The translations under genes and the position numbers were made by a program. A DNA stretch of 64,000 bases, from contig NZ_JAINZZ010000006.1 in assembly GCF_019890725.1 (NCBI RefSeq), forward strand, positions 62,001-126,000, given 5' to 3'. The notes under the pieces were generated by a model. The model was not told the origin of the DNA. It saw nothing but the letters and a program-made list of their open reading frames with translations, and did not search any database. This document shows positions 1-64,000 of the stretch, one piece after another. This stretch comes from Actinacidiphila acidipaludis (GTDB lineage: Bacteria; Actinomycetota; Actinomycetes; Streptomycetales; Streptomycetaceae). Position 1 is the stretch's first letter, and each line of letters opens with the position of its first letter.

Positions 1-584
1 CGTTGCGCGAGGCGCCGGTGTCGGTGGTGCCGATCGGGCCGCGCTCGACGCTGGCCCGCGCGCTGGGCGTCCCGGACCAGGTGCCGGCCGCCGCCCGCGC
101 GGTGCTCGACGGCGCCGAGCGCGAACTGGACCTGCTGGTCGACGACAGCGGCGGCATCGTGCTGGGCGCGCTCAGCATCCCCTGCGGCAACCCCGTCGCG
201 CACACCGCGGCGCACTGGTGGACGCCGGTGGAGAAGACCGCCCGCTCCCTGGTCCGCACCCTCACCGCGCCGATCCCGGTCAACGGCCAGCCGCCGCAGC
301 GTCAGCAGCGGCTGCGGGTCGAGGCGGACGGTGTGCTGCTCGCCGACCTGGACCAGCCGGTGCACGAGGTGTCGGTGCGCACGGCGCCCGCCGGCTTCGC
401 CGAGGTGTCGGTCCGCCGTGCCGAGGGCGACGCTCAGGTGCGGACGCGGGCCCGCACGGTCACCGTCTCCGGCCGGGACTTCCGCTACCGGGCGGACTCC
501 GCGGTCACCGGCCCGGTGCGCACCCGCACCTGGACGGTCGAGCCGTCGGCCTGGCGCCTGACGGTTCCCCGCGTCACCAGGTGA
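1..584 (+). CDS. Diacylglycerol kinase-like protein, C-terminal part (5' end outside window)
   Basis: The reading frame is open from the window edge to a TGA at 582-584, so this is the 3' part of a gene that starts upstream. The TTG at position 3 is probably an internal codon. The visible 193 residues contain VVPIGPRSTLARALGVP and LLVDDSGGIVLG. These look to me like the C-terminal half of the diacylglycerol-kinase/YegS-like lipid kinases common in Streptomyces, which phosphorylate membrane lipids. The nucleotide-binding N-terminus cannot be seen, so the assignment rests on general resemblance only. The gene converges on the P450 gene and overlaps its end by 11 bases. Confidence 0.5.
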   Translation, partial: LREAPVSVVPIGPRSTLARALGVPDQVPAAARAVLDGAERELDLLVDDSGGIVLGALSIPCGNPVAHTAAHWWTPVEKTARSLVRTLTAPIPVNGQPPQRQQRLRVEADGVLLADLDQPVHEVSVRTAPAGFAEVSVRRAEGDAQVRTRARTVTVSGRDFRYRADSAVTGPVRTRTWTVEPSAWRLTVPRVTR

Positions 585-1875
585 CGAGCATCTCCTCGGG
601 CCCGCGGATCACATAGCCGGGACGCCACTTCGGCTCCTCGACCAGGCGCATGCCGGGGGCGTCGCGCAGCAGCGTGCCGAAGGACGTGACGAGTTCGAGG
701 CGGGCCAGCGGGGCGCCCAGGCAGTAGTGGATGCCCGCGCCGAAGGACACGTGCTTGTTGTCGGCGGCCGGCCGCGTCACGTCGAACCGGTCGGGGTCGG
801 TGAAACGCGCGGGGTCGCGGTTGGCGGAGCCGAAGAGCAGCGCGACCTCCGAGCCGCGCGGGACGACCGTGCCGTCCACCTCGATGTCGTCCAGCACCCA
901 CCGCTCGAAGAGCTGCAGCGGGGTGTCGTAGCGCAGCATCTCCTCGACGCCGTCCCGCAGCCGCTCCGGGTTCCGCTGGAGAACCGCCAGCTGGTCGGGG
1001 TGGTGGAAGAGCGCGAGCCACCCCAGGACGGTGGTGTTGACCGTGGCCTCGTGGCCGGCGTTGAGCAGCAGCACGCAGGTGGAGATCATCTCCTGCTCGC
1101 TGAGCACGTCACCGCCGTCGTGCGCCGCGATCAGGGCGCTGATCAGGTCCTCGCCGGGCTCCCGGCGGCGGACCGCGATCAGCTCCCGCAGATACGCGGA
1201 GAACTCCTCGCTGGCCCGCACGGCCAGCCGCGCGGTCTCCTCGCTCGGGTTCAGCTCGAACATGCCGGTGATCGCCGCGGACCAGGGACGCAGCAGCCCG
1301 CGGTCGGCGGGCGGCACACCGAGCATCTCGGCGATCACCGCGACCGGCAGCGGCTCGGCGACGCGGGCCAGCAGGTCGCCGCCGCCGTCGGCGCGCAGGG
1401 ACGTGATGAGCTCGCCGGCCAGCCGCGTCACGGTCGGCGCGAGGTCCTCGACCATGCGCGGGGTGAACGCCTTCGAGACCAGGCGGCGGATCCGGGCGTG
1501 GGCCGGGTCCTCCAGGTCGAGCATCCCCTCGCCGTTGAGGGTGACGAACGGCTCGTGCTCGGGCGGCGGGGCCTGACGGCCGAACTCCTCGTGGGTGAAG
1601 CGGTGCAGGTAGGTGCGGCCCAGACGCCGGTCCCGCAGCAGCGCGCTGACGTCGTCGTGGTGCGGGATCAGCCACTGGTTCGTCGGCTCGAACCAGTGCG
1701 CCCGGCCGCCCGCCCGCAGCGCCTCGTACGCCGGGTACGGGTCGGTGACGAAGGACGGCTCCCAGGGCCTGAACAGCGACGTTGACGCCTTGGACGCTGT
1801 TGACGTCATGCACGCCGTTGACGCGTTCGACGCACTGAGCGGGGTCGGTGATGTCGGTGAGGTCGGTGAGGTCAT
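574..1875 (-). CDS. Cytochrome P450
   Basis: This is a soluble bacterial P450 of 433 residues, a haem monooxygenase normally fed electrons by a separate ferredoxin and reductase. The haem-ligand loop FGAGIHYCLGAPLARLE is near the C-terminus with the axial cysteine at about residue 385. The I-helix reads LLNAGHEATVNT, with Glu where many P450s have Asp. The K-helix ExxR is in EEMLRYD. The start at 1875 overlaps the upstream hydrolase stop (ATGA), but it adds a low-complexity Ser/Thr/Pro stretch of about 40 residues before FRPWEPSF. A start at 1809 would give 411 residues, closer to the family norm. It is last in an overlapping P450/metallo-hydrolase/NUDIX operon. The substrate cannot be told. 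Confidence 0.93.
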   Translation of the reverse strand: MTSPTSPTSPTPLSASNASTACMTSTASKASTSLFRPWEPSFVTDPYPAYEALRAGGRAHWFEPTNQWLIPHHDDVSALLRDRRLGRTYLHRFTHEEFGRQAPPPEHEPFVTLNGEGMLDLEDPAHARIRRLVSKAFTPRMVEDLAPTVTRLAGELITSLRADGGGDLLARVAEPLPVAVIAEMLGVPPADRGLLRPWSAAITGMFELNPSEETARLAVRASEEFSAYLRELIAVRRREPGEDLISALIAAHDGGDVLSEQEMISTCVLLLNAGHEATVNTTVLGWLALFHHPDQLAVLQRNPERLRDGVEEMLRYDTPLQLFERWVLDDIEVDGTVVPRGSEVALLFGSANRDPARFTDPDRFDVTRPAADNKHVSFGAGIHYCLGAPLARLELVTSFGTLLRDAPGMRLVEEPKWRPGYVIRGPEEMLVTW

Positions 1876-2705
1876 GGCAGCTCGATCAGTCCGTGTTCCC
1901 GCAGGTAGTCCATCTGCGCGCGGACGGACAGCTCGGCGGCGGGCCACAGCGAGCGGTCCACGTCGGCGTAGACGTGCGCGACGACGTCGGGGGCCGTGTG
2001 CAGCCCCGACTCGACGGCGGTCTCCACCTGCGCGAGACGGTGGGCGCGGTGGGCCAGGTAGAACTCGACGGCGCCGCGCGCGTCGGCGAGCACCGGGCCG
2101 TGCCCGGGCAGGACGGTGTCCACGCCGTCCTCGACGGTCAGCGCCTGGAGGCGGCGCAGCGAGTCGAGGTAGTCGCCGAGCCGGCCGTCGGGATGGGCGA
2201 CCACGGTCGTGCCGCGGCCCAGCACCGTGTCGCCGGTCAGCACGGCGCCGTCGGCGGGCAGATGGAAGCAGAGCGAGTCGGCGGTGTGCCCGGGCGTCCC
2301 CAGCACCCGCAGCTCCAGGCCGCCCACGGTCACCGTGTCGTCCGCGGACAGACCCTCGTCGCCGAGCCGCAGCGCGGGGTCCAGGGCGCGTACCGGCGTC
2401 CGCGTGAGTTCCGCGAACCGGGCGGCGCCCTCGGCGTGGTCCGGGTGGCCGTGGGTGAGCAGGGTCAGCGCGACGCGCTTGCCGAGCGACTCCGCGGTGG
2501 CGATCACGTTCGCCAGGTGGGCCTCGTCCAGCGGACCCGGGTCGATGACGACGGCCAGGCCGGAGTCCGGCTCGGACACGATCCAGGTGTTGGTGCCGTC
2601 CAGGGTCATCGGGGAGGGGTTCGGCGCCAGCACGCACAGCGCCCGGGCGCTCGCCCAGCCGCCGATCGTGGCCTCCGGCCGCCCCGGCGGCACCGCGGCG
2701 GTCAC
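1872..2705 (-). CDS. MBL-fold metallo-hydrolase
   Basis: This 277-residue protein has the metallo-beta-lactamase signature LLTHGHPDHAEGAARF at about residue 100, with the HxHxDH pattern that binds two metal ions. Later fold landmarks are TPGHTADS and LTGDTVLGRG. Hydrolases of this type include glyoxalase II-like and nuclease-like enzymes, and the length and LACTB2-like N-terminus (NPSPMTLDGTNTW) suggest a general hydrolase rather than a true beta-lactamase. It starts with GTG overlapping the NUDIX stop codon and its stop overlaps the P450 start, so the three genes are probably translationally coupled. Confidence 0.92.
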   Translation of the reverse strand: MTAAVPPGRPEATIGGWASARALCVLAPNPSPMTLDGTNTWIVSEPDSGLAVVIDPGPLDEAHLANVIATAESLGKRVALTLLTHGHPDHAEGAARFAELTRTPVRALDPALRLGDEGLSADDTVTVGGLELRVLGTPGHTADSLCFHLPADGAVLTGDTVLGRGTTVVAHPDGRLGDYLDSLRRLQALTVEDGVDTVLPGHGPVLADARGAVEFYLAHRAHRLAQVETAVESGLHTAPDVVAHVYADVDRSLWPAAELSVRAQMDYLREHGLIELP

Positions 2706-3580
2706 CGGCTCTCCCCCGCCGCCCGCACGACGCGGGTGAACTCGTCGTGCCCCGGCCAGGTCAGCACCACGTCACCGGCCGCGTCGAGCTCGGCCCTGGC
2801 CAGCACCGGCGCCAGGTCGCGTCCGGGCGCGGCCGCCAGGGCCGCGTCGGCGGTGGGGTACGGCAGCAGGGCGCGCAGCGTGGTGACGGTCGGCGGCAGC
2901 ATCACCATCTCGCCGCGCTCGTAGCCCGCGACGCCTTCGCCGGGAGCCAGCCACACCGTGCGGTCGGCCTCGCCGGACACGTCCCGGGTGCGCTGCCCCT
3001 CGGGCAGGCGGGCGAGGAAGAACCACGTGTCGTAACGGCGCTCCTCGAACTCCGGGGTGATCCAGCGCGCCCAGGGCGCCAGCAGGTCGGAGCGCAGGGC
3101 CAGGCCGCGGCCGGCCAGGAAGTCGGCGAAGCCCAGGTCGCGGGTGACCAGGGCCTGGCGGTCGCGTTCCCAGTCCTCGCCGGTGGTGTCCGCGACGACC
3201 GTGCCGTCGTGCGGCCCGGCCAGCAGCACGCCCGACTCCTCGAACGTCTCCCGGACCGCCGCGCAGACCACGGCCTGCGCCCGCGCCTCCGGGACACCCA
3301 GCACCTCGGCCCAGTGGGCGGGGCCGGGACCGGCCCACCGCACCTCCCGCTCGTCGCGCGGGTCGACACCGCCGCCGGGATAGGCGTAGGCGCCGCCCGC
3401 GAAGGCCATCGAGGTACGGCGCCGCAGCATGTGCACCAGCGGCTCGCCGCCCGGGCCGTCCCGCAGCAGCAGCACGGTCGCCGCGGCGCGCGGCGCCACC
3501 ACCTCGAGCTCGCCGCGGGCCAGCGCCCGGATCCGCTCGGGCCACGCAGCGGGGAACGCGGAGCCGTCCATCGAGGTCAT
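2702..3580 (-). CDS. NUDIX hydrolase
   Basis: The 292-residue protein carries a NUDIX box, with AVRETFEESGVLL giving the REuxEExGu core. NUDIX enzymes hydrolyse nucleoside-diphosphate-linked compounds using Mg2+ held by the box glutamates. It is longer than the minimal fold and resembles the NUDT19/CoA-pyrophosphatase-like branch (AYPGGGVDPRDE before the box), which is an inference. It is the first gene of the overlapping operon with the metallo-hydrolase and P450. Its ATG at 3578-3580 is followed 166 bases upstream by the RidA stop. Confidence 0.9.
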   Translation of the reverse strand: MTSMDGSAFPAAWPERIRALARGELEVVAPRAAATVLLLRDGPGGEPLVHMLRRRTSMAFAGGAYAYPGGGVDPRDEREVRWAGPGPAHWAEVLGVPEARAQAVVCAAVRETFEESGVLLAGPHDGTVVADTTGEDWERDRQALVTRDLGFADFLAGRGLALRSDLLAPWARWITPEFEERRYDTWFFLARLPEGQRTRDVSGEADRTVWLAPGEGVAGYERGEMVMLPPTVTTLRALLPYPTADAALAAAPGRDLAPVLARAELDAAGDVVLTWPGHDEFTRVVRAAGESR

Positions 3581-3746
3581 GCCCCGAGGCTACCGGCTCG
3601 CCCCACGCCCGGTCCGCCCCGCCCGGAACCCCGCGAAACGCCCGGCCGGACGGCGGGCGAGGGGTGGCGGCGGGGCCTGCGACGGGCTGGTCACCAGGCC
3701 TGTGACGAGGTGGTCGCCGCGCTCCGCGGCGCGGGCGACGTCCCGC

Positions 3747-4214
3747 CTACGGCTCCAGCTCGACCTGGATCTCGACCTCGACCGGGGCGTCCAGCGGCAG
3801 CACCGCGACGCCGACCGCGCTGCGGGCGTGCACGCCCTTGTCGCCCAGCACCTCGCCGAGCAGTTCGCTCGCGCCGTTGACGACCGCCGGCTGGCCGGTG
3901 AAGTCGGGCGCCGAGGCGACGAAGCCGACGACCTTGACGACCCGGGCGATGCGGTCGAGGTCACCGGTGACGGACTTCACAGCCGCCAGCGCGTTGAGCG
4001 CGCAGATCCGCGCCAGGTCGTACGCCTCCTCGGGCGTGACCCCGGCGCCGACCTTGCCGGTGGTGGTCAGCTTGCCGTCGACCAGCGGGAGCTGCCCGGC
4101 GGTGAACACGTACGCGCCCGAGCGCACCGCCGGCTGGTACGCCGCCAGCGGCGGGACCACGTCCGGCAGGTTCAGCCCCAGCTCGGCGAGCCGGGCCTCG
4201 ACGGTCCCGCTCAC
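3747..4214 (-). CDS. RidA family protein (enamine/imine deaminase)
   Basis: A 155-residue protein of the YjgF/YER057c/UK114 (RidA) family, which hydrolyses reactive enamine and imine intermediates from PLP enzymes. Recognisable segments are YVFTAGQLPLVDGKL, NALAAVKSVTGDLDRI and the C-terminal VEVEIQVELEP. The GTG start at 4214 was chosen because it overlaps the TGA of the DUF4177 gene upstream (GTGA), and because the longer reading frame further upstream is the other-frame shadow of that small gene. The longer spacing loop is typical of the actinobacterial SCO3577-neighbour type. Confidence 0.92.
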   Translation of the reverse strand: MSGTVEARLAELGLNLPDVVPPLAAYQPAVRSGAYVFTAGQLPLVDGKLTTTGKVGAGVTPEEAYDLARICALNALAAVKSVTGDLDRIARVVKVVGFVASAPDFTGQPAVVNGASELLGEVLGDKGVHARSAVGVAVLPLDAPVEVEIQVELEP

Positions 4215-4375
4215 GCCTGCTTCTCCCGCTTGAGGTACGCCACCAGCTGCTCGGGGTTGTTCGGACCCGGCACGACCTGCACCAGCTCCCAGCCGTCCTC
4301 GCCCCAGGTGTCGAGGATCTGCTTCGTCGCGTGCACGAGCAGCGGCACGGTCGCGTATTCCCACTTGTTCGCCAT
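4211..4375 (-). CDS. DUF4177-like small protein
   Basis: This gene encodes 54 residues starting MANKWEYATVPLL with KQILDTWGEDGWELVQVV in the middle, the pattern of the DUF4177 family (short, function unknown). The start ATG is at 4373-4375 and its stop overlaps the GTG of ridA, so the two form a small operon. It is too short for length-filtered gene finding but has strong codon bias and is conserved next to ridA and the ArsA-like genes in Streptomyces, as far as I recall. No function is proposed. Confidence 0.85.
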   Translation of the reverse strand: MANKWEYATVPLLVHATKQILDTWGEDGWELVQVVPGPNNPEQLVAYLKREKQA

Positions 4376-4604
4376 ACGGGCGACTCTAGTGCCTGGGCGC
4401 CCCCGCTCCCGCCTGGCCCGCCCTGCCGTCGCGCGCCCCGTGACCGGCCCGCCCGCCGCCGCGCGACCCGCCCGGCGACAGCCCCGCGGCCGGGCCGCGC
4501 AGAGCCCCGGAACCGGCCCGCGCGAGGGCCGCCGCGCCCCGCCCGGGCCGGACGAACCGCCGACCGGCCGAGTGTCAGGGGCGTTCACTGGTTAGGCTCG
4601 CAAG

Positions 4605-5765
4605 GTGAGCCCTCAACAGTCATCTGCGGTCCGGCTGCACGTCGTGACCGGCAAGGGCGGCACGGGAAAGACCACGGTCGCCGCCTCCCTGGCACTCGCC
4701 CTCGCCGCCGAGGGCCGCCGCGTGCTGCTGGTCGAGGTCGAGGAGCGGCAGGGCATCGCCCAGCTCTTCGAGACCGAGGCGCTGCCGTACGAGGAGCGGA
4801 AGATCGCCTCCGCGCCGGGCGGCGGCGAGGTGCACGCCCTGGCCATCGACGCCGAGCTGGCGATGCTCGACTACCTCGACATGTTCTACAAGCTCGGCCG
4901 CGCCGGCCGGGCCCTGAAGAAGCTCGGCGCGATCGACTTCGCGACCACCGTCGCGCCCGGCGTGCGCGACGTGCTGCTCACGGGCAAGACGTGCGAGGCC
5001 GTCCGCCGCAAGGACCGGGCGGGCTGGCCGGTGTACGACGCCGTGGTGCTCGACGCCCCGCCGACCGGCCGCATCACCCGCTTCCTCAACGTCAACGACG
5101 AGGTCGCGGGCCTGGCCAGGGTCGGCCCGATATACAACCAGGCCCAGTCCGTGATGTCGGTGCTGAAGTCCCCGCAGACCGCGATCCACCTGGTCACGCT
5201 GCTGGAGGAGATGCCGGTCCAGGAGACCGTGGACGGCGTCACCGAACTGCGCGCGGCGGGACTGCCGGTGGGCGCGGTGATCGTCAACATGGTCCGCCCG
5301 GTGCTGCTGACCGACTCCGACCTGGCCGACGTCGTCGACGGGCCGCGCCGCACGGCCGTCGCCAAGGCGCTGTCCCAGGCCGGCCTGGGCGGCGCGCGCC
5401 GCGGCGGCCTCGCCGAACGTCTCGTCGACCCGCTGCTGGCCCAGGCGAACGAGCACGCCCAGCGGGTCGTCCTGGAGCGGGCGCAGCGCGCGGAGATCGC
5501 CGGACTCGGCCTGCCGGTCCGGGAGCTGGAGCTGCTGCCGGACGGCGTGGACCTCGGCGGCCTCTACCGGCTGGCGGAGAGCCTGCGCAAGCAGGCGGTC
5601 GCGACCCCCGCCGGGCCGAGCCGGGCCGGGAACAAGGCGGAGTACGGCGAGGACGGCCCCTACGGCGAAGAGGGTTCGTACGACGAAGGGGATGCGTACG
5701 ACGAGGCCGCCGAGGACAACGAGGCCGCCGAGGCCGCCGAGAACAGGGACGGGGACGACGCATGA
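4605..5765 (+). CDS. ArsA/Get3-like ATPase (first of pair)
   Basis: The 386-residue protein starts with a deviant Walker A, VVTGKGGTGKTTVAASLALALA, characteristic of the ArsA/Get3/MinD class of dimeric ATPases. VVLDAPPTGRITRFL is the switch/Walker B-type region. The last 50 residues are acidic and low complexity (EYGEDGPYGEEGSY and similar), probably disordered. It starts with GTG, and its TGA overlaps the ATG of the second ATPase. The pair lies beside wblA in Streptomyces coelicolor too (established gene order as I remember it). Older annotations call it an ion-transporting ATPase, but no arsenite pump genes are present, so arsenic export should not be assumed. Confidence 0.9.
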   Translation: MSPQQSSAVRLHVVTGKGGTGKTTVAASLALALAAEGRRVLLVEVEERQGIAQLFETEALPYEERKIASAPGGGEVHALAIDAELAMLDYLDMFYKLGRAGRALKKLGAIDFATTVAPGVRDVLLTGKTCEAVRRKDRAGWPVYDAVVLDAPPTGRITRFLNVNDEVAGLARVGPIYNQAQSVMSVLKSPQTAIHLVTLLEEMPVQETVDGVTELRAAGLPVGAVIVNMVRPVLLTDSDLADVVDGPRRTAVAKALSQAGLGGARRGGLAERLVDPLLAQANEHAQRVVLERAQRAEIAGLGLPVRELELLPDGVDLGGLYRLAESLRKQAVATPAGPSRAGNKAEYGEDGPYGEEGSYDEGDAYDEAAEDNEAAEAAENRDGDDA

Positions 5766-7006
5766 GCCTGGAGAGCCCGGTGCTGGACATCGACCCGCTG
5801 CTGGACGACCCCAAGACCCGGATCATCGTGTGCTGCGGCTCGGGCGGGGTGGGCAAGACCACCACCGCCGCCGCCCTGGGCGTGCGCGCCGCCGAGCGCG
5901 GCCGCACCGTCGCGGTCCTCACCATCGACCCGGCCCGGCGGCTCGCGCAGTCCATGGGCCTGACGGAACTCGACAACACCCCGCGCGACGTGGCCGGAAT
6001 CGATCGGTCCGCCGGCGGATCGCTCCAGGCGATGATGCTGGACATGAAACGGACGTTCGACGAGGTCGTCGTCCAGCACTCGGACTCCGCGCGCGCCCGG
6101 GCGATCCTCGACAACCCCTTCTACCAGTCGCTGTCCGCCGGATTCGCCGGCACGCAGGAGTACATGGCGATGGAGAAGCTGGGCCAGCTGCGGGCCAAGG
6201 ACGCCTGGGACCTGATCATCGTCGACACCCCGCCGAGCCGCAGCGCGCTGGACTTCCTCGACGCGCCCAAGCGCCTCGGGTCGTTCCTCGACGGCAGGTT
6301 CATCAAGCTGCTGACCGCGCCGGCCAAGGTCGGCGGCCGGGCCGGCGTGAAGTTCCTCAACATGGGGATGTCGATGATGACCGGCACCCTCAACAAGGTC
6401 ATGGGCGCCTCGCTGCTGCGCGACGTGCAGACCTTCGTGGCCGCGATGGACACCATGTTCGGCGGCTTCCGCACCCGCGCGGACGCCACCTACCGGCTGC
6501 TCCAGGCCCCGGGCACGGCGTTCCTGGTGGTGGCGGCGCCGGAGCGGGACGCGCTGCGCGAGGCGGCGTACTTCGTGGAACGGCTGGCCGAGGAGGACAT
6601 GCCGCTGGCCGGCCTGGTGCTCAACCGCGTGCACGGCAGCGGCGCGGACCGGCTCACCGCCGAGCGCGCCCTGGCCGCGGCGGAGTCCCTCGAGGAGCTG
6701 GCTGACACGGCGCCAGAAAATCTTGCACCCGGCCGCATGGCGGATCACCCGGCGGGGAAGGCTGATTCAGGTGCCCCGGAGGGCGCCCAGGACCGTACCG
6801 AGCACCTCACCGCCGGACTTCTCCGTCTGCACGCCGAACGCATGCAGGTGGTCGCGCGTGAACGACGCACCCGCGACCGCTTCGTGTCCGTGCACCCCGA
6901 GGTCCCGATGGTGGACGTGACGGCCCTGCCGGGCGACGTGCACGACCTGGAGGGGTTGCGGGCGATCGGCCGCCTGCTGTCCGGAGACGAACCGGCGGCC
7001 GCGTGA
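5762..7006 (+). CDS. ArsA/Get3-like ATPase (second of pair)
   Basis: This 414-residue ATPase has the Walker A IVCCGSGGVGKTTTAAALG at about residue 25 and LIIVDTPPSRSALDFLD as the Walker B/switch region. The start at 5762 overlaps the stop of the first ATPase (ATGA), which fits coupled production of two unequal subunits that may heterodimerise (inference). It is longer than its partner, with a C-terminal helical part containing HPEVPMVDVTALPGDVHDL. It ends 76 bases before the convergently transcribed wblA. Confidence 0.92.
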   Translation: MSLESPVLDIDPLLDDPKTRIIVCCGSGGVGKTTTAAALGVRAAERGRTVAVLTIDPARRLAQSMGLTELDNTPRDVAGIDRSAGGSLQAMMLDMKRTFDEVVVQHSDSARARAILDNPFYQSLSAGFAGTQEYMAMEKLGQLRAKDAWDLIIVDTPPSRSALDFLDAPKRLGSFLDGRFIKLLTAPAKVGGRAGVKFLNMGMSMMTGTLNKVMGASLLRDVQTFVAAMDTMFGGFRTRADATYRLLQAPGTAFLVVAAPERDALREAAYFVERLAEEDMPLAGLVLNRVHGSGADRLTAERALAAAESLEELADTAPENLAPGRMADHPAGKADSGAPEGAQDRTEHLTAGLLRLHAERMQVVARERRTRDRFVSVHPEVPMVDVTALPGDVHDLEGLRAIGRLLSGDEPAAA

Positions 7007-7082
7007 CCGTCGCGCGGGCAGGGCGTCCGCGCGGTCTGTCCCGCGCCCGCCTCACCCGTGCGTCCGCTCGGTCCAACCCGGT

Positions 7083-7415
7083 CTATCCCGCGGCCGCGTA
7101 GTCCGCCTCGTCGCCGAGCGGCAGCAGACCCGTGCTGCGCTCGTACTCGGTGCGGGCGGTCTCCAGCAGCCGGCGCCAGGAGGTCACCGTGGGGCGGCGG
7201 CGCAGCAGCGCCCGGCGCTCCCGCTCGGTCATACCCCCCCACACACCGAACTCGACCCGGTTGTCGAGCGCGTCGGCCAGGCACTCGGTCCGCACCGGGC
7301 AGCCGGTGCACACCGCCTTGGCCCGGTTCTGGGCCGCGCCCTGGACGAACAGCTCGTCCGGATCAGTCGTCCTGCACGCCGCTTGCGTGCTCCAGTCGGT
7401 TACCCAGCTGCTCAT
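7083..7415 (-). CDS. wblA: WhiB-like transcription regulator WblA
   Basis: This WhiB-family protein of about 110 residues has four cysteines for a [4Fe-4S] cluster: one in QAACRTTDPDELF, CTGC, and one in RTECLADAL. They are followed by the GVWGGMTERERR beta-turn typical of Wbl proteins. The sequence DNRVEFGVWGGMTERERRAL and the location between the ArsA-like pair and a penicillin-binding protein identify it as WblA, a pleiotropic down-regulator of antibiotic production and a development gene in Streptomyces. The ATG at 7413-7415 has GGAGAGGAC about ten bases upstream. An in-frame codon at 7460 would add 15 poorly conserved residues. Confidence 0.95.
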   Translation of the reverse strand: MSSWVTDWSTQAACRTTDPDELFVQGAAQNRAKAVCTGCPVRTECLADALDNRVEFGVWGGMTERERRALLRRRPTVTSWRRLLETARTEYERSTGLLPLGDEADYAAAG

Positions 7416-7802
7416 GCTGGCGCCGTCCTCTCCCGAATCGAGGCTCCCCCACGGCGGCAAACGGCATATTCACCGTTGCCAGTTGAGGACGTTACGGAAG
7501 GTAGGCGCGGCGCAACAGCCCTTTCAGGCCCAATCTTGCATGGCCCGAATGGACTATGCGTACTCGGGAGATCACCCACCGGAGTGAGCGAGGATGAATC
7601 CGGACACTTCAGGGCGAAGGACCCAGCCTTGCCTAGCTCGGGGACCAAGACCCCCGGCATATGTCGGAATTCGGGCAGTTCTCATCACTCACAAGAGTGA
7701 AGAGGGAAGACAGGCGCACGCACGACGATCGCGCCCTGTCTGTTACAGAGTAGGCGAACAGATGGGCGCTCGTCCTCAGATTCGCAACGTAGGCTGCTCC
7801 CC
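7416..7802. promoter_or_regulatory. Divergent wblA / penicillin-binding protein intergenic region
   Basis: These 387 bases separate two divergently transcribed genes and must hold both promoters. The stretch is less GC-rich than the flanking genes. I see no convincing gene in it; the short open frames have poor codon use. No specific operator was recognised. Confidence 0.5.
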
Positions 7803-10112
7803 ATGGCTCACAAGCGTGTCGGCGGGGGGCTGTCCACGGCCCAGCAGGCCGCCAAGTTCCTCGGTGTCAGTGTGCTCGCCGGTGTGGTGCTGGCAGGGAT
7901 CGCCCTGCCCGCCGCCGGCGCACTCGGCCTGTCCGCGAAGGGCACGGCGGCCGGCTTCGCCGACCTCCCCGGCGAACTCAAGGCTCCACCGCTGAGCCAG
8001 GCCTCCAAGATCCTGGACGCCAAGGGCGGCCTCATCGCGACTGTGTACTCCCGTGACCGCACGGTGGTGCCGATCACGCAGATGAGCCCGAACATCCTCA
8101 GCGCCATCGTCGCCATCGAGGACTCGCGCTACTACCAGCACGGCGCCCTCGACCTGAAGGGCATCCTGCGCGCCCTCAGCCACAACGGCTCCGGCGGCAG
8201 CACCCAGGGCGCCTCCACGCTCACCCAGCAGTACGTGAAGAACGTGTTCGTGGAGGAGGCCGGCGACGACCCGACGAAGGTCGCCCAGGCCACGCAGCAG
8301 ACCGTGGGCCGCAAGATCAAGGAGATGAAGTACGCGATCCAGGTCGAGAAGGAGCTTGGCAAGAAGAAGATCCTGGAGAACTACCTCAACATCACCTTCT
8401 TCGGCGAGCAGGCCTACGGCGTCGAGGCCGCGTCCGAGCGCTACTTCAGCACGCACGCCAAGGACCTCGACCTGACCCAGGCCGCGCTGCTGGCCGGCAT
8501 GGTGCAGTCCCCGAGCCGCTACGACCCCATCAACGACCCGCAGGAAGCGCTCAAGCGGCGCAACACCGTGCTGGCGCGGATGGCCCAGCTCAAGGACATC
8601 ACCCAGGCCCAGGCCGACGCGGCGGAGAAGAAGCCGCTGGGCCTGAAGGTCAGCACCCCCAAGAACGGCTGCATCACCGCCGTCAACGGTTCGGGCTTCT
8701 TCTGCGACTACGTGCGCGAGACCTTCCTGCAGAACGCCGCCTTCGGCAAGACGAAGGAGGCCCGCGCCAAGCTCTGGAACACCGGCGGTCTGACGATCAG
8801 GACCACGCTGGACCCGACGGCCCAGGCCGGCGTGCTGCAGGGCATCAGCAACCACGTCAACAAGAGCGACAAGGTCGCCGCGGCCGCGGTCCTGGTGGAG
8901 CCGGGCACCGGCAAGATCGTGGCGATGGGCCAGAGCCGGCCGTACGGCTTCGGCAAGGACGAGACCCAGATCAACTACTCGGTCAACGCCAACATGGGCG
9001 GCGGCCAGGGCTTCCAGAACGGTTCGACGTTCAAGCCGATCACCGCGGCCGCGGCGCTGGAGGCGGGCTACAAGCCGTCCCAGTCCGAGGACTCGCCGAA
9101 CAAGATGACGTACCCCGACGTCACCAACTGCAGCGGCGCCACCCTGCACGGCACGGACCAGACCGGCAACGAGGACCCCTCGGAGAAGGGTCCGTACATG
9201 ATGCCCGAGGCGCTGAAGAAGTCGATCAACACCTACTTCCTCCAACTGGAGAGCCAGGTCGGCCTCTGCCCGATCGTCAACATGGCGTCCAAGCTCGGTC
9301 TGACCCGCGCCGACGGCAAGCCGCTGAACCAGATCGCGTCGCTGACCCTGGGCACCAACGAGGTCTCGCCGCTGAGCGTCGCCGCCGCGTACGCGGCGTT
9401 CGCCAACCGGGGCACCTACTGCACGCCGGTCGCCGTCCAGGCGGTCACCACCAACACCGGCAAGAGCCTGGCGGTGCCCAAGACGATCTGCTCGCAGGCG
9501 ATGTCGCAGAACACCGCGGACACCATCAACACGATGCTCAAGGGCGTCGTCGACGACGGTACGGGTACCGCGGCCAACCTGGACGACGGCCGGGACACGG
9601 CCGGTAAGACCGGTACCACCGACGACCGGTGGGCGGCCTGGTTCGCCGGCTACACCCCGAACATGGCCGCCGCGGTCTGGCTGGGCGACCCGCGCCACGT
9701 GCAGAGGATGATCAACGTCACCATCGGCGGCCACTACTACGACAAGGTGTACGGCGCCGACGGCCCCGCGCCGATCTGGAAGGACGCGGTCGCCGCGTCG
9801 CTGGTCGGCAAGCCGGTCATGACCTTCATCACGGTGCCGCTCGACCTGCCGAAGACCGACCAGCCGAAGTCGCCCGACCCGAACAACCCCAACAACCCGA
9901 CCGACGGCAAGCACCACGGCAAGCACGGTGGGCCCGGCGGCGCGACGGTGATGGGCGCGACCGGAGGCATCATCGGCGGCGTGGGCAACACGACCGGAGG
10001 CACGACGGCCGGCACCACGACGGGTGCGACCGGTGGGAGCAACGGGGCGCCGAACCCGTTCCCGACGTTCACGCTGCTGCCGTCCGGCGGTGGGGGGCCG
10101 GGGACGCCGTGA
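7803..10112 (+). CDS. Class A penicillin-binding protein (glycosyltransferase/transpeptidase)
   Basis: The 769-residue bifunctional peptidoglycan synthase has an N-terminal membrane anchor (about residues 20-40). The GT51 domain shows VAIEDSRYYQHGALDLKG, GGSTQGASTLTQQYVKN and KILENYLNITFFG. The penicillin-binding transpeptidase domain shows the active-site STFK (in NGSTFKPITAAAALE), SIN (in KKSINTYFLQ) and KTGTT. After about residue 690 comes a Pro/Lys/His-rich and then Gly/Thr-rich tail, probably extracellular and disordered. No PASTA domains are visible. It is divergent from wblA, as in other Streptomyces genomes. Confidence 0.96.
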   Translation: MAHKRVGGGLSTAQQAAKFLGVSVLAGVVLAGIALPAAGALGLSAKGTAAGFADLPGELKAPPLSQASKILDAKGGLIATVYSRDRTVVPITQMSPNILSAIVAIEDSRYYQHGALDLKGILRALSHNGSGGSTQGASTLTQQYVKNVFVEEAGDDPTKVAQATQQTVGRKIKEMKYAIQVEKELGKKKILENYLNITFFGEQAYGVEAASERYFSTHAKDLDLTQAALLAGMVQSPSRYDPINDPQEALKRRNTVLARMAQLKDITQAQADAAEKKPLGLKVSTPKNGCITAVNGSGFFCDYVRETFLQNAAFGKTKEARAKLWNTGGLTIRTTLDPTAQAGVLQGISNHVNKSDKVAAAAVLVEPGTGKIVAMGQSRPYGFGKDETQINYSVNANMGGGQGFQNGSTFKPITAAAALEAGYKPSQSEDSPNKMTYPDVTNCSGATLHGTDQTGNEDPSEKGPYMMPEALKKSINTYFLQLESQVGLCPIVNMASKLGLTRADGKPLNQIASLTLGTNEVSPLSVAAAYAAFANRGTYCTPVAVQAVTTNTGKSLAVPKTICSQAMSQNTADTINTMLKGVVDDGTGTAANLDDGRDTAGKTGTTDDRWAAWFAGYTPNMAAAVWLGDPRHVQRMINVTIGGHYYDKVYGADGPAPIWKDAVAASLVGKPVMTFITVPLDLPKTDQPKSPDPNNPNNPTDGKHHGKHGGPGGATVMGATGGIIGGVGNTTGGTTAGTTTGATGGSNGAPNPFPTFTLLPSGGGGPGTP

Positions 10113-10204
10113 CCAAGGGATGGGCGGGCCGTCAGGTCCGTTCGAGCCGGTCGGTCCGGTCGGTCCGGGCCGTCGCGGGTCCGTAGGGCCGCGCAAGGCA
10201 CACG

Positions 10205-10237
10205 TAAGGGGTGCCCCACAATGTGGGGCACCCCTTA
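10205..10237. terminator. Bidirectional intrinsic terminator
   Basis: A perfect 15-bp inverted repeat (TAAGGGGTGCCCCAC with its complement) with a 3-base loop lies between the convergent penicillin-binding protein and YqeY genes. It is symmetric and ends in TTA on each strand, so it can stop transcription from both sides. Confidence 0.85.
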
Positions 10238-10283
10238 CTCGTCTCCTCGTCCGGCGTGCGTCGGGCCGGACGTTGCCCGGGGC

Positions 10284-10742
10284 TCAGCCCGCGAGCTGCT
10301 TCTTCACCTCGGCGGCGACCCGGCCGCCCTCCGCCTGCCCGGCGACCTTCGGGTTGACCGCCTTCATCACGGCCCCCATGGCCTTCGGCCCCTCGGCGCC
10401 GGTCTCCGCGATCGCGGCCCGCACGAGCTCCGCCAGCTCCTCGTCGCCGAGCTGCTTGGGCAGGTACGCGGCCAGCAGCTCGCCCTCCGCGCGCTCCCGC
10501 TCGGCCGACTCGGGCCGGCCGCCCTGCTCGAACGCCTCGGCCGCCTCACGCCGCTTCTTGGCCTCCCGGGTGATCACCTTGAGCACCTCGTCGTCGGAGA
10601 GCTGCCGGGCCGTGGAGCCCGCCACCTCCTCCTTGGTGATCGCCGAGAGCGTCAGCCGGAGGGTGGCCGAACGCAGCTCGTCACGGCTCTTGATCGCCGT
10701 GGTGAGGTCGTCGTGCAGTCGCTGCTTGAGCGTCGTGGTCAT
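10284..10742 (-). CDS. GatB/YqeY domain-containing protein
   Basis: This 152-residue protein has the GatB/YqeY helical fold: LKQRLHDDLTTAIKSRDELR at the start, TLRLTLSAI, and LAAYLPKQLGDEELAELVR. The C-terminal part resembles the GatB tail that binds tRNA, and stand-alone members are proposed to have tRNA-linked roles, but their exact function is unknown. It is convergent with the penicillin-binding protein across a symmetric terminator and divergent from the metallophosphoesterase. Confidence 0.92.
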   Translation of the reverse strand: MTTTLKQRLHDDLTTAIKSRDELRSATLRLTLSAITKEEVAGSTARQLSDDEVLKVITREAKKRREAAEAFEQGGRPESAERERAEGELLAAYLPKQLGDEELAELVRAAIAETGAEGPKAMGAVMKAVNPKVAGQAEGGRVAAEVKKQLAG

Positions 10743-10913
10743 GCCCCGATTTTCGCACTCGCGGCGGGGCGGTGCCGCGTATTAACGGGCGCGGTTCGGC
10801 GGGCGCCGCTCAGGGGCACGGGCGGGTGGGCCTCAGGAGGCAGGGGCGGGCGGCGGGCGACGCCGGGCTCGGCCGCGCCCTCGGTTCTCCGTGACGTCTG
10901 ACACGATGGAGAC

Positions 10914-11837
10914 ATGCGCGCGCGATACGGAGTACCCCTGGGTGTGGTGGCGGCCGGCGCAGCCGGTGTCGCCTATGCGGCCGGCTTCGAGGCACGGTCC
11001 TTCCGCTTGCGACGCGTCGAGGTACCCGTCCTCCCCGCGGGCATGCGCCCGATCCGCATCCTCCAGGTCTCCGACATCCACATGGTGTCCGGCCAGACGA
11101 AGAAGCGGCGCTGGCTGCAGTCGCTGGCCGGGCTGCGTCCGGACCTGGTGGTGAACACCGGCGACAACCTCTCCGATCCCACCGCCGTGCCGGAAGTCAT
11201 CGACGCGCTGGGGCCGTTGATGCAGTTCCCGGGGACGTACGTGTTCGGGTCGAACGACTACTACGGCCCCAAGTTCCGCAATCCGGCCCGGTACTTGGTG
11301 GAGAAGGCCCGCGGCCAGCACGGGCTCAACGGGAAGAGCCACAGCGCGCACGGGGTGATCCGGAACCCGTGGGGCGAGCTGCGGGACGCGTTCGAGGCGG
11401 CCGGCTGGGTGGGGCTGAGCAACTCGCGCGGGCGGGTCAAGCTGGAGCACGGGCCGGTGCTGGGCCTGACCGGCCTGGACGACCCGCACATCAAGCGCGA
11501 CCGGTACGGCGCGGTGACGGGCGGGCCCGACTTGGACGCCGACTTCAACCTGGCCCTGGTCCACGCGCCCTACCTGCGGGTGCTGGACGTTTTCACCGCC
11601 GACCGGTACCCGCTGATCCTGGCCGGCCACACCCACGGCGGCCAGGTCTGCATCCCCTTCTACGGGGCGCTGGTCACCAACTGCGACCTGGACACCGGCC
11701 GGGTGAAGGGCCTGTCCCGGCACACGGCCACGGGGTGGACCTCCTACCTGCACGTCTCCGCGGGCTGCGGCGCCAACCGGTTCACCCCGGTGCGCTTCGC
11801 CTGCCCTCCCGAGGCCACCCTCCTCACCCTCACGTAG
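10914..11837 (+). CDS. Metallophosphoesterase (calcineurin-like)
   Basis: The 307-residue protein has all the dinuclear metal motifs in order: QVSDIHMV (DxH), [10 protein letters not shown] (GDN), GSNDYYGP (in place of GNH[DE]), LVHAPY and LAGHTHGGQ (GHxHGGQ). A hydrophobic N-terminal segment ([18 protein letters not shown]) probably anchors it in the membrane with the catalytic domain outside, as in YkuE-like enzymes. The substrate is not predictable. The ATG lies right before the CGCGATACGG codons, with no strong ribosome-binding site. It ends 83 bases before tRNA-Pro. Confidence 0.93.
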
Positions 11838-11920
11838 CCCCCGCGCGGCCCGGGCCCCGACCTCGGCAAAACCGGATTTCGTCTCCGGGCGCGGGTCCGC
11901 TAGAGTAATCGTCGTTGCAC

Positions 11921-11996
<76 letters not shown>

Positions 11997-12007
11997 GGTG
12001 AAACAGC

Positions 12008-12052
12008 AGGTCGCCGGACCAGATACGGTTTCCGTATCTGGTCCGGCGACCT
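12008..12052. terminator. Strong hairpin between tRNA-Pro and integrase
   Basis: A perfect 21-bp inverted repeat with a TTT loop (arms 12008-12028 and 12032-12052). It lies inside the element just after the att core, so it can terminate both the tRNA transcript and the leftward integrase transcript. It replaces the chromosomal hairpin now displaced to 35539-35576. Confidence 0.8.
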
Positions 12053-12097
12053 TCGTTTGTGCACCGGGGAGCCACAGGGGGAGCCACAGGCGTCGGA

Positions 12098-13279
12098 TCA
12101 GCCAGGCTCGCCGCCCGCCTCTCCGTCGCCTACCGAGAAGATCTCGTCCATGGCGCCGGCGCCCTCAGTGATCACCGGCCGAAGCTGCTTCCTGTAGACC
12201 GCTTCTGTTGTGGCCGTGCTGGTGTGACCGACGACACGCGCGATGACCTCCAGCGGGATGCCGTGGTCCGAGAGCAAGGACACGAAGCTCTGCCGGAGCT
12301 CCCGCGGCGTCCACTCGCGAGCGAGCCCAGCTTTGACGACGATGGCCTTGAAGTCGCGTCGTACGTGTGAGGCGTCCAGTGCGTTGGCTGTCCTCGTTGC
12401 GAAGACCAGGCCCGTGCCGGACCACTCCAGCCCGGCCCATGCGCGCTCCTGCTGCTGCCACCTCCGATGCTGCTCCAGCACCTTCACGACGTGTTGCGGC
12501 AGAGCCAGCGTGCGGCGGCTCCTCCGTGTCTTGGTGTCACCGTGCCGGCGCACAGACCGCCAAACCTCAACGTGCGGAGCTGTGCCCTCTGCCGGCGACA
12601 GATGGACGTGGTCCCACGTGAGGGGGCGGGCCTCTTCCGTCCGAATGCCAATGAGCAGCGACAGCACAACGTAGGCGTACAGCCTGGTTCCCTGTGCTGC
12701 TGCGAGGACGGCTTTCGCCTGGTCCAGCGTGAGGGCCTTGCTTGGCCGGCCGGGGCGTCCCTCCGGCACGGTGACCAGTTCGGCGACGTTGCGAAGCACC
12801 TTGTCCCGTCGCTGGGCGTGTGTGATGGAGCGCCGCAGCACCGAGTGCGTCTCTCGCAAGGAACGCGTGGCGAGCACGTCGGCGCGGTCATCCAACCAGT
12901 CGTCTACGTCGTCGGCCGTCAGGTCCTTGAGCTTGGCCTTGCCGAGGAACGGGATCACGTGGTTGTCACCGAGGCTGCGGCACTTGTCGACGGTCTTCTG
13001 ATCCCGTCCCTTGAGCCCGCGGGCGATCCAGTCATTCACGGCGTCGGACACGGTGTAGTTGGCGGGCGTCTTCACGCCCGTCTCGACCTCCTTCTTGAGG
13101 TCACGAAGCTTGGCGCGTACTTCGGTCTTCGTCTTGCCCCGGACCTTCACGCGCCGCCGCTTGCCGGCCGGGGTGAAGCCGAGGGAGACGGCTCCCACGA
13201 ACCTGTTCTTGGACGCGTCCCAGTAGATGGAGTCAGCGCCGTTTCCCGCCTTACGGGGTGTCTTCGGTTCCGTCGTCAT
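12098..13279 (-). CDS. int: Tyrosine site-specific integrase (AICE-1)
   Basis: The 393-residue recombinase has the N-terminal SAM-like DNA-binding part ([16 protein letters not shown]) and a C-terminal catalytic domain. Catalytic motifs are the first Arg in [15 protein letters not shown], box [19 protein letters not shown] (Arg replaces the usual first His, a common variant in actinobacterial phage integrases), [11 protein letters not shown], and the nucleophile Tyr in TEAVYRKQL. It would recombine the 46-bp att core. It faces the tRNA and is separated from xis by a strong hairpin. Confidence 0.96.
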
Positions 13280-13301
13280 GCTGCGTCGTGTCCTTTCAGC
13301 G

Positions 13302-13333
13302 GAAGGGCCGCGCTCGTGCGAGCGCGGCCCTTC
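13302..13333. terminator. Hairpin between xis and int (AICE-1)
   Basis: A 14-15-bp perfect stem (GAAGGGCCGCGCTCG and its complement) with a 2-4-base loop, followed by TTC on the plus strand. It sits between the xis stop and the int start, so it may limit read-through from xis into int. AICE-2 has a hairpin in the same place. Confidence 0.7.
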
Positions 13334-13353
13334 GTCGGGTAGATGGAGGCGGT

Positions 13354-13578
13354 TCAGGCGGCGTTGATGGCCTCGGCCTTGAGCAGGTCGATGTACTCCT
13401 CGATGTATTCGGTCGGGATCAGGCGGCGACGGCCGACGCGGACCGTCCGCAGCCTCCCCAGCCGGATCTCCTCGTAGGCGGTCGAGCGGCCCACGCCGAT
13501 CACTTCGGCGGCCGACTCGACACAGTGCAGGCGCCGCGCAACGGTGGGCGGAGCAGCGTCCGTGACAGCGGTGGTCAC
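13354..13578 (-). CDS. xis: Excisionase (helix-turn-helix)
   Basis: The 74-residue protein has a MerR/Xis-type winged helix-turn-helix: CVESAAEVIGVGRSTAYEEI followed by GRLRTVRVGRRRLIPTEYIEEYI. Small proteins of this type beside AICE integrases bend att DNA and drive excision. It starts with GTG or ATG near 13578 and lies immediately beside the iteron region. The AICE-2 equivalent (62038-62271) is similar in plan but clearly diverged. Confidence 0.88.
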   Translation of the reverse strand: MTTAVTDAAPPTVARRLHCVESAAEVIGVGRSTAYEEIRLGRLRTVRVGRRRLIPTEYIEEYIDLLKAEAINAA

Positions 13579-13645
13579 TAGGTCTCCTTCGCGCTGATGA
13601 CGGTTGCAGGGAGATGAGGGAGCCAGCCCCCTCCCCCTCAGAAGT

Positions 13646-13865
13646 CCGCTACATCCGCTTCACCGCTACATCGCAGGTCAGCGGCTTGTTCGGCGTAGCG
13701 GTGAGGTGGCGTGTAGCGGCTGCGGCCGTTTCCGCGCGCGGTGGCGGCGGTGCGGGTGCAGCCGCTACACGTGGGGGTGTCCGCTACGCGGGCGGGTGCT
13801 CTGAGCTGGGCTGTAGCGGCTGAAGCGGATGTAGCGCTTCTGCGGGAAGGGGGGCGCAGTAGCGG
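13646..13865. repeat. Iteron array, candidate replication origin (AICE-1)
   Basis: The 7-mer GTAGCGG or its complement CCGCTAC occurs exactly at 13646, 13663, 13695, 13713, 13762, 13781, 13813 and 13859, in both orientations, with near-matches between. The array fills the gap between xis and rep and continues into the 3' end of rep, where it encodes HPLQPLQP. Clustered short repeats beside a Rep gene are typical of plasmid and AICE origins. The origin role is inferred. Confidence 0.7.
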
Positions 13866-14938
13866 GCCCACGCGTCGGTGAGGTCTTCGGCGTAGTAGCC
13901 CTTGAGGACCCCGCCTGCGGTGCGGATGTTGCGGGAAGCGATGGGCTCGTTGTCGGCCGTCATGTACTCCCCGAGCATCCGCGACAGGCGGCGGGAGTCC
14001 AGCGGCTTGCCCTGGAGATCGGCCCAGGGGGCGTCTTCCAGGGCGTTCAGCCGGTCCAGGACGGCCACGGTCGGCAGCCGGTCCACACCGATCAGGACGT
14101 GATCCCGCAGATCGGTGAGCAACCGGATGCCGAGCGAGTGCTTGTCCCCGATCTGCGATGCCTTGACCAGCGTCACGCAAGCCGCGCGGGCACGTGCCGG
14201 CCACTCACCGCCCGCGGCATCGGCGACCGCGAGCAGCGGTTCCCACACGTCCGCCGGCCGGTCGGTGACGCCCTCGGGCATCTGCGGCCAGGCGTTGACG
14301 ACCTGGCCCCGCACGCTCTCCGCCCACCTGGCCAGGCGGTCACGGAGCTTGCCGCCCTCGTGCTCATGGATCCGGGCGCGGAAGGCTTCCACGCGCTCGT
14401 TGCGCGCCCGCCGCCGCATCCGCACGATGACCGAGCGCGTGAGGATCGTGTCCGGCAGCGAGCCGAGACCGGCGACGGCCACCGCGCAGTAGGACGGGAA
14501 GGCTTGCACCGTCTGGTTACCGCCATCGCCGATGCACCGGTAGGTGACACCGGAGCGGCGGTGACCGGCGTTAAGGAACCCGCGCAATTCCTCGTTGTCC
14601 CCGGCCTTGGGGCCAAAGATCGTGTCGATCTCATCGAACAGGATGGTGGGGCGACCGTCTCCACCGGACACGGCGCGAAACAGGGCGGCGGCCGAGGCGT
14701 TGACCGCGACCATGGGGTGAGGGGTGAGGGTTTCGACCACTTCCAGGGCCCGGGACTTTCCGGATCCCGGTTCGGGGCTGAGGAAGGCCAGGCGGGGTGT
14801 GGAGTCGAAGCAGTCGAGCAGGTGCGCGTGCGCGTCCCACAGGGTGACGGCCACGTAGGCGGCTTCCCGGGGGAAGACGTTGAATCGGCGGTGGAAGGCT
14901 TCCACCTCGTTGAGCAGGGCGGCGCCGTTCTCGCTCAT
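13784..14938 (-). CDS. Rep-like DUF3631 ATPase (AICE-1)
   Basis: The 384-residue protein has a Walker A-type PEPGSGKSRALE (about residues 55-66) and Walker B TILFDEIDTIFG, then a long DUF3631 helical C-terminus (LLTDLRDHVLIG, GEYMTADNEP). DUF3631 proteins are common in actinobacterial AICEs and plasmids and are thought to act as replication helicase-type ATPases. The start at 14938 overlaps the stop of the next gene (ATGA), and the short prim-pol partner lies upstream, so a split replication module is likely. Its 3' end overlaps the iterons. The AICE-2 homologue is at 62475-63626. Confidence 0.88.
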   Translation of the reverse strand: MSENGAALLNEVEAFHRRFNVFPREAAYVAVTLWDAHAHLLDCFDSTPRLAFLSPEPGSGKSRALEVVETLTPHPMVAVNASAAALFRAVSGGDGRPTILFDEIDTIFGPKAGDNEELRGFLNAGHRRSGVTYRCIGDGGNQTVQAFPSYCAVAVAGLGSLPDTILTRSVIVRMRRRARNERVEAFRARIHEHEGGKLRDRLARWAESVRGQVVNAWPQMPEGVTDRPADVWEPLLAVADAAGGEWPARARAACVTLVKASQIGDKHSLGIRLLTDLRDHVLIGVDRLPTVAVLDRLNALEDAPWADLQGKPLDSRRLSRMLGEYMTADNEPIASRNIRTAGGVLKGYYAEDLTDAWARYCAPLPAEALHPLQPLQPSSEHPPA

Positions 14939-15297
14939 ACGGCCAGCCTCCTTTCCGGTACGGGGTGACGCAGGCGGCATACCTGTCGGTGGTCGTTGTG
15001 GGCTTGGACGAGGGCGAGCACGTCGCGTCGGCCGGAGGCTTCGACGTGCCGGCCGCACAGGCAGTCCGAGGTGGCCCACGGGATCGTGTTCCAGCTCGGC
15101 GGCGCGATGACGTGCAACCACGCAACGGGCTGGCGCTCGTCTGTCGAGCGCGGGTGAGGGAGAAGGGCTGGAAGGACGCCTTCGGCGACGACCTTCGGCG
15201 CGTTACTCGCCGCGGGAGCTCCGGGCGGTGTGGCGGAGCCGGGGTGGTCGGGGGTGGGCGTGGGGCGTTTCAGCGGCGGGGTGGTGGGGGTGGTCAT
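14935..15297 (-). CDS. Conserved small AICE protein (Cys/His pattern)
   Basis: The 120-residue protein has a Pro/Thr-rich N-terminus and a conserved second half: WLHVIAPPSWNTIPWATSDC, LCGRHVEASGRRDVLALVQ, HNDHRQVCRLRHP. The C-L-C-x-x-H and later H/C suggest metal binding, but the family is not one I can name. It is wedged with ATGA overlaps between prim-pol and rep in both elements of this window, so it is probably part of the replication module. The AICE-2 copy (63623-63985) is nearly identical in the WNTIPWATSDCLCGRHVEAS core. Confidence 0.75.
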   Translation of the reverse strand: MTTPTTPPLKRPTPTPDHPGSATPPGAPAASNAPKVVAEGVLPALLPHPRSTDERQPVAWLHVIAPPSWNTIPWATSDCLCGRHVEASGRRDVLALVQAHNDHRQVCRLRHPVPERRLAV

Positions 15298-16193
15298 GAG
15301 GCTTCCTGCCGGGGTCGCACGGTGCGCTTGGAGTAGGCCAGTGCGCTGCGGATCGTGGCGCGGCACTCGACCGCGGTGAGTCCCGCCGACTCCCCCGCCG
15401 CCTGAAACGCCTCTTCCACCGTGGCGCGGCCGATGTCCCCGCGAGCCACGTACCGGCCCACCCGGATCACCGCCCGCAGCAGTTCCGTGTTGCGCGCCCC
15501 GACATCGCGACGCGCGGCCACAGCGGCGCTCTCGCGTTCCAGGGCTACCGCAGCGCAGCGGGAGGCGTCGCGGACCGGCGGGACGCGGAACGGGCCCGCC
15601 ACGGGCCCCTGAGAGGGCGTCAGGGCGCTTTGCAGCCATTCGGGCAGGTCTGCAACGGGTGCGTCGCCCAGGACCGTGTACGAGCCCCCAGGGGTCACGG
15701 ACCCGGGGGCGACGACCTGTCCGCCCCATGCCCGGGTATCCACGCGCGGGGCAAGAGTCCCTGCGGAGTTGGTCAGCCGGACGCCGGGCGGGGCGGTGAA
15801 GTACAGGTGCGTGCCGCCGCTCGCGGTCCGGATCGTGCGCGTGGTGGGGACGGGCTGTCCGGCGCGCTCGCAGAGCGCCAAGAAGTTCGCCGCGCCGTCA
15901 GGCGTGCCCTTCTCGTCTGTCGGCTTGCACCTGTCGAGATCGACCACCAGCAGCCCGGCGGGACCGGTGGCGATCCCAACGTTGAACGGACCGGCAGCCC
16001 AGCACCGCTCGATACGGGCGGGATCGGTGGTGGCGCGCTGCTCGAACGTCTTGTGCCCGGTGCGGCAGTCTCCGGTGCGGTGACAGGCACGCTCGCCGTG
16101 CAGGTTGGGGATCTTCCGCCCGGGCCATAGCGGGATGACGGGCCAGCCTCGTTCGGCGGCGTCCAGCGCGGCGCGCAGGAGGTGTTGGTTCAT
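15294..16193 (-). CDS. Bifunctional primase-polymerase (prim-pol) domain protein
   Basis: The 299-residue protein has the archaeo-eukaryotic primase-type prim-pol motifs: GLLVVDLDRC (metal-binding DxD), TASGGTHLYF (sxH motif) and AWGGQVVAPGSV. The N-terminus AALDAAERGWPVIPLWPGRK is typical of plasmid and phage prim-pol proteins, which make primers for element replication. Its start at 16193 and stop at 15294 both overlap neighbours by four bases (ATGA), so it is co-translated with the small protein and rep. There is no helicase domain in this protein; DUF3631 may supply it. Confidence 0.9.
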   Translation of the reverse strand: MNQHLLRAALDAAERGWPVIPLWPGRKIPNLHGERACHRTGDCRTGHKTFEQRATTDPARIERCWAAGPFNVGIATGPAGLLVVDLDRCKPTDEKGTPDGAANFLALCERAGQPVPTTRTIRTASGGTHLYFTAPPGVRLTNSAGTLAPRVDTRAWGGQVVAPGSVTPGGSYTVLGDAPVADLPEWLQSALTPSQGPVAGPFRVPPVRDASRCAAVALERESAAVAARRDVGARNTELLRAVIRVGRYVARGDIGRATVEEAFQAAGESAGLTAVECRATIRSALAYSKRTVRPRQEAS

Positions 16194-16914
16194 GCGGCCA
16201 CCGCCAGGGTGTGGGTGGTGAGGAAGGCGCGGCCGATCCATTCGCCGTAGGCGGGCGGGACGGCTTCGGTCAGTTCCTCGCGTACGTCGTCCACGTGATG
16301 CCCATCGCGGCTTGCAGTTCGGGGACGGTGCCTTTGCCGCCGCCGTTGCCGTAGGCGGCGACATAGGGGCCGTCTTCGTACTTGCCGTGTCGCCATCCGC
16401 GTACCTTCCCGCGATGCGGCAGGTGCGCCGGCCGCAGGGCGCTCCACCCGCCCAGCTCGAAGTTGCGGTGCCGCAGCACGCCGAGTCCGAACATCTCCCC
16501 GCACAGAGTGATGTCCTTGCGGATCTTCGCGCGCCCGTTGGGCTGCTCCAGCACGTACGGCAGGCCGGAGCGTTCGAGCAGGGCCCGGGTCGGCGCGACG
16601 AGGTCGACGTGTTCGCGACCCCAGCCGCGTGCGGTGTTGGTGCCCACGGTCAGAGCGCACTTGGCCTGGCAGGGCGGCGCGGCGTTGACCAGGGTGTAGC
16701 GGCGGATCTTCCCGGTCCGGATCAAGCGGTCGAGGTGTTCGAGGGCGTCGGCGACGGTCAGCCGGAACGGGTAGTTGGGGCGGTCGACGTGGTCCACGCC
16801 GTGGACGTCGAATCCGGCGCGTGCGAAGCCGGTCGCGATCCCGCCGGCGCACGAGTACAGGTCCAGCAGTAACGGCCGATCGGGCCGTCGCCGGTTGCGG
16901 ATGGGATGGGTCAT
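16190..16914 (-). pseudogene. Frameshifted C5 cytosine DNA methyltransferase
   Basis: The N-terminal frame starts at 16914 (MTHPIRNRRRPDRP) and has methyltransferase motif I (DLYSCAGGIATGFARAGFDV), PCQ in NAAPPCQAKC, and YVLEQPNG in place of ENV. It stops at 16270, just before the usual end. The expected C-terminal motif (REELTEAVPPAYGEWIGRAF) is in another frame, from about 16290 to the stop at 16190. That stop overlaps the prim-pol start (ATGA), the spacing used by its neighbours, so the downstream frame is the ancestral one. A one-base loss near 16280-16286 would explain it. Sequence error, decay or recoding are all possible. Confidence 0.75.
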
Positions 16915-17141
16915 GCTGGGTGTCTCCAGTTCCTTGATGGGGTGCTGGTTGCCGGGACGGCCGTGGTCTTTGGTGAGAGGCGGCCGTCCCGGGTGCGGTC
17001 GGGTGGGGGCGAGGTGTGCGATCGGCGGATGTGCCGGATGGTGTCGGGTCGCGTCGAAGACTTCGTGGCTCGCCAACGGTTCAGAGGTTCTTCGCTGTCG
17101 CAGTGAAGACGTCAGTACGTCAAGGTCAGAAGGGGGCAGTG

Positions 17142-17567
17142 GTGGTGTCGCTGCAAGAAGTGCACGACTTCCTCGTCAAGTGCATCGGTGAGGAGGTGAA
17201 GACCGCCCATGCAGTGCAGCCGAACCTGGACGGCGAATGGCCGGCGTCGTGGTGGCAGGGTGCTGGCCCGGACTTTTCGACGCTGATCCTCGCGGGGCCA
17301 GAGGGTCCGGACTTCGACGCGGGTACGCCAGAGAGAGCTGCCTTCGTCGTGAAGAACGACCCCGCGCATGTTCTCCGCTTCGTCGATTACCTGCGATGGA
17401 TCGTCAAGCAGCACGAGCCTGTTCTCGTGCCTGCGGAGAAGGATGGCGAGACGGTCGCCGAGGAGGTCTGTCCCATCGACGGCGCGGAGTGCGAAACTCT
17501 GCACTTCATGGCGGCCGAGATCTTTCACGACCGCTCGGGCTTCAAGAGGGAGTGGCGGCGGAAGTAA
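17142..17567 (+). CDS. DUF6221-like hypothetical protein
   Basis: A protein of about 141 residues containing VVKNDPAHVLRFVDYLRWIV and LHFMAAEIFHDRSGFKREWR. The pattern of a helix with NDPAxVLRxVDxxRxI is what I recognise from small actinobacterial DUF6221 proteins, often on mobile elements, with no known function. Three consecutive GTG codons (17139-17147) follow AGGGGG, so the exact start is uncertain. It is the only rightward gene in the left half of AICE-1 before 22.6 kb. Confidence 0.65.
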   Translation: MVSLQEVHDFLVKCIGEEVKTAHAVQPNLDGEWPASWWQGAGPDFSTLILAGPEGPDFDAGTPERAAFVVKNDPAHVLRFVDYLRWIVKQHEPVLVPAEKDGETVAEEVCPIDGAECETLHFMAAEIFHDRSGFKREWRRK

Positions 17568-17672
17568 CGGCAAGGGTGAGCGATCTTGACGATCGGAGCT
17601 CTCCTCGATTTGCCGTTCCGTCCGTAGACCGGGCGGCACCCAGCGTGCGGGCCTGCCGACGAGGTGCAGTCT

Positions 17673-18479
17673 TCAGTATCCGCCGAGTCGTACGGGCGGG
17701 ATGCTGGCCGGAAGTTCGGCCAGGACCTTGGTGCGCCAGTTCAGGGCGTAGGGCAGGCAGTTGGCGCAGTTCTTGTGGGTGGTGTGGCCGGGCATCGGGG
17801 GTCGTCTGCGGGCGTGGTAAGACCAGGCGGCCGAGTCGGCGGAGCCCATGAGGTGGCCGACCTTCTTCAGGCCGAGGGTTTTGAAGCCGAAGCCGTGTAG
17901 GCGTATGCCGTGAGTGGCTAGGGTCGTGACGATCGCGGCGCCGTCGTTGGTGGACTGTCGACGGCAGACCGACCCCAGGCCGACGAGCAGTTCGCGGGTG
18001 AGGTCGATGCCGGCACGGTGGTACAGGCTCACGCAGTGCTCGTAGTCCGGGAGCTCCCAGCCCTGGAGCACGGGAACGATCGGCAGGTCCGGAGCCAACT
18101 CGCGCAGGTGCAGGTAGTTGGCCACGGTGCGGCGCTGGTGTTCGGCGACGCTGAGGCCGGTTCCGGTGAAGTGCTGTCCGCCGTAGGTGCCGCCGTGGAT
18201 GATCGCGGGTTCGCACATCCAGTCCTGCGGTGCGGCCCAGTCAAACGGGCCGACCTCATCGCGGATGCGCCGCAGGTCATCCACGTACTGCTGCGGGGTG
18301 GTGGTCCAGCGTCCGAACCGCTGCAGGATAGTGAAGCCCCCGGAGTCGATCGCGTAGCGACCGATCGCGCGCGGCAGGCTGCGGGCAGTGCCCACGCCGA
18401 AGTGCTCGTACTTCAGGAACAGCGGCACGTCGGTGAGGGCGATCCAGTGCCGTTTGTGAGTGGTCAGGTAGAACCTCAT
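17673..18479 (-). CDS. DpdA/TGT-like protein (deazaguanine transglycosylase fold)
   Basis: The 268-residue protein has motifs of the tRNA-guanine transglycosylase superfamily, small actinobacterial branch: YAIDSGGFTIL (the DSGGF motif carrying the general-acid Asp in TGT), FDWAAPQDWMCEP, PVLQGW, LLVGLGSVCRRQ, LHGFGFKT, and a C-terminal Cys pair in HKNCANCLPYAL. DpdA relatives insert 7-deazaguanines into phage and bacterial DNA. The start at 18479 follows an excellent AAGGAGG. No preQ0 pathway or dpdB-dpdC genes are adjacent, so the substrate is unknown. It could act on DNA or tRNA. Confidence 0.7.
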   Translation of the reverse strand: MRFYLTTHKRHWIALTDVPLFLKYEHFGVGTARSLPRAIGRYAIDSGGFTILQRFGRWTTTPQQYVDDLRRIRDEVGPFDWAAPQDWMCEPAIIHGGTYGGQHFTGTGLSVAEHQRRTVANYLHLRELAPDLPIVPVLQGWELPDYEHCVSLYHRAGIDLTRELLVGLGSVCRRQSTNDGAAIVTTLATHGIRLHGFGFKTLGLKKVGHLMGSADSAAWSYHARRRPPMPGHTTHKNCANCLPYALNWRTKVLAELPASIPPVRLGGY

Positions 18480-18642
18480 GCTGCCTCCTTCGATGCAGCA
18501 AAGGAGGCCCAGTCGCCCAGCGAGCATTACGGGCGGCTCAGGATGGGGCACCCTGGGGGTCTCCTGTTCTGATTCGTCGGGATGGGGAGACCGGGGGCGG
18601 CGGGCTGTCCTTGTCCGGGAGTGCCGTCGCCCTCGGGCGTCT

Positions 18643-19266
18643 TCAGGTGTCTGCGCCGCGCGTGCCGCCGCGCGCGACGAGCGCCGCAGCGCGCACCACC
18701 GCGAGCGCCTGTTCGCCGGACACGTGGGGATGTTCGTTCCAGCGGGGGTACGGCTGGACGATGCCGCGGGCCCGCAGCACGTTGTTGATGTGGTCCCCCG
18801 CGGCAGTGGCGGTGTCCTCGGTGCCATAACCGAGGAGGAACACGGTTCGCTGTGCGCCGAGGATGCAGCGGCGCCCGCCGCAGGTGCGGAGGCGCTCGCC
18901 GGTCTGGGCCCAACCCCATCGCTCCAGCACGAGGGCGGTGAGGTCGAGGTGCTGCGCGGGGGTGATCCGCAGCCGGGCGACGGCTTCGCCGCGGCGGGCG
19001 GGGTGCAGGGACAGCAGTCGGTCGGGCAGCACTCGCCACAGCCCTCCGGGCAGGCTCATGCCTGCCGGGTCGCCTGCGGGTGCCGGCGGGAGTGCGGCGA
19101 GTGCGTCGCGCACGAGCTGGTCGGTGGTGGCGGTCACGAGCCGGTGCGCGGCGAGGGGCTGCGGGTGTTGGGTGGCGAGGTAGTTCTCTATGTCGCGGAT
19201 CAGGTCGGCTCCGAGGGCCGGGAAGTCGCTGCCCTCGCCGGTCGGGCGAATGGTGGTTTGGTTCAT
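18643..19266 (-). CDS. DUF6197-like protein
   Basis: A 207-residue protein. The second half has LERWGWAQTGERLRTCGGRR then CILGAQRTVFLLGYG, the pattern of actinobacterial DUF6197 proteins (a helix, then xxCxLGAL), followed by NNVLRARG and WNEHPHVSGEQALAVV. The function is unknown. It starts at ATG 19266, right after a gap from the small membrane gene, and its stop is 163 bases from the DpdA-like start. Confidence 0.6.
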   Translation of the reverse strand: MNQTTIRPTGEGSDFPALGADLIRDIENYLATQHPQPLAAHRLVTATTDQLVRDALAALPPAPAGDPAGMSLPGGLWRVLPDRLLSLHPARRGEAVARLRITPAQHLDLTALVLERWGWAQTGERLRTCGGRRCILGAQRTVFLLGYGTEDTATAAGDHINNVLRARGIVQPYPRWNEHPHVSGEQALAVVRAAALVARGGTRGADT

Positions 19267-19286
19267 GGGCGAGCCTCCATGCCCAG

Positions 19287-19481
19287 TCAGCCGCGCATCT
19301 GCGCGAGGGTGTGGGCAGCGCTGGCCATGAACTCGTTGATGGGCCCGGCAGCTCCGGTGGCCGCGGCGTAGAAGCCGAACAGGAACACCACCAGGGCGGC
19401 GCCGCCGGAGGTGGCGCGGGAGCGGACTGCGAAGAACGATGCGACGCCGAACAGCAGCACGGCGGAGATGGACAGGATCAC
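19287..19481 (-). CDS. Small membrane protein, possible spread protein
   Basis: The 64-residue protein has two hydrophobic segments (ILSISAVLLFGVASFFAV and AALVVFLFGFYAAATG) joined by a short SRATSGG turn. Small membrane proteins of this size downstream of tra are typical of the spread (Spd) genes of Streptomyces plasmids and AICEs, which help intramycelial distribution. That role is inferred from position. Confidence 0.6.
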   Translation of the reverse strand: MILSISAVLLFGVASFFAVRSRATSGGAALVVFLFGFYAAATGAAGPINEFMASAAHTLAQMRG

Positions 19482-19502
19482 GGGCAGGGTCTCCGTTCCC
19501 GG

Positions 19503-19754
19503 TCAGCGGGTGCCGTCGCGGTGGATGCCGCGGGCGATGTTGTAGGCGCGCCGGCCGCGGCGTATGTGGACGCCGTGGCCCTTGCAGCGGCGGCAGGTCT
19601 TGCCGCGCTTGGGGCGTCCTTTGCGGTCGGTGGTGGTGGCGAAGCCGAAGCCGTGGCAGTGCCGGCAGGTCGCGAACGGCTGGACCGCACACACTCCGAC
19701 ATAACCGAGCGTGACGAGCAGCAGGCAGGCGATAGCAAGGACGGGGAGGGTCAT
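19503..19754 (-). CDS. Membrane-anchored protein with DnaJ-type CxxCxGxG zinc motifs
   Basis: The 83-residue protein begins with one transmembrane helix (LPVLAIACLLLVTLGYVGVC). Two zinc-ribbon repeats of the DnaJ cysteine-rich type follow: CRHCHGFGF and CRRCKGHGV, 20 residues apart, then a basic tail. It lies between the small membrane gene and tra, the position of spread proteins. A membrane-tethered zinc ribbon with no J-domain is an unusual minimal architecture but recurs in actinobacterial elements as I recall. Confidence 0.65.
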   Translation of the reverse strand: MTLPVLAIACLLLVTLGYVGVCAVQPFATCRHCHGFGFATTTDRKGRPKRGKTCRRCKGHGVHIRRGRRAYNIARGIHRDGTR

Positions 19755-19793
19755 GAGGGTGCCTCCGGGGCGGTTTCCTGGGGTTTCCGCAGG

Positions 19794-19889
19794 TGGGTCG
19801 CTATCCGCTAGCGGCCTGATCAGATGTGGTTTGGGGCGCTAGCGGGGCCGCTAACGTTAGCGGGTGCTGCCGCTAGCGTTAGCGACCCA
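19794..19889. repeat. Nested palindromes downstream of tra, candidate clt-like site
   Basis: The 96 bases contain CCGCTAGCGG (19805-19814), a perfect 16-bp palindrome CCGCTAACGTTAGCGG (19848-19863), and an imperfect CGCTAGCGTTAGCG (19871-19884). The outer arms 19794-19814 and 19870-19889 form a long inverted repeat with one small indel. In Streptomyces plasmids the Tra-recognised transfer locus clt lies next to traB; position and repeat density fit, but the sequence itself is not a known clt. Confidence 0.5.
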
Positions 19890-19895
19890 GCGGGG

Positions 19896-22100
19896 TCAGG
19901 ACGCGTCCCGGTTTCCGTCACGCTCCGCTATCGCGGTGGTGATGTGGGAGCGGTCGATGCCGCGCCGGTTGACGACCTTCCCGTCCACGCGCCGCCCGAC
20001 CTGGATCGTGGACACCCCGTGCGGCTTGAGGGCTGCCGCCAACGCGTCTGGCTCCCAACCGTCGTAGACCTCCGGCCGCAGCTCCGCCAGGCGGGCAACG
20101 ACCGTCTCGGACCACACCTTGGCCTCCGACGCGGGCACGACGGCGAGGATGTCGGCGAGCAGGTCGTAGCCGGAGGCCGTGACCTCGGGTTCCTCGCCCA
20201 GGGCGTAGCCGGACAGCAGGCCGGCCTTCTCCCGGACCGCGCGGGCGCGGGCGGCGATGTCGTCGGCGTCGCGGCCGTCGACGTAGAGCGCCCGCACGAT
20301 CCGGGCGTCCGATCCCTCACCCACGAAGTAGTGGATGCCCTTATCATTCCAGGCGAACATGGTCGCCCGGACCCCGCGTTTGTAGGCGGAGGTACCGAGC
20401 ACCATGTCGTTCTCCAACTGGCCCATGACCTTCAGGCACCACCGGGCCGACGCGTTCGCGCTGATCCCGGTGGGCAGGGCTTTGGCGTCGGGGCGCTGGG
20501 TGGCGAGCAGCAGCACGATGCCGGTGGCGGGGCCGCGCTTGACCAGGTCGGTGGCGATCTCCTCGAACTCCTTGGCGTGCTCGGGGTGCTCGAAGAGGAC
20601 CTGGCACTCGTCCACACCCACGATGATCGGGTGCAGCCCGAGCGTGCGCTTGTCGGCGAGCGTGCTGGTGACCTTGGATTCCGGGCAGATGTCCCGGGGC
20701 AGTGACCGGATCACCTTGGTGCGGCGCCGCAGTTCCTCCCGCAGGGCGCGGAAGTCGTTGAGGCAGTAGGTGATGGCTTCGTCGTCGTCGCCGGCCGCGT
20801 GCCGGTGGGAGACGGCCGTGCCGACCGGGTCGAGGTCGCCGGTGCCCTTCATGTCGTAGGTGTGCAGCTCCGCCCGCGGGTCGAGTGCGGCGATGAGCAG
20901 CAGCAGGCGCAGGAGGAAGGTCTTGCCCATCCGCGGGATCGCGCCGATGACTCCGGCGATGTACATCAGGGTTGCTTCCACCCAGCGTCCGCGCTGGTCG
21001 GTGCCGTACGCGACGGGCTTGAAGAGGTCCACGTTCCCGGACCGCAGCAGCGGCCACTTGGGCTGCTTGGCGCGGGACATGTCCTGGTCGCCGACCCACA
21101 GCACCAGGTGCCCGGTGTGCTCGTCCGGCACCGCCTCCGGCCACACACAGCCCAGCGGGCGGCGCAGGCCCGACGCGAGCCGGTCCCGACGCTCGATCAC
21201 GTCCGTGACCGTCACGCCGTACGGGAGGTTGCCTTCCGCGCGCCAGCCAGGGCCGTCGCGGGTGATCGGGGCGGTGAACTCGAAGCCGTCCCGGCCGTTG
21301 CCCTGCGCCTGGTTGATCGCCGGGATACCCAACGCGCCCAGCGCGCGGAGCACGATGTCGGAGGTGAGCTTGGTGGCCTTGGGCACTTCCACCGCCCTGT
21401 GGACGACCGGGGCGTCCGGCTTGCGGCCGGCGAACCCCAGCGCCATCACCACCGCGCCGACCGACACGGCCTGCAGCCACCCCGGGGCCAGCACGTACAT
21501 CGCCAGGGCCGAGGCGAGGCCGACGAACAGGGCCAGCACCGCCACCAGGGTCCGCATCTTGACCCGTGCGTCACGCAGCCGCGACAGCTTCAGATACTCC
21601 GCCGCATCCTCCCGCCGCACCGCGGCCAGCCGGACCGGCTCGCCCTCCCGGTCGGCCACCCACCGCAAGGATCCGCCGATGAACTTCGCCGCGCCCGCCG
21701 GAGCCTGAAGGGACAGGCGGGCGGCGTAGACCGGCGTCCGCAACGCGTGGAAACCCGCCACGTGGGCGTAGTGCTTGCCCACCCACACCGAAGCCGTCTT
21801 CAACTCCCCCACCGACCGCAGCCACTCCGGGACCACCGGACGCCGCCGCGCATTCCGCAGGCGACCCAGATACCCGGGACCCGACGCCGGGCCCGACGAG
21901 TCGACCAGCACCCGCCCCAACCCGTCGCCCGACACGTCGGCGCCCGTGTCGAGTCCGGAGTCGGGCGACGCGGCACCCGACCGGTCGGCCGACTCACGGA
22001 CCGCGCGGGCCTTGTCCAAGTCGACTACCTCGCCGCCGAAGTCGGCGGACAGGTCGGCTTCCAATCGCTTGAAGAACTCGTTCTCGTCCTCGTGCTTCAC
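19896..22100 (-). CDS. FtsK/SpoIIIE-type DNA translocase (Tra)
   Basis: The 734-residue protein has two transmembrane helices at about 195-245 (LVAVLALFVGLASALAMYVL). An FtsK motor domain follows, with Walker A IPRMGKTFLLRL, Walker B HPIIVGVDECQVLF and LLATQRPDAKALPTGISANA. A C-terminal winged-helix region probably reads DNA. AICEs and Streptomyces plasmids transfer double-stranded DNA with a single such protein (TraB, TraSA). GTG at 22098-22100 was chosen because GGAAGGA stands upstream and the frame before it has no conserved residues. Confidence 0.93.
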   Translation of the reverse strand: MKHEDENEFFKRLEADLSADFGGEVVDLDKARAVRESADRSGAASPDSGLDTGADVSGDGLGRVLVDSSGPASGPGYLGRLRNARRRPVVPEWLRSVGELKTASVWVGKHYAHVAGFHALRTPVYAARLSLQAPAGAAKFIGGSLRWVADREGEPVRLAAVRREDAAEYLKLSRLRDARVKMRTLVAVLALFVGLASALAMYVLAPGWLQAVSVGAVVMALGFAGRKPDAPVVHRAVEVPKATKLTSDIVLRALGALGIPAINQAQGNGRDGFEFTAPITRDGPGWRAEGNLPYGVTVTDVIERRDRLASGLRRPLGCVWPEAVPDEHTGHLVLWVGDQDMSRAKQPKWPLLRSGNVDLFKPVAYGTDQRGRWVEATLMYIAGVIGAIPRMGKTFLLRLLLLIAALDPRAELHTYDMKGTGDLDPVGTAVSHRHAAGDDDEAITYCLNDFRALREELRRRTKVIRSLPRDICPESKVTSTLADKRTLGLHPIIVGVDECQVLFEHPEHAKEFEEIATDLVKRGPATGIVLLLATQRPDAKALPTGISANASARWCLKVMGQLENDMVLGTSAYKRGVRATMFAWNDKGIHYFVGEGSDARIVRALYVDGRDADDIAARARAVREKAGLLSGYALGEEPEVTASGYDLLADILAVVPASEAKVWSETVVARLAELRPEVYDGWEPDALAAALKPHGVSTIQVGRRVDGKVVNRRGIDRSHITTAIAERDGNRDAS

Positions 22101-22189
22101 TGATGTTCCTTCCAGAACTGGAGGGGTGAGCGGGCCCGACCGACGCTGTGAGAGGTGGGCGGTCGGGCCCGCGGTTGTTGGATCCGCCT

Positions 22190-22564
22190 TCAGGCGGCGC
22201 GCTGATCCTCGGGATAGGCACACGGCACGCACGTGCCGAGCGAAGTCGGGATGACGTACCGGCATCCACGCGGCAGGCCGGGCAGGTGCGGCGGGCGGTC
22301 ATCGCGGCGGCGAGCGCCGCCCGCTTGGCGGTGGTCATGGGTCGGACGGGCTTGGCCAGGTCGGTTCGGTACAGGAATGCCACCGAGCAGCCGCTCTTAC
22401 GGCGGAGGGATCGGCGCATCACCTGAGCCACCACCGGCTGACCACCCCTTCGCGCGAAGCTGTCGGCGGGTGGCCATACCGTCCGGGGCCGGGCGCCACG
22501 GGAAGGTGGGGATCCCCCAGCGGGCGCCGTCGTTCTCCAGACTGCGATGTGTGTCATGAGACAC
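22190..22564 (-). pseudogene. Broken RRQRL-motif zinc-binding protein gene
   Basis: Pieces of one typical AICE protein lie in three frames. The N-terminal frame reads GARWGIPTFPWRPAPDGMAT then RRQLRAKG (about 22440-22530). The middle frame reads GGQPVVAQVMRRSLRRKSGC and AFLYRTDLAKP, ending MTARRTCPACRVDAG (about 22260-22440). The C-terminal frame reads YVIPTSLGTCVPCAYPEDQR, with stop at 22190. The CPxC and CVPC pairs would form the zinc site. At least two indels (near 22437-22445 and 22253-22262) break it. A GTG at 22564 could have been the start. Confidence 0.65.
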
Positions 22565-22628
22565 CGGGGTTGTGATGATTGCCGCATCTTTGTGACCTTG
22601 AGGGCTGTGGGGCGGCATCATTCGGTGC

Positions 22629-23369
22629 ATGCAGATCGAGGCGATATCCGCGGTAGCGGCTTCTGGAGCGGCGATCCTAGGCATCCCTGCGGCACTGATT
22701 GTCGGGTTTCGTCAGGCCCGTGCCGCTCGCGAGGCCGTCGCGGACGGTGCCCAAGCGGCGAGCTCGCAGTGGCGGAACAACAACCGTCGCGATGCCGTCG
22801 TAGCGTTCATCTTGGCGGTTGAGCAGGCGCTGGAACTGGCGCGCGCGATCAAACCTGCTGACACCCCAGTCGACCTTGAGGACGCGAAGTCGATGAGGCG
22901 GGAGCTCCGCAAGACGCTGGCCGTGGTTCAGCTGGAAGGTCCCGCAAGCATCGCCGAGCTAGCTGAGGAGGTCCAGAAGGCGGTGGACGGCACGCTATGC
23001 GCGGTGATGGCTGAGCATCGCGGCATTGCGCCAACTCTCGCGCTAAGAGCTGCTGCTGCGCGGGGGGATGAGGCGGCGTTGGCCTTGCAAAGGCGCCTTA
23101 ACGGGCGGAGTTCAAACTCCTCACCGGCTGACGCGCAACTGTGGCGGGATGTAGTCCAGGCCGGCATCCTCACCTCTCGTCAGGTATCCATCCTCAGCGT
23201 TCGAAACCGCGCGAGGCGGGAGGGGCGGGTCTACGCAGGGCGCCCAAGAGTTCCGTTCGCAGGTCATTACCAATCGAACCGCCAGGCCCTCGAAAACTTC
23301 ATCATGGTGGTGCGCGATCACCTGGACTCTCCGTCGGGGGCTCCATTGTCGCGACGTCTATCCGCTTGA
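22629..23369 (+). CDS. Hypothetical membrane-anchored protein
   Basis: The 246-residue protein starts with one hydrophobic segment (AISAVAASGAAILGIPAALIVG), followed by a helical cytoplasmic region (QARAAREAVADGAQAASSQW, ALELARAIKPA) and a basic C-terminus (SVRNRARREGRVYAG). I do not recognise a family. It runs against the transfer genes and starts 65 bases from the broken RRQRL gene, so it has its own promoter. Single-TM helical proteins of this kind in mobile elements are sometimes effectors or exclusion proteins, but nothing here shows that. Confidence 0.65.
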   Translation: MQIEAISAVAASGAAILGIPAALIVGFRQARAAREAVADGAQAASSQWRNNNRRDAVVAFILAVEQALELARAIKPADTPVDLEDAKSMRRELRKTLAVVQLEGPASIAELAEEVQKAVDGTLCAVMAEHRGIAPTLALRAAAARGDEAALALQRRLNGRSSNSSPADAQLWRDVVQAGILTSRQVSILSVRNRARREGRVYAGRPRVPFAGHYQSNRQALENFIMVVRDHLDSPSGAPLSRRLSA

Positions 23370-23820
23370 TCACACGCGCATTGCCCACGATCATTTCCTG
23401 GCGTCGCCCGCGGTGAGGAGGGGCACGATGGTGGCTGATCGGTTGGCGACCTGCTCACGGGGGCGGTGTTCTCGGCGAGGAGAGTTGCGATGACCGTGGC
23501 GGCGGCGTCAACCTGCTCTTGGAGTCGTTGCCGCTCCTGTCTCATCCAAGCCCGCGTCCGGCGCAAGCCCGCCGAACCCCACATCCCTGCGGTGGAGGTA
23601 GTGTTCCAGCTCCATGCGCCGGACCCGCAGGTCACGACTGGTGCCACTACTAAAAGAGGCCCCGAGCCCGGTCAACCGCCAGGGCCGCCTCCGATGATCA
23701 CTCGACGTTGATGTTGAACCTAACCGGGCGCTGCGGAGGAAGCTACGACGATCTCAATGAGACACATCTGAGTGTCTGGAGAACCGGTCGGGTCGTAGCA
23801 GGTGCCGAACGCCGGAGACA
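23370..23820 (-). pseudogene. Gap with a possible frameshifted small gene
   Basis: No intact gene is visible in these 451 bases. On the minus strand, MELEHYLHRRDVGFGG (from ATG 23615) in one frame is followed in another by the helical piece TRAWMRQERQRLQEQVDAAA and TVIATLLAENT. This reads like one small helical protein broken by an indel near 23560. The rest, 23620-23820, holds nothing I recognise. Confidence 0.3.
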
Positions 23821-24759
23821 TCAGGCAGCCACCGCCTCAGCCCCACCGCGCTCGCCGCGCAGCACGTCACGCGCGGTGCGAGCGTGGGCGGCGCCGCACT
23901 GCACGGCCTGCCGGATCCGGTCGGCCGTCAGATGCTCGATCGGCCACGACCCGGTGACCGTGCGGGCCTCGGCCAGCACGTCATCGAACGTGCGGCGACC
24001 CGGCTTCGGCCTGGCCGCAGGGTTGGCACTCCGGCGCCGGCCGGTCGGCTTCGGTGCCTCCGGACCGCCCGCGCCCGGCGCCACAGGGGCGGCGACCGAT
24101 TCGGATACGGCAGGGGCAAGCTCACCGAGCTTGAGCAGCACGCGGGTGCGGCGGTCGGTCTGGGAGCGCCACCGCCGACCATGCTTTTGCCGCAGGTCGG
24201 CGCGGGCGAGTTGCCGCTTGCGCTCCCGGGCGAGCGCGTCGGTGTAAGAGGTGATCTCCCACAGCGTCATGCGCCGCCACAGCGCGAACGTGGTGATCGG
24301 GGCGAGGACCCAGCGCGAACGGCGGATCTTCTCCATCCGCCGGCCGGTCACCGCGCCGATCCGGACCGCGTAGACGTGCGCGGCCACCTCGGACAGCACC
24401 ACCCACAGCAGCGGCATCGTTCCGTGTGCCACCTTCGCCGACAGCGAGTGCCCGGCCGCGATGTTCAGCCAGCAGGTGACCCCGGTGAGGAACCAGGGCA
24501 CCCAGCGAACCCACGACAGGGCCATGTCCATCCGGATCAGCAGCAGGTTCACCACGGTGAACACCGGGATGGCCAGGTCGATCCCGACCGGCAGCATCTG
24601 CGGAGTGGCGAACCCCCACCGCGCGCCCGCGGCGGACACGGTGTCAAAGCTCATGGCCAGCCCCACACCACCGACACCCACCCCGAGCAGGGCGGCGCCC
24701 GCGAGTAAGGCACGCTCGCCACGCGTCAGCGGCGGCACCTTCGTCTGGTCGGTGCTCAT
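23821..24759 (-). CDS. DUF2637 spread-type membrane protein
   Basis: The 312-residue protein has four transmembrane segments in residues 15-150 (LLAGAALLGVGVGGVGLAM, LPVGIDLAIPVFTVVNLLLI, WVPWFLTGVTCWLNIAAGHS, LLWVVLSEVAAHVYAV), the DUF2637 plan. A charged cytoplasmic tail follows with a possible helix-turn-helix at the end (LTADRIRQAVQCGAAHARTA). DUF2637 proteins such as SpdA-like factors accompany Tra in AICEs. The start at 24759 overlaps the stop of the next gene (ATGA). Confidence 0.88.
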   Translation of the reverse strand: MSTDQTKVPPLTRGERALLAGAALLGVGVGGVGLAMSFDTVSAAGARWGFATPQMLPVGIDLAIPVFTVVNLLLIRMDMALSWVRWVPWFLTGVTCWLNIAAGHSLSAKVAHGTMPLLWVVLSEVAAHVYAVRIGAVTGRRMEKIRRSRWVLAPITTFALWRRMTLWEITSYTDALARERKRQLARADLRQKHGRRWRSQTDRRTRVLLKLGELAPAVSESVAAPVAPGAGGPEAPKPTGRRRSANPAARPKPGRRTFDDVLAEARTVTGSWPIEHLTADRIRQAVQCGAAHARTARDVLRGERGGAEAVAA

Positions 24760-25046
24760 GCCGCCGCTCCCTTCCGGCGCGGCCGGCGGCGCACGGGCTG
24801 CGGCAGCGAGAGGACGTTGAACAGCTCCGGGGCGTATGCCTCGATCACCTCGGCGGCGACCTGGCTCACCCGGTCCGGCATGGTCGGGTCGTCGGCCAGG
24901 ATGTCGCGGGCCGCGGCCAACCGCGCCGCCCGCTCCTCCTCGGTCTCGCCCTCCTCCCCCAGCCACAGCTCAACCGGGGTACCGAGGGCCAGTTCCACGA
25001 AATCGGTGTCGGAGACCGCCTGATGACGGCCGATGTATGCACACAT
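24756..25046 (-). CDS. Small AICE hypothetical protein
   Basis: A 96-residue acidic helical protein (MCAYIGRHQAVSDTDFVELA, then TEEERAARLAAARDILADD) with a basic Arg-rich C-terminus. The start at 25046 follows GGAGAG. It is translationally coupled to the DUF2637 gene. The function is unknown; it is in the position of small regulatory or spread genes of related elements. Confidence 0.65.
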   Translation of the reverse strand: MCAYIGRHQAVSDTDFVELALGTPVELWLGEEGETEEERAARLAAARDILADDPTMPDRVSQVAAEVIEAYAPELFNVLSLPQPVRRRPRRKGAAA

Positions 25047-25138
25047 GTCTGCTCTCCGGTGCTCGACGGGAAGGGAGAGCCACGGCGGCGGGCGAACCTT
25101 GGTCGGGAGTCCCGCCGCCGTGGCCAAGAGAGAAGGGA

Positions 25139-25258
25139 GCCCCGGGCCGGAGTCGATCCGGCGCCCTCACGGCGGGATGCCGGGGCAGGTCGCGCTGTAC
25201 ATCACGCGGGAGTCGGACCCGCGCAGCCGCCTACTTGGCCGAGGAGAGGCGGCATGAT
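25139..25258 (-). other. Two tandem tRNA-like hairpin structures
   Basis: On the minus strand, 25139-25186 has a 7-bp acceptor-like stem (GCCCCGG/CCGGGGC) directly abutting a 5-bp stem with loop ATCGACT, as a tRNA acceptor and T-arm do. The D and anticodon arms are replaced by a short hairpin. A second T-arm-like hairpin, GCGGG-TCCGACT-CCCGC, lies at 25206-25222, followed on its 5' side by a CCGCC/GGCGG stem. Both loops differ from the T-loop consensus by one base. These may be tRNA remnants or a structured leader RNA. Confidence 0.4.
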
Positions 25259-25359
25259 CCCCATTCAGTTGTCAAAGGACGGTCGCTCCCGACGGGTGTG
25301 GCAACCCCTGAACAGGGGCTCCCGTGTTGCCACGGGACCCATCGACACAGAGAGTGGGT

Positions 25360-25459
25360 TACCTAGGTAGCTCACTAGACACAAGCTACCTAGGTAGCTC
25401 GTGAGGGTCAACCCTCTCGACGCGAGAGGGGGAAAACTACCGTTGGATACGCTCCTAGG
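25360..25459. promoter_or_regulatory. Repeated TACCTAGGTA operators of the GntR regulator
   Basis: TACCTAGGTAGCTC occurs twice, starting at 25360 and 25387 (27 bases apart). The second is within the perfect 14-bp palindrome GCTACCTAGGTAGC (25385-25398). A half-site CCTAGG at 25454-25459 ends one base before the gntR start codon. Autoregulation by the adjacent GntR protein (KorSA-like) is the simplest reading. Confidence 0.65.
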
Positions 25460-25460
25460 T

Positions 25461-25841
25461 ATGGACTGGAAGCCAGAGAAGCCGCCAAGCGCCAAGGAGA
25501 TCGCCGGTCGGTTCCGTGACGACATCGCCGCAGGCACCTACCCGCCCGGACGCCAGCTCCCGGGCGCCAAGGGCGTCGCCAAGGCACTGGGAGTCGCGCT
25601 CATGACCGTGCAGAGTGCGTACAAGCAGCTCGCTGAGGATGGCCTGGTGGAAGGCCGGCCGGGCAGCGGCACCTACGTCATCGAACCGCAGAAGGGCCAG
25701 CCCAGCGCGAGCGAGACCGCTCTCGGGCTGCGCGAACTTCAAGACCACCTGAGCCATGTCACCTCCCAGCTCTCCGAACTTCGCGACCGAGTCGCCCGGC
25801 TGGAAACCGTTCAACCTGGCCGTTCTGACGAGAACCAGTAA
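25461..25841 (+). CDS. GntR family transcriptional regulator (KorSA-like)
   Basis: The 126-residue protein has a GntR winged helix-turn-helix (EIAGRFRDDIAAGTYPPGRQ, VAKALGVALMTVQSAYKQLA, GRPGSGTYVI), followed by only a short coiled-coil tail (LSHVTSQLSELRDRVARLE). There is no large effector domain. AICE repressors such as KorSA of pSAM2 are short GntR proteins controlling replication and transfer. The ATG is preceded by an operator half-site rather than a clear ribosome-binding site, so translation may be leaderless. Confidence 0.85.
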   Translation: MDWKPEKPPSAKEIAGRFRDDIAAGTYPPGRQLPGAKGVAKALGVALMTVQSAYKQLAEDGLVEGRPGSGTYVIEPQKGQPSASETALGLRELQDHLSHVTSQLSELRDRVARLETVQPGRSDENQ

Positions 25842-25874
25842 GCCGGAAGATGCGCGCATGCGCAGTGGACAGGG

Positions 25875-25959
25875 GTTAACAGTGCCCGCGTGTTAACTGT
25901 TAACTGCCCACGTCAGGCGATGCGTTGGCATCATGAGACAGATCCCGCATCGCCTGACG
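25875..25959. promoter_or_regulatory. Operator-like repeats upstream of the XRE-TPR regulator
   Basis: GTTAAC occurs at 25875, 25892 and 25899, including the inverted pair GTTAACAG / CTGTTAAC. A perfect 14-bp inverted repeat follows (CGTCAGGCGATGCG at 25911-25924, complement at 25946-25959, 21-base spacer), ending 12 bases before the regulator's ATG. These look like binding sites for this or another regulator. Confidence 0.55.
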
Positions 25960-25971
25960 CATGGGGCAGCG

Positions 25972-27156
25972 ATGAAAACGAAACTGCAAGCGGCGCGCAC
26001 GGCACGGGGCTGGTCTCAGGCTCAGCTCATGGACGCCATGGCCGACGCTGCCGACCGGCTCTGCATCGACTTACCGGCGCCATCCAGCCTGAAAACACAG
26101 GTCTCGATGTTCGAGAACGGGCGCCGCATACCTGGGCAGGACTACCAAACGATCTTCTGCGAGGTCTACCACTCAAGCCGTACGGACTTGGGCCTGTGCG
26201 TGGAGTCGGCCCCGTCGCAGCTCGAATCGCTGCCCAGACTCCCTACGCCTCAGTCGCTCTCTCCGAAGGCCAGCCCCGGCGTTCTCGACTACCTGAAGTC
26301 CGTGTTCGTCCAGCACGCGAACGCTGAACCCCTGGTCGGCTCGCGCTTCCTGGTACCGGCCGTGCAGAGCCAGATGCCGCTCATCGAAGAACTGTGCAAG
26401 GACGCTGACGGCCCGATGCGCGATGACGTTGTGCGGGTGGGCGCCCGCTACTCCGAATTCCTGGGCTGGCTCCACCAGGACACCGGCGACTCCCGAGAGG
26501 CGATGCTCTGGACGAACCGCGCACTCGACTACGCCTCCGAACTCGCCGACCCGGCGCTCAGCTCGTACGTCTTCCAGCGCCGAAGCAACATCGCAGCGGA
26601 GGCCGGCCAGGCGGGCTATGCGGTAGGGCTGGCGAACGCCGCCTTACGCGAGGAACGGAAGCTGCCCAACCAGGTGCGAGCCGTAGCGTTACGGGCCCGC
26701 GCGAACGCACACGCCATGCTCGGGCACGATGACGACTGCCGGCGAGCATTCGATGAAGCCAGGACGTTCGCCGACCGCGCGGCCGAGGACGGGCCGAGCC
26801 TGGCCCCGTATTGCTCGGTGGCCTACATCGACATGGAGGCGGCGAACTCCGCCCTCCAACTCCACCGCCCCGAAGATGCCGTCAGGACGCTGGAGGCCAG
26901 CCTCACCCGATGGCCGGCAGAACAACAACGCGACCGCGGGCTGTGCCTGGCCAGGCTCGCGACGGCCTACGCGCAGATGGAAGACGTTGAAGCCGCCTAC
27001 AAGACGGGCCAAGAAGCGGCGGCCATCGCCCAAGCGACGGGATCGGCCCGCATCCTCGCTGAGCTTGGAAGGCTGCAAGTCCACCTTGCCCGGTGGAGCA
27101 AGTTGGTTGAGATCGCCGAACTCAACCGCACGTTGGGCACTATGAAGGGGAACTGA
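25972..27156 (+). CDS. XRE-type regulator with TPR-like C-terminus
   Basis: The 394-residue protein has an N-terminal helix-turn-helix (LQAARTARGWSQAQLMDAMA, then TQVSMFENGRRIPG). A long helical region with TPR-like repeats follows (SREAMLWTNRALDYASELAD, ALRARANAHAMLGHDDDC, DAVRTLEASLTRWPAE). This plan is common in Streptomyces regulators that may sense peptides. The ATG at 25972 follows the inverted repeat. It is 19 bases upstream of a creatininase-family gene and probably co-transcribed with it. Confidence 0.85.
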   Translation: MKTKLQAARTARGWSQAQLMDAMADAADRLCIDLPAPSSLKTQVSMFENGRRIPGQDYQTIFCEVYHSSRTDLGLCVESAPSQLESLPRLPTPQSLSPKASPGVLDYLKSVFVQHANAEPLVGSRFLVPAVQSQMPLIEELCKDADGPMRDDVVRVGARYSEFLGWLHQDTGDSREAMLWTNRALDYASELADPALSSYVFQRRSNIAAEAGQAGYAVGLANAALREERKLPNQVRAVALRARANAHAMLGHDDDCRRAFDEARTFADRAAEDGPSLAPYCSVAYIDMEAANSALQLHRPEDAVRTLEASLTRWPAEQQRDRGLCLARLATAYAQMEDVEAAYKTGQEAAAIAQATGSARILAELGRLQVHLARWSKLVEIAELNRTLGTMKGN

Positions 27157-27175
27157 GCCGGACCGAGGGAGAGCC

Positions 27176-27883
27176 GTGAGCCTGCTGCCGACCATCACGA
27201 CCGTTGACGTCCAAGAACAGGCACCGCACGTCGCGGTGCTGCCTATCGGATCGTTCGAGCAGCACGGCGGGCACCTGCCGCTCATCACCGATGCTGCAAT
27301 CGCGTGCGTGATCGTCCGCGAGCTAGCCGCCGCTTACCCGGTGCTGCCGCTACCGCCCATCACCATCGCGTGCAGCCACGAACACGGCACCTGGCCGGGC
27401 ACGGTCAGCATCAGCGCCAGGACGCTGCACCTCGTGGTCACGGACATTGCGCAGTCCCTCGAAGCGCAGGGCATCCGCAAGCTCGTGCTCGTCAACGCAC
27501 ACGGCGGCAACTACGTGCTCTCCAACATCGTGCAGGAGGCCAACCTCACCGAGCCTCGGATGTCCCTCTTCCCGCAGGGCCGGGAATGGCAGCGCGCACG
27601 CGACCGCGCCGGCCTGGTCTCTGACGCTCACGGCGACATGCACGCCGGCGAGATCGAAACGTCCATCCTGCTCCACGCCGAACCGTCCCTGGTGCGTTCC
27701 GGCTATGAGAACGCCGACCACGACGGCGGCGAACGTCCCTTCCTCCTGATTGAGGGCATGCGGGCGTACACCGATACCGGCGTCATCGGCTTCCCCTCGT
27801 ACGCTACTGCAGAAAAAGGGAAGAAAATACTAACTAGCCTGACGGAGGATTTCGCCAATCACCTTGAGGCCATGGGAAGCTAG
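27176..27883 (+). CDS. Creatininase-family amidohydrolase
   Basis: The 235-residue protein carries the family's metal-binding motifs: PIGSFEQHGGHLPLITD, SHEHGTWPGTVS, LVNAHGGN and DMHAGEIETS. Family members include creatininase, sugar-lactone-type amidases and the mycofactocin peptidase MftE. No mycofactocin genes are present, so the substrate is unknown. The GTG start follows GGGAGAG. The last 100 bases are noticeably AT-richer than the rest. Pairing with an XRE-TPR gene suggests a regulated metabolite or peptide hydrolase. Confidence 0.9.
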   Translation: MSLLPTITTVDVQEQAPHVAVLPIGSFEQHGGHLPLITDAAIACVIVRELAAAYPVLPLPPITIACSHEHGTWPGTVSISARTLHLVVTDIAQSLEAQGIRKLVLVNAHGGNYVLSNIVQEANLTEPRMSLFPQGREWQRARDRAGLVSDAHGDMHAGEIETSILLHAEPSLVRSGYENADHDGGERPFLLIEGMRAYTDTGVIGFPSYATAEKGKKILTSLTEDFANHLEAMGS

Positions 27884-27953
27884 CCATGGCGCGCCAGATA
27901 AAATCCTTCTCGGCGGGTTAAGCCGTTCCATCAACCAAGCCCACACTTCTCAT

Positions 27954-29135
27954 TCATGCCCGATCACCGAATAGCCGAATGACGCCTTCATCCGTCAGGC
28001 CGTCACCTTCAGTCGATGACGGCTCAGAGAAAAGATCCTCGCGAGTTGGCACTCTGGCAGCCACAGTGCGGAAGAGCCCGGGCGTCACTCTAGCCTCCCT
28101 CGCCAACGCCAGTTCTCCTATGCCGACCTGACCCAGCAGTTCTACAGCACGGGGATAAAGCGATGGCTGCTCCACGGCAGGCATTTCGCCAGGTTCACGC
28201 CTTCGCCAACCCTTTGACGAGAGGTAGGCGATCGCGTTCCTATATGTAACATCACTCATAACGCCCAACGACCGGGCGCGGTACAGCAAAGCCTGGAGAC
28301 TTACCCCATAAGCCTCCTTCAAGCTGGCAAGAACCCGCCAGTTTGCCTTACTTGGCAGCAAATCTCGCACCTCACTCTCAGGCAGCAGCAGTTCAGCAGC
28401 GAACCGGTGCGCCTGATTCTCTACGACTTTACTGCCCGGCTCAGCGTCAACATGCATGACAAGATGCCCAAGCTCGTGGGCTACATCAAAACGCTGGCGA
28501 TAGTAATCCTCTTTGGCGGGATTCAAAACGATCGTCGGCCTGTAATCATGATCAAAAGAATACGCATCAACAGCAGCGACCTGCACAGGACTGAAAACAA
28601 CGACTACGCCATTATTCTCAGCCAGCCTGACCAGGTGTCCAATCGGCCCCGCCTTCAGATCCCAATGCTTACGTAGCAACCGGGCAGCCTCTTCCGGCAC
28701 AGAGCTAACCACGTCGTCGACATCTACGCTTAGGCGGGGAAGATTTGGCTCCGGAAATTCGACGTGCCGCTCAAGAGCGGCACCAACATCCCCAGCAATC
28801 ACGCCGTACGCATAGGCTTGATCGCGAGCAAGCTGCGTCGTAGAGCGCAACGAGCGAAAGTGCGGCGTTGCGTTGCTGCCAGCAAACTGTTGCGGTCCCG
28901 GCAGGAAAAAGCCCGGATCCACGCCAAGCGTCAAGCACAACTGGGCGACCGTGGCTGGCGCCGGCCGCTTTGTATTACTTTCGTACGCTGCGACAGCGGT
29001 TGCACTCTTGTCGATCTTCGAGGCTAGTGCATTCTTTCGAAGCCCAACCAACTGCCGCGCCAATGTCAAACGCCGACCATCAAAAAGGCGAGAGGCGTCA
29101 CCAACCTGCACTTCGGTGCGGCGCGAGGAATTCAT
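27954..29135 (-). CDS. XRE-family regulator fused to ImmA/IrrE metallopeptidase
   Basis: The 393-residue protein has an N-terminal helix-turn-helix (LTLARQLVGLRKNALASKID, AVAAYESNTKRPAPAT). A zinc metallopeptidase domain follows with the HExxH in FDVAHELGHLVMHVD and a downstream Glu-containing helix (NQAHRFAAELLLPE). ImmA/IrrE proteases cleave repressors or antitoxins, and fused XRE-IrrE proteins are common in toxin-antitoxin and phage-defence loci. Base composition is clearly less GC-rich than the chromosome. It is 18 bases downstream of an unknown 269-residue gene and likely co-transcribed. Confidence 0.88.
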   Translation of the reverse strand: MNSSRRTEVQVGDASRLFDGRRLTLARQLVGLRKNALASKIDKSATAVAAYESNTKRPAPATVAQLCLTLGVDPGFFLPGPQQFAGSNATPHFRSLRSTTQLARDQAYAYGVIAGDVGAALERHVEFPEPNLPRLSVDVDDVVSSVPEEAARLLRKHWDLKAGPIGHLVRLAENNGVVVVFSPVQVAAVDAYSFDHDYRPTIVLNPAKEDYYRQRFDVAHELGHLVMHVDAEPGSKVVENQAHRFAAELLLPESEVRDLLPSKANWRVLASLKEAYGVSLQALLYRARSLGVMSDVTYRNAIAYLSSKGWRRREPGEMPAVEQPSLYPRAVELLGQVGIGELALAREARVTPGLFRTVAARVPTREDLFSEPSSTEGDGLTDEGVIRLFGDRA

Positions 29136-29153
29136 GACTAACCACCCATTTCG

Positions 29154-29963
29154 TCACTTGTCGTTCCCCTCCCGTGCCGCGCGGCGGAGTCGAACAGGGG
29201 CGTCCTGAACGCCGCTCGGCGCCGGACGAGGACTCGGAGTCACTGGAATCGGCCCCGAACCGGGAGTCCCGAAGTCGCTAGCAAGTAGATCATGCTTCCA
29301 GTACCACGCCTCGCCTCCCCCTCGGTTCAAACGAGAACGCCCTAGGTAAAGTTCTCGGAGGCCCAAGTCGAGGTTCACGCTGTGAGCGACGATCAGAGTC
29401 GTCAGTTCGGAGTCTTCAGGCTCCTCGGCCAAGGCTTGCAGGACAGCCATCAGAGACGGGTCATCGCCATCGTCGAAGGGAAGCATGGGGTGCGTGTCCA
29501 GCCACCCCTCGGGCTTCGCTTGGGAAGCAACCCGTCGCTTCGTGGGACTCTTCTGTGACCAGGGGATGGCGTCGCTCTCGCCATAGACGAACGAGGCGAG
29601 CAAGAACCGCCACCTGCCGCTCCGCCAGCCTGGCGAGCGGTTGAGGTGAGACCAGGTGACCTCACCTGGAACCACTGCCGGCATCTTCTCGTACTCGCCA
29701 GGGAAGAGACCGGCTGCCACCGTGTCCAAGCCCTCAGAAGCGGCCGAGAGCTCCGCGACGCCGTGTCGACCCGTGGAGAAAACCCTGTGCAGACGGTCAC
29801 AGAAGAGCCTGTGAGCGGTCGACCCAACCCAGCCCTGGTCATGCCCAGTGTCCGGGTCGAAGTCCTCCATCGTGCGGCGGTAGGCCGACGCGTTGGCCCA
29901 AGCAAGGGCCACCAGTACATCGCTAGACGCGAGATCCTCAAGCGCATCCTGCTGCTCGCTCAT
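29154..29963 (-). CDS. Unknown partner of the XRE-IrrE protein
   Basis: The 269-residue soluble protein begins MSEQQDALEDLASSDVLVAL. It has a Trp-rich middle (SPGWRSGRWRFLLASFVYGE) and ends in a Pro-rich, basic tail. HSVNLDLGLRELYLGRSRLN looks like a structured helix. I recognise no family, signal peptide or catalytic motif. It is the first gene of a two-gene operon with XRE-IrrE, so it may be the protease's substrate, a toxin or a sensor; none of these is shown by the sequence. Confidence 0.7.
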   Translation of the reverse strand: MSEQQDALEDLASSDVLVALAWANASAYRRTMEDFDPDTGHDQGWVGSTAHRLFCDRLHRVFSTGRHGVAELSAASEGLDTVAAGLFPGEYEKMPAVVPGEVTWSHLNRSPGWRSGRWRFLLASFVYGESDAIPWSQKSPTKRRVASQAKPEGWLDTHPMLPFDDGDDPSLMAVLQALAEEPEDSELTTLIVAHSVNLDLGLRELYLGRSRLNRGGGEAWYWKHDLLASDFGTPGSGPIPVTPSPRPAPSGVQDAPVRLRRAAREGNDK

Positions 29964-30183
29964 GGCAGGCGACTGTACCCCATCCCAGCAAGCCGCGCAT
30001 GAAAATAAACCAAGAGCGCCATCATGCGCCTCGCAGTGAACCGAACAAGTGATCCACTACTGGCGGAAGACACCTGCAAACGACGCCGACAGCCAGCGGA
30101 GGTGGCCGATCACGAGTCAGCTTGGGAGCCCACATCCCCGGCGTACGTCATGGGGTAGGAGTGGAGCGCTCGCAGTTGAGCGC

Positions 30184-30212
30184 TTGTCACACCCGCAGAA
30201 CCTTGCTACAGT
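30184..30212 (+). promoter_or_regulatory. Predicted housekeeping-type promoter
   Basis: TTGTCA (30184-30189) and TACAGT (30207-30212) are separated by exactly 17 bases, close to the consensus for the main sigma factor. The dyad GTCACC-ACGTAC-GGTGAC (30219-30236) lies right at the expected start of transcription and could be an operator. Confidence 0.6.
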
Positions 30213-30266
30213 GACCCTGTCACCACGTACGGTGACTTCACATACTAACCCGAGGCGTTTGCCTCC

Positions 30267-30296
30267 AGAGGGCGAGACCAACTGGTCTCGCCCTCT
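30267..30296 (+). terminator. Hairpin between promoter and HEPN-motif gene
   Basis: A perfect 14-bp inverted repeat (AGAGGGCGAGACCA and its complement) with a minimal loop is followed by TTGTT. It lies about 50 bases after the predicted transcription start and 20 bases before the gene, so it would act as an attenuator or end a short RNA. Confidence 0.65.
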
Positions 30297-30317
30297 TTGT
30301 TGTCAGAGGGGTGCCGG

Positions 30318-31958
30318 TTGACCACTGCTTCGGGTCCTGATGGCCAAGACGCCAGCTCGGCTTACAGCCGCCACGTGACGACACGCTTGCTCGACTTCAC
30401 TAGCGCATACACATCTTGGCATCGGCGACTCTGGGCAATCGGTTCGTTCCTGTCCCTTGAAGAGCTTTTCGAAGCTGGCCAGTGGGTCGAGAAGAAAGTT
30501 TTGGGCCAAACTACACTCGACTGGCATAAGCACTCCCTTGATCGTCTAATCGGCCAGGATGCCGCAATGGGTGACAAGGTTCGGAAGAAGGAACTACAGG
30601 AAATCCTTCGAGGTGACCTCTCCATCGCAAGCAGCAATCGTCGGCGGCTCCGGTTCTTCATCGACCGTTGCAGACCAGGCTACTTGGAACGGTGGGCTGA
30701 CAAAGTCACGGAAGCGAGTCCCCCGCGGGCCGAACTCGTCGCTAGATCCGTGGCGTCACACCTGCTTGACGACGGGCATAGCTTTACGGGGCTACAGCGT
30801 TGGATCAGAGATGGCCGGGAGGGTCTGTCTGCGTTCGACGTGATCCGCGAAGCTAACCTGCTCGCAGAAAAAGGGAGTAGCGTCTTCGAAATCTACGTTC
30901 CTTTTAAATCTCTACCCAAAGCAGATGATCTCACTCAGGGTCTGTCTCATTGGGTCACGGCCCAGAACGCACCGGCGTGGCTCGCGCATTGTGATTACGC
31001 TGCCGACCAAGATGAGATCGGTGGGTTTATCTACCGCGCAGAGGCCCGAGACTTCGAACGAGCCGTCGAGATAGCGAGCGACCTAGTCGATCGCGTGAAG
31101 GCACGCGCCAAGTTTTCTCGATCCGGCGGAACGGTTATTTCTTGCCCGAATGTATGGGTAAAGGGCGTCGCCGGCCCGCAACCGCTGGCTACGGCCAATC
31201 GAGGCGCCTATGTCCTGTCCCTGGCGGCAGAAAAGCAGATCTATTCCGTGGGAACTGGCCTTCAGAAGCCCGGAGGCGATCGAGAAGAGTTCATCGACGA
31301 CGCCTTGGAGCTTGCTGCCACACTCAACACGGGAGCATTGGCCCCAGCTGTATCAGGCGCATGGGCGGCACTCGAATCCCTTTTGACGGAACCCCGAGAC
31401 CCGACCGAACCCGGAAAGGTGGTCGCCGCTGTCCGTGCCGCCCAACTCGTAGCTTGCTCATGGAGTCGTGCCGAATTGACAGCAATCTCCCACCAAGTCC
31501 GGCACCGCACCGGGGACACCATCGCCAGCGACCTCAAAGCATTGCCTAACAACCGGGAGCGAGCTGAGTACATTGCGCGCCTAGTCGAGGCTGGTAGCTT
31601 TATCCCGTTGAAGCAGAACTGGCGTCTACGCAGCGACGTGGCCGCAATCGATCGCATGCGAGAGGTACTAGCCAATCCATACGCTGTCTTGAACCGCGTG
31701 CAGTTCTATCTCGAAGCGTCGCTGCGTGGTTTGTACCGCGCCCGGAACGTCGTAGTGCACGGAGGGTCGACCAGCGGGGTTGCGCAGGCCGGAACGTTGA
31801 GGGTCGCCGCTCCCCTGGTTGGGGCGGCTCTAGACAGAATCACTCACGCCTACCTCGTTTCGGGGACCCCGGTCCTGGAACTGGCCACTCGCGCTGAGTT
31901 CAACCTCGCGCACGCTGGCGACGAGTTGGGGCCGCATGTCTGCAATCTCCTTGAGTAG
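30318..31958 (+). CDS. Large protein with C-terminal HEPN-like motif, possible defence effector
   Basis: The predicted protein has 546 residues, soluble, with no named N-terminal domain seen. Near the C-terminus YRARNVVVHGGSTSG contains R-N-V-V-V-H (about Arg476 to His481), the Rx4-6H active-site pattern of HEPN RNases, in the context usual for ApeA-like HEPN proteins (helix, RNxxxHG). HEPN proteins act as RNA-cutting toxins in abortive infection and toxin-antitoxin systems. TTG at 30318 is preferred because AGAGGGG stands six bases upstream; an in-frame TTG at 30297 overlaps the hairpin. No antitoxin gene of the MNT type is adjacent. Confidence 0.7.
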   Translation: MTTASGPDGQDASSAYSRHVTTRLLDFTSAYTSWHRRLWAIGSFLSLEELFEAGQWVEKKVLGQTTLDWHKHSLDRLIGQDAAMGDKVRKKELQEILRGDLSIASSNRRRLRFFIDRCRPGYLERWADKVTEASPPRAELVARSVASHLLDDGHSFTGLQRWIRDGREGLSAFDVIREANLLAEKGSSVFEIYVPFKSLPKADDLTQGLSHWVTAQNAPAWLAHCDYAADQDEIGGFIYRAEARDFERAVEIASDLVDRVKARAKFSRSGGTVISCPNVWVKGVAGPQPLATANRGAYVLSLAAEKQIYSVGTGLQKPGGDREEFIDDALELAATLNTGALAPAVSGAWAALESLLTEPRDPTEPGKVVAAVRAAQLVACSWSRAELTAISHQVRHRTGDTIASDLKALPNNRERAEYIARLVEAGSFIPLKQNWRLRSDVAAIDRMREVLANPYAVLNRVQFYLEASLRGLYRARNVVVHGGSTSGVAQAGTLRVAAPLVGAALDRITHAYLVSGTPVLELATRAEFNLAHAGDELGPHVCNLLE

Positions 31959-32431
31959 CCATGTGCCGCACCAACTAATCGACGAGTGGGGAGCCACTGA
32001 GGGAGCCACCACCCACGATCCGCTGTGTACGTCCGCGGACCTCGGTGGACACATCACACTCCCGGACGGCTAGCCCGACAGGTAGCTAGGCTGCATGTAC
32101 CCCCCGTTATGACCGCTCGGGAGCAAGCGGTCTTTAAGTAAAGTCAGATTGTCCCGGGTCTTCTACGATGAGCCGGAAGCCGAAGTGTTGTTGGAGGGGG
32201 CTGCGGCGACGAGCAGGTCCGTGGGGGGGGCCAGGAGGTCGCTGGAGCCCTGGGGAGTGTCAGCCGTCCGCACGGAAGGGCACGTTCCACTCCAGTGTCT
32301 GGTGACAGGCTGGATCGACTTGACCGAACCAGGTGGTGCCCTAGGGGCCGAATGACACAGAATGCGGGGGTGAGCGAGCGCACAGCGGCCGTATCGGCGC
32401 GGCTGCCGGGACAGTTGGAAGGTGCAATCTG
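31959..32431. other. Intergenic stretch with one terminator
   Basis: These 473 bases have no convincing gene. A 7-bp hairpin (GACCGCT/AGCGGTC, 32111-32132) followed by TTTAA probably terminates the HEPN-motif transcript. The short open frame from 32149 has no conserved features, and the rest holds nothing I can name. Confidence 0.5.
32111..32132 (+). terminator. Terminator of the HEPN-motif gene
   Basis: Stem GACCGCT/AGCGGTC with an 8-base loop, followed by CTTTAAGT-like T-rich sequence, 150 bases after the stop codon. Confidence 0.6.
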
Positions 32432-32743
32432 ATGAGCAAGGTCCCGGAGAACGGTGAAGAGAAGGCGTCCGAGACCTCCAGTCCTGTAGCCGGCGAGCCT
32501 GCTGAAGCCAAAGCCGGCCCGGTCAGGTCCGGGCCCTCCTGGAAGCAGATCGCCGTAGCGGCCGGCGGCTTTGCTGTCACCGTAGCGGGCACAGTCGTCG
32601 TCACCCTCGTCGCGACGCACAACTCCGCGCGTATGGCGAACGCGGCGGCGTACGCCCACGGCCTGCTTGACGGGGCCAAGGCCGCGAGGAGCGGTTACGA
32701 CTTCGACGAGGATGACGACTACTTTGACGACGAGGACGACTAA
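32432..32743 (+). CDS. Small single-TM protein with acidic tail
   Basis: The 103-residue protein has a charged N-terminus, one transmembrane helix (IAVAAGGFAVTVAGTVVVTLVA), and a tail ending in FDEDDDYFDDEDD (strongly acidic). The ATG at 32432 follows GGAAGG with about 10 bases spacing. It stands alone between the HEPN-motif gene and the DGQHR operon. I recognise no family; single-TM small proteins in defence islands can be membrane effectors, but this is speculation. Confidence 0.65.
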   Translation: MSKVPENGEEKASETSSPVAGEPAEAKAGPVRSGPSWKQIAVAAGGFAVTVAGTVVVTLVATHNSARMANAAAYAHGLLDGAKAARSGYDFDEDDDYFDDEDD

Positions 32744-32857
32744 GACGGTTCCACCAGCCGATCGAAGTCGGGATCCCGGCGGCGCCCCTCAGGTACGGCA
32801 AGGCTGCGGGCTAAGGACCGACGGCTACTAGATCAGCGCCGACCAGGGCGTGGGTGT

Positions 32858-34363
32858 CTAGTTGATGGGCTCGGGTTCGCCACTAGCGAGCTCGGTCCAG
32901 GTGTCGGAGAGGATCTTGTTCTCGACCTGACTGATGTGCGCCGGGGTGTTCGAGGCTGCCGCTGCGACGACGGTCTCCCCAGTGCTCTTCAGCTTCACCG
33001 TCTTCTTGGTGCCGTTCTTCTCCTGCAGACAACCCGTGATCCGAATCCAATGCCGGCGGTCACGCCGCCAGTCAATGGCAGCCAGACGCTGCTTGAACTC
33101 GTCAAAGGACACTGCCGGAGTAGGCACCGACTGTTCCGCGATGATTTCGGTGAACCTCTTCACCAACTGCTCAGTCGTATCGTCTCCGGTTGCAGTCTCC
33201 TTCTGCATCGCGTCCATGATCGGACCGAGTTTGTCGCGCCGCACCTGGTTGTAGGCCAGTGCGAGAGCCTTAAGGGCGAATGCCCACCCATGGACATACA
33301 GCCGTCGGTAGGTGTCCGCCTGCTTGGTGTCGTTCCAGGCACCACCGAATTGACCTTCCAACATTTGCAGGAACTCACGGCAGTACGGCAGAACCGCCTC
33401 GATGTGATGGTGCTTGATGTGCTCGCGCTTGCGGTTGCCGTGGGAGATCACGTTGAGCAGCATCTGTTCGAGCGTCGATGCGTCGACGATATTTTGCACC
33501 GCCGTGAGCGTGGCTCCCGTACTGCGGCCATCGGCGACGCGGTTCTCGAAGATGGTGCCCTTGACTGCCTGGTTGCGCAGCTTGGCCAGGGCGGACGAGG
33601 TGTCGAAGGTCGCCACCAGGTTGGTGTTCTTCTTCGTGCCGCGTCCATTGCGATCTGCGAAACTCTGGGCCGCCGCGTCGACGTCAACTTTTAGTTCGAC
33701 CTCGAGTGTCACGAAGAAGGTGTCAAGTGCACCGTTCTGGAGAGCGAGACGATTTTGCGCTGCCTCGAAGAGGGCGGCGGTCTGGGTCTGCCCATCGGCC
33801 TGCATGATGGGCCGTTTGGGCAGGTAGATTTCGCCGTAGAGGGCCGCCGGGTTCGCTTCATCGAATGCGACGAAAATGGGCTGAGGGTCCTCCTCGAACT
33901 CCTCGACCGACTGCCACCCGGTGACTGTAGGCAGGTAAGCGACCCGCTCACCGCGGACGGCCTCCAAAATGTACCGACTGAAGTCACCACGGTTGGCGGC
34001 CTTCGCGCCCTTGAAGTCGCTCTGCGTCTTCAGGTGAGCGGCCTTCATGCCGTTGGCCTCGTAGTCGACAGCTCGCGGCGGATCGGAAGGGTTATACCTT
34101 ACGAGGTCCGTAAACTGCCGCAGGCTGGGATGGACTGTGACGCAGATGCGGTATCCGCCCTCCGCACCTTTAAGGCACAGCGTGCCGCGGATAGCGTGCC
34201 GCTTCTCACTCTCATGCTGGAAGCGAAAGCGATGCTGCTCGAAGTTGGCTCGTGCCTCCTCATCCGAGCTGACACGCAGGATGCGCAGGCCCCCATATGC
34301 CTCATCCTCGGGGATTTCGTCGATGTTAATCAGCTTCTGCTGACTGATGAATGGCGTACTCAT
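32858..34363 (-). CDS. DGQHR/DndB-like protein
   Basis: The 501-residue protein follows the layout of DndB/DpdB-type DGQHR proteins. A helical N-terminus with DFSRYILEAVRGERVAYLP is followed by KRPIMQADGQTQTAALFEA, where DGQHR is replaced by DGQTQ. Then come AAQSFADRNGRGTKKNTNLV (the FADLNRxxxxPxKxL-like segment) and FDTSSALAKL. DGQHR proteins control DNA phosphorothioate or deazaguanine modification genes and may bind DNA or nucleotides. The start at 34363 overlaps the upstream gene (ATGA). No dndA, dndCDE or preQ0 genes are nearby, so its role is open. Confidence 0.7.
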   Translation of the reverse strand: MSTPFISQQKLINIDEIPEDEAYGGLRILRVSSDEEARANFEQHRFRFQHESEKRHAIRGTLCLKGAEGGYRICVTVHPSLRQFTDLVRYNPSDPPRAVDYEANGMKAAHLKTQSDFKGAKAANRGDFSRYILEAVRGERVAYLPTVTGWQSVEEFEEDPQPIFVAFDEANPAALYGEIYLPKRPIMQADGQTQTAALFEAAQNRLALQNGALDTFFVTLEVELKVDVDAAAQSFADRNGRGTKKNTNLVATFDTSSALAKLRNQAVKGTIFENRVADGRSTGATLTAVQNIVDASTLEQMLLNVISHGNRKREHIKHHHIEAVLPYCREFLQMLEGQFGGAWNDTKQADTYRRLYVHGWAFALKALALAYNQVRRDKLGPIMDAMQKETATGDDTTEQLVKRFTEIIAEQSVPTPAVSFDEFKQRLAAIDWRRDRRHWIRITGCLQEKNGTKKTVKLKSTGETVVAAAASNTPAHISQVENKILSDTWTELASGEPEPIN

Positions 34364-34863
34364 GGCGTCTCCTGCTGGGAGGGCTCGGCGCCCGTCGAGG
34401 CGAGCAGCCCGGACTGGCCTGGAATCACGGGAAGCGATGTGGGCTCTTCGAAGGTCGGGACGCCACCTGCGTGAGCAAGGGCGGGAGGCAGTGCGACTAG
34501 CTCGATCGAAAGGTTCATCCTCTCAACGGTGTAGCGAAGCTCGGGCTGAAAGTTGAACGCTGCGATGACGCCACGGATCAAACAGTCGTTGCCGGCGGCT
34601 TCCTCAGCCCGGCGCGCCATGGCCACGTAGACCAGGATCTGCCCAAGCGCCTCGTAACTCGCACTGATCTTGAACTCCCACAGGCGAGTGACGTTGCTCC
34701 GGTCAATGGTGCGCATATCCCCGCGCACGGCCGTGCCGTCGTAACTGTTCTCCCGGGCGATAAGCAACTCGCCCGGACGGTGCTGGGCCAGTTCCGAAGC
34801 GTAGTAATCCCGCACTCTGCACTCGCGCTCATGCAGCACTCGATCCCCCGTCGTTACTTCCAA
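34360..34863 (-). CDS. PD-(D/E)XK-like nuclease
   Basis: The 167-residue protein contains GDMRTID followed by VTRLWEFKIS and LGQILVYVAMARR. The Asp, then E-x-K in WEFKI, then Gln-containing helix is the core order of PD-(D/E)XK nucleases with the conserved Q motif. It is the first gene of a two-gene operon with the DGQHR-like protein (4-base overlap). The start is uncertain: TTG at 34863 overlaps the stop of a short upstream frame, and GTG inside GATCGAGTGCTG is an alternative. It would be a restriction-type or transposition-type nuclease. Confidence 0.6.
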   Translation of the reverse strand: MEVTTGDRVLHERECRVRDYYASELAQHRPGELLIARENSYDGTAVRGDMRTIDRSNVTRLWEFKISASYEALGQILVYVAMARRAEEAAGNDCLIRGVIAAFNFQPELRYTVERMNLSIELVALPPALAHAGGVPTFEEPTSLPVIPGQSGLLASTGAEPSQQETP

Positions 34864-34949
34864 CTCTCGTCTCCATCAACCTCTGCCTCGGAGAGGCTAG
34901 TTGATGCCTCGTCAGGTAGCAAGTCAATCTCCGAGATGTATATCCACAT
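34854..34949 (-). CDS. Possible leader peptide upstream of the nuclease gene
   Basis: This short frame of 31 codons (MWIYISEIDLLPDEASTSLS, then an acidic end) has an ATG at 34947-34949 and a TAA at 34854-34856 that overlaps the TTG start of the nuclease frame. Translational coupling is conceivable. Without homologues this may be chance. Confidence 0.25.
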   Translation of the reverse strand: MWIYISEIDLLPDEASTSLSEAEVDGDESWK

Positions 34950-35480
34950 CGCCGAGACGACAGCGTGCACGCACGGCTGGACATGGACGGCAGCCTGCGT
35001 GAGTACTGCGCCCGGTACTCCAACCCTCCGCAGACGCCGCGGGCCTCCGCTCTGTCCCGCGGCGACCGACCTCATCAGAGCAGTGGAGGGTGTCGATACC
35101 GATCGCGTCTGATGACATGCGACAGCTCACGACGGTGAGGCCTGGGGCTGTGTGCAGTCGACTACCCCGCCATCGGAACTGACGGTCGTCAACGGAGGTT
35201 TGACGGGGCGCGTGTCGAAGGTCCCGGCCGTCAGTTGAGCGGGCCCCAACTGGGTTGGGAGCTCCGGGAACGGGCCGCGACAAGGCGGAGCACGAGACGC
35301 AGAGTCACTCGGATACTGCGTGATACCCCCTTCAGTCCATGCCCGAACGGGCGCAATGCTCCTCCGACGGGGGCCAAACCAGGCAGCCACGCCAGGACTG
35401 TCCCGGACGATAACGAACGGCGCTGGAGCTGAATGAGCAGGTCAGCGACCGCGAGACGAAGTCGCAAAGGGGCCTCATCG
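34950..35480. other. Right end of AICE-1 without recognised genes
   Basis: These 531 bases between the nuclease operon and attR contain only short, poorly biased reading frames on both strands. Nothing recognisable apart from the approach to the att core. It may hold the leftward operon's promoter and integrase arm-type sites. Confidence 0.5.
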
Positions 35481-35526
35481 CGTTCGGGACGAAGAGGCCG
35501 TGGGTTCAAATCCCGCCACCCCGACT
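35481..35526 (+). repeat. attR core (46-bp direct repeat, copy 2)
   Basis: Exact copy of 11951-11996, the 3' part of tRNA-Pro. The 5' half of the tRNA is missing here, so no second tRNA is encoded. It marks the right end of AICE-1. Confidence 0.95.
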
Positions 35527-36140
35527 CCAGAGCAGCAGGTCAGGGCCCGTTTCCCTTCGGGGAGACCGGCCCTGACGCGTTCGTGGTGACCACCCGGGAG
35601 CGGGTCGGGAAGAGAAGACCGGTTGCACGAGGCCGTCGACCGGCGGGAGAGCGCATACGGCCCCCTCACCCCCGAGGAGCCGGCCGAGGCGGAGGCCGGG
35701 CGCCGGTACGTCGAGGAAGCCGCACGGACATCCCCACATGCGCCGGGTCCGCGGCGACCGCACCGTGATCGTGAAGCTCTGACGCCCCGTCTGCCCGAGT
35801 GGTGGCCGCGGTTCGACCGGCGTCCGCGCCCGGACCGGTCCCTGCGTTGCGTGTCATTCCGCCCCCTCGACACATCCCGGTCGGCCGGCCCCGGGACACC
35901 CCGGGCTTCCCGACCGCGAGCGGGGAGCATACCGGCCCGCGCCGACAGGTTCGGGGGCCGCCGGGAACGGTTCGGCCGCCGCCGGACGGCCCGCGTGAGG
36001 CGGACGACGTGAAGGGGGCGGACCCGGGCGAAATCCGGGCGCAGTGGTGTGCCTCACGAAAACCCGACAAACGGAACTTGTGGTTCCGCCCGGGCGTCTT
36101 CCTCTGGCAAGGACGAACGGAAAGGTGGGCAGGGTCCGGC
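35527..36140 (+). other. Chromosomal stretch right of attR, with a possible gene remnant
   Basis: This 614-base region has no intact gene. Around 35623-35782 one frame reads LHEAVDRRESAYGPLTPEEP and VEEAART, while the next frame ends HMRRVRGDRTVIVKL before a TGA. Together these look like a short, frameshifted chromosomal gene. The rest (35783-36140) may hold the promoter for the next gene. Confidence 0.3.
35539..35576 (+). terminator. Displaced ancestral tRNA-Pro terminator
   Basis: Stem GTCAGGGCC/GGCCCTGAC with an inner TCCC/GGGA hairpin, 13 bases past the att core. Before integration it would have lain directly downstream of the tRNA gene. Confidence 0.5.
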
Positions 36141-37442
36141 ATGGGCGAGGCATGGGGCGGTGACCGGCGTCCGGCCGACACGGGACACGGCGAACACACG
36201 CAGTCGCCGTACCGGACGGAACCGGTGACGAACGCGCTGCCCGCACCGGCGGAGACCCACGCGCTGCCCGCGCAGACCGGCCGGGACCGGCAGACGCAGA
36301 GCACCGGCGACGACGGCGGGACGCGCACCGGCCCGCGGCACGACGGCACGGGTCCCGGCGACCGGGATGACGAGAGCGCGGGCGGCGTCGGCACGACGCA
36401 CAAGGCCAAGGGCCGCGAGGGCAAGCTCGACCTGAACGTGCCGCAGGTCGCCGGCAGCGCCGTTGCGGCGGTCGTGGCCGCCAAGCTCGCCTCGAACCTC
36501 GGCGTCTACGGCACCATCGCGGGCGCGGGCGTGGTCAGCGTCCTCGGCACCTGCGGCGGCACCATCCTGCAGCACCTCTTCCGGCGCACCGGCCACCACA
36601 TGCAGGAAGTCGCCGTCCAGGCCCGGCCCGGCGTGCGCCGCGTGCGGGTCCGGACACGTCCGCGCAGCGGCGCGGCGACCCAGGCGGGTCCCACGGAACT
36701 GCTGCTGCCGGAGACCGACCCCGTGACAGTCTCCCCTCCGAGCCCCACCGTCGCGTTCCCCAGCACCGCGGTGTTCCCCAGCACCGCCGCGGACCACAGC
36801 ACCGCCGCGGACCACGGCACCGCCGCGGACGACGGCACGCGGACCGACGGCCCGCTCGCGTCCGGCAGTGACAGCGGCCACCACGGGCCGGACGGCTACG
36901 GCGCTCCCACCGCGTACCGCGCCCGCAGGCGCGGCGGCTGGAAGCGGCCCGTCGTGGCCGTCGCCCTCGCCTTCGGCCTGACCATGGTCGGGATCACCGG
37001 CTACGAGGCCGTCGCCGGGGAGAACATCAGCGGACACGGGCACGGCACCACCATCGGCAACGCCGTGACCGGCCACAGCTCGTCCCACTCGGGCGGCACC
37101 GGCCACACCCCCGCGCCCGGGACCGGTGACACCCCGTCCCCCGGCACCACCAGCAGCCCGCACCGCAGCGACCCCAGCGGACGCCCGGGTCCTGACTCCA
37201 CCCCCTCGGCGCCCCGGCCCACGGACACGCCCTCCACCGACCCCGGTTCGGGCACCGGCGCGGGCGGCGGCAGCGGCACCGGCGGCACCCACGCCACCCA
37301 GCCTCCGACGTCCCCGCCCCCGACGTCCGCCTCGCCCTCCCCGACCGCCACCCCGGGCGACCAGACGGGCACGGACAGCGGCACGGGAAGCGGCACGGGG
37401 AGCGGCGCCGGATCGGGTACCGGCAACGGCTTCACGGGCTGA
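36141..37442 (+). CDS. Membrane protein with low-complexity extracytoplasmic tail
   Basis: The protein has about 433 residues. A conserved block, LDLNVPQVAGSAVAAVVAAK then GVYGTIAGAGVVSVLGTCGG and ILQHLFRRTG, forms two membrane-associated helices, a pattern I recall from Streptomyces hypotheticals. A third helix (VVAVALAFGLTMVGITGYEA) follows, then a long Thr/Pro/Ser/Gly-rich tail with HGHGTTIGNAVTG. The reading frame is open upstream to 35799, but the codons there look non-coding, so the start at ATG 36141 is a choice. Confidence 0.65.
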   Translation: MGEAWGGDRRPADTGHGEHTQSPYRTEPVTNALPAPAETHALPAQTGRDRQTQSTGDDGGTRTGPRHDGTGPGDRDDESAGGVGTTHKAKGREGKLDLNVPQVAGSAVAAVVAAKLASNLGVYGTIAGAGVVSVLGTCGGTILQHLFRRTGHHMQEVAVQARPGVRRVRVRTRPRSGAATQAGPTELLLPETDPVTVSPPSPTVAFPSTAVFPSTAADHSTAADHGTAADDGTRTDGPLASGSDSGHHGPDGYGAPTAYRARRRGGWKRPVVAVALAFGLTMVGITGYEAVAGENISGHGHGTTIGNAVTGHSSSHSGGTGHTPAPGTGDTPSPGTTSSPHRSDPSGRPGPDSTPSAPRPTDTPSTDPGSGTGAGGGSGTGGTHATQPPTSPPPTSASPSPTATPGDQTGTDSGTGSGTGSGAGSGTGNGFTG

Positions 37443-37589
37443 CTCCGCACCCGCCCACGCGATCCACAGCGCCGTCAACTCGCCTCACCGCGCTCGTCGT
37501 TCGATGTCAGGCAGCAGATCAACTCCCGCTCGCGCAGGGCGGTTCGGCTCAAACCCGCAGCGTGATGGCTGACAGGTCACATTGACGGC

Positions 37590-37735
37590 GTCTCCGAACC
37601 GCCCTTACTGTGCCGGTAACTGTGAGGGAGCGAGTAAGCCGGTGCAATTCCGGCACGGTCGCGCCACTGTGTGCCCCCGGCCTCGGCCGCGGGCGAGTCA
37701 GACACTCCTTCCTCGCGCCCGCTCCATCGAACTGG
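37590..37735 (+). promoter_or_regulatory. Cobalamin riboswitch
   Basis: The leader before cbtB contains GCCGGTGCAATTCCGGCACG followed by GTCGCGCCACTGT, the B12-riboswitch core corresponding to the GGxCxGxCGCGCCACTGT block, and GAGTCAGACACTCC matching the B12-box region. The stretch between can fold into the expected helices. Adenosylcobalamin binding would switch off the cobalt-uptake genes downstream. Confidence 0.85.
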
Positions 37736-37763
37736 GACGCACGATCCCCAAGGAGGGCTTCAC

Positions 37764-38003
37764 ATGAGCAGTCTGTCCGCGTCTGCCGCCACCCCCACCC
37801 CCGAGGCCGACGCCCCCGCCGTTCCGGTCGCCGTCCCCAACGCCCGCGCCGCGCTGCTGCTCATCGGCACCGCCGTGCTCGCGCTCGCCGTCTACTACTT
37901 CATCGGCGTCGACCAGGGCGCCACCTCCGTCTTCGGCAACGACATGCACGTCCACGAGTTCGTGCACGACGCCCGTCACTTCCTCGGCTTCCCCTGCCAC
38001 TGA
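37764..38003 (+). CDS. cbtB: Cobalt transporter subunit CbtB
   Basis: The 79-residue protein has one transmembrane helix (ALLLIGTAVLALAVYYFIGV) and the CbtB C-terminal histidine motif (MHVHEFVHDARHFLGFPCH). CbtB works with CbtA as a cobalt-uptake membrane pair. AAGGAGG is nine bases before the ATG. It lies directly behind a cobalamin riboswitch and 24 bases before cbtA. Confidence 0.93.
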   Translation: MSSLSASAATPTPEADAPAVPVAVPNARAALLLIGTAVLALAVYYFIGVDQGATSVFGNDMHVHEFVHDARHFLGFPCH

Positions 38004-38027
38004 GCCACGGGGACACCGGGACCGACC

Positions 38028-38912
38028 ATGGTCAAGCGCATCATCGGGCGCGGCCTGCTGGCCGGCGCCGTCGCAGGGCTGCTCGCGTTCGCCTTCGCGC
38101 GGATCTTCGCCGAGCCGCAGATCAACAAGGCCATCGCCTACGAAAGCGGCCGTGACGCCGCGCAGGAGGCGCTGAACAAGGCCGCCGGCATCCCGCCGGA
38201 CATGGCCGACCCCGACCTCTTCTCCCGTACGGTGCAAGCCGACGTCGGCCTCGGCGTCGGCATGGTCTTCTTCGGCATGGCGATGGGCGCGCTGTTCGCG
38301 GTCGCCTACCTGCTCTGCCTGGGACGCACCGGCCGGCTGCAGGCCCGCACGCTCTCGCTGCTGGTCGCCGGCGGTGGCCTGCTCGGCTTCTACCTGGTGC
38401 CGTTCGTGAAGTACCCGCCGAACCCGCCGGCCATCGGGCACCCCGAGACCATCCAGCAACGCGGCAGCCTGTACCTGGTGATGGTGCTGTGCTCGATCGT
38501 GTTCCTGGCCGCCGCCGTCTGGCTGGGGCAGCGCCTCAAACCGCGGTTCGGCAACTGGAACGCGACGCTGCTCGGGGCCGCCGCGTACGTCGTGGCGATC
38601 GGTGTCGTCATGGCGCTGCTGCCCTCGCTCGGGCACCTGTCGGACAACGTGCAGCTCTACGGCCGGCACGCCACCGAAACGCCGCTGCCGCTGACCGACA
38701 AGCAGGGGAACATCGTCTATCCGGGCTTCCCGGCGGACGTGCTGTTCGCCTTCCGCCTCTACTCGCTCGCCGCCCAGCTCGTTCTGTGGGGCACCATCGG
38801 GCTGGTCTTCGCGCCCATGGCGCAGCGGCTCCTGCAACCGGCCCCCGCGGGGCCGCCCACCTCGGCGACCCCCGCCGCGTCCGGTCCGGCACCGGACCCG
38901 GTGACGACGTGA
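38028..38912 (+). CDS. cbtA: Cobalt transporter subunit CbtA
   Basis: The 294-residue polytopic membrane protein has VKRIIGRGLLAGAVAGLLAF, several hydrophobic segments, EPQINKAIAYE, and PFVKYPPNPPAIGHPETIQQ, conserved in CbtA. It is in an operon with cbtB under a cobalamin riboswitch, which supports cobalt import for B12 synthesis. The Ala/Pro-rich C-terminal 20 residues are variable. Confidence 0.92.
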   Translation: MVKRIIGRGLLAGAVAGLLAFAFARIFAEPQINKAIAYESGRDAAQEALNKAAGIPPDMADPDLFSRTVQADVGLGVGMVFFGMAMGALFAVAYLLCLGRTGRLQARTLSLLVAGGGLLGFYLVPFVKYPPNPPAIGHPETIQQRGSLYLVMVLCSIVFLAAAVWLGQRLKPRFGNWNATLLGAAAYVVAIGVVMALLPSLGHLSDNVQLYGRHATETPLPLTDKQGNIVYPGFPADVLFAFRLYSLAAQLVLWGTIGLVFAPMAQRLLQPAPAGPPTSATPAASGPAPDPVTT

Positions 38913-38931
38913 CGCGGGCCGCCCCACCCCG

Positions 38932-39753
38932 ATGAGCGACGACCCCACCCTCGACGACGGACCGGCCTCCGGTGAAGCCGGCTCCGGTCACGCAGCCCCT
39001 GGTGACGACCAACTGGCCGCCCTGGGGCCGTTCTTCGCCGTCGAACGCCACGACCCGGCCGATCCCCCGGCCGGGACGTGGCGGCCGGTGTCGGAGATCG
39101 CGGACGACCCGGCCGTCCTGGACGAACGGGTCGCCGCGGTACGGCAGTTCCTGGCCGCCGGGAGCCGCGCGCCCGTCGAACGCATCGAGGTCCGGGTGGC
39201 GGCGTCCGTCGCCCACCTGGGCCTGGCGGCTCGCCTCAGCTCGCCGCTGCTGGCGACCGCGGTGCTGCACGGGCGGGTCGATCCCGTCACCCTGGCGGAT
39301 CTGCGCCGCCAGGACACGCTGGGCGGGGCGTTCCCGCTGTCCCTGCCCCGGCCGGGATCTCCCGGCACGACCGACGTCGCCGGGGTCCTGCTCGACGACC
39401 TCGCCGCTCCCCTGGCCGCCGCGTTCGGCCGTTTCGGCGTCTCGACGCACATTCTGCGCGGCAACGCGGCGTCGGCGCTGGCCGGTGCCGCCCGCGTGAT
39501 CGCGGCTGCGGGCGGCGGCGGGACCATCACCCGAGGAGCCGAAGCCCGCACTCTGGTCGAGGAGTTGCTGCGGCATCCGTTCCTGGCCGGCACCGGCGGA
39601 TACGGCAACAGCGGATACGGCAACGGTGGCGGCGGATATGTCAGCGGATTCCGGCGGCACAGTTGCTGCCTGATCTACCGCGCCGCCCCGGACCACAACG
39701 GCGCCCTGTGCGGGGACTGCGCGCTGAGCCGCCCCGCCACGAGCCCGCGGTAG
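38932..39753 (+). CDS. FhuF-like (2Fe-2S) protein
   Basis: The 273-residue protein ends with RRHSCCLIYRAAPDHNGALC then GDCAL, the CCx(10-15)CxxC cluster motif of FhuF-type ferric-siderophore reductases. The first 230 residues are a helical domain; a Gly/Tyr repeat (GGYGNSGYGNGGGGY) precedes the cluster. It follows cbtA closely and may be in the same riboswitch-controlled operon, so it may serve in metal release rather than iron-siderophore reduction only (inference). Confidence 0.8.
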   Translation: MSDDPTLDDGPASGEAGSGHAAPGDDQLAALGPFFAVERHDPADPPAGTWRPVSEIADDPAVLDERVAAVRQFLAAGSRAPVERIEVRVAASVAHLGLAARLSSPLLATAVLHGRVDPVTLADLRRQDTLGGAFPLSLPRPGSPGTTDVAGVLLDDLAAPLAAAFGRFGVSTHILRGNAASALAGAARVIAAAGGGGTITRGAEARTLVEELLRHPFLAGTGGYGNSGYGNGGGGYVSGFRRHSCCLIYRAAPDHNGALCGDCALSRPATSPR

Positions 39754-39858
39754 GGACGGCGCGGTCCCTCATCCGGTCCCTCATCCGTACGACGCCGAGG
39801 GCAGCCAGACCCGGCGCCCCCGTCGACCGGGCACCCCCGCCCGTACCCGCCTCCGCGG

Positions 39859-41043
39859 TCACCCCCGGAAATGCATCACCGCATAGGTGCCGCTGGTCCG
39901 CCACTCCTCGCCGCTCGCCTCCAGTTCGGCCAGGGTGTCCGGGGCCAGCCCCACGGCCACGTCCGACTTGAGTGTGCGCAGGGCGAGCACGGGCGTGGGG
40001 AACCCTGCGGTGAGGTCGGCGAACGGGGTGGTGCCGGGCCAGCGCCGATCTCCCACCAGACGGCGGTAGTTGAGGTCGCCCTTGGAGATCGTGAGGGTGG
40101 CCTGCGCGAGGTCCGCCCGAAGGTCGTCGGGCATCTCCGCGTACGGGAGCGGCGCACAGGAGAACGGGTGGGCGTGGACGGCGAGCCGTCCGCCGGTCAG
40201 GGCGTCGCGCAGCCGTCCGCCCACGATCCCCGCGTGTCCCGGTGCGTCCGCGATCCGGCGCACGCAGTCGAGGACGTCGGCGGTCGTCGCGTCCGAGACG
40301 TAGTACGGCTGCGGTTTGACGTGCAGGACGACGGCCGCGGCCCGGCCGGTGTGCAGCAGGTGGTCGACGAGGAGGAGATCGGGGATCAGCTCGCGGCCCG
40401 CGTTGTCGGCCAGGACGTACACGGCGCCCGGCGGGGACGACACGAGGTGCCGCCACATCGCGGCGCTGTCGTCGGCGACCAGGTGCTCGCCCTTGCCCCC
40501 CGGGTCACCGGAGGAGATACGGAAGCCGAGGTCGGCCTTGTTGCCCCACAGCGCACCGGTCAGCAGAGCCTGGTCCTGTTCGTCCGGGGGGAGTTGGGAC
40601 ACGGTGTCGAGCGCGGCCAGTTCCTCGGCGACCTCGGGGCTGTCCAACTCGGCCCGTTTGAAGGGCGCGAAGGGATCGACGCCCTGCCAGGGCCCGGGCC
40701 GGAAGTAGCCGAGGGCCTCCAGCAGCCGGCGGTAGAAGTAGCTCTCGGACCACAGGAACGGCACCTCGAACCAGGTCCGCCCGAGACGGCCGGTGCTCCA
40801 CGCGGCCCAGCGGTCCCCGTCGTGCGCGCCCTCCGGCAGCGGCGTGATCACGCCCGCCTCGCACTCCCGCAGCAGCACGTCCAGGGCCCGCGCGAGCTCC
40901 GGCGGGTAGGGCGTCGCCTCGCGGACCTGCCGGACCAGCGCCGGGTGCCGCTTCGCCAGCACGCTCCACGCGAACGACCCCACCTCCGCGCACGTGATCA
41001 CCGGCGCCTCGCCCGCACCCGCCATCCCGACCAGCCTCCGCAT
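39859..41043 (-). CDS. DUF89/ARMT1-like metal-dependent phosphatase
   Basis: The 394-residue protein has DUF89 motifs: SESYFYRRLLEALGYF, LWGNKADLGFR, LADNAGRELIPDLLLVDHLL (metal-binding DNxGxE), VVLHVKPQPYYVSDA, ISKGDLNYRRL and LRTLKSD. DUF89 enzymes hydrolyse phosphometabolites as damage control. ATG at 41043 is used; ATG at 41025 (MAGAGEAPVI) is an alternative. A short CATTCG hexanucleotide repeat lies in its upstream region. Confidence 0.9.
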   Translation of the reverse strand: MRRLVGMAGAGEAPVITCAEVGSFAWSVLAKRHPALVRQVREATPYPPELARALDVLLRECEAGVITPLPEGAHDGDRWAAWSTGRLGRTWFEVPFLWSESYFYRRLLEALGYFRPGPWQGVDPFAPFKRAELDSPEVAEELAALDTVSQLPPDEQDQALLTGALWGNKADLGFRISSGDPGGKGEHLVADDSAAMWRHLVSSPPGAVYVLADNAGRELIPDLLLVDHLLHTGRAAAVVLHVKPQPYYVSDATTADVLDCVRRIADAPGHAGIVGGRLRDALTGGRLAVHAHPFSCAPLPYAEMPDDLRADLAQATLTISKGDLNYRRLVGDRRWPGTTPFADLTAGFPTPVLALRTLKSDVAVGLAPDTLAELEASGEEWRTSGTYAVMHFRG

Positions 41044-41059
41044 CCGCGTTCGCGTTCCG

Positions 41060-41080
41060 CATTCGCATTCGCATTCGCAT
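41060..41080. repeat. Short hexanucleotide repeat
   Basis: About 3.5 copies of CATTCG or its shifted form, with degenerate CGTTCG units just before it, lie directly upstream of the DUF89 start codon. Confidence 0.6.
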
Positions 41081-41191
41081 GCTCAGCGTCCGCCCGCGCG
41101 TCCGCAGCGGCACCGGCACCTGAACCGGGACCACCGTACGTTCCCCGGACCCCGGCCTCGGGCATCCCGGCCGCGCGACCCCGGTCCCGGG

Positions 41192-41872
41192 TCACTTGCC
41201 CGCGCCGACCGGGTCCACGGTGATCGCGGGCTTCGCGCTGTCGGAGACGGGGACGTTGATGGCCAGCGACATGGTGTGGGAGTGGGTCTCGTTGGGCGGG
41301 GTGACGATCAGGGTGGTGAAGGTGACGCCGGACCCGCCGCTGGTGTTCGCGGGGTAGTAGAGGGTGAACCGGGTCTCCTGGCCGGGCTGCAGGGTGACAT
41401 GCGGAGCGGCGACCTTGCTGCGGGCGGCGCTCACCGTGCCGAGGGAGCCCTTGAGGTCGGCACCGGGGAAGCCGTGCATCGTGCAGGCGTGGGCGCCGGT
41501 GTTCTGCATGTTGATCAGCATCTCGCCCTCGCCCATGCCGTGCGAGGCGGTGAAGGACAGGTGCGCGGTCTGGCAGGAGGTGCCGCCGGCCGCCTGGACG
41601 GAACCGTTGCCCGACCCGCCGGTGGCGGTGCTGCCGGAGGCGGGAGTGCCGGCGCCGGAGGGCGCCTGCGTGCCGTCGGTGCCGCCGGTACCGTTCGTGC
41701 CGTTCGTGCCCTCGGACGTCGTGGCACCGTCCGTCGAGCCGCCTGCCGACGCCGAGACCGAGGAGGAGGGCGACCCGGCGCCGTCGGTGCTCGCGTTGCT
41801 GTCACAGGCCGTGAGCGACAGACCGGCGGCGACAGCGGCCAGGGCGGCCAGCGAGATCGAACGCACGCGCAT
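41192..41872 (-). CDS. DUF4232 lipoprotein
   Basis: The 226-residue protein has a lipoprotein signal peptide (RSISLAALAAVAAGLSLTAC, lipobox LTAC). A Thr/Gly/Ser-rich linker follows to about residue 90, and then a DUF4232 domain (CQTAHLSFTASHGMGEGEML, then NTGAHACTMHGFPGADLKGS). DUF4232 proteins are exported in Streptomyces; the function is unknown. It stands alone between DUF89 and the MFS/ArsR pair. Confidence 0.9.
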   Translation of the reverse strand: MRVRSISLAALAAVAAGLSLTACDSNASTDGAGSPSSSVSASAGGSTDGATTSEGTNGTNGTGGTDGTQAPSGAGTPASGSTATGGSGNGSVQAAGGTSCQTAHLSFTASHGMGEGEMLINMQNTGAHACTMHGFPGADLKGSLGTVSAARSKVAAPHVTLQPGQETRFTLYYPANTSGGSGVTFTTLIVTPPNETHSHTMSLAINVPVSDSAKPAITVDPVGAGK

Positions 41873-42117
41873 AGTTCTCTCCTCCAGAACGACTCCCCAC
41901 TCCCGCTGAGCAGGGCCTCTGCACCCAGAGACAGGACCGCCGCCGCGTCCGTTGCAGGGCGGGCCGGGTCAGGACACGGCTGTGACACGAGGGACGAACG
42001 TCTGTGACGCGGCCGGCCGGGGGCCGGGAGTGGCGCTGCGTCACATCAGGCGGAGTCGCCGGAAAGGCGCACGGCATGGGACGTGCGGCGGCCCGTGCCA
42101 TCCGGTGCCGCGTGGCG

Positions 42118-43494
42118 TCAGGCGGCGTCGCCGGCGAGGCGTGCCGTGCGCAGCGCGCCGACGAGCAGGCACGGCACCGCCGCCAGCACTTCCAGGCCCG
42201 CGCTCGCGAGCAACGCCGGGACGGTGCCGATCGCGGCGGCCAGCACGCCGGTCCCGGCGACGGCCAGCGGCACCACGCCCAGGCTGAGCAGCGTCTGCAC
42301 GCTGCTGATCCGTCCCCGCAGCTCGTCGGGCGTACGGGCCTGGCCCAGCGCCCCGCAGCTCACCCCGACGACCGCGCCCGCGACCCCGACCAGGGCGGCC
42401 GCCGTGACGGACAGCGCCAGCGCGGGCAGCACGGCCATCGCGGCCAGCGAGGCGGCCTGCGCGAGGACCGCCACCGCGACGACCACACCGATCCGGCGGG
42501 TCACCTTCCAGCGCAGCATCACCGCCGCGCCGACCGCGGCCCCGATCCCGAACGCCGCCAGCAGCAGGCCGATCCCGCCCGCACCCCAGCCGCGCTGGTC
42601 CGACAGCAGGGCCAGTCCGACATTCATCGGGCCGACGAACCCGAGGTTGGTCAGCAGTCCGACGAGCAGCAGCGCGCCGACGACCCGGTTGCGCCCGATC
42701 GCGGTCAGTCCGTCGCGCAGCGAGCGCAGGTACGGCGTCCGGGGCGCGGCGGCGGCGTCCGCGGCGGCGGACTCAACGGGCAGCGGACGCGGGCGGATTC
42801 CCCACACGGCCACCATGGAGACGGCGAAGCTGAGCGCGTTGACCGCGCAGGCCCAGCGGAACCCCCCGCCGGCGATGAGGAGGCCGCCGAGCGGCGCGCC
42901 CGCCACCAGGGCGCCGCGCAGCGCGAGTTCACGCAGCGCGGCGGCCTGCGGAAGCTGGTCGGTCTCCAGCAGCCGGGGCCGTACGGAACCGGCCGCCGGG
43001 AGGAAGAGCGCGTCGATCGCGCCGAGCAGCAGCGAGACCGTCACCAGCATCCCGACGCCGGGGTGCAGCACCGCCAGGGCCGCCGCGCCGAGCATCAGCA
43101 CGGCCCGGGCGGCGTCGCTGCCGAGCATCAGCCGGCGCGCGTCGAAGCGGTCGGCCAGCGGCCCGGCGAACAGCAGGAGCAGCATGCGGGGTATCGCCGA
43201 GGCCGTCATCACGGCGCCCGCGGACGCGGGCCCACCGCTGCGGACGGCCGCCCAGCTCAGCGCGACGTACCAGACCTGGTCGCCGACGGTGGACGCGCCT
43301 TCGCCGATCAGCAGCCGGACGAAGGAGCGTTCGCGGTAGGCGGGGCGGACGGCGGGGGAGGCACTCTGCGCGGGTGCGGGGGCCACGGTGGCCGGGGTGG
43401 CAGAGGCGAGTGCGGGTCCGGCCGCGGTGGCCGGGGTCGTCGGACGGGCAGCGGTCGAACGTACCTCGGGCCGTGCGGACTTGAGCGTGCTCAT
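42118..43494 (-). CDS. Major facilitator superfamily exporter
   Basis: The 458-residue protein has about twelve hydrophobic segments and the MFS loop pattern FAGPLADRFDARRLMLGSD between TM2 and TM3 (variant of GxLaDrxGrr). It resembles the MFS_3/EntS-like efflux proteins. It begins one base after the ArsR-like stop and is therefore co-transcribed with the regulator. The substrate is unknown. Confidence 0.92.
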   Translation of the reverse strand: MSTLKSARPEVRSTAARPTTPATAAGPALASATPATVAPAPAQSASPAVRPAYRERSFVRLLIGEGASTVGDQVWYVALSWAAVRSGGPASAGAVMTASAIPRMLLLLFAGPLADRFDARRLMLGSDAARAVLMLGAAALAVLHPGVGMLVTVSLLLGAIDALFLPAAGSVRPRLLETDQLPQAAALRELALRGALVAGAPLGGLLIAGGGFRWACAVNALSFAVSMVAVWGIRPRPLPVESAAADAAAAPRTPYLRSLRDGLTAIGRNRVVGALLLVGLLTNLGFVGPMNVGLALLSDQRGWGAGGIGLLLAAFGIGAAVGAAVMLRWKVTRRIGVVVAVAVLAQAASLAAMAVLPALALSVTAAALVGVAGAVVGVSCGALGQARTPDELRGRISSVQTLLSLGVVPLAVAGTGVLAAAIGTVPALLASAGLEVLAAVPCLLVGALRTARLAGDAA

Positions 43495-43495
43495 C

Positions 43496-44080
43496 TCAGG
43501 ACTCCGGTCGCTCGGGAAACGCGTGGAAGAACAGGAAGACGTGCTCGCGGCCGTCGTCGGGCCGGGCGTCCTGCCGGGCCGCGTCGCGGTACCGGCGGAG
43601 GACGGTGTGCAGCTCGTCGCAGAGTCCGGCCAGCTCCTCGGCGCTGAGCCGGAGATACGACTCGCTGCTGGTCATGGCCTGTTGCCAGGCTTCGGGCCAT
43701 TCATCGGCGCCGCGCTCCCACACCGCCAGCCGTTCGAGCTGCTCGTTGACCATCTGCGCCTTGGCGGCGTCGGCGATGGCCCGTGCCTCGGGGGAGTCGA
43801 AGTCCCGCTGGGAGAAGCTGAACGCGCCGGGAGCCGCGCGGTAGACCCGCTCGCGCCGGTTGCGCGCCAGCTCCGGCGCCTCCTCCAGGAAGCCGTGCCG
43901 GGCGAGTTCACGCAGGTGGTACGCGATCTGGCCGGCGTCCGCGCCGAGCCGCTTGGCCAGGACCGCGCCCGTCGTGGGCCCGAACTGCGCGAGCTGACGG
44001 AACAGTTGACGGCGCAGCGGGTGGGCGAGGCCCTTCAGGGTCTCGGGGTCGGTGATGCGGCGGGTCTCACTCATGGGCAT
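43496..44080 (-). CDS. ArsR-family helix-turn-helix regulator
   Basis: The protein has 192-194 residues with a winged helix-turn-helix (DPETLKGLAHPLRRQLFRQL, AKRLGADAGQIAYHLRELAR, GFLEEA). The C-terminal half is helical (QQAMTSSESYLRLSAEELAG), like the group of longer ArsR-type transcription factors beside MFS pumps. Starts at 44080 or 44074 are both possible. The palindromic operator begins nine bases upstream of the first ATG. Confidence 0.88.
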   Translation of the reverse strand: MPMSETRRITDPETLKGLAHPLRRQLFRQLAQFGPTTGAVLAKRLGADAGQIAYHLRELARHGFLEEAPELARNRRERVYRAAPGAFSFSQRDFDSPEARAIADAAKAQMVNEQLERLAVWERGADEWPEAWQQAMTSSESYLRLSAEELAGLCDELHTVLRRYRDAARQDARPDDGREHVFLFFHAFPERPES

Positions 44081-44088
44081 GAGCCTAG

Positions 44089-44138
44089 ATGCAGAAGACT
44101 TCTTCTGGAAGAGATTTCCCAGAAGAAGTCTTCTGCAT
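44089..44138. promoter_or_regulatory. Large palindromic operator of the ArsR-MFS operon
   Basis: Perfect inverted repeat with 20-bp arms (44089-44108 and 44119-44138) and a 10-base spacer. Each arm itself contains the dyad AGAAG-ACTT-CTTCT, so two regulator dimers could bind. It is AT-rich against the background and sits just before the regulator's start codon. Confidence 0.8.
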
Positions 44139-44201
44139 TGACGTCGCGCAGAGGACGAAGAGGGGTGAACCAGGGCGTACGGGCGGGCTCGGCGTCGCTC
44201 G

Positions 44202-44567
44202 TCAGAGGGTGGGCGGCGGCGTGCGCGCCTCCGCGTTCTCCGTGGGCGGCCACGACTCGACCGCGACGACCGCGGAGACCGGCAGCGGGCCGTAGATGTG
44301 CGGGAAGACCTCACCGCCAGGCGTCGGCGGCTCGTACCGGATCGTGGCATCGACGAGGTCCTCGTCGATGACGAGGACGACCAGATCGTCCCGGGCCGGC
44401 GGTGAACCGTAGAGGAGCGCCGCGACGTGCGGGAGCTGGTGGGGCAGCGAACAGTGGATGAAGCCCTCGTCCAGAAGGGTGCGGTCGCGCGTCGACATCT
44501 CGTAGCTGCCGGCCGCGCGGGCCTCGTCCCACAGGTGGCGTTCGGTGAGGTGGAGGATGTGAGCCAT
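44202..44567 (-). CDS. DUF952 family protein
   Basis: The 121-residue protein has ILHLTERHLWDEARAAGSY, GFIHCSLPHQLP and LVVLVIDEDLVDATIRYEPP, FPHIYGPLP, the DUF952 pattern. Members resemble glutathione S-transferase-like or ADP-ribosyl-type small domains but the function is unknown. It is a single gene with no clear operon partners. Confidence 0.9.
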   Translation of the reverse strand: MAHILHLTERHLWDEARAAGSYEMSTRDRTLLDEGFIHCSLPHQLPHVAALLYGSPPARDDLVVLVIDEDLVDATIRYEPPTPGGEVFPHIYGPLPVSAVVAVESWPPTENAEARTPPPTL

Positions 44568-44644
44568 TCCGTGAGCCTAGGGGCGTGCGCCCTCCACCGG
44601 ACCGAACGACGTACCGCTGACCGCGCGGGTCGGGAGTGCGCGGG

Positions 44645-45280
44645 TCAGGAGTGCGTGGCGGGCCGCGGGTCGCGCCACATGGGCCACATGTGCGGGCCGT
44701 CGGGCAGGTCGACCGTCCGGCCCATGAAGACGAAGCCGAGCCGCTCGTACAGGCCGCGGCTGCGCATGCTGCTGGCCTCCAGGTAGGCGGCCAGACCTTC
44801 GCGGTCGCACCGCTCCAGCACCGACTCGATCAGGGCAGCACCCACGCCCTGGCTGCGGACCTCCTCGGAGACCGCGATCAGCATCAAGTACTCGTGGGGC
44901 CGGTCGCCGGGGTGGGCCGCCTCCATCAACCGGGCGATCTGCTCGACCCGTTCGTTGGCCGGGTCGACCAACTCGCGGAATTCCGCGGGACCGTCACCGT
45001 CGGCCTCGTCTCCGCTCTCGCCGTGGCCCGCTTCCCCGTCCTCGTGGGCCGGCACGCTCAGCCACAGGGCGCACGCGGAGCCGTCCTCGGTCACATCGAC
45101 GTAGCCCTCGGCCAGGGCGTTGTCCAAGAAGGCGCCCATCAGGCGTATATGGGAGGTCCTGCGGTGCTCGGGGTCCGGGAAGACCCAACTGCTCACCGGG
45201 TCGTGGTGGAACACCTCGTCGAGCAGCTTCGCCACCGCGTCACGGTCCTCGGCCCCCGCCCTGCGGATCGCCACACCCAT
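44645..45280 (-). CDS. GNAT family N-acetyltransferase
   Basis: The 211-residue protein has GNAT motifs: HEYLMLIAVSEEVRSQGVGA (motif A, R/Q-x-x-G-x-G/A) then ALIESVLERCDREGLAAYLE and LYERLGFVFMG. A Gly/Asp/Glu-rich insert lies between residues 80 and 100. The substrate is unknown. Confidence 0.9.
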   Translation of the reverse strand: MGVAIRRAGAEDRDAVAKLLDEVFHHDPVSSWVFPDPEHRRTSHIRLMGAFLDNALAEGYVDVTEDGSACALWLSVPAHEDGEAGHGESGDEADGDGPAEFRELVDPANERVEQIARLMEAAHPGDRPHEYLMLIAVSEEVRSQGVGAALIESVLERCDREGLAAYLEASSMRSRGLYERLGFVFMGRTVDLPDGPHMWPMWRDPRPATHS

Positions 45281-45333
45281 TCCGACAGCCCCACCCTTCG
45301 GTCAACTGAACGCCCACAACAGGCAGTTGCAGC

Positions 45334-46248
45334 CTAGACGGTTCGGGGAACGGCGTCTGTACGGGCTTCGAACGCCCGCAGGACGGCGATCATGTCGGCT
45401 TTACCGTGCCCGAGTTCGACGGCCTCGCCGAACAACGCGTGGCACACGTCGAGCAACGGCGACGCCAACTCGGCCTGACGCGCGGCCGCTGCGATGAGCT
45501 GGTTGTTCTTGAGCACGTCGAACACCGCTGCCTGCACGGCGAAGTCACAGGTCATCAACTTCTGTGCCTTCATCCGCGACACTCCGCTGGCCATCGGACC
45601 CGCGTCGAGGACCGAGCGGAAGGTGCCGCGGTCCAGGCCGTACCGGTCGGCGAAGTGATAGGCCTCGGTGAGCCCGGTGACCATGGTGATCAGGAAGAGG
45701 TTGACCGCGAGCTTCATCAGCAGCGCGTCGGGCGCCGACGAACCGCACACGAAGCTCTCGTGGCACATCGGCGCGATCAACTTCCGTACGTCCGCGACCG
45801 CTTCGGGCGGCCCGGCGAGCATCGCCACCAACCGCCCTGCCTCCGCCGGCTCCCGCGATCCCGAGACGGGAGCCTCGACGTAGGTCCCGCCCGCGGCGAC
45901 GACGTCCGCCTCCAGCCCGCGCGAGTACGCCGGGGACGTCGTGCCCATGTGGACGACCGTGCGCCCGGCGACGTGACGCGCGAAGGCAGGCGTGTCACGT
46001 CCGAGCACGGCGTCCATGGCGGAACCGTCCGCGAGCATCAGGAAGACGGTGCCGGCGTGCGCGAAAACCTCCCCCGGATCACCGGCGACCCGCGCTCCGG
46101 CCAGCCGCAGTTCCCCGGCGGCGGCAGGACTGCGGTTCCAGACGACCAGGTCGCCGGCCCTGCCGTCGCCGCACCGCTCACGGGCGAGGTTGAGAGCCAT
46201 GGGCCGGCCCATCACTCCCAGCCCGAGGAAGCCGATGTCGTCCACCAC
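45334..46248 (-). CDS. NAD(P)-dependent 3-hydroxyisobutyrate dehydrogenase-type oxidoreductase
   Basis: The 304-residue protein has the Rossmann start [18 protein letters not shown], substrate-site [18 protein letters not shown] and the catalytic Lys region [13 protein letters not shown], as in beta-hydroxyacid dehydrogenases. It is divergent from a GNAT gene across a 17-bp palindromic operator. TetR at 47082 is a likely regulator of this cluster. Confidence 0.92.
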
Positions 46249-46302
46249 CGCAGCACCCGCCCTCCGCGCGGCAGCCGCGCCGGACGCGCGCCGCCTTGCC
46301 GT

Positions 46303-46347
46303 CTATGACACTCGTCATAATACTGGTCACTATGACGAGTGTCATAG
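46303..46347. promoter_or_regulatory. TATGAC-N4-GTCATA operator pair
   Basis: Inverted repeat with 17-bp arms (46303-46319 and 46331-46347) around an 11-base spacer. Each arm is itself an imperfect dyad TATGACACTCGTCATA. The site lies between the divergent dehydrogenase and GNAT genes; the GNAT start codon ATG 46332 falls inside the right arm. TetR/LmrA-like repressors use sites of this size. Confidence 0.75.
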
Positions 46348-46997
46348 TGACCGGGACGCGACCGGGCCCCGAGCCTTTCGGGGCAGGGACGGCACAGGCG
46401 CCGGCGCCGCAGGCGACACCGGCGGCGCGGTCGGCCCAGGGGACCGAGGCCCGGGAGACCTCCGCGGGCTGGACCGTGGCGCCCGCACGTCCGGGCGACC
46501 GCGCGGCACTCGAAGCGCTGTTCGCCGCCTGCTCCGAGGACAGCGTCCGGCTGCGTTTCTTCGGCCGGTCGCGGGCTTTCCCGCGGGAGTACCTGGCCGC
46601 CGCCCTCGCCGGTGTACCCACCGCGCACGACGCGGTGGTGGCCTACCGCGGCGGCGACCGGACGCGCCTGGCGGGTCTCGCCAGCCTGGTCGCCGGTCCT
46701 TCCGCGCCGGCGGCGGACGGCGCGGCACCCCGCGCGGGGATGGTGGGCCCGGCCCAGGCGGACCCCGCCGAGCTGGCCGTACTGGTCGCCGACGCCTGGC
46801 AGCGGCAGGGCGCGGGAACCGCCATGATCACCGCGCTGCTGGCGCGGGCACGCGAGCGGGGCGTCGTCCACGTCCGCGCCTCCGTCCTGCCCGGGAGGAG
46901 GGGACTGCTGGCCGCGCTGTCCCACCGCCTCCCGGCGGAACCGGGCCGTTCGTCGTACACCAGGGACGGCCTCAGCGTGGTCTATAAGCTGCGGTGA
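46332..46997 (+). CDS. GNAT family N-acetyltransferase
   Basis: About 221 residues; the folded domain starts near residue 45 (WTVAPARPGDRAALEALFAA) with the acetyl-CoA loop ADAWQRQGAGTAMITALLAR. The N-terminal residues are low complexity. Start candidates ATG 46305, ATG 46332 and GTG 46347 all lie inside the palindrome, so repressor binding would cover the translation start and transcripts may be leaderless. It resembles the stand-alone GNAT of acetyltransferase-linked Pat/PatA types (RLRFFGRSRAFP). Confidence 0.8.
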   Translation: MTSVIVTGTRPGPEPFGAGTAQAPAPQATPAARSAQGTEARETSAGWTVAPARPGDRAALEALFAACSEDSVRLRFFGRSRAFPREYLAAALAGVPTAHDAVVAYRGGDRTRLAGLASLVAGPSAPAADGAAPRAGMVGPAQADPAELAVLVADAWQRQGAGTAMITALLARARERGVVHVRASVLPGRRGLLAALSHRLPAEPGRSSYTRDGLSVVYKLR

Positions 46998-47081
46998 CAG
47001 GCGGGTGAGCGCACGCCCCGGCGTGCGCGGCCGGCGGGCCCGCGCCCGCCGTGGGTGAGGCAGCACGACGGGAGGTCGGTC

Positions 47082-47798
47082 ATGACGTCGTCCGAACGCG
47101 GTTCGACGAGCGACGCCGGGACGCCGGCAGCGGCGGGGACCTCCGACCCGACCGCCACCGGCCCGACCGCCCCCGGCCCCGCCGCCACCGGCCCGGCCGC
47201 CCCCGGCCCCCGCACGTACGGCCCGCGTGAGCGCATGGTGTTCAGCGCGGCACAGCTCATCCGGCGGGACGGCGTCGCTTCGACCGGCATGCGGGACGTC
47301 GCCGCGCACGCCGAGGCGCCCCGCGGCTCCCTCCAGCACTACTTCCCCGGCGGCAAGGAACAGCTCGTCAACGAGGCGGTGGCGTGGGCCGGGCGGTACG
47401 CGGGCCGGCGCGTCGCCCGCTTCCTCGCCGCCATGGACCAGCCCACGCCCGGTGGGCTGTTCGCGGCGATGGTCCGGCAGTGGACGGACGAGTACGAGAC
47501 CCTCGGGTTCGGCTCGGGCTGCCCGGTGGCAGCGGCGACCGTGGACTGCGCCGAGTCCGTCGCCTCGACCCGGACCGCGACGGCCGCCGCGTTCGCGACG
47601 TGGAACGCCCCCGTCACCGAGGCCCTGACCGGCATGGGCGTCCCGGCCACGCAGGCGCCCGCGCTGGCCACGCTGATGATCAGCACCCTGGAGGGCGCCA
47701 TTCTCATCGCCCGCGCCGAGCAGGACGTGCGGGCGCTGCGGACAGTGGCCCGCGAGCTGGGGCCGATGCTGGACGCGTGCGTGGTCCGCGACGCGTGA
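47082..47798 (+). CDS. TetR/AcrR family regulator (LmrA/YxaF-like)
   Basis: The 238-residue protein has an Ala/Pro/Gly/Thr-rich disordered N-terminus of 40 residues. A TetR helix-turn-helix follows (FSAAQLIRRDGVASTGMRDV, APRGSLQHYFPGGKEQLVNE). The C-terminal domain (GCPVAAATVDCAE and LEGAILIARAEQDVRALRTV) is the LmrA/YxaF type. GGGAGG is upstream of the ATG at 47082. It is the likely ligand-controlled repressor of the 46303-46347 operator. Confidence 0.9.
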   Translation: MTSSERGSTSDAGTPAAAGTSDPTATGPTAPGPAATGPAAPGPRTYGPRERMVFSAAQLIRRDGVASTGMRDVAAHAEAPRGSLQHYFPGGKEQLVNEAVAWAGRYAGRRVARFLAAMDQPTPGGLFAAMVRQWTDEYETLGFGSGCPVAAATVDCAESVASTRTATAAAFATWNAPVTEALTGMGVPATQAPALATLMISTLEGAILIARAEQDVRALRTVARELGPMLDACVVRDA

Positions 47799-47997
47799 GG
47801 TGACCGTTCCGGCCGGGGGCCCGGTCCTGACCCAGCGGTGGCGAACAGTGGAGCGCCGCACCCGAACGAGTGGTTTGCGCCGATCTGCGGCCTGTGCGTG
47901 TTCCGCCTAGGGTTTGGCCTGCGGGCTGCCGCCGGGCGGCGCATCCCCCGCGCCTGGCCGCAGCGCCCGGCTTCCGCGACGCGCAAGGAGAGGTGCC

Positions 47998-48552
47998 ATG
48001 GCCGAGCCGATTTCCGAGCCCGACGACGTTCCCGCGGAGGGCCCGCTGCAGGACCCGGGCAGCGCGGCGACGGCGCCCACCGCCGAGTCGGCGATGCGTC
48101 CGGGCAGGATCGTCGTGGGCGTCGACGGCTCGGAGCCGTCCCTCGAAGCCCTGCGCTGGGCGGGCCGGCAGGCGTCGCTGACCGGTGCCGCGCTGGAGGC
48201 GGTCATGGCGTGGGAACTGCCGAGCCACTGGGGCTGGGGCGGTCTGCCGGGTCTGCCCGAGGACTTCGACATGGAGGAGCCCGCCGCCGAGGCCCTGTCG
48301 GAGGCGGTCGGCAAGGCGCTCCCCGCCGAGCAGGCCAGGAGCGTCAGCCAGGTGATCGTCATCGGCAACGCGACCGAGGCGATCCTGGACCGGGCCGAGG
48401 GCGCCGAACTGATCGTCATGGGTGCGCGCGGCCTGGGCACCTTCCGCGCCACCCTGCTCGGCTCGGTGAGCAACTCCGTGATGCTGCACGCGTCGTGCCC
48501 GGTCGTGGTGGTGCGGGGGGCGGCGGAGCAGTCGGAGGTGAGCGGGCAGTAG
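47998..48552 (+). CDS. Universal stress protein, UspA family
   Basis: The 184-residue protein has the Usp fold landmarks IVVGVDGSEPSLEALRWAGR, ELIVMGARGLGTF and the nucleotide-binding GxxGx9GS in GARGLGTFRATLLGSVSNSV, ending LHASCPVVVVR. One Usp domain, so it probably dimerises and binds ATP. A 35-residue acidic N-terminal extension precedes it. The ATG has AAGGAGAGG upstream. Confidence 0.93.
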   Translation: MAEPISEPDDVPAEGPLQDPGSAATAPTAESAMRPGRIVVGVDGSEPSLEALRWAGRQASLTGAALEAVMAWELPSHWGWGGLPGLPEDFDMEEPAAEALSEAVGKALPAEQARSVSQVIVIGNATEAILDRAEGAELIVMGARGLGTFRATLLGSVSNSVMLHASCPVVVVRGAAEQSEVSGQ

Positions 48553-49193
48553 GGGTTGCGGGCGGGGCCCGCCTCGGCGGGAGGGTGCCGGGCGGTACGG
48601 CGCCCGGCGAGACGGCGCCGGGCGAGACGGCGTCCTGTCGGACGGGACGGTACGAGGCAGTACCGCGTCCAGCCGGACGGGACGGTACGAGGCGGCACGG
48701 CGTCCAGTACGACGGACAGCGCCGGACGGTACCGCGTCCAGCCGGACCGGACAGCCCCGGGCAGTACCGCGTCCAGCCGGACGGGACAGCCCCGGGCGGC
48801 ACGGCGTCCAGCCGGACCGGACGGTGCCGGGCCGGAGCGGGTGGCGCCGCAACTGGGTGACTCTGTGGCCGTGGGGCCGGGCCGCCCCCGGCCACCCCGG
48901 GCCGCCCGCGGACCGCGAGCCGCAGCCCGCACCACCGCCAGGGGTCGCAGCCTGAGCCACCGCCCGGGAGCGCAGCCCGCACCGCTGCCAGAACTGCCCC
49001 CAGCCAGGGCAGGGGCGACCCCGGGTAACACCGCAACGGGCCCGGCCGCCCGGACCGGCCCCACCCCCTCCCCGACCCCTCCTGTTGCTTTCGTCACGCT
49101 CTGCCACCGCCCCCACCTGCGGGTTCCGGGCGTTGTCCACAGGCTGCGCCGAGGGCCTCACCGAATGTGCGTGCAGCGGAGCATCATGGGTGC
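48553..49193. other. Gene-free stretch holding a 35-bp tandem repeat
   Basis: These 641 bases between the universal stress protein and the S9 peptidase have no gene I can support. The 48623-48831 part is a six-copy tandem repeat; 48840-49170 is very GC-rich with no recognised element. The peptidase promoter must lie near its right end. Confidence 0.55.
48623..48831. repeat. Six-copy degenerate 35-bp tandem repeat
   Basis: Units at 48623, 48658, 48693, 48727, 48762 and 48797 share the core CGTCCAGCCGGACNGGAC with variable edges CAGTACCG or CGGCACGG. Unit lengths are 35, 35, 34, 35, 35, 35. The period is not a multiple of three and no long repeat peptide is conserved, so the array is probably non-coding. 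Confidence 0.85.
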
Positions 49194-51044
49194 ATGAACG
49201 AGATCACCGGATCCACGGGTGGATCCATGCCGGAGGCCGGCGCCATGCCGGAGTGGGAGAAGCGGTTCCGCGCGCCTCGCGTCGGACTCCCTGAGTGGGC
49301 CGAGGACGCCCCGCACCGCAGCCTGTTCGTCTCGAACGTGACGGGGACGTACGAGCTGTACGCGTGGGACCGCACCGAGGGCGGGCGCCGTCAGGTCACC
49401 GACCGGCCGAACGGCACGACGGAAGGCACGCTGAGCCGCGACGGCGAGTGGGTCTGGTGGTTCTCGGACACCGACGGCGACGAGTTCGGCGTGTGGATGA
49501 AGCAGCCGTTCGGCGGCGGTGACGACATACCGGCCGCGCCGGCCCTGGCCCCCTCCTACCCCGCGGGTCTCGCGCTCGGCGTGGGCGGCGTCGCGGTGGT
49601 GGGCCGCTCCACGGACGACGAGGGCACCTCGGTGCACGTCGTGCCCGCCGACGGCGGCGAGCCGTACGAGATCTACCGGCACGAGGAGTCCGGCGGCGTC
49701 GGCGACATCTCCGAGGACGGCACACTCGTCGTCATCGAGCACACCGAGCACGGTGACGCGATGCACAGCGCGCTGCGGGTCGTGCGCGTGGCCGACGGCT
49801 CCACCGTCGCCGAACTGGACGATACCCAGGGCGGCACCCGCGAACTCGGCCTCGACAGCCTCGGCTTCGCGCCGGTGACGGGCGACGCGCGGCTGCTGGT
49901 GGGCCACCAGCGGGCGGACCGCTGGCTGCCGATGATCTGGGACACCTCCACCGGCGAGGAGACCGCCCTCACGATCGACCTGCCCGGCGACGTGCACGCC
50001 GAGTGGTACCCGGACGGCTCGGCGCTGCTGGTGGTGCACGACTTCCACGCCCGCACCCAGATGTTCCGGTACGACCTGGCGGACGGTTCCCTGACCGAGC
50101 TGGACACCCCCGCCGGCTCGGTGAGCGGCGCCACGGCCCGCCCGGACGGCACGGTGGAGTACCTCTGGTCGTCGGCCGCGCTGCCGCCGGCGGTGCGCTC
50201 CACCGCCGGGCAGATCGTGCTGGAGGCCCCGGGCCTGCGGGCCCCGGACTCCGTGCCGGTCGAGGACGTGTGGGTGGACGGTCCCGGCGGCCGCATCCAC
50301 GCCTTGGTGCAGCGCCCGGCCGGCGCGGGCACGCCGGACGGTCCCGCCGGGCCGCTGCCGACCGTCTTCGAGATCCACGGCGGTCCGACGTGGCACGACT
50401 CCGACGCCTTCGCCGCCGGCCCCGCGGCCTGGCTCGACCACGGCTTCGCGGTGGTCCGGGTCAACTACCGCGGCTCCACCGGCTACGGCCGCGAGTGGAC
50501 CGACGCCCTGAAGCACCGGGTGGGCCTGATCGAGCTGGAGGACATCGCGGCGGTCCGCGACTGGGCGGTTGCCTCGGGCCTGGCCGACCCGTCCCGGCTG
50601 GTGCTCACCGGCGGCTCCTGGGGCGGCTACCTCACGCTGCTGGGCCTCGGCACCCAGCCGGACGCCTGGACGGTCGGCATAGCCGCGGTCCCGGTCGCCG
50701 ACTACGTGACGTCCTACGCCGACGAGATGGAGGCCCTCAAGGCCCTCGACCGGACCCTGTTCGGCGGCTCGCCCGAGGAGGTCCCCGAGCGCTACGAGGC
50801 GTCCTCGCCGATCACCTACGTCGACAAGGTCGCCGCGCCGGTCTACATCAGCGCCGGCATGAACGACCCGCGCTGCCCGATACGCCAGATCGACACCTAC
50901 GTCGAGCGCCTCCGCGACCTGGACAAGCCGCACGAGGTGTACCGGTACGACGCGGGCCACGGCTCGCTCGTGGTCGAGGAGCGGATCAAGCAGGTCCGGC
51001 TGGAGCTGGCCTTCGCCCTGCGCCACACGGGCGGCGCGGCGTAG
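49194..51044 (+). CDS. S9 family prolyl oligopeptidase
   Basis: The 616-residue protein has an N-terminal beta-propeller (LYAWDRTEGGRRQVT, WYPDGSALLVVHDF) and an alpha/beta-hydrolase domain from about residue 385. Catalytic Ser in LTGGSWGGYLTLLG (about residue 475), Asp in SAGMNDPRCPIRQI and His in YDAGHGSLVVEE. Such serine peptidases clip short peptides in the cytoplasm. ATG at 49194 was chosen; an in-frame codon at 49167 lacks support. It ends just before a strong terminator. Confidence 0.93.
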   Translation: MNEITGSTGGSMPEAGAMPEWEKRFRAPRVGLPEWAEDAPHRSLFVSNVTGTYELYAWDRTEGGRRQVTDRPNGTTEGTLSRDGEWVWWFSDTDGDEFGVWMKQPFGGGDDIPAAPALAPSYPAGLALGVGGVAVVGRSTDDEGTSVHVVPADGGEPYEIYRHEESGGVGDISEDGTLVVIEHTEHGDAMHSALRVVRVADGSTVAELDDTQGGTRELGLDSLGFAPVTGDARLLVGHQRADRWLPMIWDTSTGEETALTIDLPGDVHAEWYPDGSALLVVHDFHARTQMFRYDLADGSLTELDTPAGSVSGATARPDGTVEYLWSSAALPPAVRSTAGQIVLEAPGLRAPDSVPVEDVWVDGPGGRIHALVQRPAGAGTPDGPAGPLPTVFEIHGGPTWHDSDAFAAGPAAWLDHGFAVVRVNYRGSTGYGREWTDALKHRVGLIELEDIAAVRDWAVASGLADPSRLVLTGGSWGGYLTLLGLGTQPDAWTVGIAAVPVADYVTSYADEMEALKALDRTLFGGSPEEVPERYEASSPITYVDKVAAPVYISAGMNDPRCPIRQIDTYVERLRDLDKPHEVYRYDAGHGSLVVEERIKQVRLELAFALRHTGGAA

Positions 51045-51048
51045 TCCT

Positions 51049-51097
51049 GGCGGAGCCCCGCCCGTCCCCGGAGGGGTCCTCCGGGCGGGGCTCCGCC
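51049..51097. terminator. Terminator between S9 peptidase and SURF1 gene
   Basis: A 16-bp perfect stem (GGCGGAGCCCCGCCCG and its complement) with a 17-base loop that itself contains CCCCGGAGGGG, between two convergent genes. Confidence 0.75.
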
Positions 51098-51191
51098 GAA
51101 CTCGGCGGCCGGGTGCGGTGGCTGGATTCGGCGAACAGCCGCGGGGCCCGGCTCGGCGGCCGAGCTCGGGCGGCCGGGTGCGGTGGCCGGT

Positions 51192-52031
51192 TCAGGCCGA
51201 GGTCGTCGCGGAGGGCTCGGCGGGGTCGGCGGCCGGTGCCGGGCGGGGCACCAGGCCCAGGGCGGCGTCCGCCCGCGCCTCGCCCTCGCGGCGGACGAAC
51301 CGGAACCACATGAAGATCACGAAGCCGGCGAAGACGAACCACTGCCCGGTGTAGCCGAGGTTCTGGAACTCCTTGATGTCCAGCCCGCTGTCCAGCGGCG
51401 CGGCCGGGGGCACCGCCTTCAGCGGGGCGCCGGGGTGCGTGTCGGTGATCCAGCCGTTGTAGACGGGATACGGGAGGAGGTTGACCAACGACGCGGCACT
51501 GATCATGCCGAGCTGGCCGGACGGCAGCGCGGTGGTGGTGACCCCGGCGCTCTCCGTGGTCTCGGGGTACTGCACGGCTCCGGTGACCGTGACCTGGCCG
51601 GCGGGCGCCGCGGGTACGGAACCGCTGTGCGCGGCGGCGGACGCGTCGCCGGGCAGCCAGCCGCGGACGACCGGGAGCGCGGCGCCGCCGGAGACCCGCA
51701 GCGGGGTGAGCACGTAGAAGCCGTTGTGGCCGTCGAGGTCGCGGCCGGGGACCAGCAACTGGTGGGCGGTGTCGTAGCGTCCGGTGGCGCTGACCGGGCG
51801 TCCCGAGTCGCCGTCGGAGACCTGCGCACTTGTGCCGGGCAGGACCCGGGCCAGCGGCACCGGCGGCTGGGCGGCGGTCCTGCTCTGGTTGTGCTTGGCG
51901 GACTTGTGCTGGTCGACGCGCCACTCGAACCGGCTCAGCTGCCAGCTGCCCATGAACACACAGAAGGCGACGGCGAGCAGCGTGAGCACGCTGACCGCCA
52001 GCCAGCGGGAGGTGAGCAGGAACCGGTACAC
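51192..52031 (-). CDS. SURF1 family protein
   Basis: The 279-residue protein has transmembrane helices at both ends (LAVSVLTLLAVAFCVFMGSW and FVFAGFVIFMWFRF), with SURF1 landmarks GSWQLSRFEWR, RGWLPGDA and a YTGQWFVFAG end. SURF1 assists cytochrome c oxidase assembly. It is convergent with the S9 peptidase. The cytoplasmic Pro/Ala-rich tail is short. Confidence 0.9.
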   Translation of the reverse strand: MYRFLLTSRWLAVSVLTLLAVAFCVFMGSWQLSRFEWRVDQHKSAKHNQSRTAAQPPVPLARVLPGTSAQVSDGDSGRPVSATGRYDTAHQLLVPGRDLDGHNGFYVLTPLRVSGGAALPVVRGWLPGDASAAAHSGSVPAAPAGQVTVTGAVQYPETTESAGVTTTALPSGQLGMISAASLVNLLPYPVYNGWITDTHPGAPLKAVPPAAPLDSGLDIKEFQNLGYTGQWFVFAGFVIFMWFRFVRREGEARADAALGLVPRPAPAADPAEPSATTSA

Positions 52032-52132
52032 GCCACAACGGTACGCGGGCCGGGCCGGTGTGTTGCGCCCGACCCCGGGAGCGGCCCGGCTTTCCCGGGG
52101 CCGGCCCCCGGAACCGGCGCGGGCTTCGCACT

Positions 52133-53245
52133 CTAGGAGGCGGGTGTCCCGTTCGTGGCGGGCAGCGGGGCCGTGGTGTACACCGTGCCGGCGCAGGCGT
52201 CCTTGATGACCGGTCCGGTGACCACGGGGGCGCCGGCGGCCGGGGTGTGGTTCAGGCTGACGCTCCCGGAGGCGGGTGCGGCCGGGGTGTCACCGGCGGC
52301 GGAGGACCCGCCCGTGCCGGCGGGCGCGCCGTTCGCGTCGGTGCTGCCGGCGTCCGTGCCGGAACCGGCGGTGCCGGTCGCCGTCGGGGTCGCCGTCGGC
52401 GAGGGGGGCGGTGTGCTGGGCACCGGGCAGCCGCCGGGGCCGCTGCCGTCGGGCACCCAGGCGAAGGCCACCTCGTAGTCCTCGCCGGGCTTGAGCAGGA
52501 GCGGGCCGGCCGTGTCGGGCGCGGGCAGGCCGGACGCGGCGTCACCCGCGGTGTGGCTGACGACCTGGATCCGGGAGGGATCGGCCGATCCCTGGGCCAG
52601 CGCCTGGACCACGCCGCCGCTCGGCACGGTGCACGCGGTGTCGGAGACGTTCGCCACACGGAACCAGCCGTAGACCCGGCCGCCGGCGTCGGGTGCGTCG
52701 GCGCCGCTGGCGCCCTGCCCGAGCTGTGCGCTGGAGCAGTCCGGCACGGGACCGCCGGTACCGCCCGCGGTGGTGGGCTCGGCGGTGGGCGTGCCGCCCG
52801 CGGTGGGGTGCTGCGCGGAGGGGTCGCCGCCCGGGCCCGGCGGTGCGTGGCCCGACGGATCGTCGGCGCCGCCGGGGCTGGTGTGGCCGTCGGTCTCCGG
52901 TGAGCCGGTGTGCGACGCGGAGACGCTGGCGGCGGTGGTGCTGGAACCGTTGGTGGTGCCCGCCGCCCGGATCAGCGCGGGCACGGCCGCGCCCATCAGC
53001 AGCAGCGCGGCCGCGGCGCCGACCAGCGCCTGACGCCGGCGCTGCCGGCGCACCGGAATGGCCTGACGCAGGTGGTCCAGGGCGGCCGGAGAGCCGTGCA
53101 GGCCCTGGACCGCGTCGCGCATGAGGACGCGCAGTGCCGCCTCCTCGGCGGACTCGCCGCCCAGCGGCTCCTCGGAGTGCGAAGAAAGGGGGTTGTTCTG
53201 CTGATCCATGGTGTGAGGGTCGTCGGGTCCGTGAGGGGTGGTCAT
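52133..53245 (-). CDS. Membrane protein co-transcribed with SigE-type sigma factor
   Basis: The 370-residue protein has about 75 cytoplasmic residues (EEAALRVLMRDAVQGLHGSP), one membrane helix (QALVGAAAALLLMGAAVPAL), and a Thr/Gly/Pro-rich exported part. The latter includes a DUF4232-like domain (YGWFRVANVSDTACTVPSGG) and ends in a second low-complexity stretch. Its start overlaps the sigma factor stop (ATGA), the classic sigma/anti-sigma pairing, but no zinc-binding HxxxCxxC is present, so it may only be a target or a divergent regulator. Confidence 0.8.
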   Translation of the reverse strand: MTTPHGPDDPHTMDQQNNPLSSHSEEPLGGESAEEAALRVLMRDAVQGLHGSPAALDHLRQAIPVRRQRRRQALVGAAAALLLMGAAVPALIRAAGTTNGSSTTAASVSASHTGSPETDGHTSPGGADDPSGHAPPGPGGDPSAQHPTAGGTPTAEPTTAGGTGGPVPDCSSAQLGQGASGADAPDAGGRVYGWFRVANVSDTACTVPSGGVVQALAQGSADPSRIQVVSHTAGDAASGLPAPDTAGPLLLKPGEDYEVAFAWVPDGSGPGGCPVPSTPPPSPTATPTATGTAGSGTDAGSTDANGAPAGTGGSSAAGDTPAAPASGSVSLNHTPAAGAPVVTGPVIKDACAGTVYTTAPLPATNGTPAS

Positions 53246-54000
53246 GCCGTCGCCTCCATCGCGACGCGCAGCGCGGCGAGGCCGCGTGAACCGTACGCCT
53301 TGACCGAGCCCAGGGAAATCCCCAGGGTGTCGGCGACCTGTGCCTCGGTCATGTCGGCGAAGTAGCGCAGCACCAGCACCTCGCGCTGGCGGCGCTGCAG
53401 GGTGCGCATGGCGGCCTTCAGCTGGTCGCGCTCCAGGAGCTCGTAGGCGCCTTCCTCCGCGCTGGCCATGTCGGGCATGGGCTTGGAGAGGAGCTTCAGG
53501 CCGAGGATGCGGCGGCGCAGGGCCGAGCGGGACAGGTTGACGACGGTCTGCCGCAGGTAGGCCAAGGTCTTCTCGGGGTCCCGGACGCGGCTGCGCGCCG
53601 AGTGCACCCGGATGAACGCCTCCTGGACCACGTCCTCGCACGAGGCGGTGTCGTCCAGGAGGAGGGCGGCCAGTCCGAGCAGCGAGCGGTAGTGCGCGCG
53701 GTAGGTCTCGGTGAGGTGGTCGACCGTGGTGCCGACTGCCATCGCGGTGTCAGTGTCCCGACTGTCAGAGGTGGTGGACGAGCTGTCGCCGGTCACCCGC
53801 ACCGGCCACGGCGCGATCACCGGGAGCCCTCCGGGACCCCGTGCCGGCGCCCCCGCGGCTGTGCCGGCAGCTGCCGTGCGCGCCCGCGGGATCCGCGGGG
53901 GCGCCAGAGTGCCGCCCCGCGGTCCGAATGCCGTCTCGATGCCCAATGCCTCCGCCACGACTGTTGGACACACATCCCCCCGCCAGGGTTGTACGCGCAA
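53242..54000 (-). CDS. SigE-family (ECF) RNA polymerase sigma factor
   Basis: The protein has up to 252 residues. The sigma2 core is ALLLDDTASCEDVVQEAFIR and TLAYLRQTVVNLSRS; sigma4 is QRRQREVLVLRYFADMTEAQ, then VADTLGISLGSVKAYGSRGL. The folded part begins near residue 88 (TVDHLTETYRAHYRSLLGLA), preceded by an Ala/Arg/Pro-rich region. The start is uncertain: TTG 54000, GTG 53973 (after GGGGGG) or ATG near 53741. It is followed by a membrane protein with a 4-base overlap. Confidence 0.88.
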   Translation of the reverse strand: MRVQPWRGDVCPTVVAEALGIETAFGPRGGTLAPPRIPRARTAAAGTAAGAPARGPGGLPVIAPWPVRVTGDSSSTTSDSRDTDTAMAVGTTVDHLTETYRAHYRSLLGLAALLLDDTASCEDVVQEAFIRVHSARSRVRDPEKTLAYLRQTVVNLSRSALRRRILGLKLLSKPMPDMASAEEGAYELLERDQLKAAMRTLQRRQREVLVLRYFADMTEAQVADTLGISLGSVKAYGSRGLAALRVAMEATA

Positions 54001-54303
54001 GTCTCATGACCCGACGGAGCGTCAGATATCTCCATGCGTACCAACTCTTCCTTGCGCCCCAATGCCACCGACGCCCCCCAGGAACACGTACGGCGTGCCA
54101 CACCACAGGGCGGTGCACTGACACAAAGACGCTCCCCCGCGGCCGGCCGGTTGCAGCCACGGGGGAGAAGATTGTCCAACGTTTGAGCAGCCTGGTTCAA
54201 GTGGTCCAGACCAGCAGTTATCGAACTCCGCGTCGGCCGGCGGCCGGTGACCGGCACCCCGCCGCTGTGGTTCAGCGGCGGGAGGCCCGGCTGCGGGGCC
54301 GGT
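54001..54303. other. Intergenic region with terminator of ask
   Basis: About 300 bases lie between the sigma factor start and the aspartokinase stop. The right edge holds a 10-bp hairpin (CCCGCCGCTG, 54258-54282) that probably terminates ask. The left part carries the sigma gene's promoter, and no gene is visible. Confidence 0.6.
54258..54282 (-). terminator. Terminator of aspartokinase
   Basis: Perfect 10-bp stem CCCGCCGCTG / CAGCGGCGGG with loop TGGTT, 22 bases beyond the ask stop. Confidence 0.6.
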
Positions 54304-55578
<1,275 letters not shown>

Positions 55579-55758
55579 GTGCGCTCCTCGCTCAGGGGGG
55601 AATGCGGTCAGCCCAGTTTAACGAGCAGGGACCATATGCCCCGGTTGTATCGCATGATGAGACGAGGCGTTCACCACGTGATCATTCGCCGGCTCACGTG
55701 CCGCACCCCCGGGCCCTGACAGGCCCCGGCGTGCCCCACTCCCCGGCCCCGGCGGGCC

Positions 55759-56487
55759 TCAGCGGCGGCCCCGCCGCAGGCCCATGGTGCCCAGCTCGGC
55801 CTCCATGACCCGCCCGGCCTCCTGCGCCAACTGCTCCTCGTCGTCCCCGTCGCTGCCGGTGTCCAGCCCGTCCAGCTCGTCCAGCGGGCTGTCCAGCCGG
55901 ACGTGGGCCACCAGCGACTGCAGCGCCCGCAGCGACGCACTCGCCGTCGGCCCCCAGTTCGACAGGTACGAGAACTGCCACCACCACAGGGCCTCGGACA
56001 CCCGCCCGGCCCGGAAGTGCGCCAGCCCGTGGGTGAGATCCGCCACCACGTCGGCCAGATCGTCCGAGATGCGGGACGCCACCGGCGTCGACCGCGGCAC
56101 ATACGGGTCGAAGACCTCGGAGTACACGTCGATCGGCTCCAGCAGGGACCCCAGCTGCTGCCGCAGCTCGTCCTCGTCCGGCTCCGGGCCGACGTCCGGC
56201 TCGTAGCGCTCGTCCGGCACGAAGTCCTCGTGCGCGCCGAGCCGCCCGCCCGCCAGCAGCAGCTGCGAGACCTCCAGCAGCAGGTACGGCACCGCGCTGT
56301 CGGGGTCGTCGCCCTTGGCCACCTCGCGGACCGAGAGGATGAAGCTCTCGATCTGGTCGCCGATCTGCACCGCGAACTCGTCCGGCTCCTGCGGACCCGG
56401 CACCGCCTGCTCCAGACCCTTCGTGGCGGTCCCCCCGTTCCGGGAGCCGCGGGGGCCCTGCTTCCTGTTCACCACGGTCTCAGACAT
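55759..56487 (-). CDS. DUF5063 family protein
   Basis: The 242-residue acidic protein has [58 protein letters not shown] and [20 protein letters not shown]. These match actinobacterial DUF5063 proteins, usually beside recR and ybaB. Its function is unknown. The start overlaps the recR stop by 8 bases, so it is translationally coupled to recR. Confidence 0.88.
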
Positions 56488-57079
56488 CCAGCAACCGCCT
56501 CCCTTCGAAGGCCCGCCCCAGCGTGACCTCGTCCGCGTACTCCAAGTCGCCGCCCACGGGCAGCCCGCTCGCCAGCCGTGTCACGCGCAGTCCCATCGGC
56601 TTCACCATCCGGGCGAGATACGTGGCCGTCGCCTCCCCTTCCAGATTGGGGTCCGTGGCCAGGATCAGCTCGGTGACGGTGCCGTCGGCGAGCCGGGCCA
56701 GCAGTTCCCTGATCCGCAGGTCGTCCGGGCCGACACCCTCGATGGGGCTGATCGCACCCCCCAGGACGTGGTACTTCCCGCGGAACTCGCGGGTGCGCTC
56801 GATCGCCACCACGTCCTTGGGCTCCTCGACCACGCAGATCACCGCCGGGTCGCGGCGCGGGTCACGGCACACCCGGCACTGCTCGTCCTGCGCGACGTTC
56901 CCGCACACCGCGCAGAACCGCACCTTGGCCTTGACCTCGGCCAACGCGTGCGCGAGCCGCCGCACGTCCACCGGATCGGCCTGCAGGATGTGGAAGGCGA
57001 TCCGCTGCGCGCTCTTGGGACCCACGCCGGGCAGCCTGCCCAGCTCGTCGATCAGGTCCTGAACCACGCCTTCGTACAC
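56480..57079 (-). CDS. recR: Recombination protein RecR
   Basis: The 199-residue protein has the helix-hairpin-helix [20 protein letters not shown], zinc finger [20 protein letters not shown], and Toprim domain ([15 protein letters not shown] and [20 protein letters not shown]). RecR with RecFO loads RecA at gaps. It lies in the conserved dnaX-ybaB-recR block. Confidence 0.97.
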
Positions 57080-57109
57080 GCCGACGCGCCTTCCTCGTGG
57101 GTTGTGGGG

Positions 57110-57445
57110 TCAGAAAGGCAGGCCGGGCATACCGCCGCCCAGCGCCTGGGTGAGCGGGCCGAGCTTGGCCTGCTGGAGCTGCGCGGCGGCGGCGTTCGCG
57201 CTGTGGACGGCTGCCACCACCAGGTCGGCCAGCGTCTCGGTGTCGTCCGGGTCGACCGCCTTGGGGTCGATCACCAGCGCCCGCAGCTCGCCGGCCCCGG
57301 TCACCGTCGCCTTGACCAGACCACCGCCCGCCGAGCCCTCCACCTCCGCCTCCGCCAGCTCCTGCTGGGCCGCGGCGAGGTCCTGCTGCATCTTCTGCGC
57401 CTGCTGGAGCAGCTCCTGCATGTTCGGCTGACCACCGGGGATCAC
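57110..57445 (-). CDS. YbaB/EbfC nucleoid-associated protein
   Basis: The 111-residue protein has [20 protein letters not shown] then [20 protein letters not shown], the EbfC/YbaB coiled-coil hairpin that binds DNA as a dimer. The C-terminus is [10 protein letters not shown]. It sits between dnaX and recR as in most bacteria. Confidence 0.95.
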
Positions 57446-57629
57446 GGTTTCGCTCCCGCCTGTTCCGTGCTGTTCGTACGTGACAGAGCGAGCCTACGTG
57501 CTCGTACGGCCCAGCGCTCTACGCCGTACGGAGGATCGGCGCGCCGCGGTCTCAGCCCGGAGGGGCAGACGGCCTCAGCACCGCGGACCACACCGCGCGT
57601 GCCGCCACCCGTGCCAACGAAACCGCAGG

Positions 57630-60164
57630 TCAGCCGTGGTTGATCTCCTCGATGACGGTGGCGCCCAGCTCACGGATGAACAAGTCGTGACCACTGAGTG
57701 CGGAGTCCACCAGATCCGGGTCGTCGTCCTCGGGGATGTCGTCCTCGAGCGGCGGCGGCTCCTCGGCGGGGGGCGCCGCCGGGTGCGGTTGCGCGGGACG
57801 GGGGGCCAGGGTACGCGCGGCGAGGGCCGTCGCGGCGCCGCCGCCGTGGCCGGGGGCCGCACCGGGAACGCCTCCTGATCCGCCGGGACCGCCGCCTCCG
57901 CCGGGACCTCCACCCGGGCCCGCCGCGTTCTGCCCCGGGCCCGCGGGGGCGCCGGGACCGCCCGGGCCGCCGGTCGCGCTGCCCGCGCCGCCGCGGTCGT
58001 AGGGCGCCGGGTTGCCGGACGGCTGCTGCGGTGCCGGGGGGCGCGGCGCGGCGCCGCCACCGCCGCCGTAACCACCGCCACCGCCACCACCGCCGCCGGG
58101 GTCGACGAGGGTCTCGATCCGCCACGACGCGCCGGCGACCGAGGTGATCGCCTGCTTGAGGACGTCCTCGCTGTCGCCGTTGGCGAAGCTGTTGCGCGCG
58201 CCGGGGTTGTCGAAGCCGATCTGCAGCGTCTCGCCGTCGAAACCGACGATGCGGGCGTTGTTGAGCAGCAGCATCCAGGTCAGACGGCGGTGCTTGACGG
58301 CCTCCAGGATCTGCGGCCAGAGCTGGCGGACCCGCGACGGGTCGCCGACCGGGGCGGACGCCTGGGGCGCCGGGCGCTGCGGGGCCGCCTGGGCCGCGGG
58401 CTGCGGGGGGGCGGCCGGGGCCTGCGGCGGGGATGTCTGAGGCTGCGGTGTCTGGGACTGGGAGGTCTGGGCCTGGGACGCCTGGGGCTGGGCCTGGGGT
58501 GCCGGGGCGGGCCGGGCGGCCTCCTGCTGCGGCGCGGCGGGTACGCCCGGCACCGCGGCAGTGGGCCAGGCGCCGGGGCGCGCGGGTGCGGCCGCGGGGG
58601 TGCCCGCACCGGATCCGGCTGCCGCGCCCGGGCTGCCCGGGGCGACCGGCCAGGCGCCCGGGCGGGCGGCCTGCGGCTGTTCCTGGGCGCGGGTCTGCGC
58701 GGGGGGCGCCTGCTGCTCGGCGGGGTGCGGTACGGGCGGCGGCCCGGGCTGCTCGTGCTGCTCGTACGCGGCGACGGGCTCCGGGGCAGGGGCGGAGGCG
58801 GGCGGTGCGGGGGGCACGGGCGCCGGGGCCGCGGGGGGTGCGGAGGGTGCCGGCTCGGGCGCGGGGCGTCCCATCGCGGCCCGGGCCGCGGCCGCGCCAC
58901 CGGGACCCGCGGGGACACCGCCGCCCTGGGCCGGGCCGGGGAAGCCGCCGTCCGCGAACGCGCCCCCCATGTGACCGGCGCCAATGCCAGCGCCCGCCCC
59001 GGCGGAACCGACACCGCGCTCCAGCCGGTCCAGCCGCGCCTGCAGCGACCGCTCGTCGTCGTACGCGGCGGGCAGCAGCACCCGGGCGCAGATCAGTTCC
59101 AGTTGCAGCCGCGGCGAGGTGGCGCCGCGCATCTCCGTCAGCCCGGTGTTGACCAGGTCGGCGGCGCGGCTCAGCTCGGCGGCGCCGAAGACCGACGCCT
59201 GGGCCTGCATGCGCTCCATGACGTCCCGCGGCACGTCGATGAGGCCCTTGTCCACCGCGTCCGGGACGGCCGCGACGATCACCAGGTCGCGGAGGCGTTC
59301 CAGCAGGTCGGCGACGAAACGGCGGGGGTCGTGCCCGCCTTCGATGACCCGGTCCACGATCTCGTAGACCGCGCCGCCGTCCCCGGAGGCGAAGGCGTCC
59401 ACGACGTCGTCGAGCAGCGCGGTGTCGGTGTAGCCGAGCAGCGAGGTGGCCATGGCGTACGTCACACCGCCGGCGTCGGCTCCGGCCAGCAGCTGGTCCA
59501 TCACCGACATCGAGTCACGCACCGAGCCCGCGCCGGCGCGGACGACCAGCGGGTACACGCCGTCCTCGACCTGGATCGCCTCGTGCTCGCAGACCTCGGC
59601 GAGGTAGTCGCGCAGGGTGCCGGGCGGGACCAGGCGGAACGGGTAGTGGTGGGTCCGCGAGCGGATCGTGCCGATGACCTTCTCGGGCTCGGTCGTCGCG
59701 AAGATGAACTTGAGGTGCTCCGGCGGCTCCTCGACCACCTTCAGCAGGGCGTTGAAGCCCGCCGAGGTGACCATGTGGGCCTCGTCGATGATGTAGATCT
59801 TGTAGCGGCTGGCCGCGGGGCCGAAGAAGGCCTTTTCGCGCAGGTCACGGGCGTCGTCGACACCGCCGTGGGAGGCCGCGTCGATCTCGATCACGTCGAT
59901 GGAGCCGGGGCCGTTCCTGGCCAGGTCGCGGCAGGAGCGGCACTCGCCGCACGGGGTGGGCGTCGGGCCCTGCTCGCAGTTCAGGCAGCGCGCGAGGATG
60001 CGGGCGCTGGTCGTCTTGCCGCAGCCGCGCGGCCCGCTGAACAGGTAGGCGTGGTTGACGCGGTTGTTCCGCAGCGCCTGCTGCAGCGGGTCCGTGACGT
60101 GCTCCTGCCCGATGACCTCGGCGAAGGTCTCGGGTCGGTAGCGGCGGTACAGGGCGAGGGACAC
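57630..60164 (-). CDS. dnaX: DNA polymerase III subunit gamma/tau
   Basis: The 844-residue protein has the clamp-loader AAA+ domain with ALYRRYRPETFAEVIGQEHV at the start, Walker A GPRGCGKTTSARILARCLN, zinc module CPxC-like NCEQGPTPTPCGECRSC, IIDEAHMVT and sensor FIFATTEPEKVIG. A Pro/Ala/Gln-rich region follows, typical of actinobacterial tau (residues 400-640), with a C-terminal domain containing MLLNNARIVGFDGETLQIGF. GTG 60164 (MSLALYRRYRPE) was preferred over ATG 60194. The Gly/Pro-rich stretch near 780-800 has very GC-rich codons. Confidence 0.94.
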   Translation of the reverse strand: MSLALYRRYRPETFAEVIGQEHVTDPLQQALRNNRVNHAYLFSGPRGCGKTTSARILARCLNCEQGPTPTPCGECRSCRDLARNGPGSIDVIEIDAASHGGVDDARDLREKAFFGPAASRYKIYIIDEAHMVTSAGFNALLKVVEEPPEHLKFIFATTEPEKVIGTIRSRTHHYPFRLVPPGTLRDYLAEVCEHEAIQVEDGVYPLVVRAGAGSVRDSMSVMDQLLAGADAGGVTYAMATSLLGYTDTALLDDVVDAFASGDGGAVYEIVDRVIEGGHDPRRFVADLLERLRDLVIVAAVPDAVDKGLIDVPRDVMERMQAQASVFGAAELSRAADLVNTGLTEMRGATSPRLQLELICARVLLPAAYDDERSLQARLDRLERGVGSAGAGAGIGAGHMGGAFADGGFPGPAQGGGVPAGPGGAAAARAAMGRPAPEPAPSAPPAAPAPVPPAPPASAPAPEPVAAYEQHEQPGPPPVPHPAEQQAPPAQTRAQEQPQAARPGAWPVAPGSPGAAAGSGAGTPAAAPARPGAWPTAAVPGVPAAPQQEAARPAPAPQAQPQASQAQTSQSQTPQPQTSPPQAPAAPPQPAAQAAPQRPAPQASAPVGDPSRVRQLWPQILEAVKHRRLTWMLLLNNARIVGFDGETLQIGFDNPGARNSFANGDSEDVLKQAITSVAGASWRIETLVDPGGGGGGGGGYGGGGGAAPRPPAPQQPSGNPAPYDRGGAGSATGGPGGPGAPAGPGQNAAGPGGGPGGGGGPGGSGGVPGAAPGHGGGAATALAARTLAPRPAQPHPAAPPAEEPPPLEDDIPEDDDPDLVDSALSGHDLFIRELGATVIEEINHG

Positions 60165-60368
60165 GCCTACGAGACTATCCGCGCGGACTGACATCGCGCC
60201 CCACCCCTGCCAGGGCCGCCTCCGGTGCGGCACTCCCACCGGCTCGCGGCCTCACCCCGACCTCGCGCCGGCGTCCGGGTCCGCGTCCGGTCCGGGGCCG
60301 GGTTCCGCGTCCGGTCCGGGGCCGGATCCGCGTCCGGTCCGGGGCCGGGTTCCGCGTCCGGGCAAGCG

Positions 60369-60467
60369 AAGACCCCTCACGCACCCGCCAGAGCCCACCT
60401 ACCCTTGCTGCCTTCCGGCCCTGGGGGAGTTCAGCGAGATAGCGCCACGTGAGGGGCTGAGCCCCAC
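60369..60467 (-). ncRNA. ffs: Signal recognition particle RNA (small, 4.5S type)
   Basis: On the minus strand the tip sequence CCGGAAGGCAGCAAGGGTAGGT lies between paired flanks GAACTCCCCCAGGGC and the complementary GCTCTGGCGGG side, the hallmark of SRP RNA domain IV (GGAAG and AGCA tetra- and bulge loops). The outer helix pairs GCCCCTCACG with CGTGAGGGGTC. It lies just upstream of dnaX, its usual place in actinobacteria. Confidence 0.93.
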
Positions 60468-60534
60468 CCTACCCGATCGGATCACCCGGGATCGAGTTCG
60501 CTACCACCCCCCTCGGTCTTGTACTGTTTGCCGC

Positions 60535-60619
60535 GGAGGATTCGCCTAGAGGCCTAGGGCGCACGCTTGGAAAGCGTGTTGGGGGCAACCCCTCACGAGT
60601 TCGAATCTCGTATCCTCCG
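60535..60619 (+). tRNA. tRNA-Ser (anticodon GGA)
   Basis: Acceptor GGAGGAT/ATCCTCC, anticodon stem ACGCTT...AAGCGT around TGGAA (anticodon GGA), a long variable arm (TTGGGGGCAACCCC) typical of serine tRNAs, T-arm ACGAG-TTCGAAT-CTCGT. The bases GCCA at 60619-60622 encode a CCA end. The 3' part is the attachment site of AICE-2. Confidence 0.96.
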
Positions 60620-60626
60620 CCAGCTC

Positions 60627-60660
60627 AGAGGGCCGGACCACATCAGTGGTCCGGCCCTCT
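60627..60660. terminator. Hairpin between tRNA-Ser and integrase (AICE-2)
   Basis: A perfect 15-bp stem (AGAGGGCCGGACCAC and its complement) with loop ATCA and a following TT; it can stop tRNA read-through and the leftward integrase transcript. It corresponds to the hairpin at 12008-12052 in AICE-1. Confidence 0.75.
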
Positions 60661-60686
60661 TGGCGTTCACAGTCTCAACCGCAGTC

Positions 60687-61952
60687 TCAACGGGTGCCCG
60701 CGGAACTCTCGGAGTCCACCTCTCCCCCGCCCTTGGCCACCTCCCAGATGAGACCACCGACGCGCTCGGCCACATCCCGGAGGATGCCTGCGGTCACGTG
60801 CTGGTAGCGGGCCGCCATGGCGGTAGACGACCACCCCATGATCTGCATCACGACGCGCTCAGGGACGCCCAGGATGAGCAGGACGGTAGCGGCGGTATGG
60901 CGAGCGTCGTGGAGACGCCCGTCGCGGACCTTGGCGCTGACGAGCAGGTCCTTCCACGTGTCGTAGTCGGTGCTCGGCACCAGAGGCTCACCGAACGGAG
61001 ACGTGAAGACGAACCCGGTCTCGCGCCACGCGTTGCCGACGCGGCGGCGGTCCCGATCCTGCTCCTCCTTGTGCAGTTCCAGCAGACGGGCGAGTTCGTC
61101 GGGCAGGCCGATGACGCGCCGGCCCGCACGGGATTTGGTGTTGGCGGTGTCCTCGTTCTTCCGTACGCGCTGCTTGCAGTACCCCGCCTTACGGCCGCAA
61201 TCCCCGTCGCAGCCGTGCCGGTATTTCGGACGCAGCCGGTTCATCCGTACGCGGATCACGCCGCGAGTCAGGTCCACGTCCGTCCAGCGCAGTCCAAGCG
61301 CTTCCCCTTGCCGCAGACCGAGAGCGAGCGCCACGGACCACCGTGCGCTGTTGGGCAGCTTGGCCGCCTGTGTGAGCAGACGCTGCACCTCTTCGAGGTC
61401 GTACGGGTCGATTTCCTCTTCTTCGACCTTCGGGGCCGCCGCGAGCATGGCCACGTTGCGCGTGACGTGGCCACGACGCAGAGCGTGATTCAGAGCCGTC
61501 TTCAGCGACCGGTGCACGTGATGGACCGTCGCGGGCTTGCTGCCACTTGCCAGCATCTTCGAGTAGAAGCGTTCGAGGTGTTCCGGTTCCAGCTTGGCCA
61601 ACCGGTGAGCGCCCAGGCCCGGAATCAGGTGAACGCGCACGTCCACCTCGTATCCGCTGTAGGTCGAATCGCGCACAGAAGGCTTGGCGATCTCCTCAAC
61701 CCAGTGGAGTAGCCAAGCTTCGAGGGTCCACGCCTTACCGGCCCTGCGCACTTTGCCCGCGTCGCGTTGGGCTTCGAGCTTGCGGACCTTCTTAATAACC
61801 TCCGCCTCACTGACCTTGCTCATCACGTGGCGTCGATCGGGCTTGCCGTCGTCTCGGATGCCGACTGTGACGCGGCCGTGCCAGTAGCCGTCCTTGCCGA
61901 AGTAGATGGTTGATGCCCCATCGGGGCGCTTCGCTCGCTTTGGCTTGTCCAC
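60687..61952 (-). CDS. int: Tyrosine site-specific integrase (AICE-2)
   Basis: The 421-residue recombinase has an AP2-like N-terminal arm-binding domain (YFGKDGYWHGRVTVGIRDDG), a SAM-like domain (HLIPGLGAHRLAKLEPEHLE), and catalytic motifs ALALGLRQGEALGLRWTDVD, LHDARHTAATVLLILGVPER (H-x-x-R), QIMGWSSTAMAARYQHVT. It also has a Cys/His insertion (GCDGDCGRKAGYCKQR) seen in some actinobacterial integrases. It is not closely similar to the AICE-1 integrase. Confidence 0.95.
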   Translation of the reverse strand: MDKPKRAKRPDGASTIYFGKDGYWHGRVTVGIRDDGKPDRRHVMSKVSEAEVIKKVRKLEAQRDAGKVRRAGKAWTLEAWLLHWVEEIAKPSVRDSTYSGYEVDVRVHLIPGLGAHRLAKLEPEHLERFYSKMLASGSKPATVHHVHRSLKTALNHALRRGHVTRNVAMLAAAPKVEEEEIDPYDLEEVQRLLTQAAKLPNSARWSVALALGLRQGEALGLRWTDVDLTRGVIRVRMNRLRPKYRHGCDGDCGRKAGYCKQRVRKNEDTANTKSRAGRRVIGLPDELARLLELHKEEQDRDRRRVGNAWRETGFVFTSPFGEPLVPSTDYDTWKDLLVSAKVRDGRLHDARHTAATVLLILGVPERVVMQIMGWSSTAMAARYQHVTAGILRDVAERVGGLIWEVAKGGGEVDSESSAGTR

Positions 61953-61988
61953 AGGTCACTTCCGTTGTTGTGGCTGATCGGAGAATGC

Positions 61989-62029
61989 GCCTGTGGCGTG
62001 GCTCCGGAGTCCGGAGCCACGCCACAGGC
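61989..62029. terminator. Hairpin between xis and int (AICE-2)
   Basis: Perfect 19-bp inverted repeat (arms 61989-62007 and 62011-62029) with loop AGT, in the same place as the AICE-1 hairpin between xis and int. Confidence 0.7.
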
Positions 62030-62037
62030 TGAGGGAG

Positions 62038-62271
62038 TCAGGCGGCGCGGTGCGCCTCGCGCAGCCGCGCAACGTATTCGGGCAAGGCATCGACCGGAAC
62101 TCGGCGAAGATGGCCGATGGTCACCGACTCCAGTGCCCCAGTGCGGATGAGGTTGAAGCAGGTCGTCCGACCGATGCGCAGGCGGTCAGCCGCCTCCTCA
62201 ACCGTGAGGAGAACAAACTTCCCGTTGGCGTCAGGAATCTCGCTGGGAAACTCTGCGATGGCGGTGGTCAC
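62038..62271 (-). CDS. xis: Excisionase (helix-turn-helix, AICE-2)
   Basis: The 77-residue protein has LLTVEEAADRLRIGRTTCFN, then TIGHLRRVPVDALPEYVARL, a MerR/Xis-type winged helix-turn-helix. It is the equivalent of 13354-13578 but clearly different in sequence, as expected for element-specific excision. It ends nine bases before the hairpin. Confidence 0.85.
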   Translation of the reverse strand: MTTAIAEFPSEIPDANGKFVLLTVEEAADRLRIGRTTCFNLIRTGALESVTIGHLRRVPVDALPEYVARLREAHRAA

Positions 62272-62322
62272 TGCGGCTCCTTGTCGCGGTGAGCGGGGGG
62301 CGGCCCCCCTCTTCCTCTGGGT

Positions 62323-62556
62323 CCGCTACTTCCGCTACCTCCGCTACCGCCCTGGTCAGGGGCTTGTGTGTGGTAGCGGATGGGGTAGCGGGTAGCGGAT
62401 GTGCCGCTACCGGCCGGAGGTCCGACCGGTAGCGGATGTGGCGTGCTGGTAGCGGATAGGTGCGGGGCTTGCCGCTACCTGTCCACCGGGTCTGACCTGC
62501 GCGGTAGCGGAGGTAGCGGAAGTAGCGGACTCTCAGGGAGAGGGGGGCAGTAGCGG
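62323..62556. repeat. Iteron array, candidate replication origin (AICE-2)
   Basis: GTAGCGG or CCGCTAC occurs exactly at 62323, 62332, 62341, 62373, 62385, 62392, 62404, 62429, 62449, 62472, 62504, 62513, 62522 and 62550, 14 copies in 234 bases. The same 7-mer is used in AICE-1, and the array again extends into the 3' end of rep, where it encodes PLLPLPPLP. Confidence 0.75.
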
Positions 62557-63626
62557 GTCCACGCGTCGTGCAGGTCGCTGGCGTAGTAGCCCTTGACGAC
62601 TCCGTCGCCGGTCTTGATGTTGCGTGCCTTGATCGGGTCGTTGTCGGCGGTGACGTACTCCCCGAGGCGCTTGGCCAGCGCCCGGGCGTCCAGGGGCTTG
62701 CCGCCGATGTCGGCCCATGGGGAGTCGTCCAGGGAGTTGAGGCTGACCAGGATGTGCGCGGTCGGCATGCGTTCCGCGCCGTTGAAGATCAGCCGCAGGT
62801 CGGTGAGCAGCTTGATGCCGATGCTGGCCTTGTCGCTCTGCTTCGCGGCCTTGACCAGCTCCACACAGGCCACGCGGGCCCGCGCCGGCCAGTGCCCGCC
62901 TGCCGCGTCGGCCACGGCGAGCAGGGGTTCCCACACGTCCGCGGGCCGGTCGCTCACGCCTTCCGGCATCTCCGGGAAGGCTCCGTCCACCTGCTCTCGG
63001 ACGCTGGCGGCCCACTTCGCGAGCCGGTCGCGGAGGGCGTGGCCTTCGGGTTCGTTGAGCCGCTTGCGCCACGGCTCGATCACCTCGTTCGGTGCCCGCC
63101 TTCGCATCCGCACGATGACGGAGCGGGTCAGGATCGTGTCCGGCAGCGACCCGAGTCCCGCCATGGCCACGGCGCAGAACGACGGGAACTCGGTCGGGGT
63201 CTGCGACGATCCGTCGCCGACGCACCGCCACGTGGACGCGCCGCGTCGGTGTCCGGCGTTGATGAATGCCCGGAGTTGTTCGTCTCCTCCGGCCAGTGGG
63301 CCGAAGATGGCGTCCACCTCGTCGAAGAGGATGGTGGGGCGGGTCTCGGTCGCGGACACCGCGCGGAACATGGCGTTGGCGGTGGCGTTTGCGGCCATCA
63401 TCCGGTTCGGGACCAGGGTCTCCATCACTTCCAGGGCCCGGGACTTGCCCGACCCGGGCTCCGGGGACAGGAACGCGATGCGCGGTGTGGAGTCGAACGC
63501 GTCGACCAGGTGGGCGTGGGCGTCCCACAGGGCCACGGCGACGTAGGCGGCTTCCAGGGGAAAGACGTTGAAGCGGCGGTGGAAGGCTTCCACCTCGTCC
63601 AGCAGGGCAGCGCCGTTCTCGCTCAT
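62475..63626 (-). CDS. Rep-like DUF3631 ATPase (AICE-2)
   Basis: The 383-residue protein has MSENGAALLDEVEAFHRRFN, Walker A EPGSGKSRALEVMETL and Walker B TILFDEVDAIFGPLAGG, with the DUF3631 tail (LLTDLRLIFNGAERMP, GEYVTADNDPIKARN). It is clearly homologous to 13784-14938 over its length, with some blocks nearly identical. The stop lies inside the iterons. Its start overlaps the small upstream gene (ATGA). Confidence 0.88.
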   Translation of the reverse strand: MSENGAALLDEVEAFHRRFNVFPLEAAYVAVALWDAHAHLVDAFDSTPRIAFLSPEPGSGKSRALEVMETLVPNRMMAANATANAMFRAVSATETRPTILFDEVDAIFGPLAGGDEQLRAFINAGHRRGASTWRCVGDGSSQTPTEFPSFCAVAMAGLGSLPDTILTRSVIVRMRRRAPNEVIEPWRKRLNEPEGHALRDRLAKWAASVREQVDGAFPEMPEGVSDRPADVWEPLLAVADAAGGHWPARARVACVELVKAAKQSDKASIGIKLLTDLRLIFNGAERMPTAHILVSLNSLDDSPWADIGGKPLDARALAKRLGEYVTADNDPIKARNIKTGDGVVKGYYASDLHDAWTRYCPPLPESPLLPLPPLPRRSDPVDR

Positions 63627-63985
63627 GCCGCCTGCCTCCTCTCCGGTGCGGGGATGAGCAGCGGGCACACCTCGCGGTGCGCGTTGTGGGTCTCGATGAG
63701 GACCAGCACGTCTCGGCGGCCGGAGGCTTCCACGTGCCTGCCGCACAGGCAGTCCGAGGTGGCCCACGGGATCGTGTTCCAGCTCGGGGCCGCGACGACG
63801 TGCAACCACGAGACCGGCTGGCGCCCGTCTCTCGGGCGCGGGTCAGGGACAACAGCAGACAGGACGCCTTCGGCGACGACCTTCGGCGCACCACCCGCCG
63901 CGGGTGTTCCTGGCGGTGTGGCGGTGCTGAGCTGGTCTGGGGTGGCGGTGAGGCTTTTCAGGCGGGGGGATGGGGTCTGGTTCAT
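63623..63985 (-). CDS. Conserved small AICE protein (AICE-2)
   Basis: The 120-residue protein is homologous to 14935-15297 (WLHVVAAPSWNTIPWATSDC, LCGRHVEASGRRDVLVLIE). The Pro/Thr-rich N-terminus differs. It is the second gene of the replication module. The ATG at 63983-63985 overlaps the stop of the gene beyond the window edge (ATGA). Confidence 0.75.
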   Translation of the reverse strand: MNQTPSPRLKSLTATPDQLSTATPPGTPAAGGAPKVVAEGVLSAVVPDPRPRDGRQPVSWLHVVAAPSWNTIPWATSDCLCGRHVEASGRRDVLVLIETHNAHREVCPLLIPAPERRQAA

Positions 63986-64000
63986 GCCGTCTCCCGGGGT
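63982..64000 (-). CDS. Extreme C-terminus of the AICE-2 prim-pol gene (partial)
   Basis: The last 19 bases contain a TGA at 63982-63984 overlapping the next start, preceded by codons reading PRETA. This parallels the RPRQEAS end of prim-pol in AICE-1, so the gene outside the window is probably the prim-pol homologue. Confidence 0.4.

Follow-up and report, generated by a model that had tools for sequence, protein, structure and literature searches.

The ParB-superfamily proteins DndI and SspE combine a DGQQR domain with a nuclease and read a DNA mark of their host, a phosphorothioate made by other genes (PMC11662687; PMC13251355). According to the available excerpts of these sources, DndI nicks DNA that carries no phosphorothioate and leaves marked DNA after mark-stimulated ATP hydrolysis, and it becomes harmful to cells when the mark is lost (PMC11662687); the arginine of the DGQQR motif is essential for NTP hydrolysis in both enzymes (PMC13251355; PMC11662687). 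The type IV enzymes GmrSD and BrxU also have a ParB-superfamily part and a nuclease part, and are described in excerpts as HNH nucleases that act on glucosylated hydroxymethylcytosine (PMC4619093; PMC12839542). DndB, the repressor of dnd operons, has the operator TACG-N10-CGTA in the part of its description available (PMC4507180). Dpd, the system of the 7-deazaguanine mark, is known as an island that holds modification and restriction genes together.

In this work, we examined a gene pair in the window, that is, the whole stretch of 64,000 nucleotides of Actinacidiphila acidipaludis DNA that was analyzed:

34360..34863, minus strand: predicted PD-(D/E)XK nuclease, 167 aa; inferred TTG start with GGAG 7 nt 5' of the TTG
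32858..34363, minus strand: DndB-like protein with the DGQTQ motif, 501 aa, ATG start

The two frames share four bases (34360-34363), as had been noticed from the sequence alone. Taken as a whole, our reading of the pair as a mobile restriction module of two genes that relies on the Dpd (7-deazaguanine) mark of its host ascribes to it a putative function and is, in our judgment, evenly balanced between right and wrong.

The assignment of the larger protein to the DndB type by the sequence-only reading was borne out by a match to Pfam DndB (PF14072; 39.8 bits, above the cutoff of 29.1), and DGQTQ occupies residues 190-194. The DGQHR-domain model TIGR03187 was missed (28.0 bits vs. a cutoff of 58.85), and the DpdB equivalog NF041060 gave no match. 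DGQTQ stands in place of DGQHR in all 16 homologs, among which FADRNGRG-x-KK is likewise invariant. The arginine that ends the DGQQR motif is therefore glutamine in 16/16 sequences, so an NTPase switch of the SspE/DndI kind may be absent. A structure model (mean pLDDT 80.4) had no Foldseek match at E 0.001. In a structure comparison, 13 of the first 15 rows were ParB-superfamily proteins (ParB-N, pNOB8 ParB, Noc, ParB, BrxU, SspE, and Spo0J), all weak (Z ≤4.8) and found among de novo helical repeats, which is consistent with membership of the ParB superfamily but is not proof of it. A PDB sequence search with this protein returned a single chance-like match (E 0.78). Neither protein of the pair matched the Dpd models of PADLOC or NCBIfam, and no Dnd match other than DndB was found among the eight window proteins scanned (five for PADLOC).

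Searches of Pfam, PADLOC, NCBIfam, and PHROGs with the nuclease gave no match even with E as high as 1. The D...ExK...Q core that had been proposed for it is present as D49, E63-x-K65, and Q75 (Met = 1), which, together with E38, are unchanged across 15 of 15 homologs. The structure predicted from 14 sequences (mean pLDDT 81.4) shows the PD-(D/E)XK arrangement of alpha-beta-beta-beta-alpha-beta and most resembles the NucS/EndoMS nuclease domain (Z 14.3 and rmsd 2.1 for 107 residues), for which the matches score Z 14.3, 14.2, and 12.8, against 10.4 for the best other protein. The likeness is confined to this domain and is weak in sequence: the D, E-x-K, and Q residues align with their NucS counterparts in a profile search with E 0.098, and NucS is also the sole match in a PDB sequence search (E 0.098). 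From this model, it is close to certain that the protein has the PD-(D/E)XK fold, the absence of which had been named beforehand as speaking against the sequence-only reading.

A seven-row DndB-like alignment, used to scan 84,980 species genomes once, recovered the gene at 11 genomic loci in four phyla, a lower bound because the scan needs exact short peptide patterns. These loci belong to Streptomyces hirsutus, Lentzea alba, Streptomyces sp. NRRL F-5123, Micromonospora alfalfae, S. hyderabadensis, S. qinglanensis, Ectobacillus funiculus, Hymenobacter sp., Cupriavidus necator, Ensifer sp., and Photobacterium sp. A nuclease frame lies immediately upstream in 10 of the 11 loci, representing three phyla, so the pair is conserved together in other genomes as well. 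The distances among nucleases agree with those among DndB-like proteins (r = 0.94, 0/2000 permutations, n = 15). The pair was also found on a Sinorhizobium plasmid and four viral contigs. Querying viral contigs with the nuclease alignment, in which these sequences were included, yielded those four and no others, and the four are not all independent since contig L007 has frames identical to those of the Cupriavidus region L018. A search of the phage collection with the DndB-like protein gave no match. Among 100 relatives, the pair is restricted to the genome of the window (G000) and NRRL F-5123 (G015).

The exception to the pairing is Ectobacillus, where AddB-like and UvrD-like genes precede the DndB-like gene and the nuclease is absent. 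This locus (L016 4577-11491) thus presents another nuclease-helicase pair with the same DndB-like protein, and two palindromes lie upstream. Relatives of the AddB-like and UvrD-like genes adjoin the pair in Hymenobacter (L017 3231-9300). The nearest named locus to the pair of the window is that of Streptomyces hirsutus NRRL B-2713 (99%). A small membrane-like protein with an acidic tail faces the pair in the window (32432-32743) and has 85% identity over 88 residues at the S. hirsutus locus.

The pair had been placed at the end of a mobile element, and we found it to be the final cargo before attR of a 23.6-kb integrative element of actinobacterial type in tRNA-Pro(CGG) (window 11951-35526), which includes the following features:

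11951..11996, plus strand: attL, 46-bp repeat equal to the 3' end of tRNA-Pro(CGG)
12098..13279, minus strand: tyrosine integrase of the element (PF00589, 71 bits)
15294..16364, minus strand: Prim-Pol replication protein of the element (PF09250, 152.6 bits)
35481..35526, plus strand: attR, second copy of the repeat and end of the element that bears the pair

A TraB/FtsK-like ORF inside the element was named by eye and has no Pfam match at 0.001. Other defence-like genes do adjoin the pair, as claimed from the sequence: PADLOC profiles identified RosmerTA at 27954-29963 as cargo of the same element, with a strong match for RmrA (362.5 bits) and a weak one for RmrT (30.9 bits). A 553-aa protein at 30297-31958 matches nothing in Pfam, NCBIfam, or PADLOC; its RNVVVH near the end resembles the R-x4-H motif of HEPN RNases, and the gene is a candidate for a further defence function. 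The att repeat of the window is kept at the S. hirsutus locus. Near the pair, Lentzea has a 27% integrase match beside tRNA-Val, Micromonospora has TraB and Prim-Pol, and S. hyderabadensis has integrase matches beside tRNA-Pro, while phage tail, lysis, or integrase genes adjoin it in L007/L018 (Cupriavidus) and L008. The pair is therefore often carried on mobile DNA, namely, integrative elements and prophage-like DNA, in several lineages.

The lead to Dpd was the Sinorhizobium plasmid record, whose annotation places dpdA, two dpdB, and queC/D/E a few kb from the pair; dpd-like genes are also near the pair in L015, L017 (Hymenobacter), and L019 (Ensifer). We searched the 12 genomes and the single plasmid record that contain the DndB-like gene with a DpdA profile. 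All 13 carriers, which amount to approximately nine host lineages, contain DpdA (338-767 bits at the best place). DpdB was found in 12 of them, the exception being Ectobacillus, and 11 have two or more DpdB. With a strong match defined as >300 bits, and the weaker matches of 18-37 bits taken to be ordinary TGT enzymes, strong DpdA occurs in one genome (G139) among 395 others in the phylum of the window and in two of 397 other genomes of Pseudomonadota, the phylum of Cupriavidus. Among the 100 relatives, strong DpdA is limited to G000, G015, and G064, i.e., both carriers and one of 98 non-carriers, with a chance of 3/4950 for that set alone. A sample of 35 genomes of the genus contributed nothing further to this DpdA result.

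The sequence-only reading had noted that no modification enzymes accompany the pair. This is correct for the window, where no Dpd genes were found, but not for the genome: contig C85 encodes a FolE2-type enzyme, QueD, QueE, QueC, DpdB, DpdA, DpdB, DpdD, DpdK, and DpdJ. DpdB, DpdA (626 bits), DpdB, DpdD, and DpdK exceed the NCBIfam cutoffs; the FolE2-type enzyme (212.6 bits) falls just below its NCBIfam cutoff of 215 and exceeds the Pfam cutoff; DpdJ scores 2196 bits with our own profile, and QueC/D/E were called by similarity. A stand-alone two-gene restriction system, as that reading proposed, would fit a unit that recurs across loci and a window devoid of Dpd genes, but DpdA in 13/13 of the carrier genomes or records checked speaks against independence, and we regard this explanation as highly improbable. 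The pair very probably depends on Dpd or partners with it.

The reverse does not hold, since G064 and G139 contain DpdA, DpdB, and DpdJ without a DndB-like gene; the pair is thus optional for Dpd. DpdJ is present in 11 of the 12 carrier genomes, Hymenobacter being the one without (best score 23.7 bits), and was not found on the Sinorhizobium plasmid record, for which that replicon only was searched. The pair is therefore mostly an addition to the usual Dpd restriction operon. That it replaces the canonical operon was an idea drawn from the loci of rhizobia and Hymenobacter, and it was rejected as a rule given this DpdJ count. Nor did a link to islands with two DpdB hold: three of four other Dpd-positive genomes have two DpdB near DpdA and one has one (G064 and G139, which lack the DndB-like gene, and G603 and G679, which were checked for the pair in the 20 kb around dpdA). 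Ensifer sp. LCM 4579 (G109) has two dpd clusters, on contigs C2 and C16 (L082 and L019), one with DpdJ and one beside the pair.

The constant presence of DpdA might also be expected of a modification accessory, with the DndB-like protein serving as a third helper of the DpdB type and the nuclease nicking DNA for base exchange by DpdA. DpdB is itself a DGQHR-domain protein, related by profile to DndB-type proteins. However, the DndB-like and DpdB profiles do not cross-match at E up to 1 in the dpd loci of carriers, most carriers already possess a plural set of DpdB, and G064 and G139 have their Dpd genes without the DndB-like one. We consider such a role very unlikely.

The distance between the pair and dpd varies among carriers. 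The pair (in Ectobacillus, the DndB-like gene) is within approximately 35 kb of dpd in G105, G106, G107, G109, and plasmid W01; the loci in or near dpd islands are those of rhizobia, Hymenobacter, S. qinglanensis, and Ectobacillus. Cupriavidus has both on a single contig with approximately 2.8 Mb between them. Seven genomes have them on separate contigs, for which a distance is a minimum only (>90 kb in G000 and G102). Amino acid identities also differ between the DndB-like protein and DpdA: 99 and 88% for the window vs. S. hirsutus, 79 and 53% for the window vs. Lentzea, 55 and 66% for the window vs. S. hyderabadensis, 91 and 68% for S. hyderabadensis vs. S. qinglanensis, and 54 and 61% for Lentzea vs. 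Micromonospora, respectively. Because the order of relationships is reversed in places, different rates alone do not account for these values. Overall, the DpdA and DndB-like distances are correlated (r = 0.78, 0/2000 permutations, n = 13), so part of the co-occurrence may reflect common inheritance. Nevertheless, the module is often apart from dpd and yet, in all carriers checked, occurs with Dpd, which makes linkage alone an insufficient explanation; a functional need would explain the pattern. Our proposal is that the module is seen only in Dpd-positive cells, though it often travels separately, because it would damage a host without Dpd.

The same mobility could be taken to indicate that the pair counteracts or tunes Dpd, such that elements and prophages survive in Dpd-positive hosts by repressing or misleading it, with the nuclease directed at modified DNA or at competitors. 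Carriage on integrative elements and prophage-like DNA agrees with this idea, as does the retention of the canonical restriction gene DpdJ by most carriers, and co-occurrence with Dpd would be expected. It is less easily reconciled with rhizobia and Hymenobacter, whose dpd islands themselves contain or adjoin the pair, and anti-restriction does not obviously need a nuclease that has kept its catalytic residues. We think this explanation rather unlikely.

Upstream of the operon, we found a palindrome that may serve as an operator:

34927..34937, no strand assigned: candidate operator, an ATCTCSGAGAT palindrome that lies 64-74 nt before the nuclease start
34948..34958, no strand assigned: imperfect second copy of the candidate operator with two mismatches, 21 bp from the first

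An exact ATCTCNGAGAT stands no more than 160 nt upstream of the operon in eight of 16 loci (the window, L010, L012, L011, L019, L005, L009, and L016). Three more have it with one mismatch (L018, L006, and L008) and L013 has it with two; at up to two mismatches, it was not found upstream in L014, L015, L017, or L020. Several of the 16 loci are close relatives. Counting the window in full, the 16 loci span 343,577 positions and contain 10 exact matches, nine of which are in the upstream stretches (two of these in Ectobacillus). By eye, a GAGAT precedes the first arm of the palindrome by 10 nt in L018, L019, and L006 and by 9 nt in L016, and the GAGAT-N10-ATCTC of some loci resembles the geometry of the DndB operator as given in the available part of its source (PMC4507180). 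Other palindromes are located upstream in L014, L017, and L020 (shuffle P 0.16, 0.01, and 0). Since the inverted repeats of single loci are mostly not significant against shuffles (P 0 to 0.6 over the 16 loci), the case for an operator rests on the recurrence of the same sequence across lineages.

The palindrome also occurs away from the operon, with two to 13 exact copies per genome. The genome of the window has seven, none of them on its dpd contig C85. Apart from the copies at the pair itself, those listed on contigs with dpd genes are one inside a dpdA-type ORF in Hymenobacter, one inside dpdJ in S. hirsutus, and five in Cupriavidus that are far from dpdA; Photobacterium has two more such copies. 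A control with the pattern reversed was disregarded, as it contains TAG/CTA and is a poor one in GC-rich genomes. In Hymenobacter, L017 11543-13645 encodes a second DpdA with an extra N-terminal region, and ATCTCNGAGAT is inside this ORF at 13380. In Streptomyces NRRL F-5123, an ORF that appears transposase-like by eye (L012 9006-9587) spans the palindrome (9427) on the opposite strand. A longer, frameshifted nuclease was also considered, since the core of a Sinorhizobium ORF is preceded by M-Y-I-D-I-S-E-I and a different frame of the window encodes ISEI; this was rejected because the shared stretch is the palindrome in DNA and several homologs start near the TTG.

Ectobacillus keeps the palindrome without the nuclease, which makes the DndB-like protein the likelier binder on the basis of one locus. 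Judging from these sequence patterns, the DndB-like protein probably autoregulates the operon via the candidate operator. Two overlapping genes with a palindrome upstream, carried on mobile DNA, would also suit a toxin-antitoxin system, in which the nuclease is an addictive toxin, the DndB-like protein its antitoxin and autorepressor, and the link to Dpd a matter of genomic context only. Such a system would leave unexplained why DpdA accompanies every carrier checked when its base rate is <1%. An antitoxin of 501 aa is unusual and counts against it, and so does Ectobacillus, in which other genes replace the nuclease beside the retained DndB-like gene and palindrome. A toxin-antitoxin role is thus distinctly unlikely.

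Returning to the Dpd-dependent restriction module, the DndB-like protein would bind its own palindromic operator and keep the operon low, and may also read, or be licensed by, the 7-deazaguanine mark. The PD-(D/E)XK nuclease would be the effector, and its putative rule would be to cut unmarked DNA; the two proteins may form a complex with a role in defence. A variant, which we hold to be hardly probable, is that the DndB-like protein senses 7-deazaguanine at its own GAGAT operator, such that the mark keeps the operon off, and its loss, e.g., when a phage blocks Dpd, frees the operator for production of the nuclease. If so, the pair would be a mobile guard of an epigenetic mark and an alarm for the loss of modification, not an ordinary restriction enzyme.

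Strict co-occurrence with a mark that the pair does not encode is expected if the nuclease harms unmarked cells, and we therefore place the pair as an analog of DndI/SspE, with which it shares a DGQ-motif part of putative ParB-superfamily type, a nuclease, and a mark made by other genes. It differs from them in that the co-occurring mark is 7-deazaguanine rather than phosphorothioate, the two parts are separate proteins, the nuclease is of the PD-(D/E)XK rather than the HNH type, the motif is DGQTQ rather than DGQQR, the Pfam family is DndB rather than DUF262, and the pair is often carried by mobile DNA away from the modification island. With DndB, it shares the Pfam family and a palindrome upstream of the operon, but the motif, the nuclease partner, and the association with Dpd set it apart. 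The pair resembles the Dpd restriction operon dpdD-dpdK in being found with DpdA, DpdB, and preQ0 genes, but it matches no Dpd model and coexists with DpdJ. BrxU appears among the weak fold matches, whereas the HNH nuclease and substrate of the GmrSD/BrxU enzymes differ. Full-text literature searches, with a coverage that excludes most subscription journals, returned no description of the pair, and it is undescribed in the available portions of PMC10853773, PMC12704722, PMC4507180, PMC11888242, PMC6884629, PMC12839542, PMC13251355, and PMC11662687.

If our reading is correct, mobile elements would exploit a DNA mark of their host as a passport, and the principle of DndI/SspE would be extended from phosphorothioate to 7-deazaguanine. 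As a two-gene system that is easily moved, the pair offers a direct test of how 7-deazaguanine may be read.
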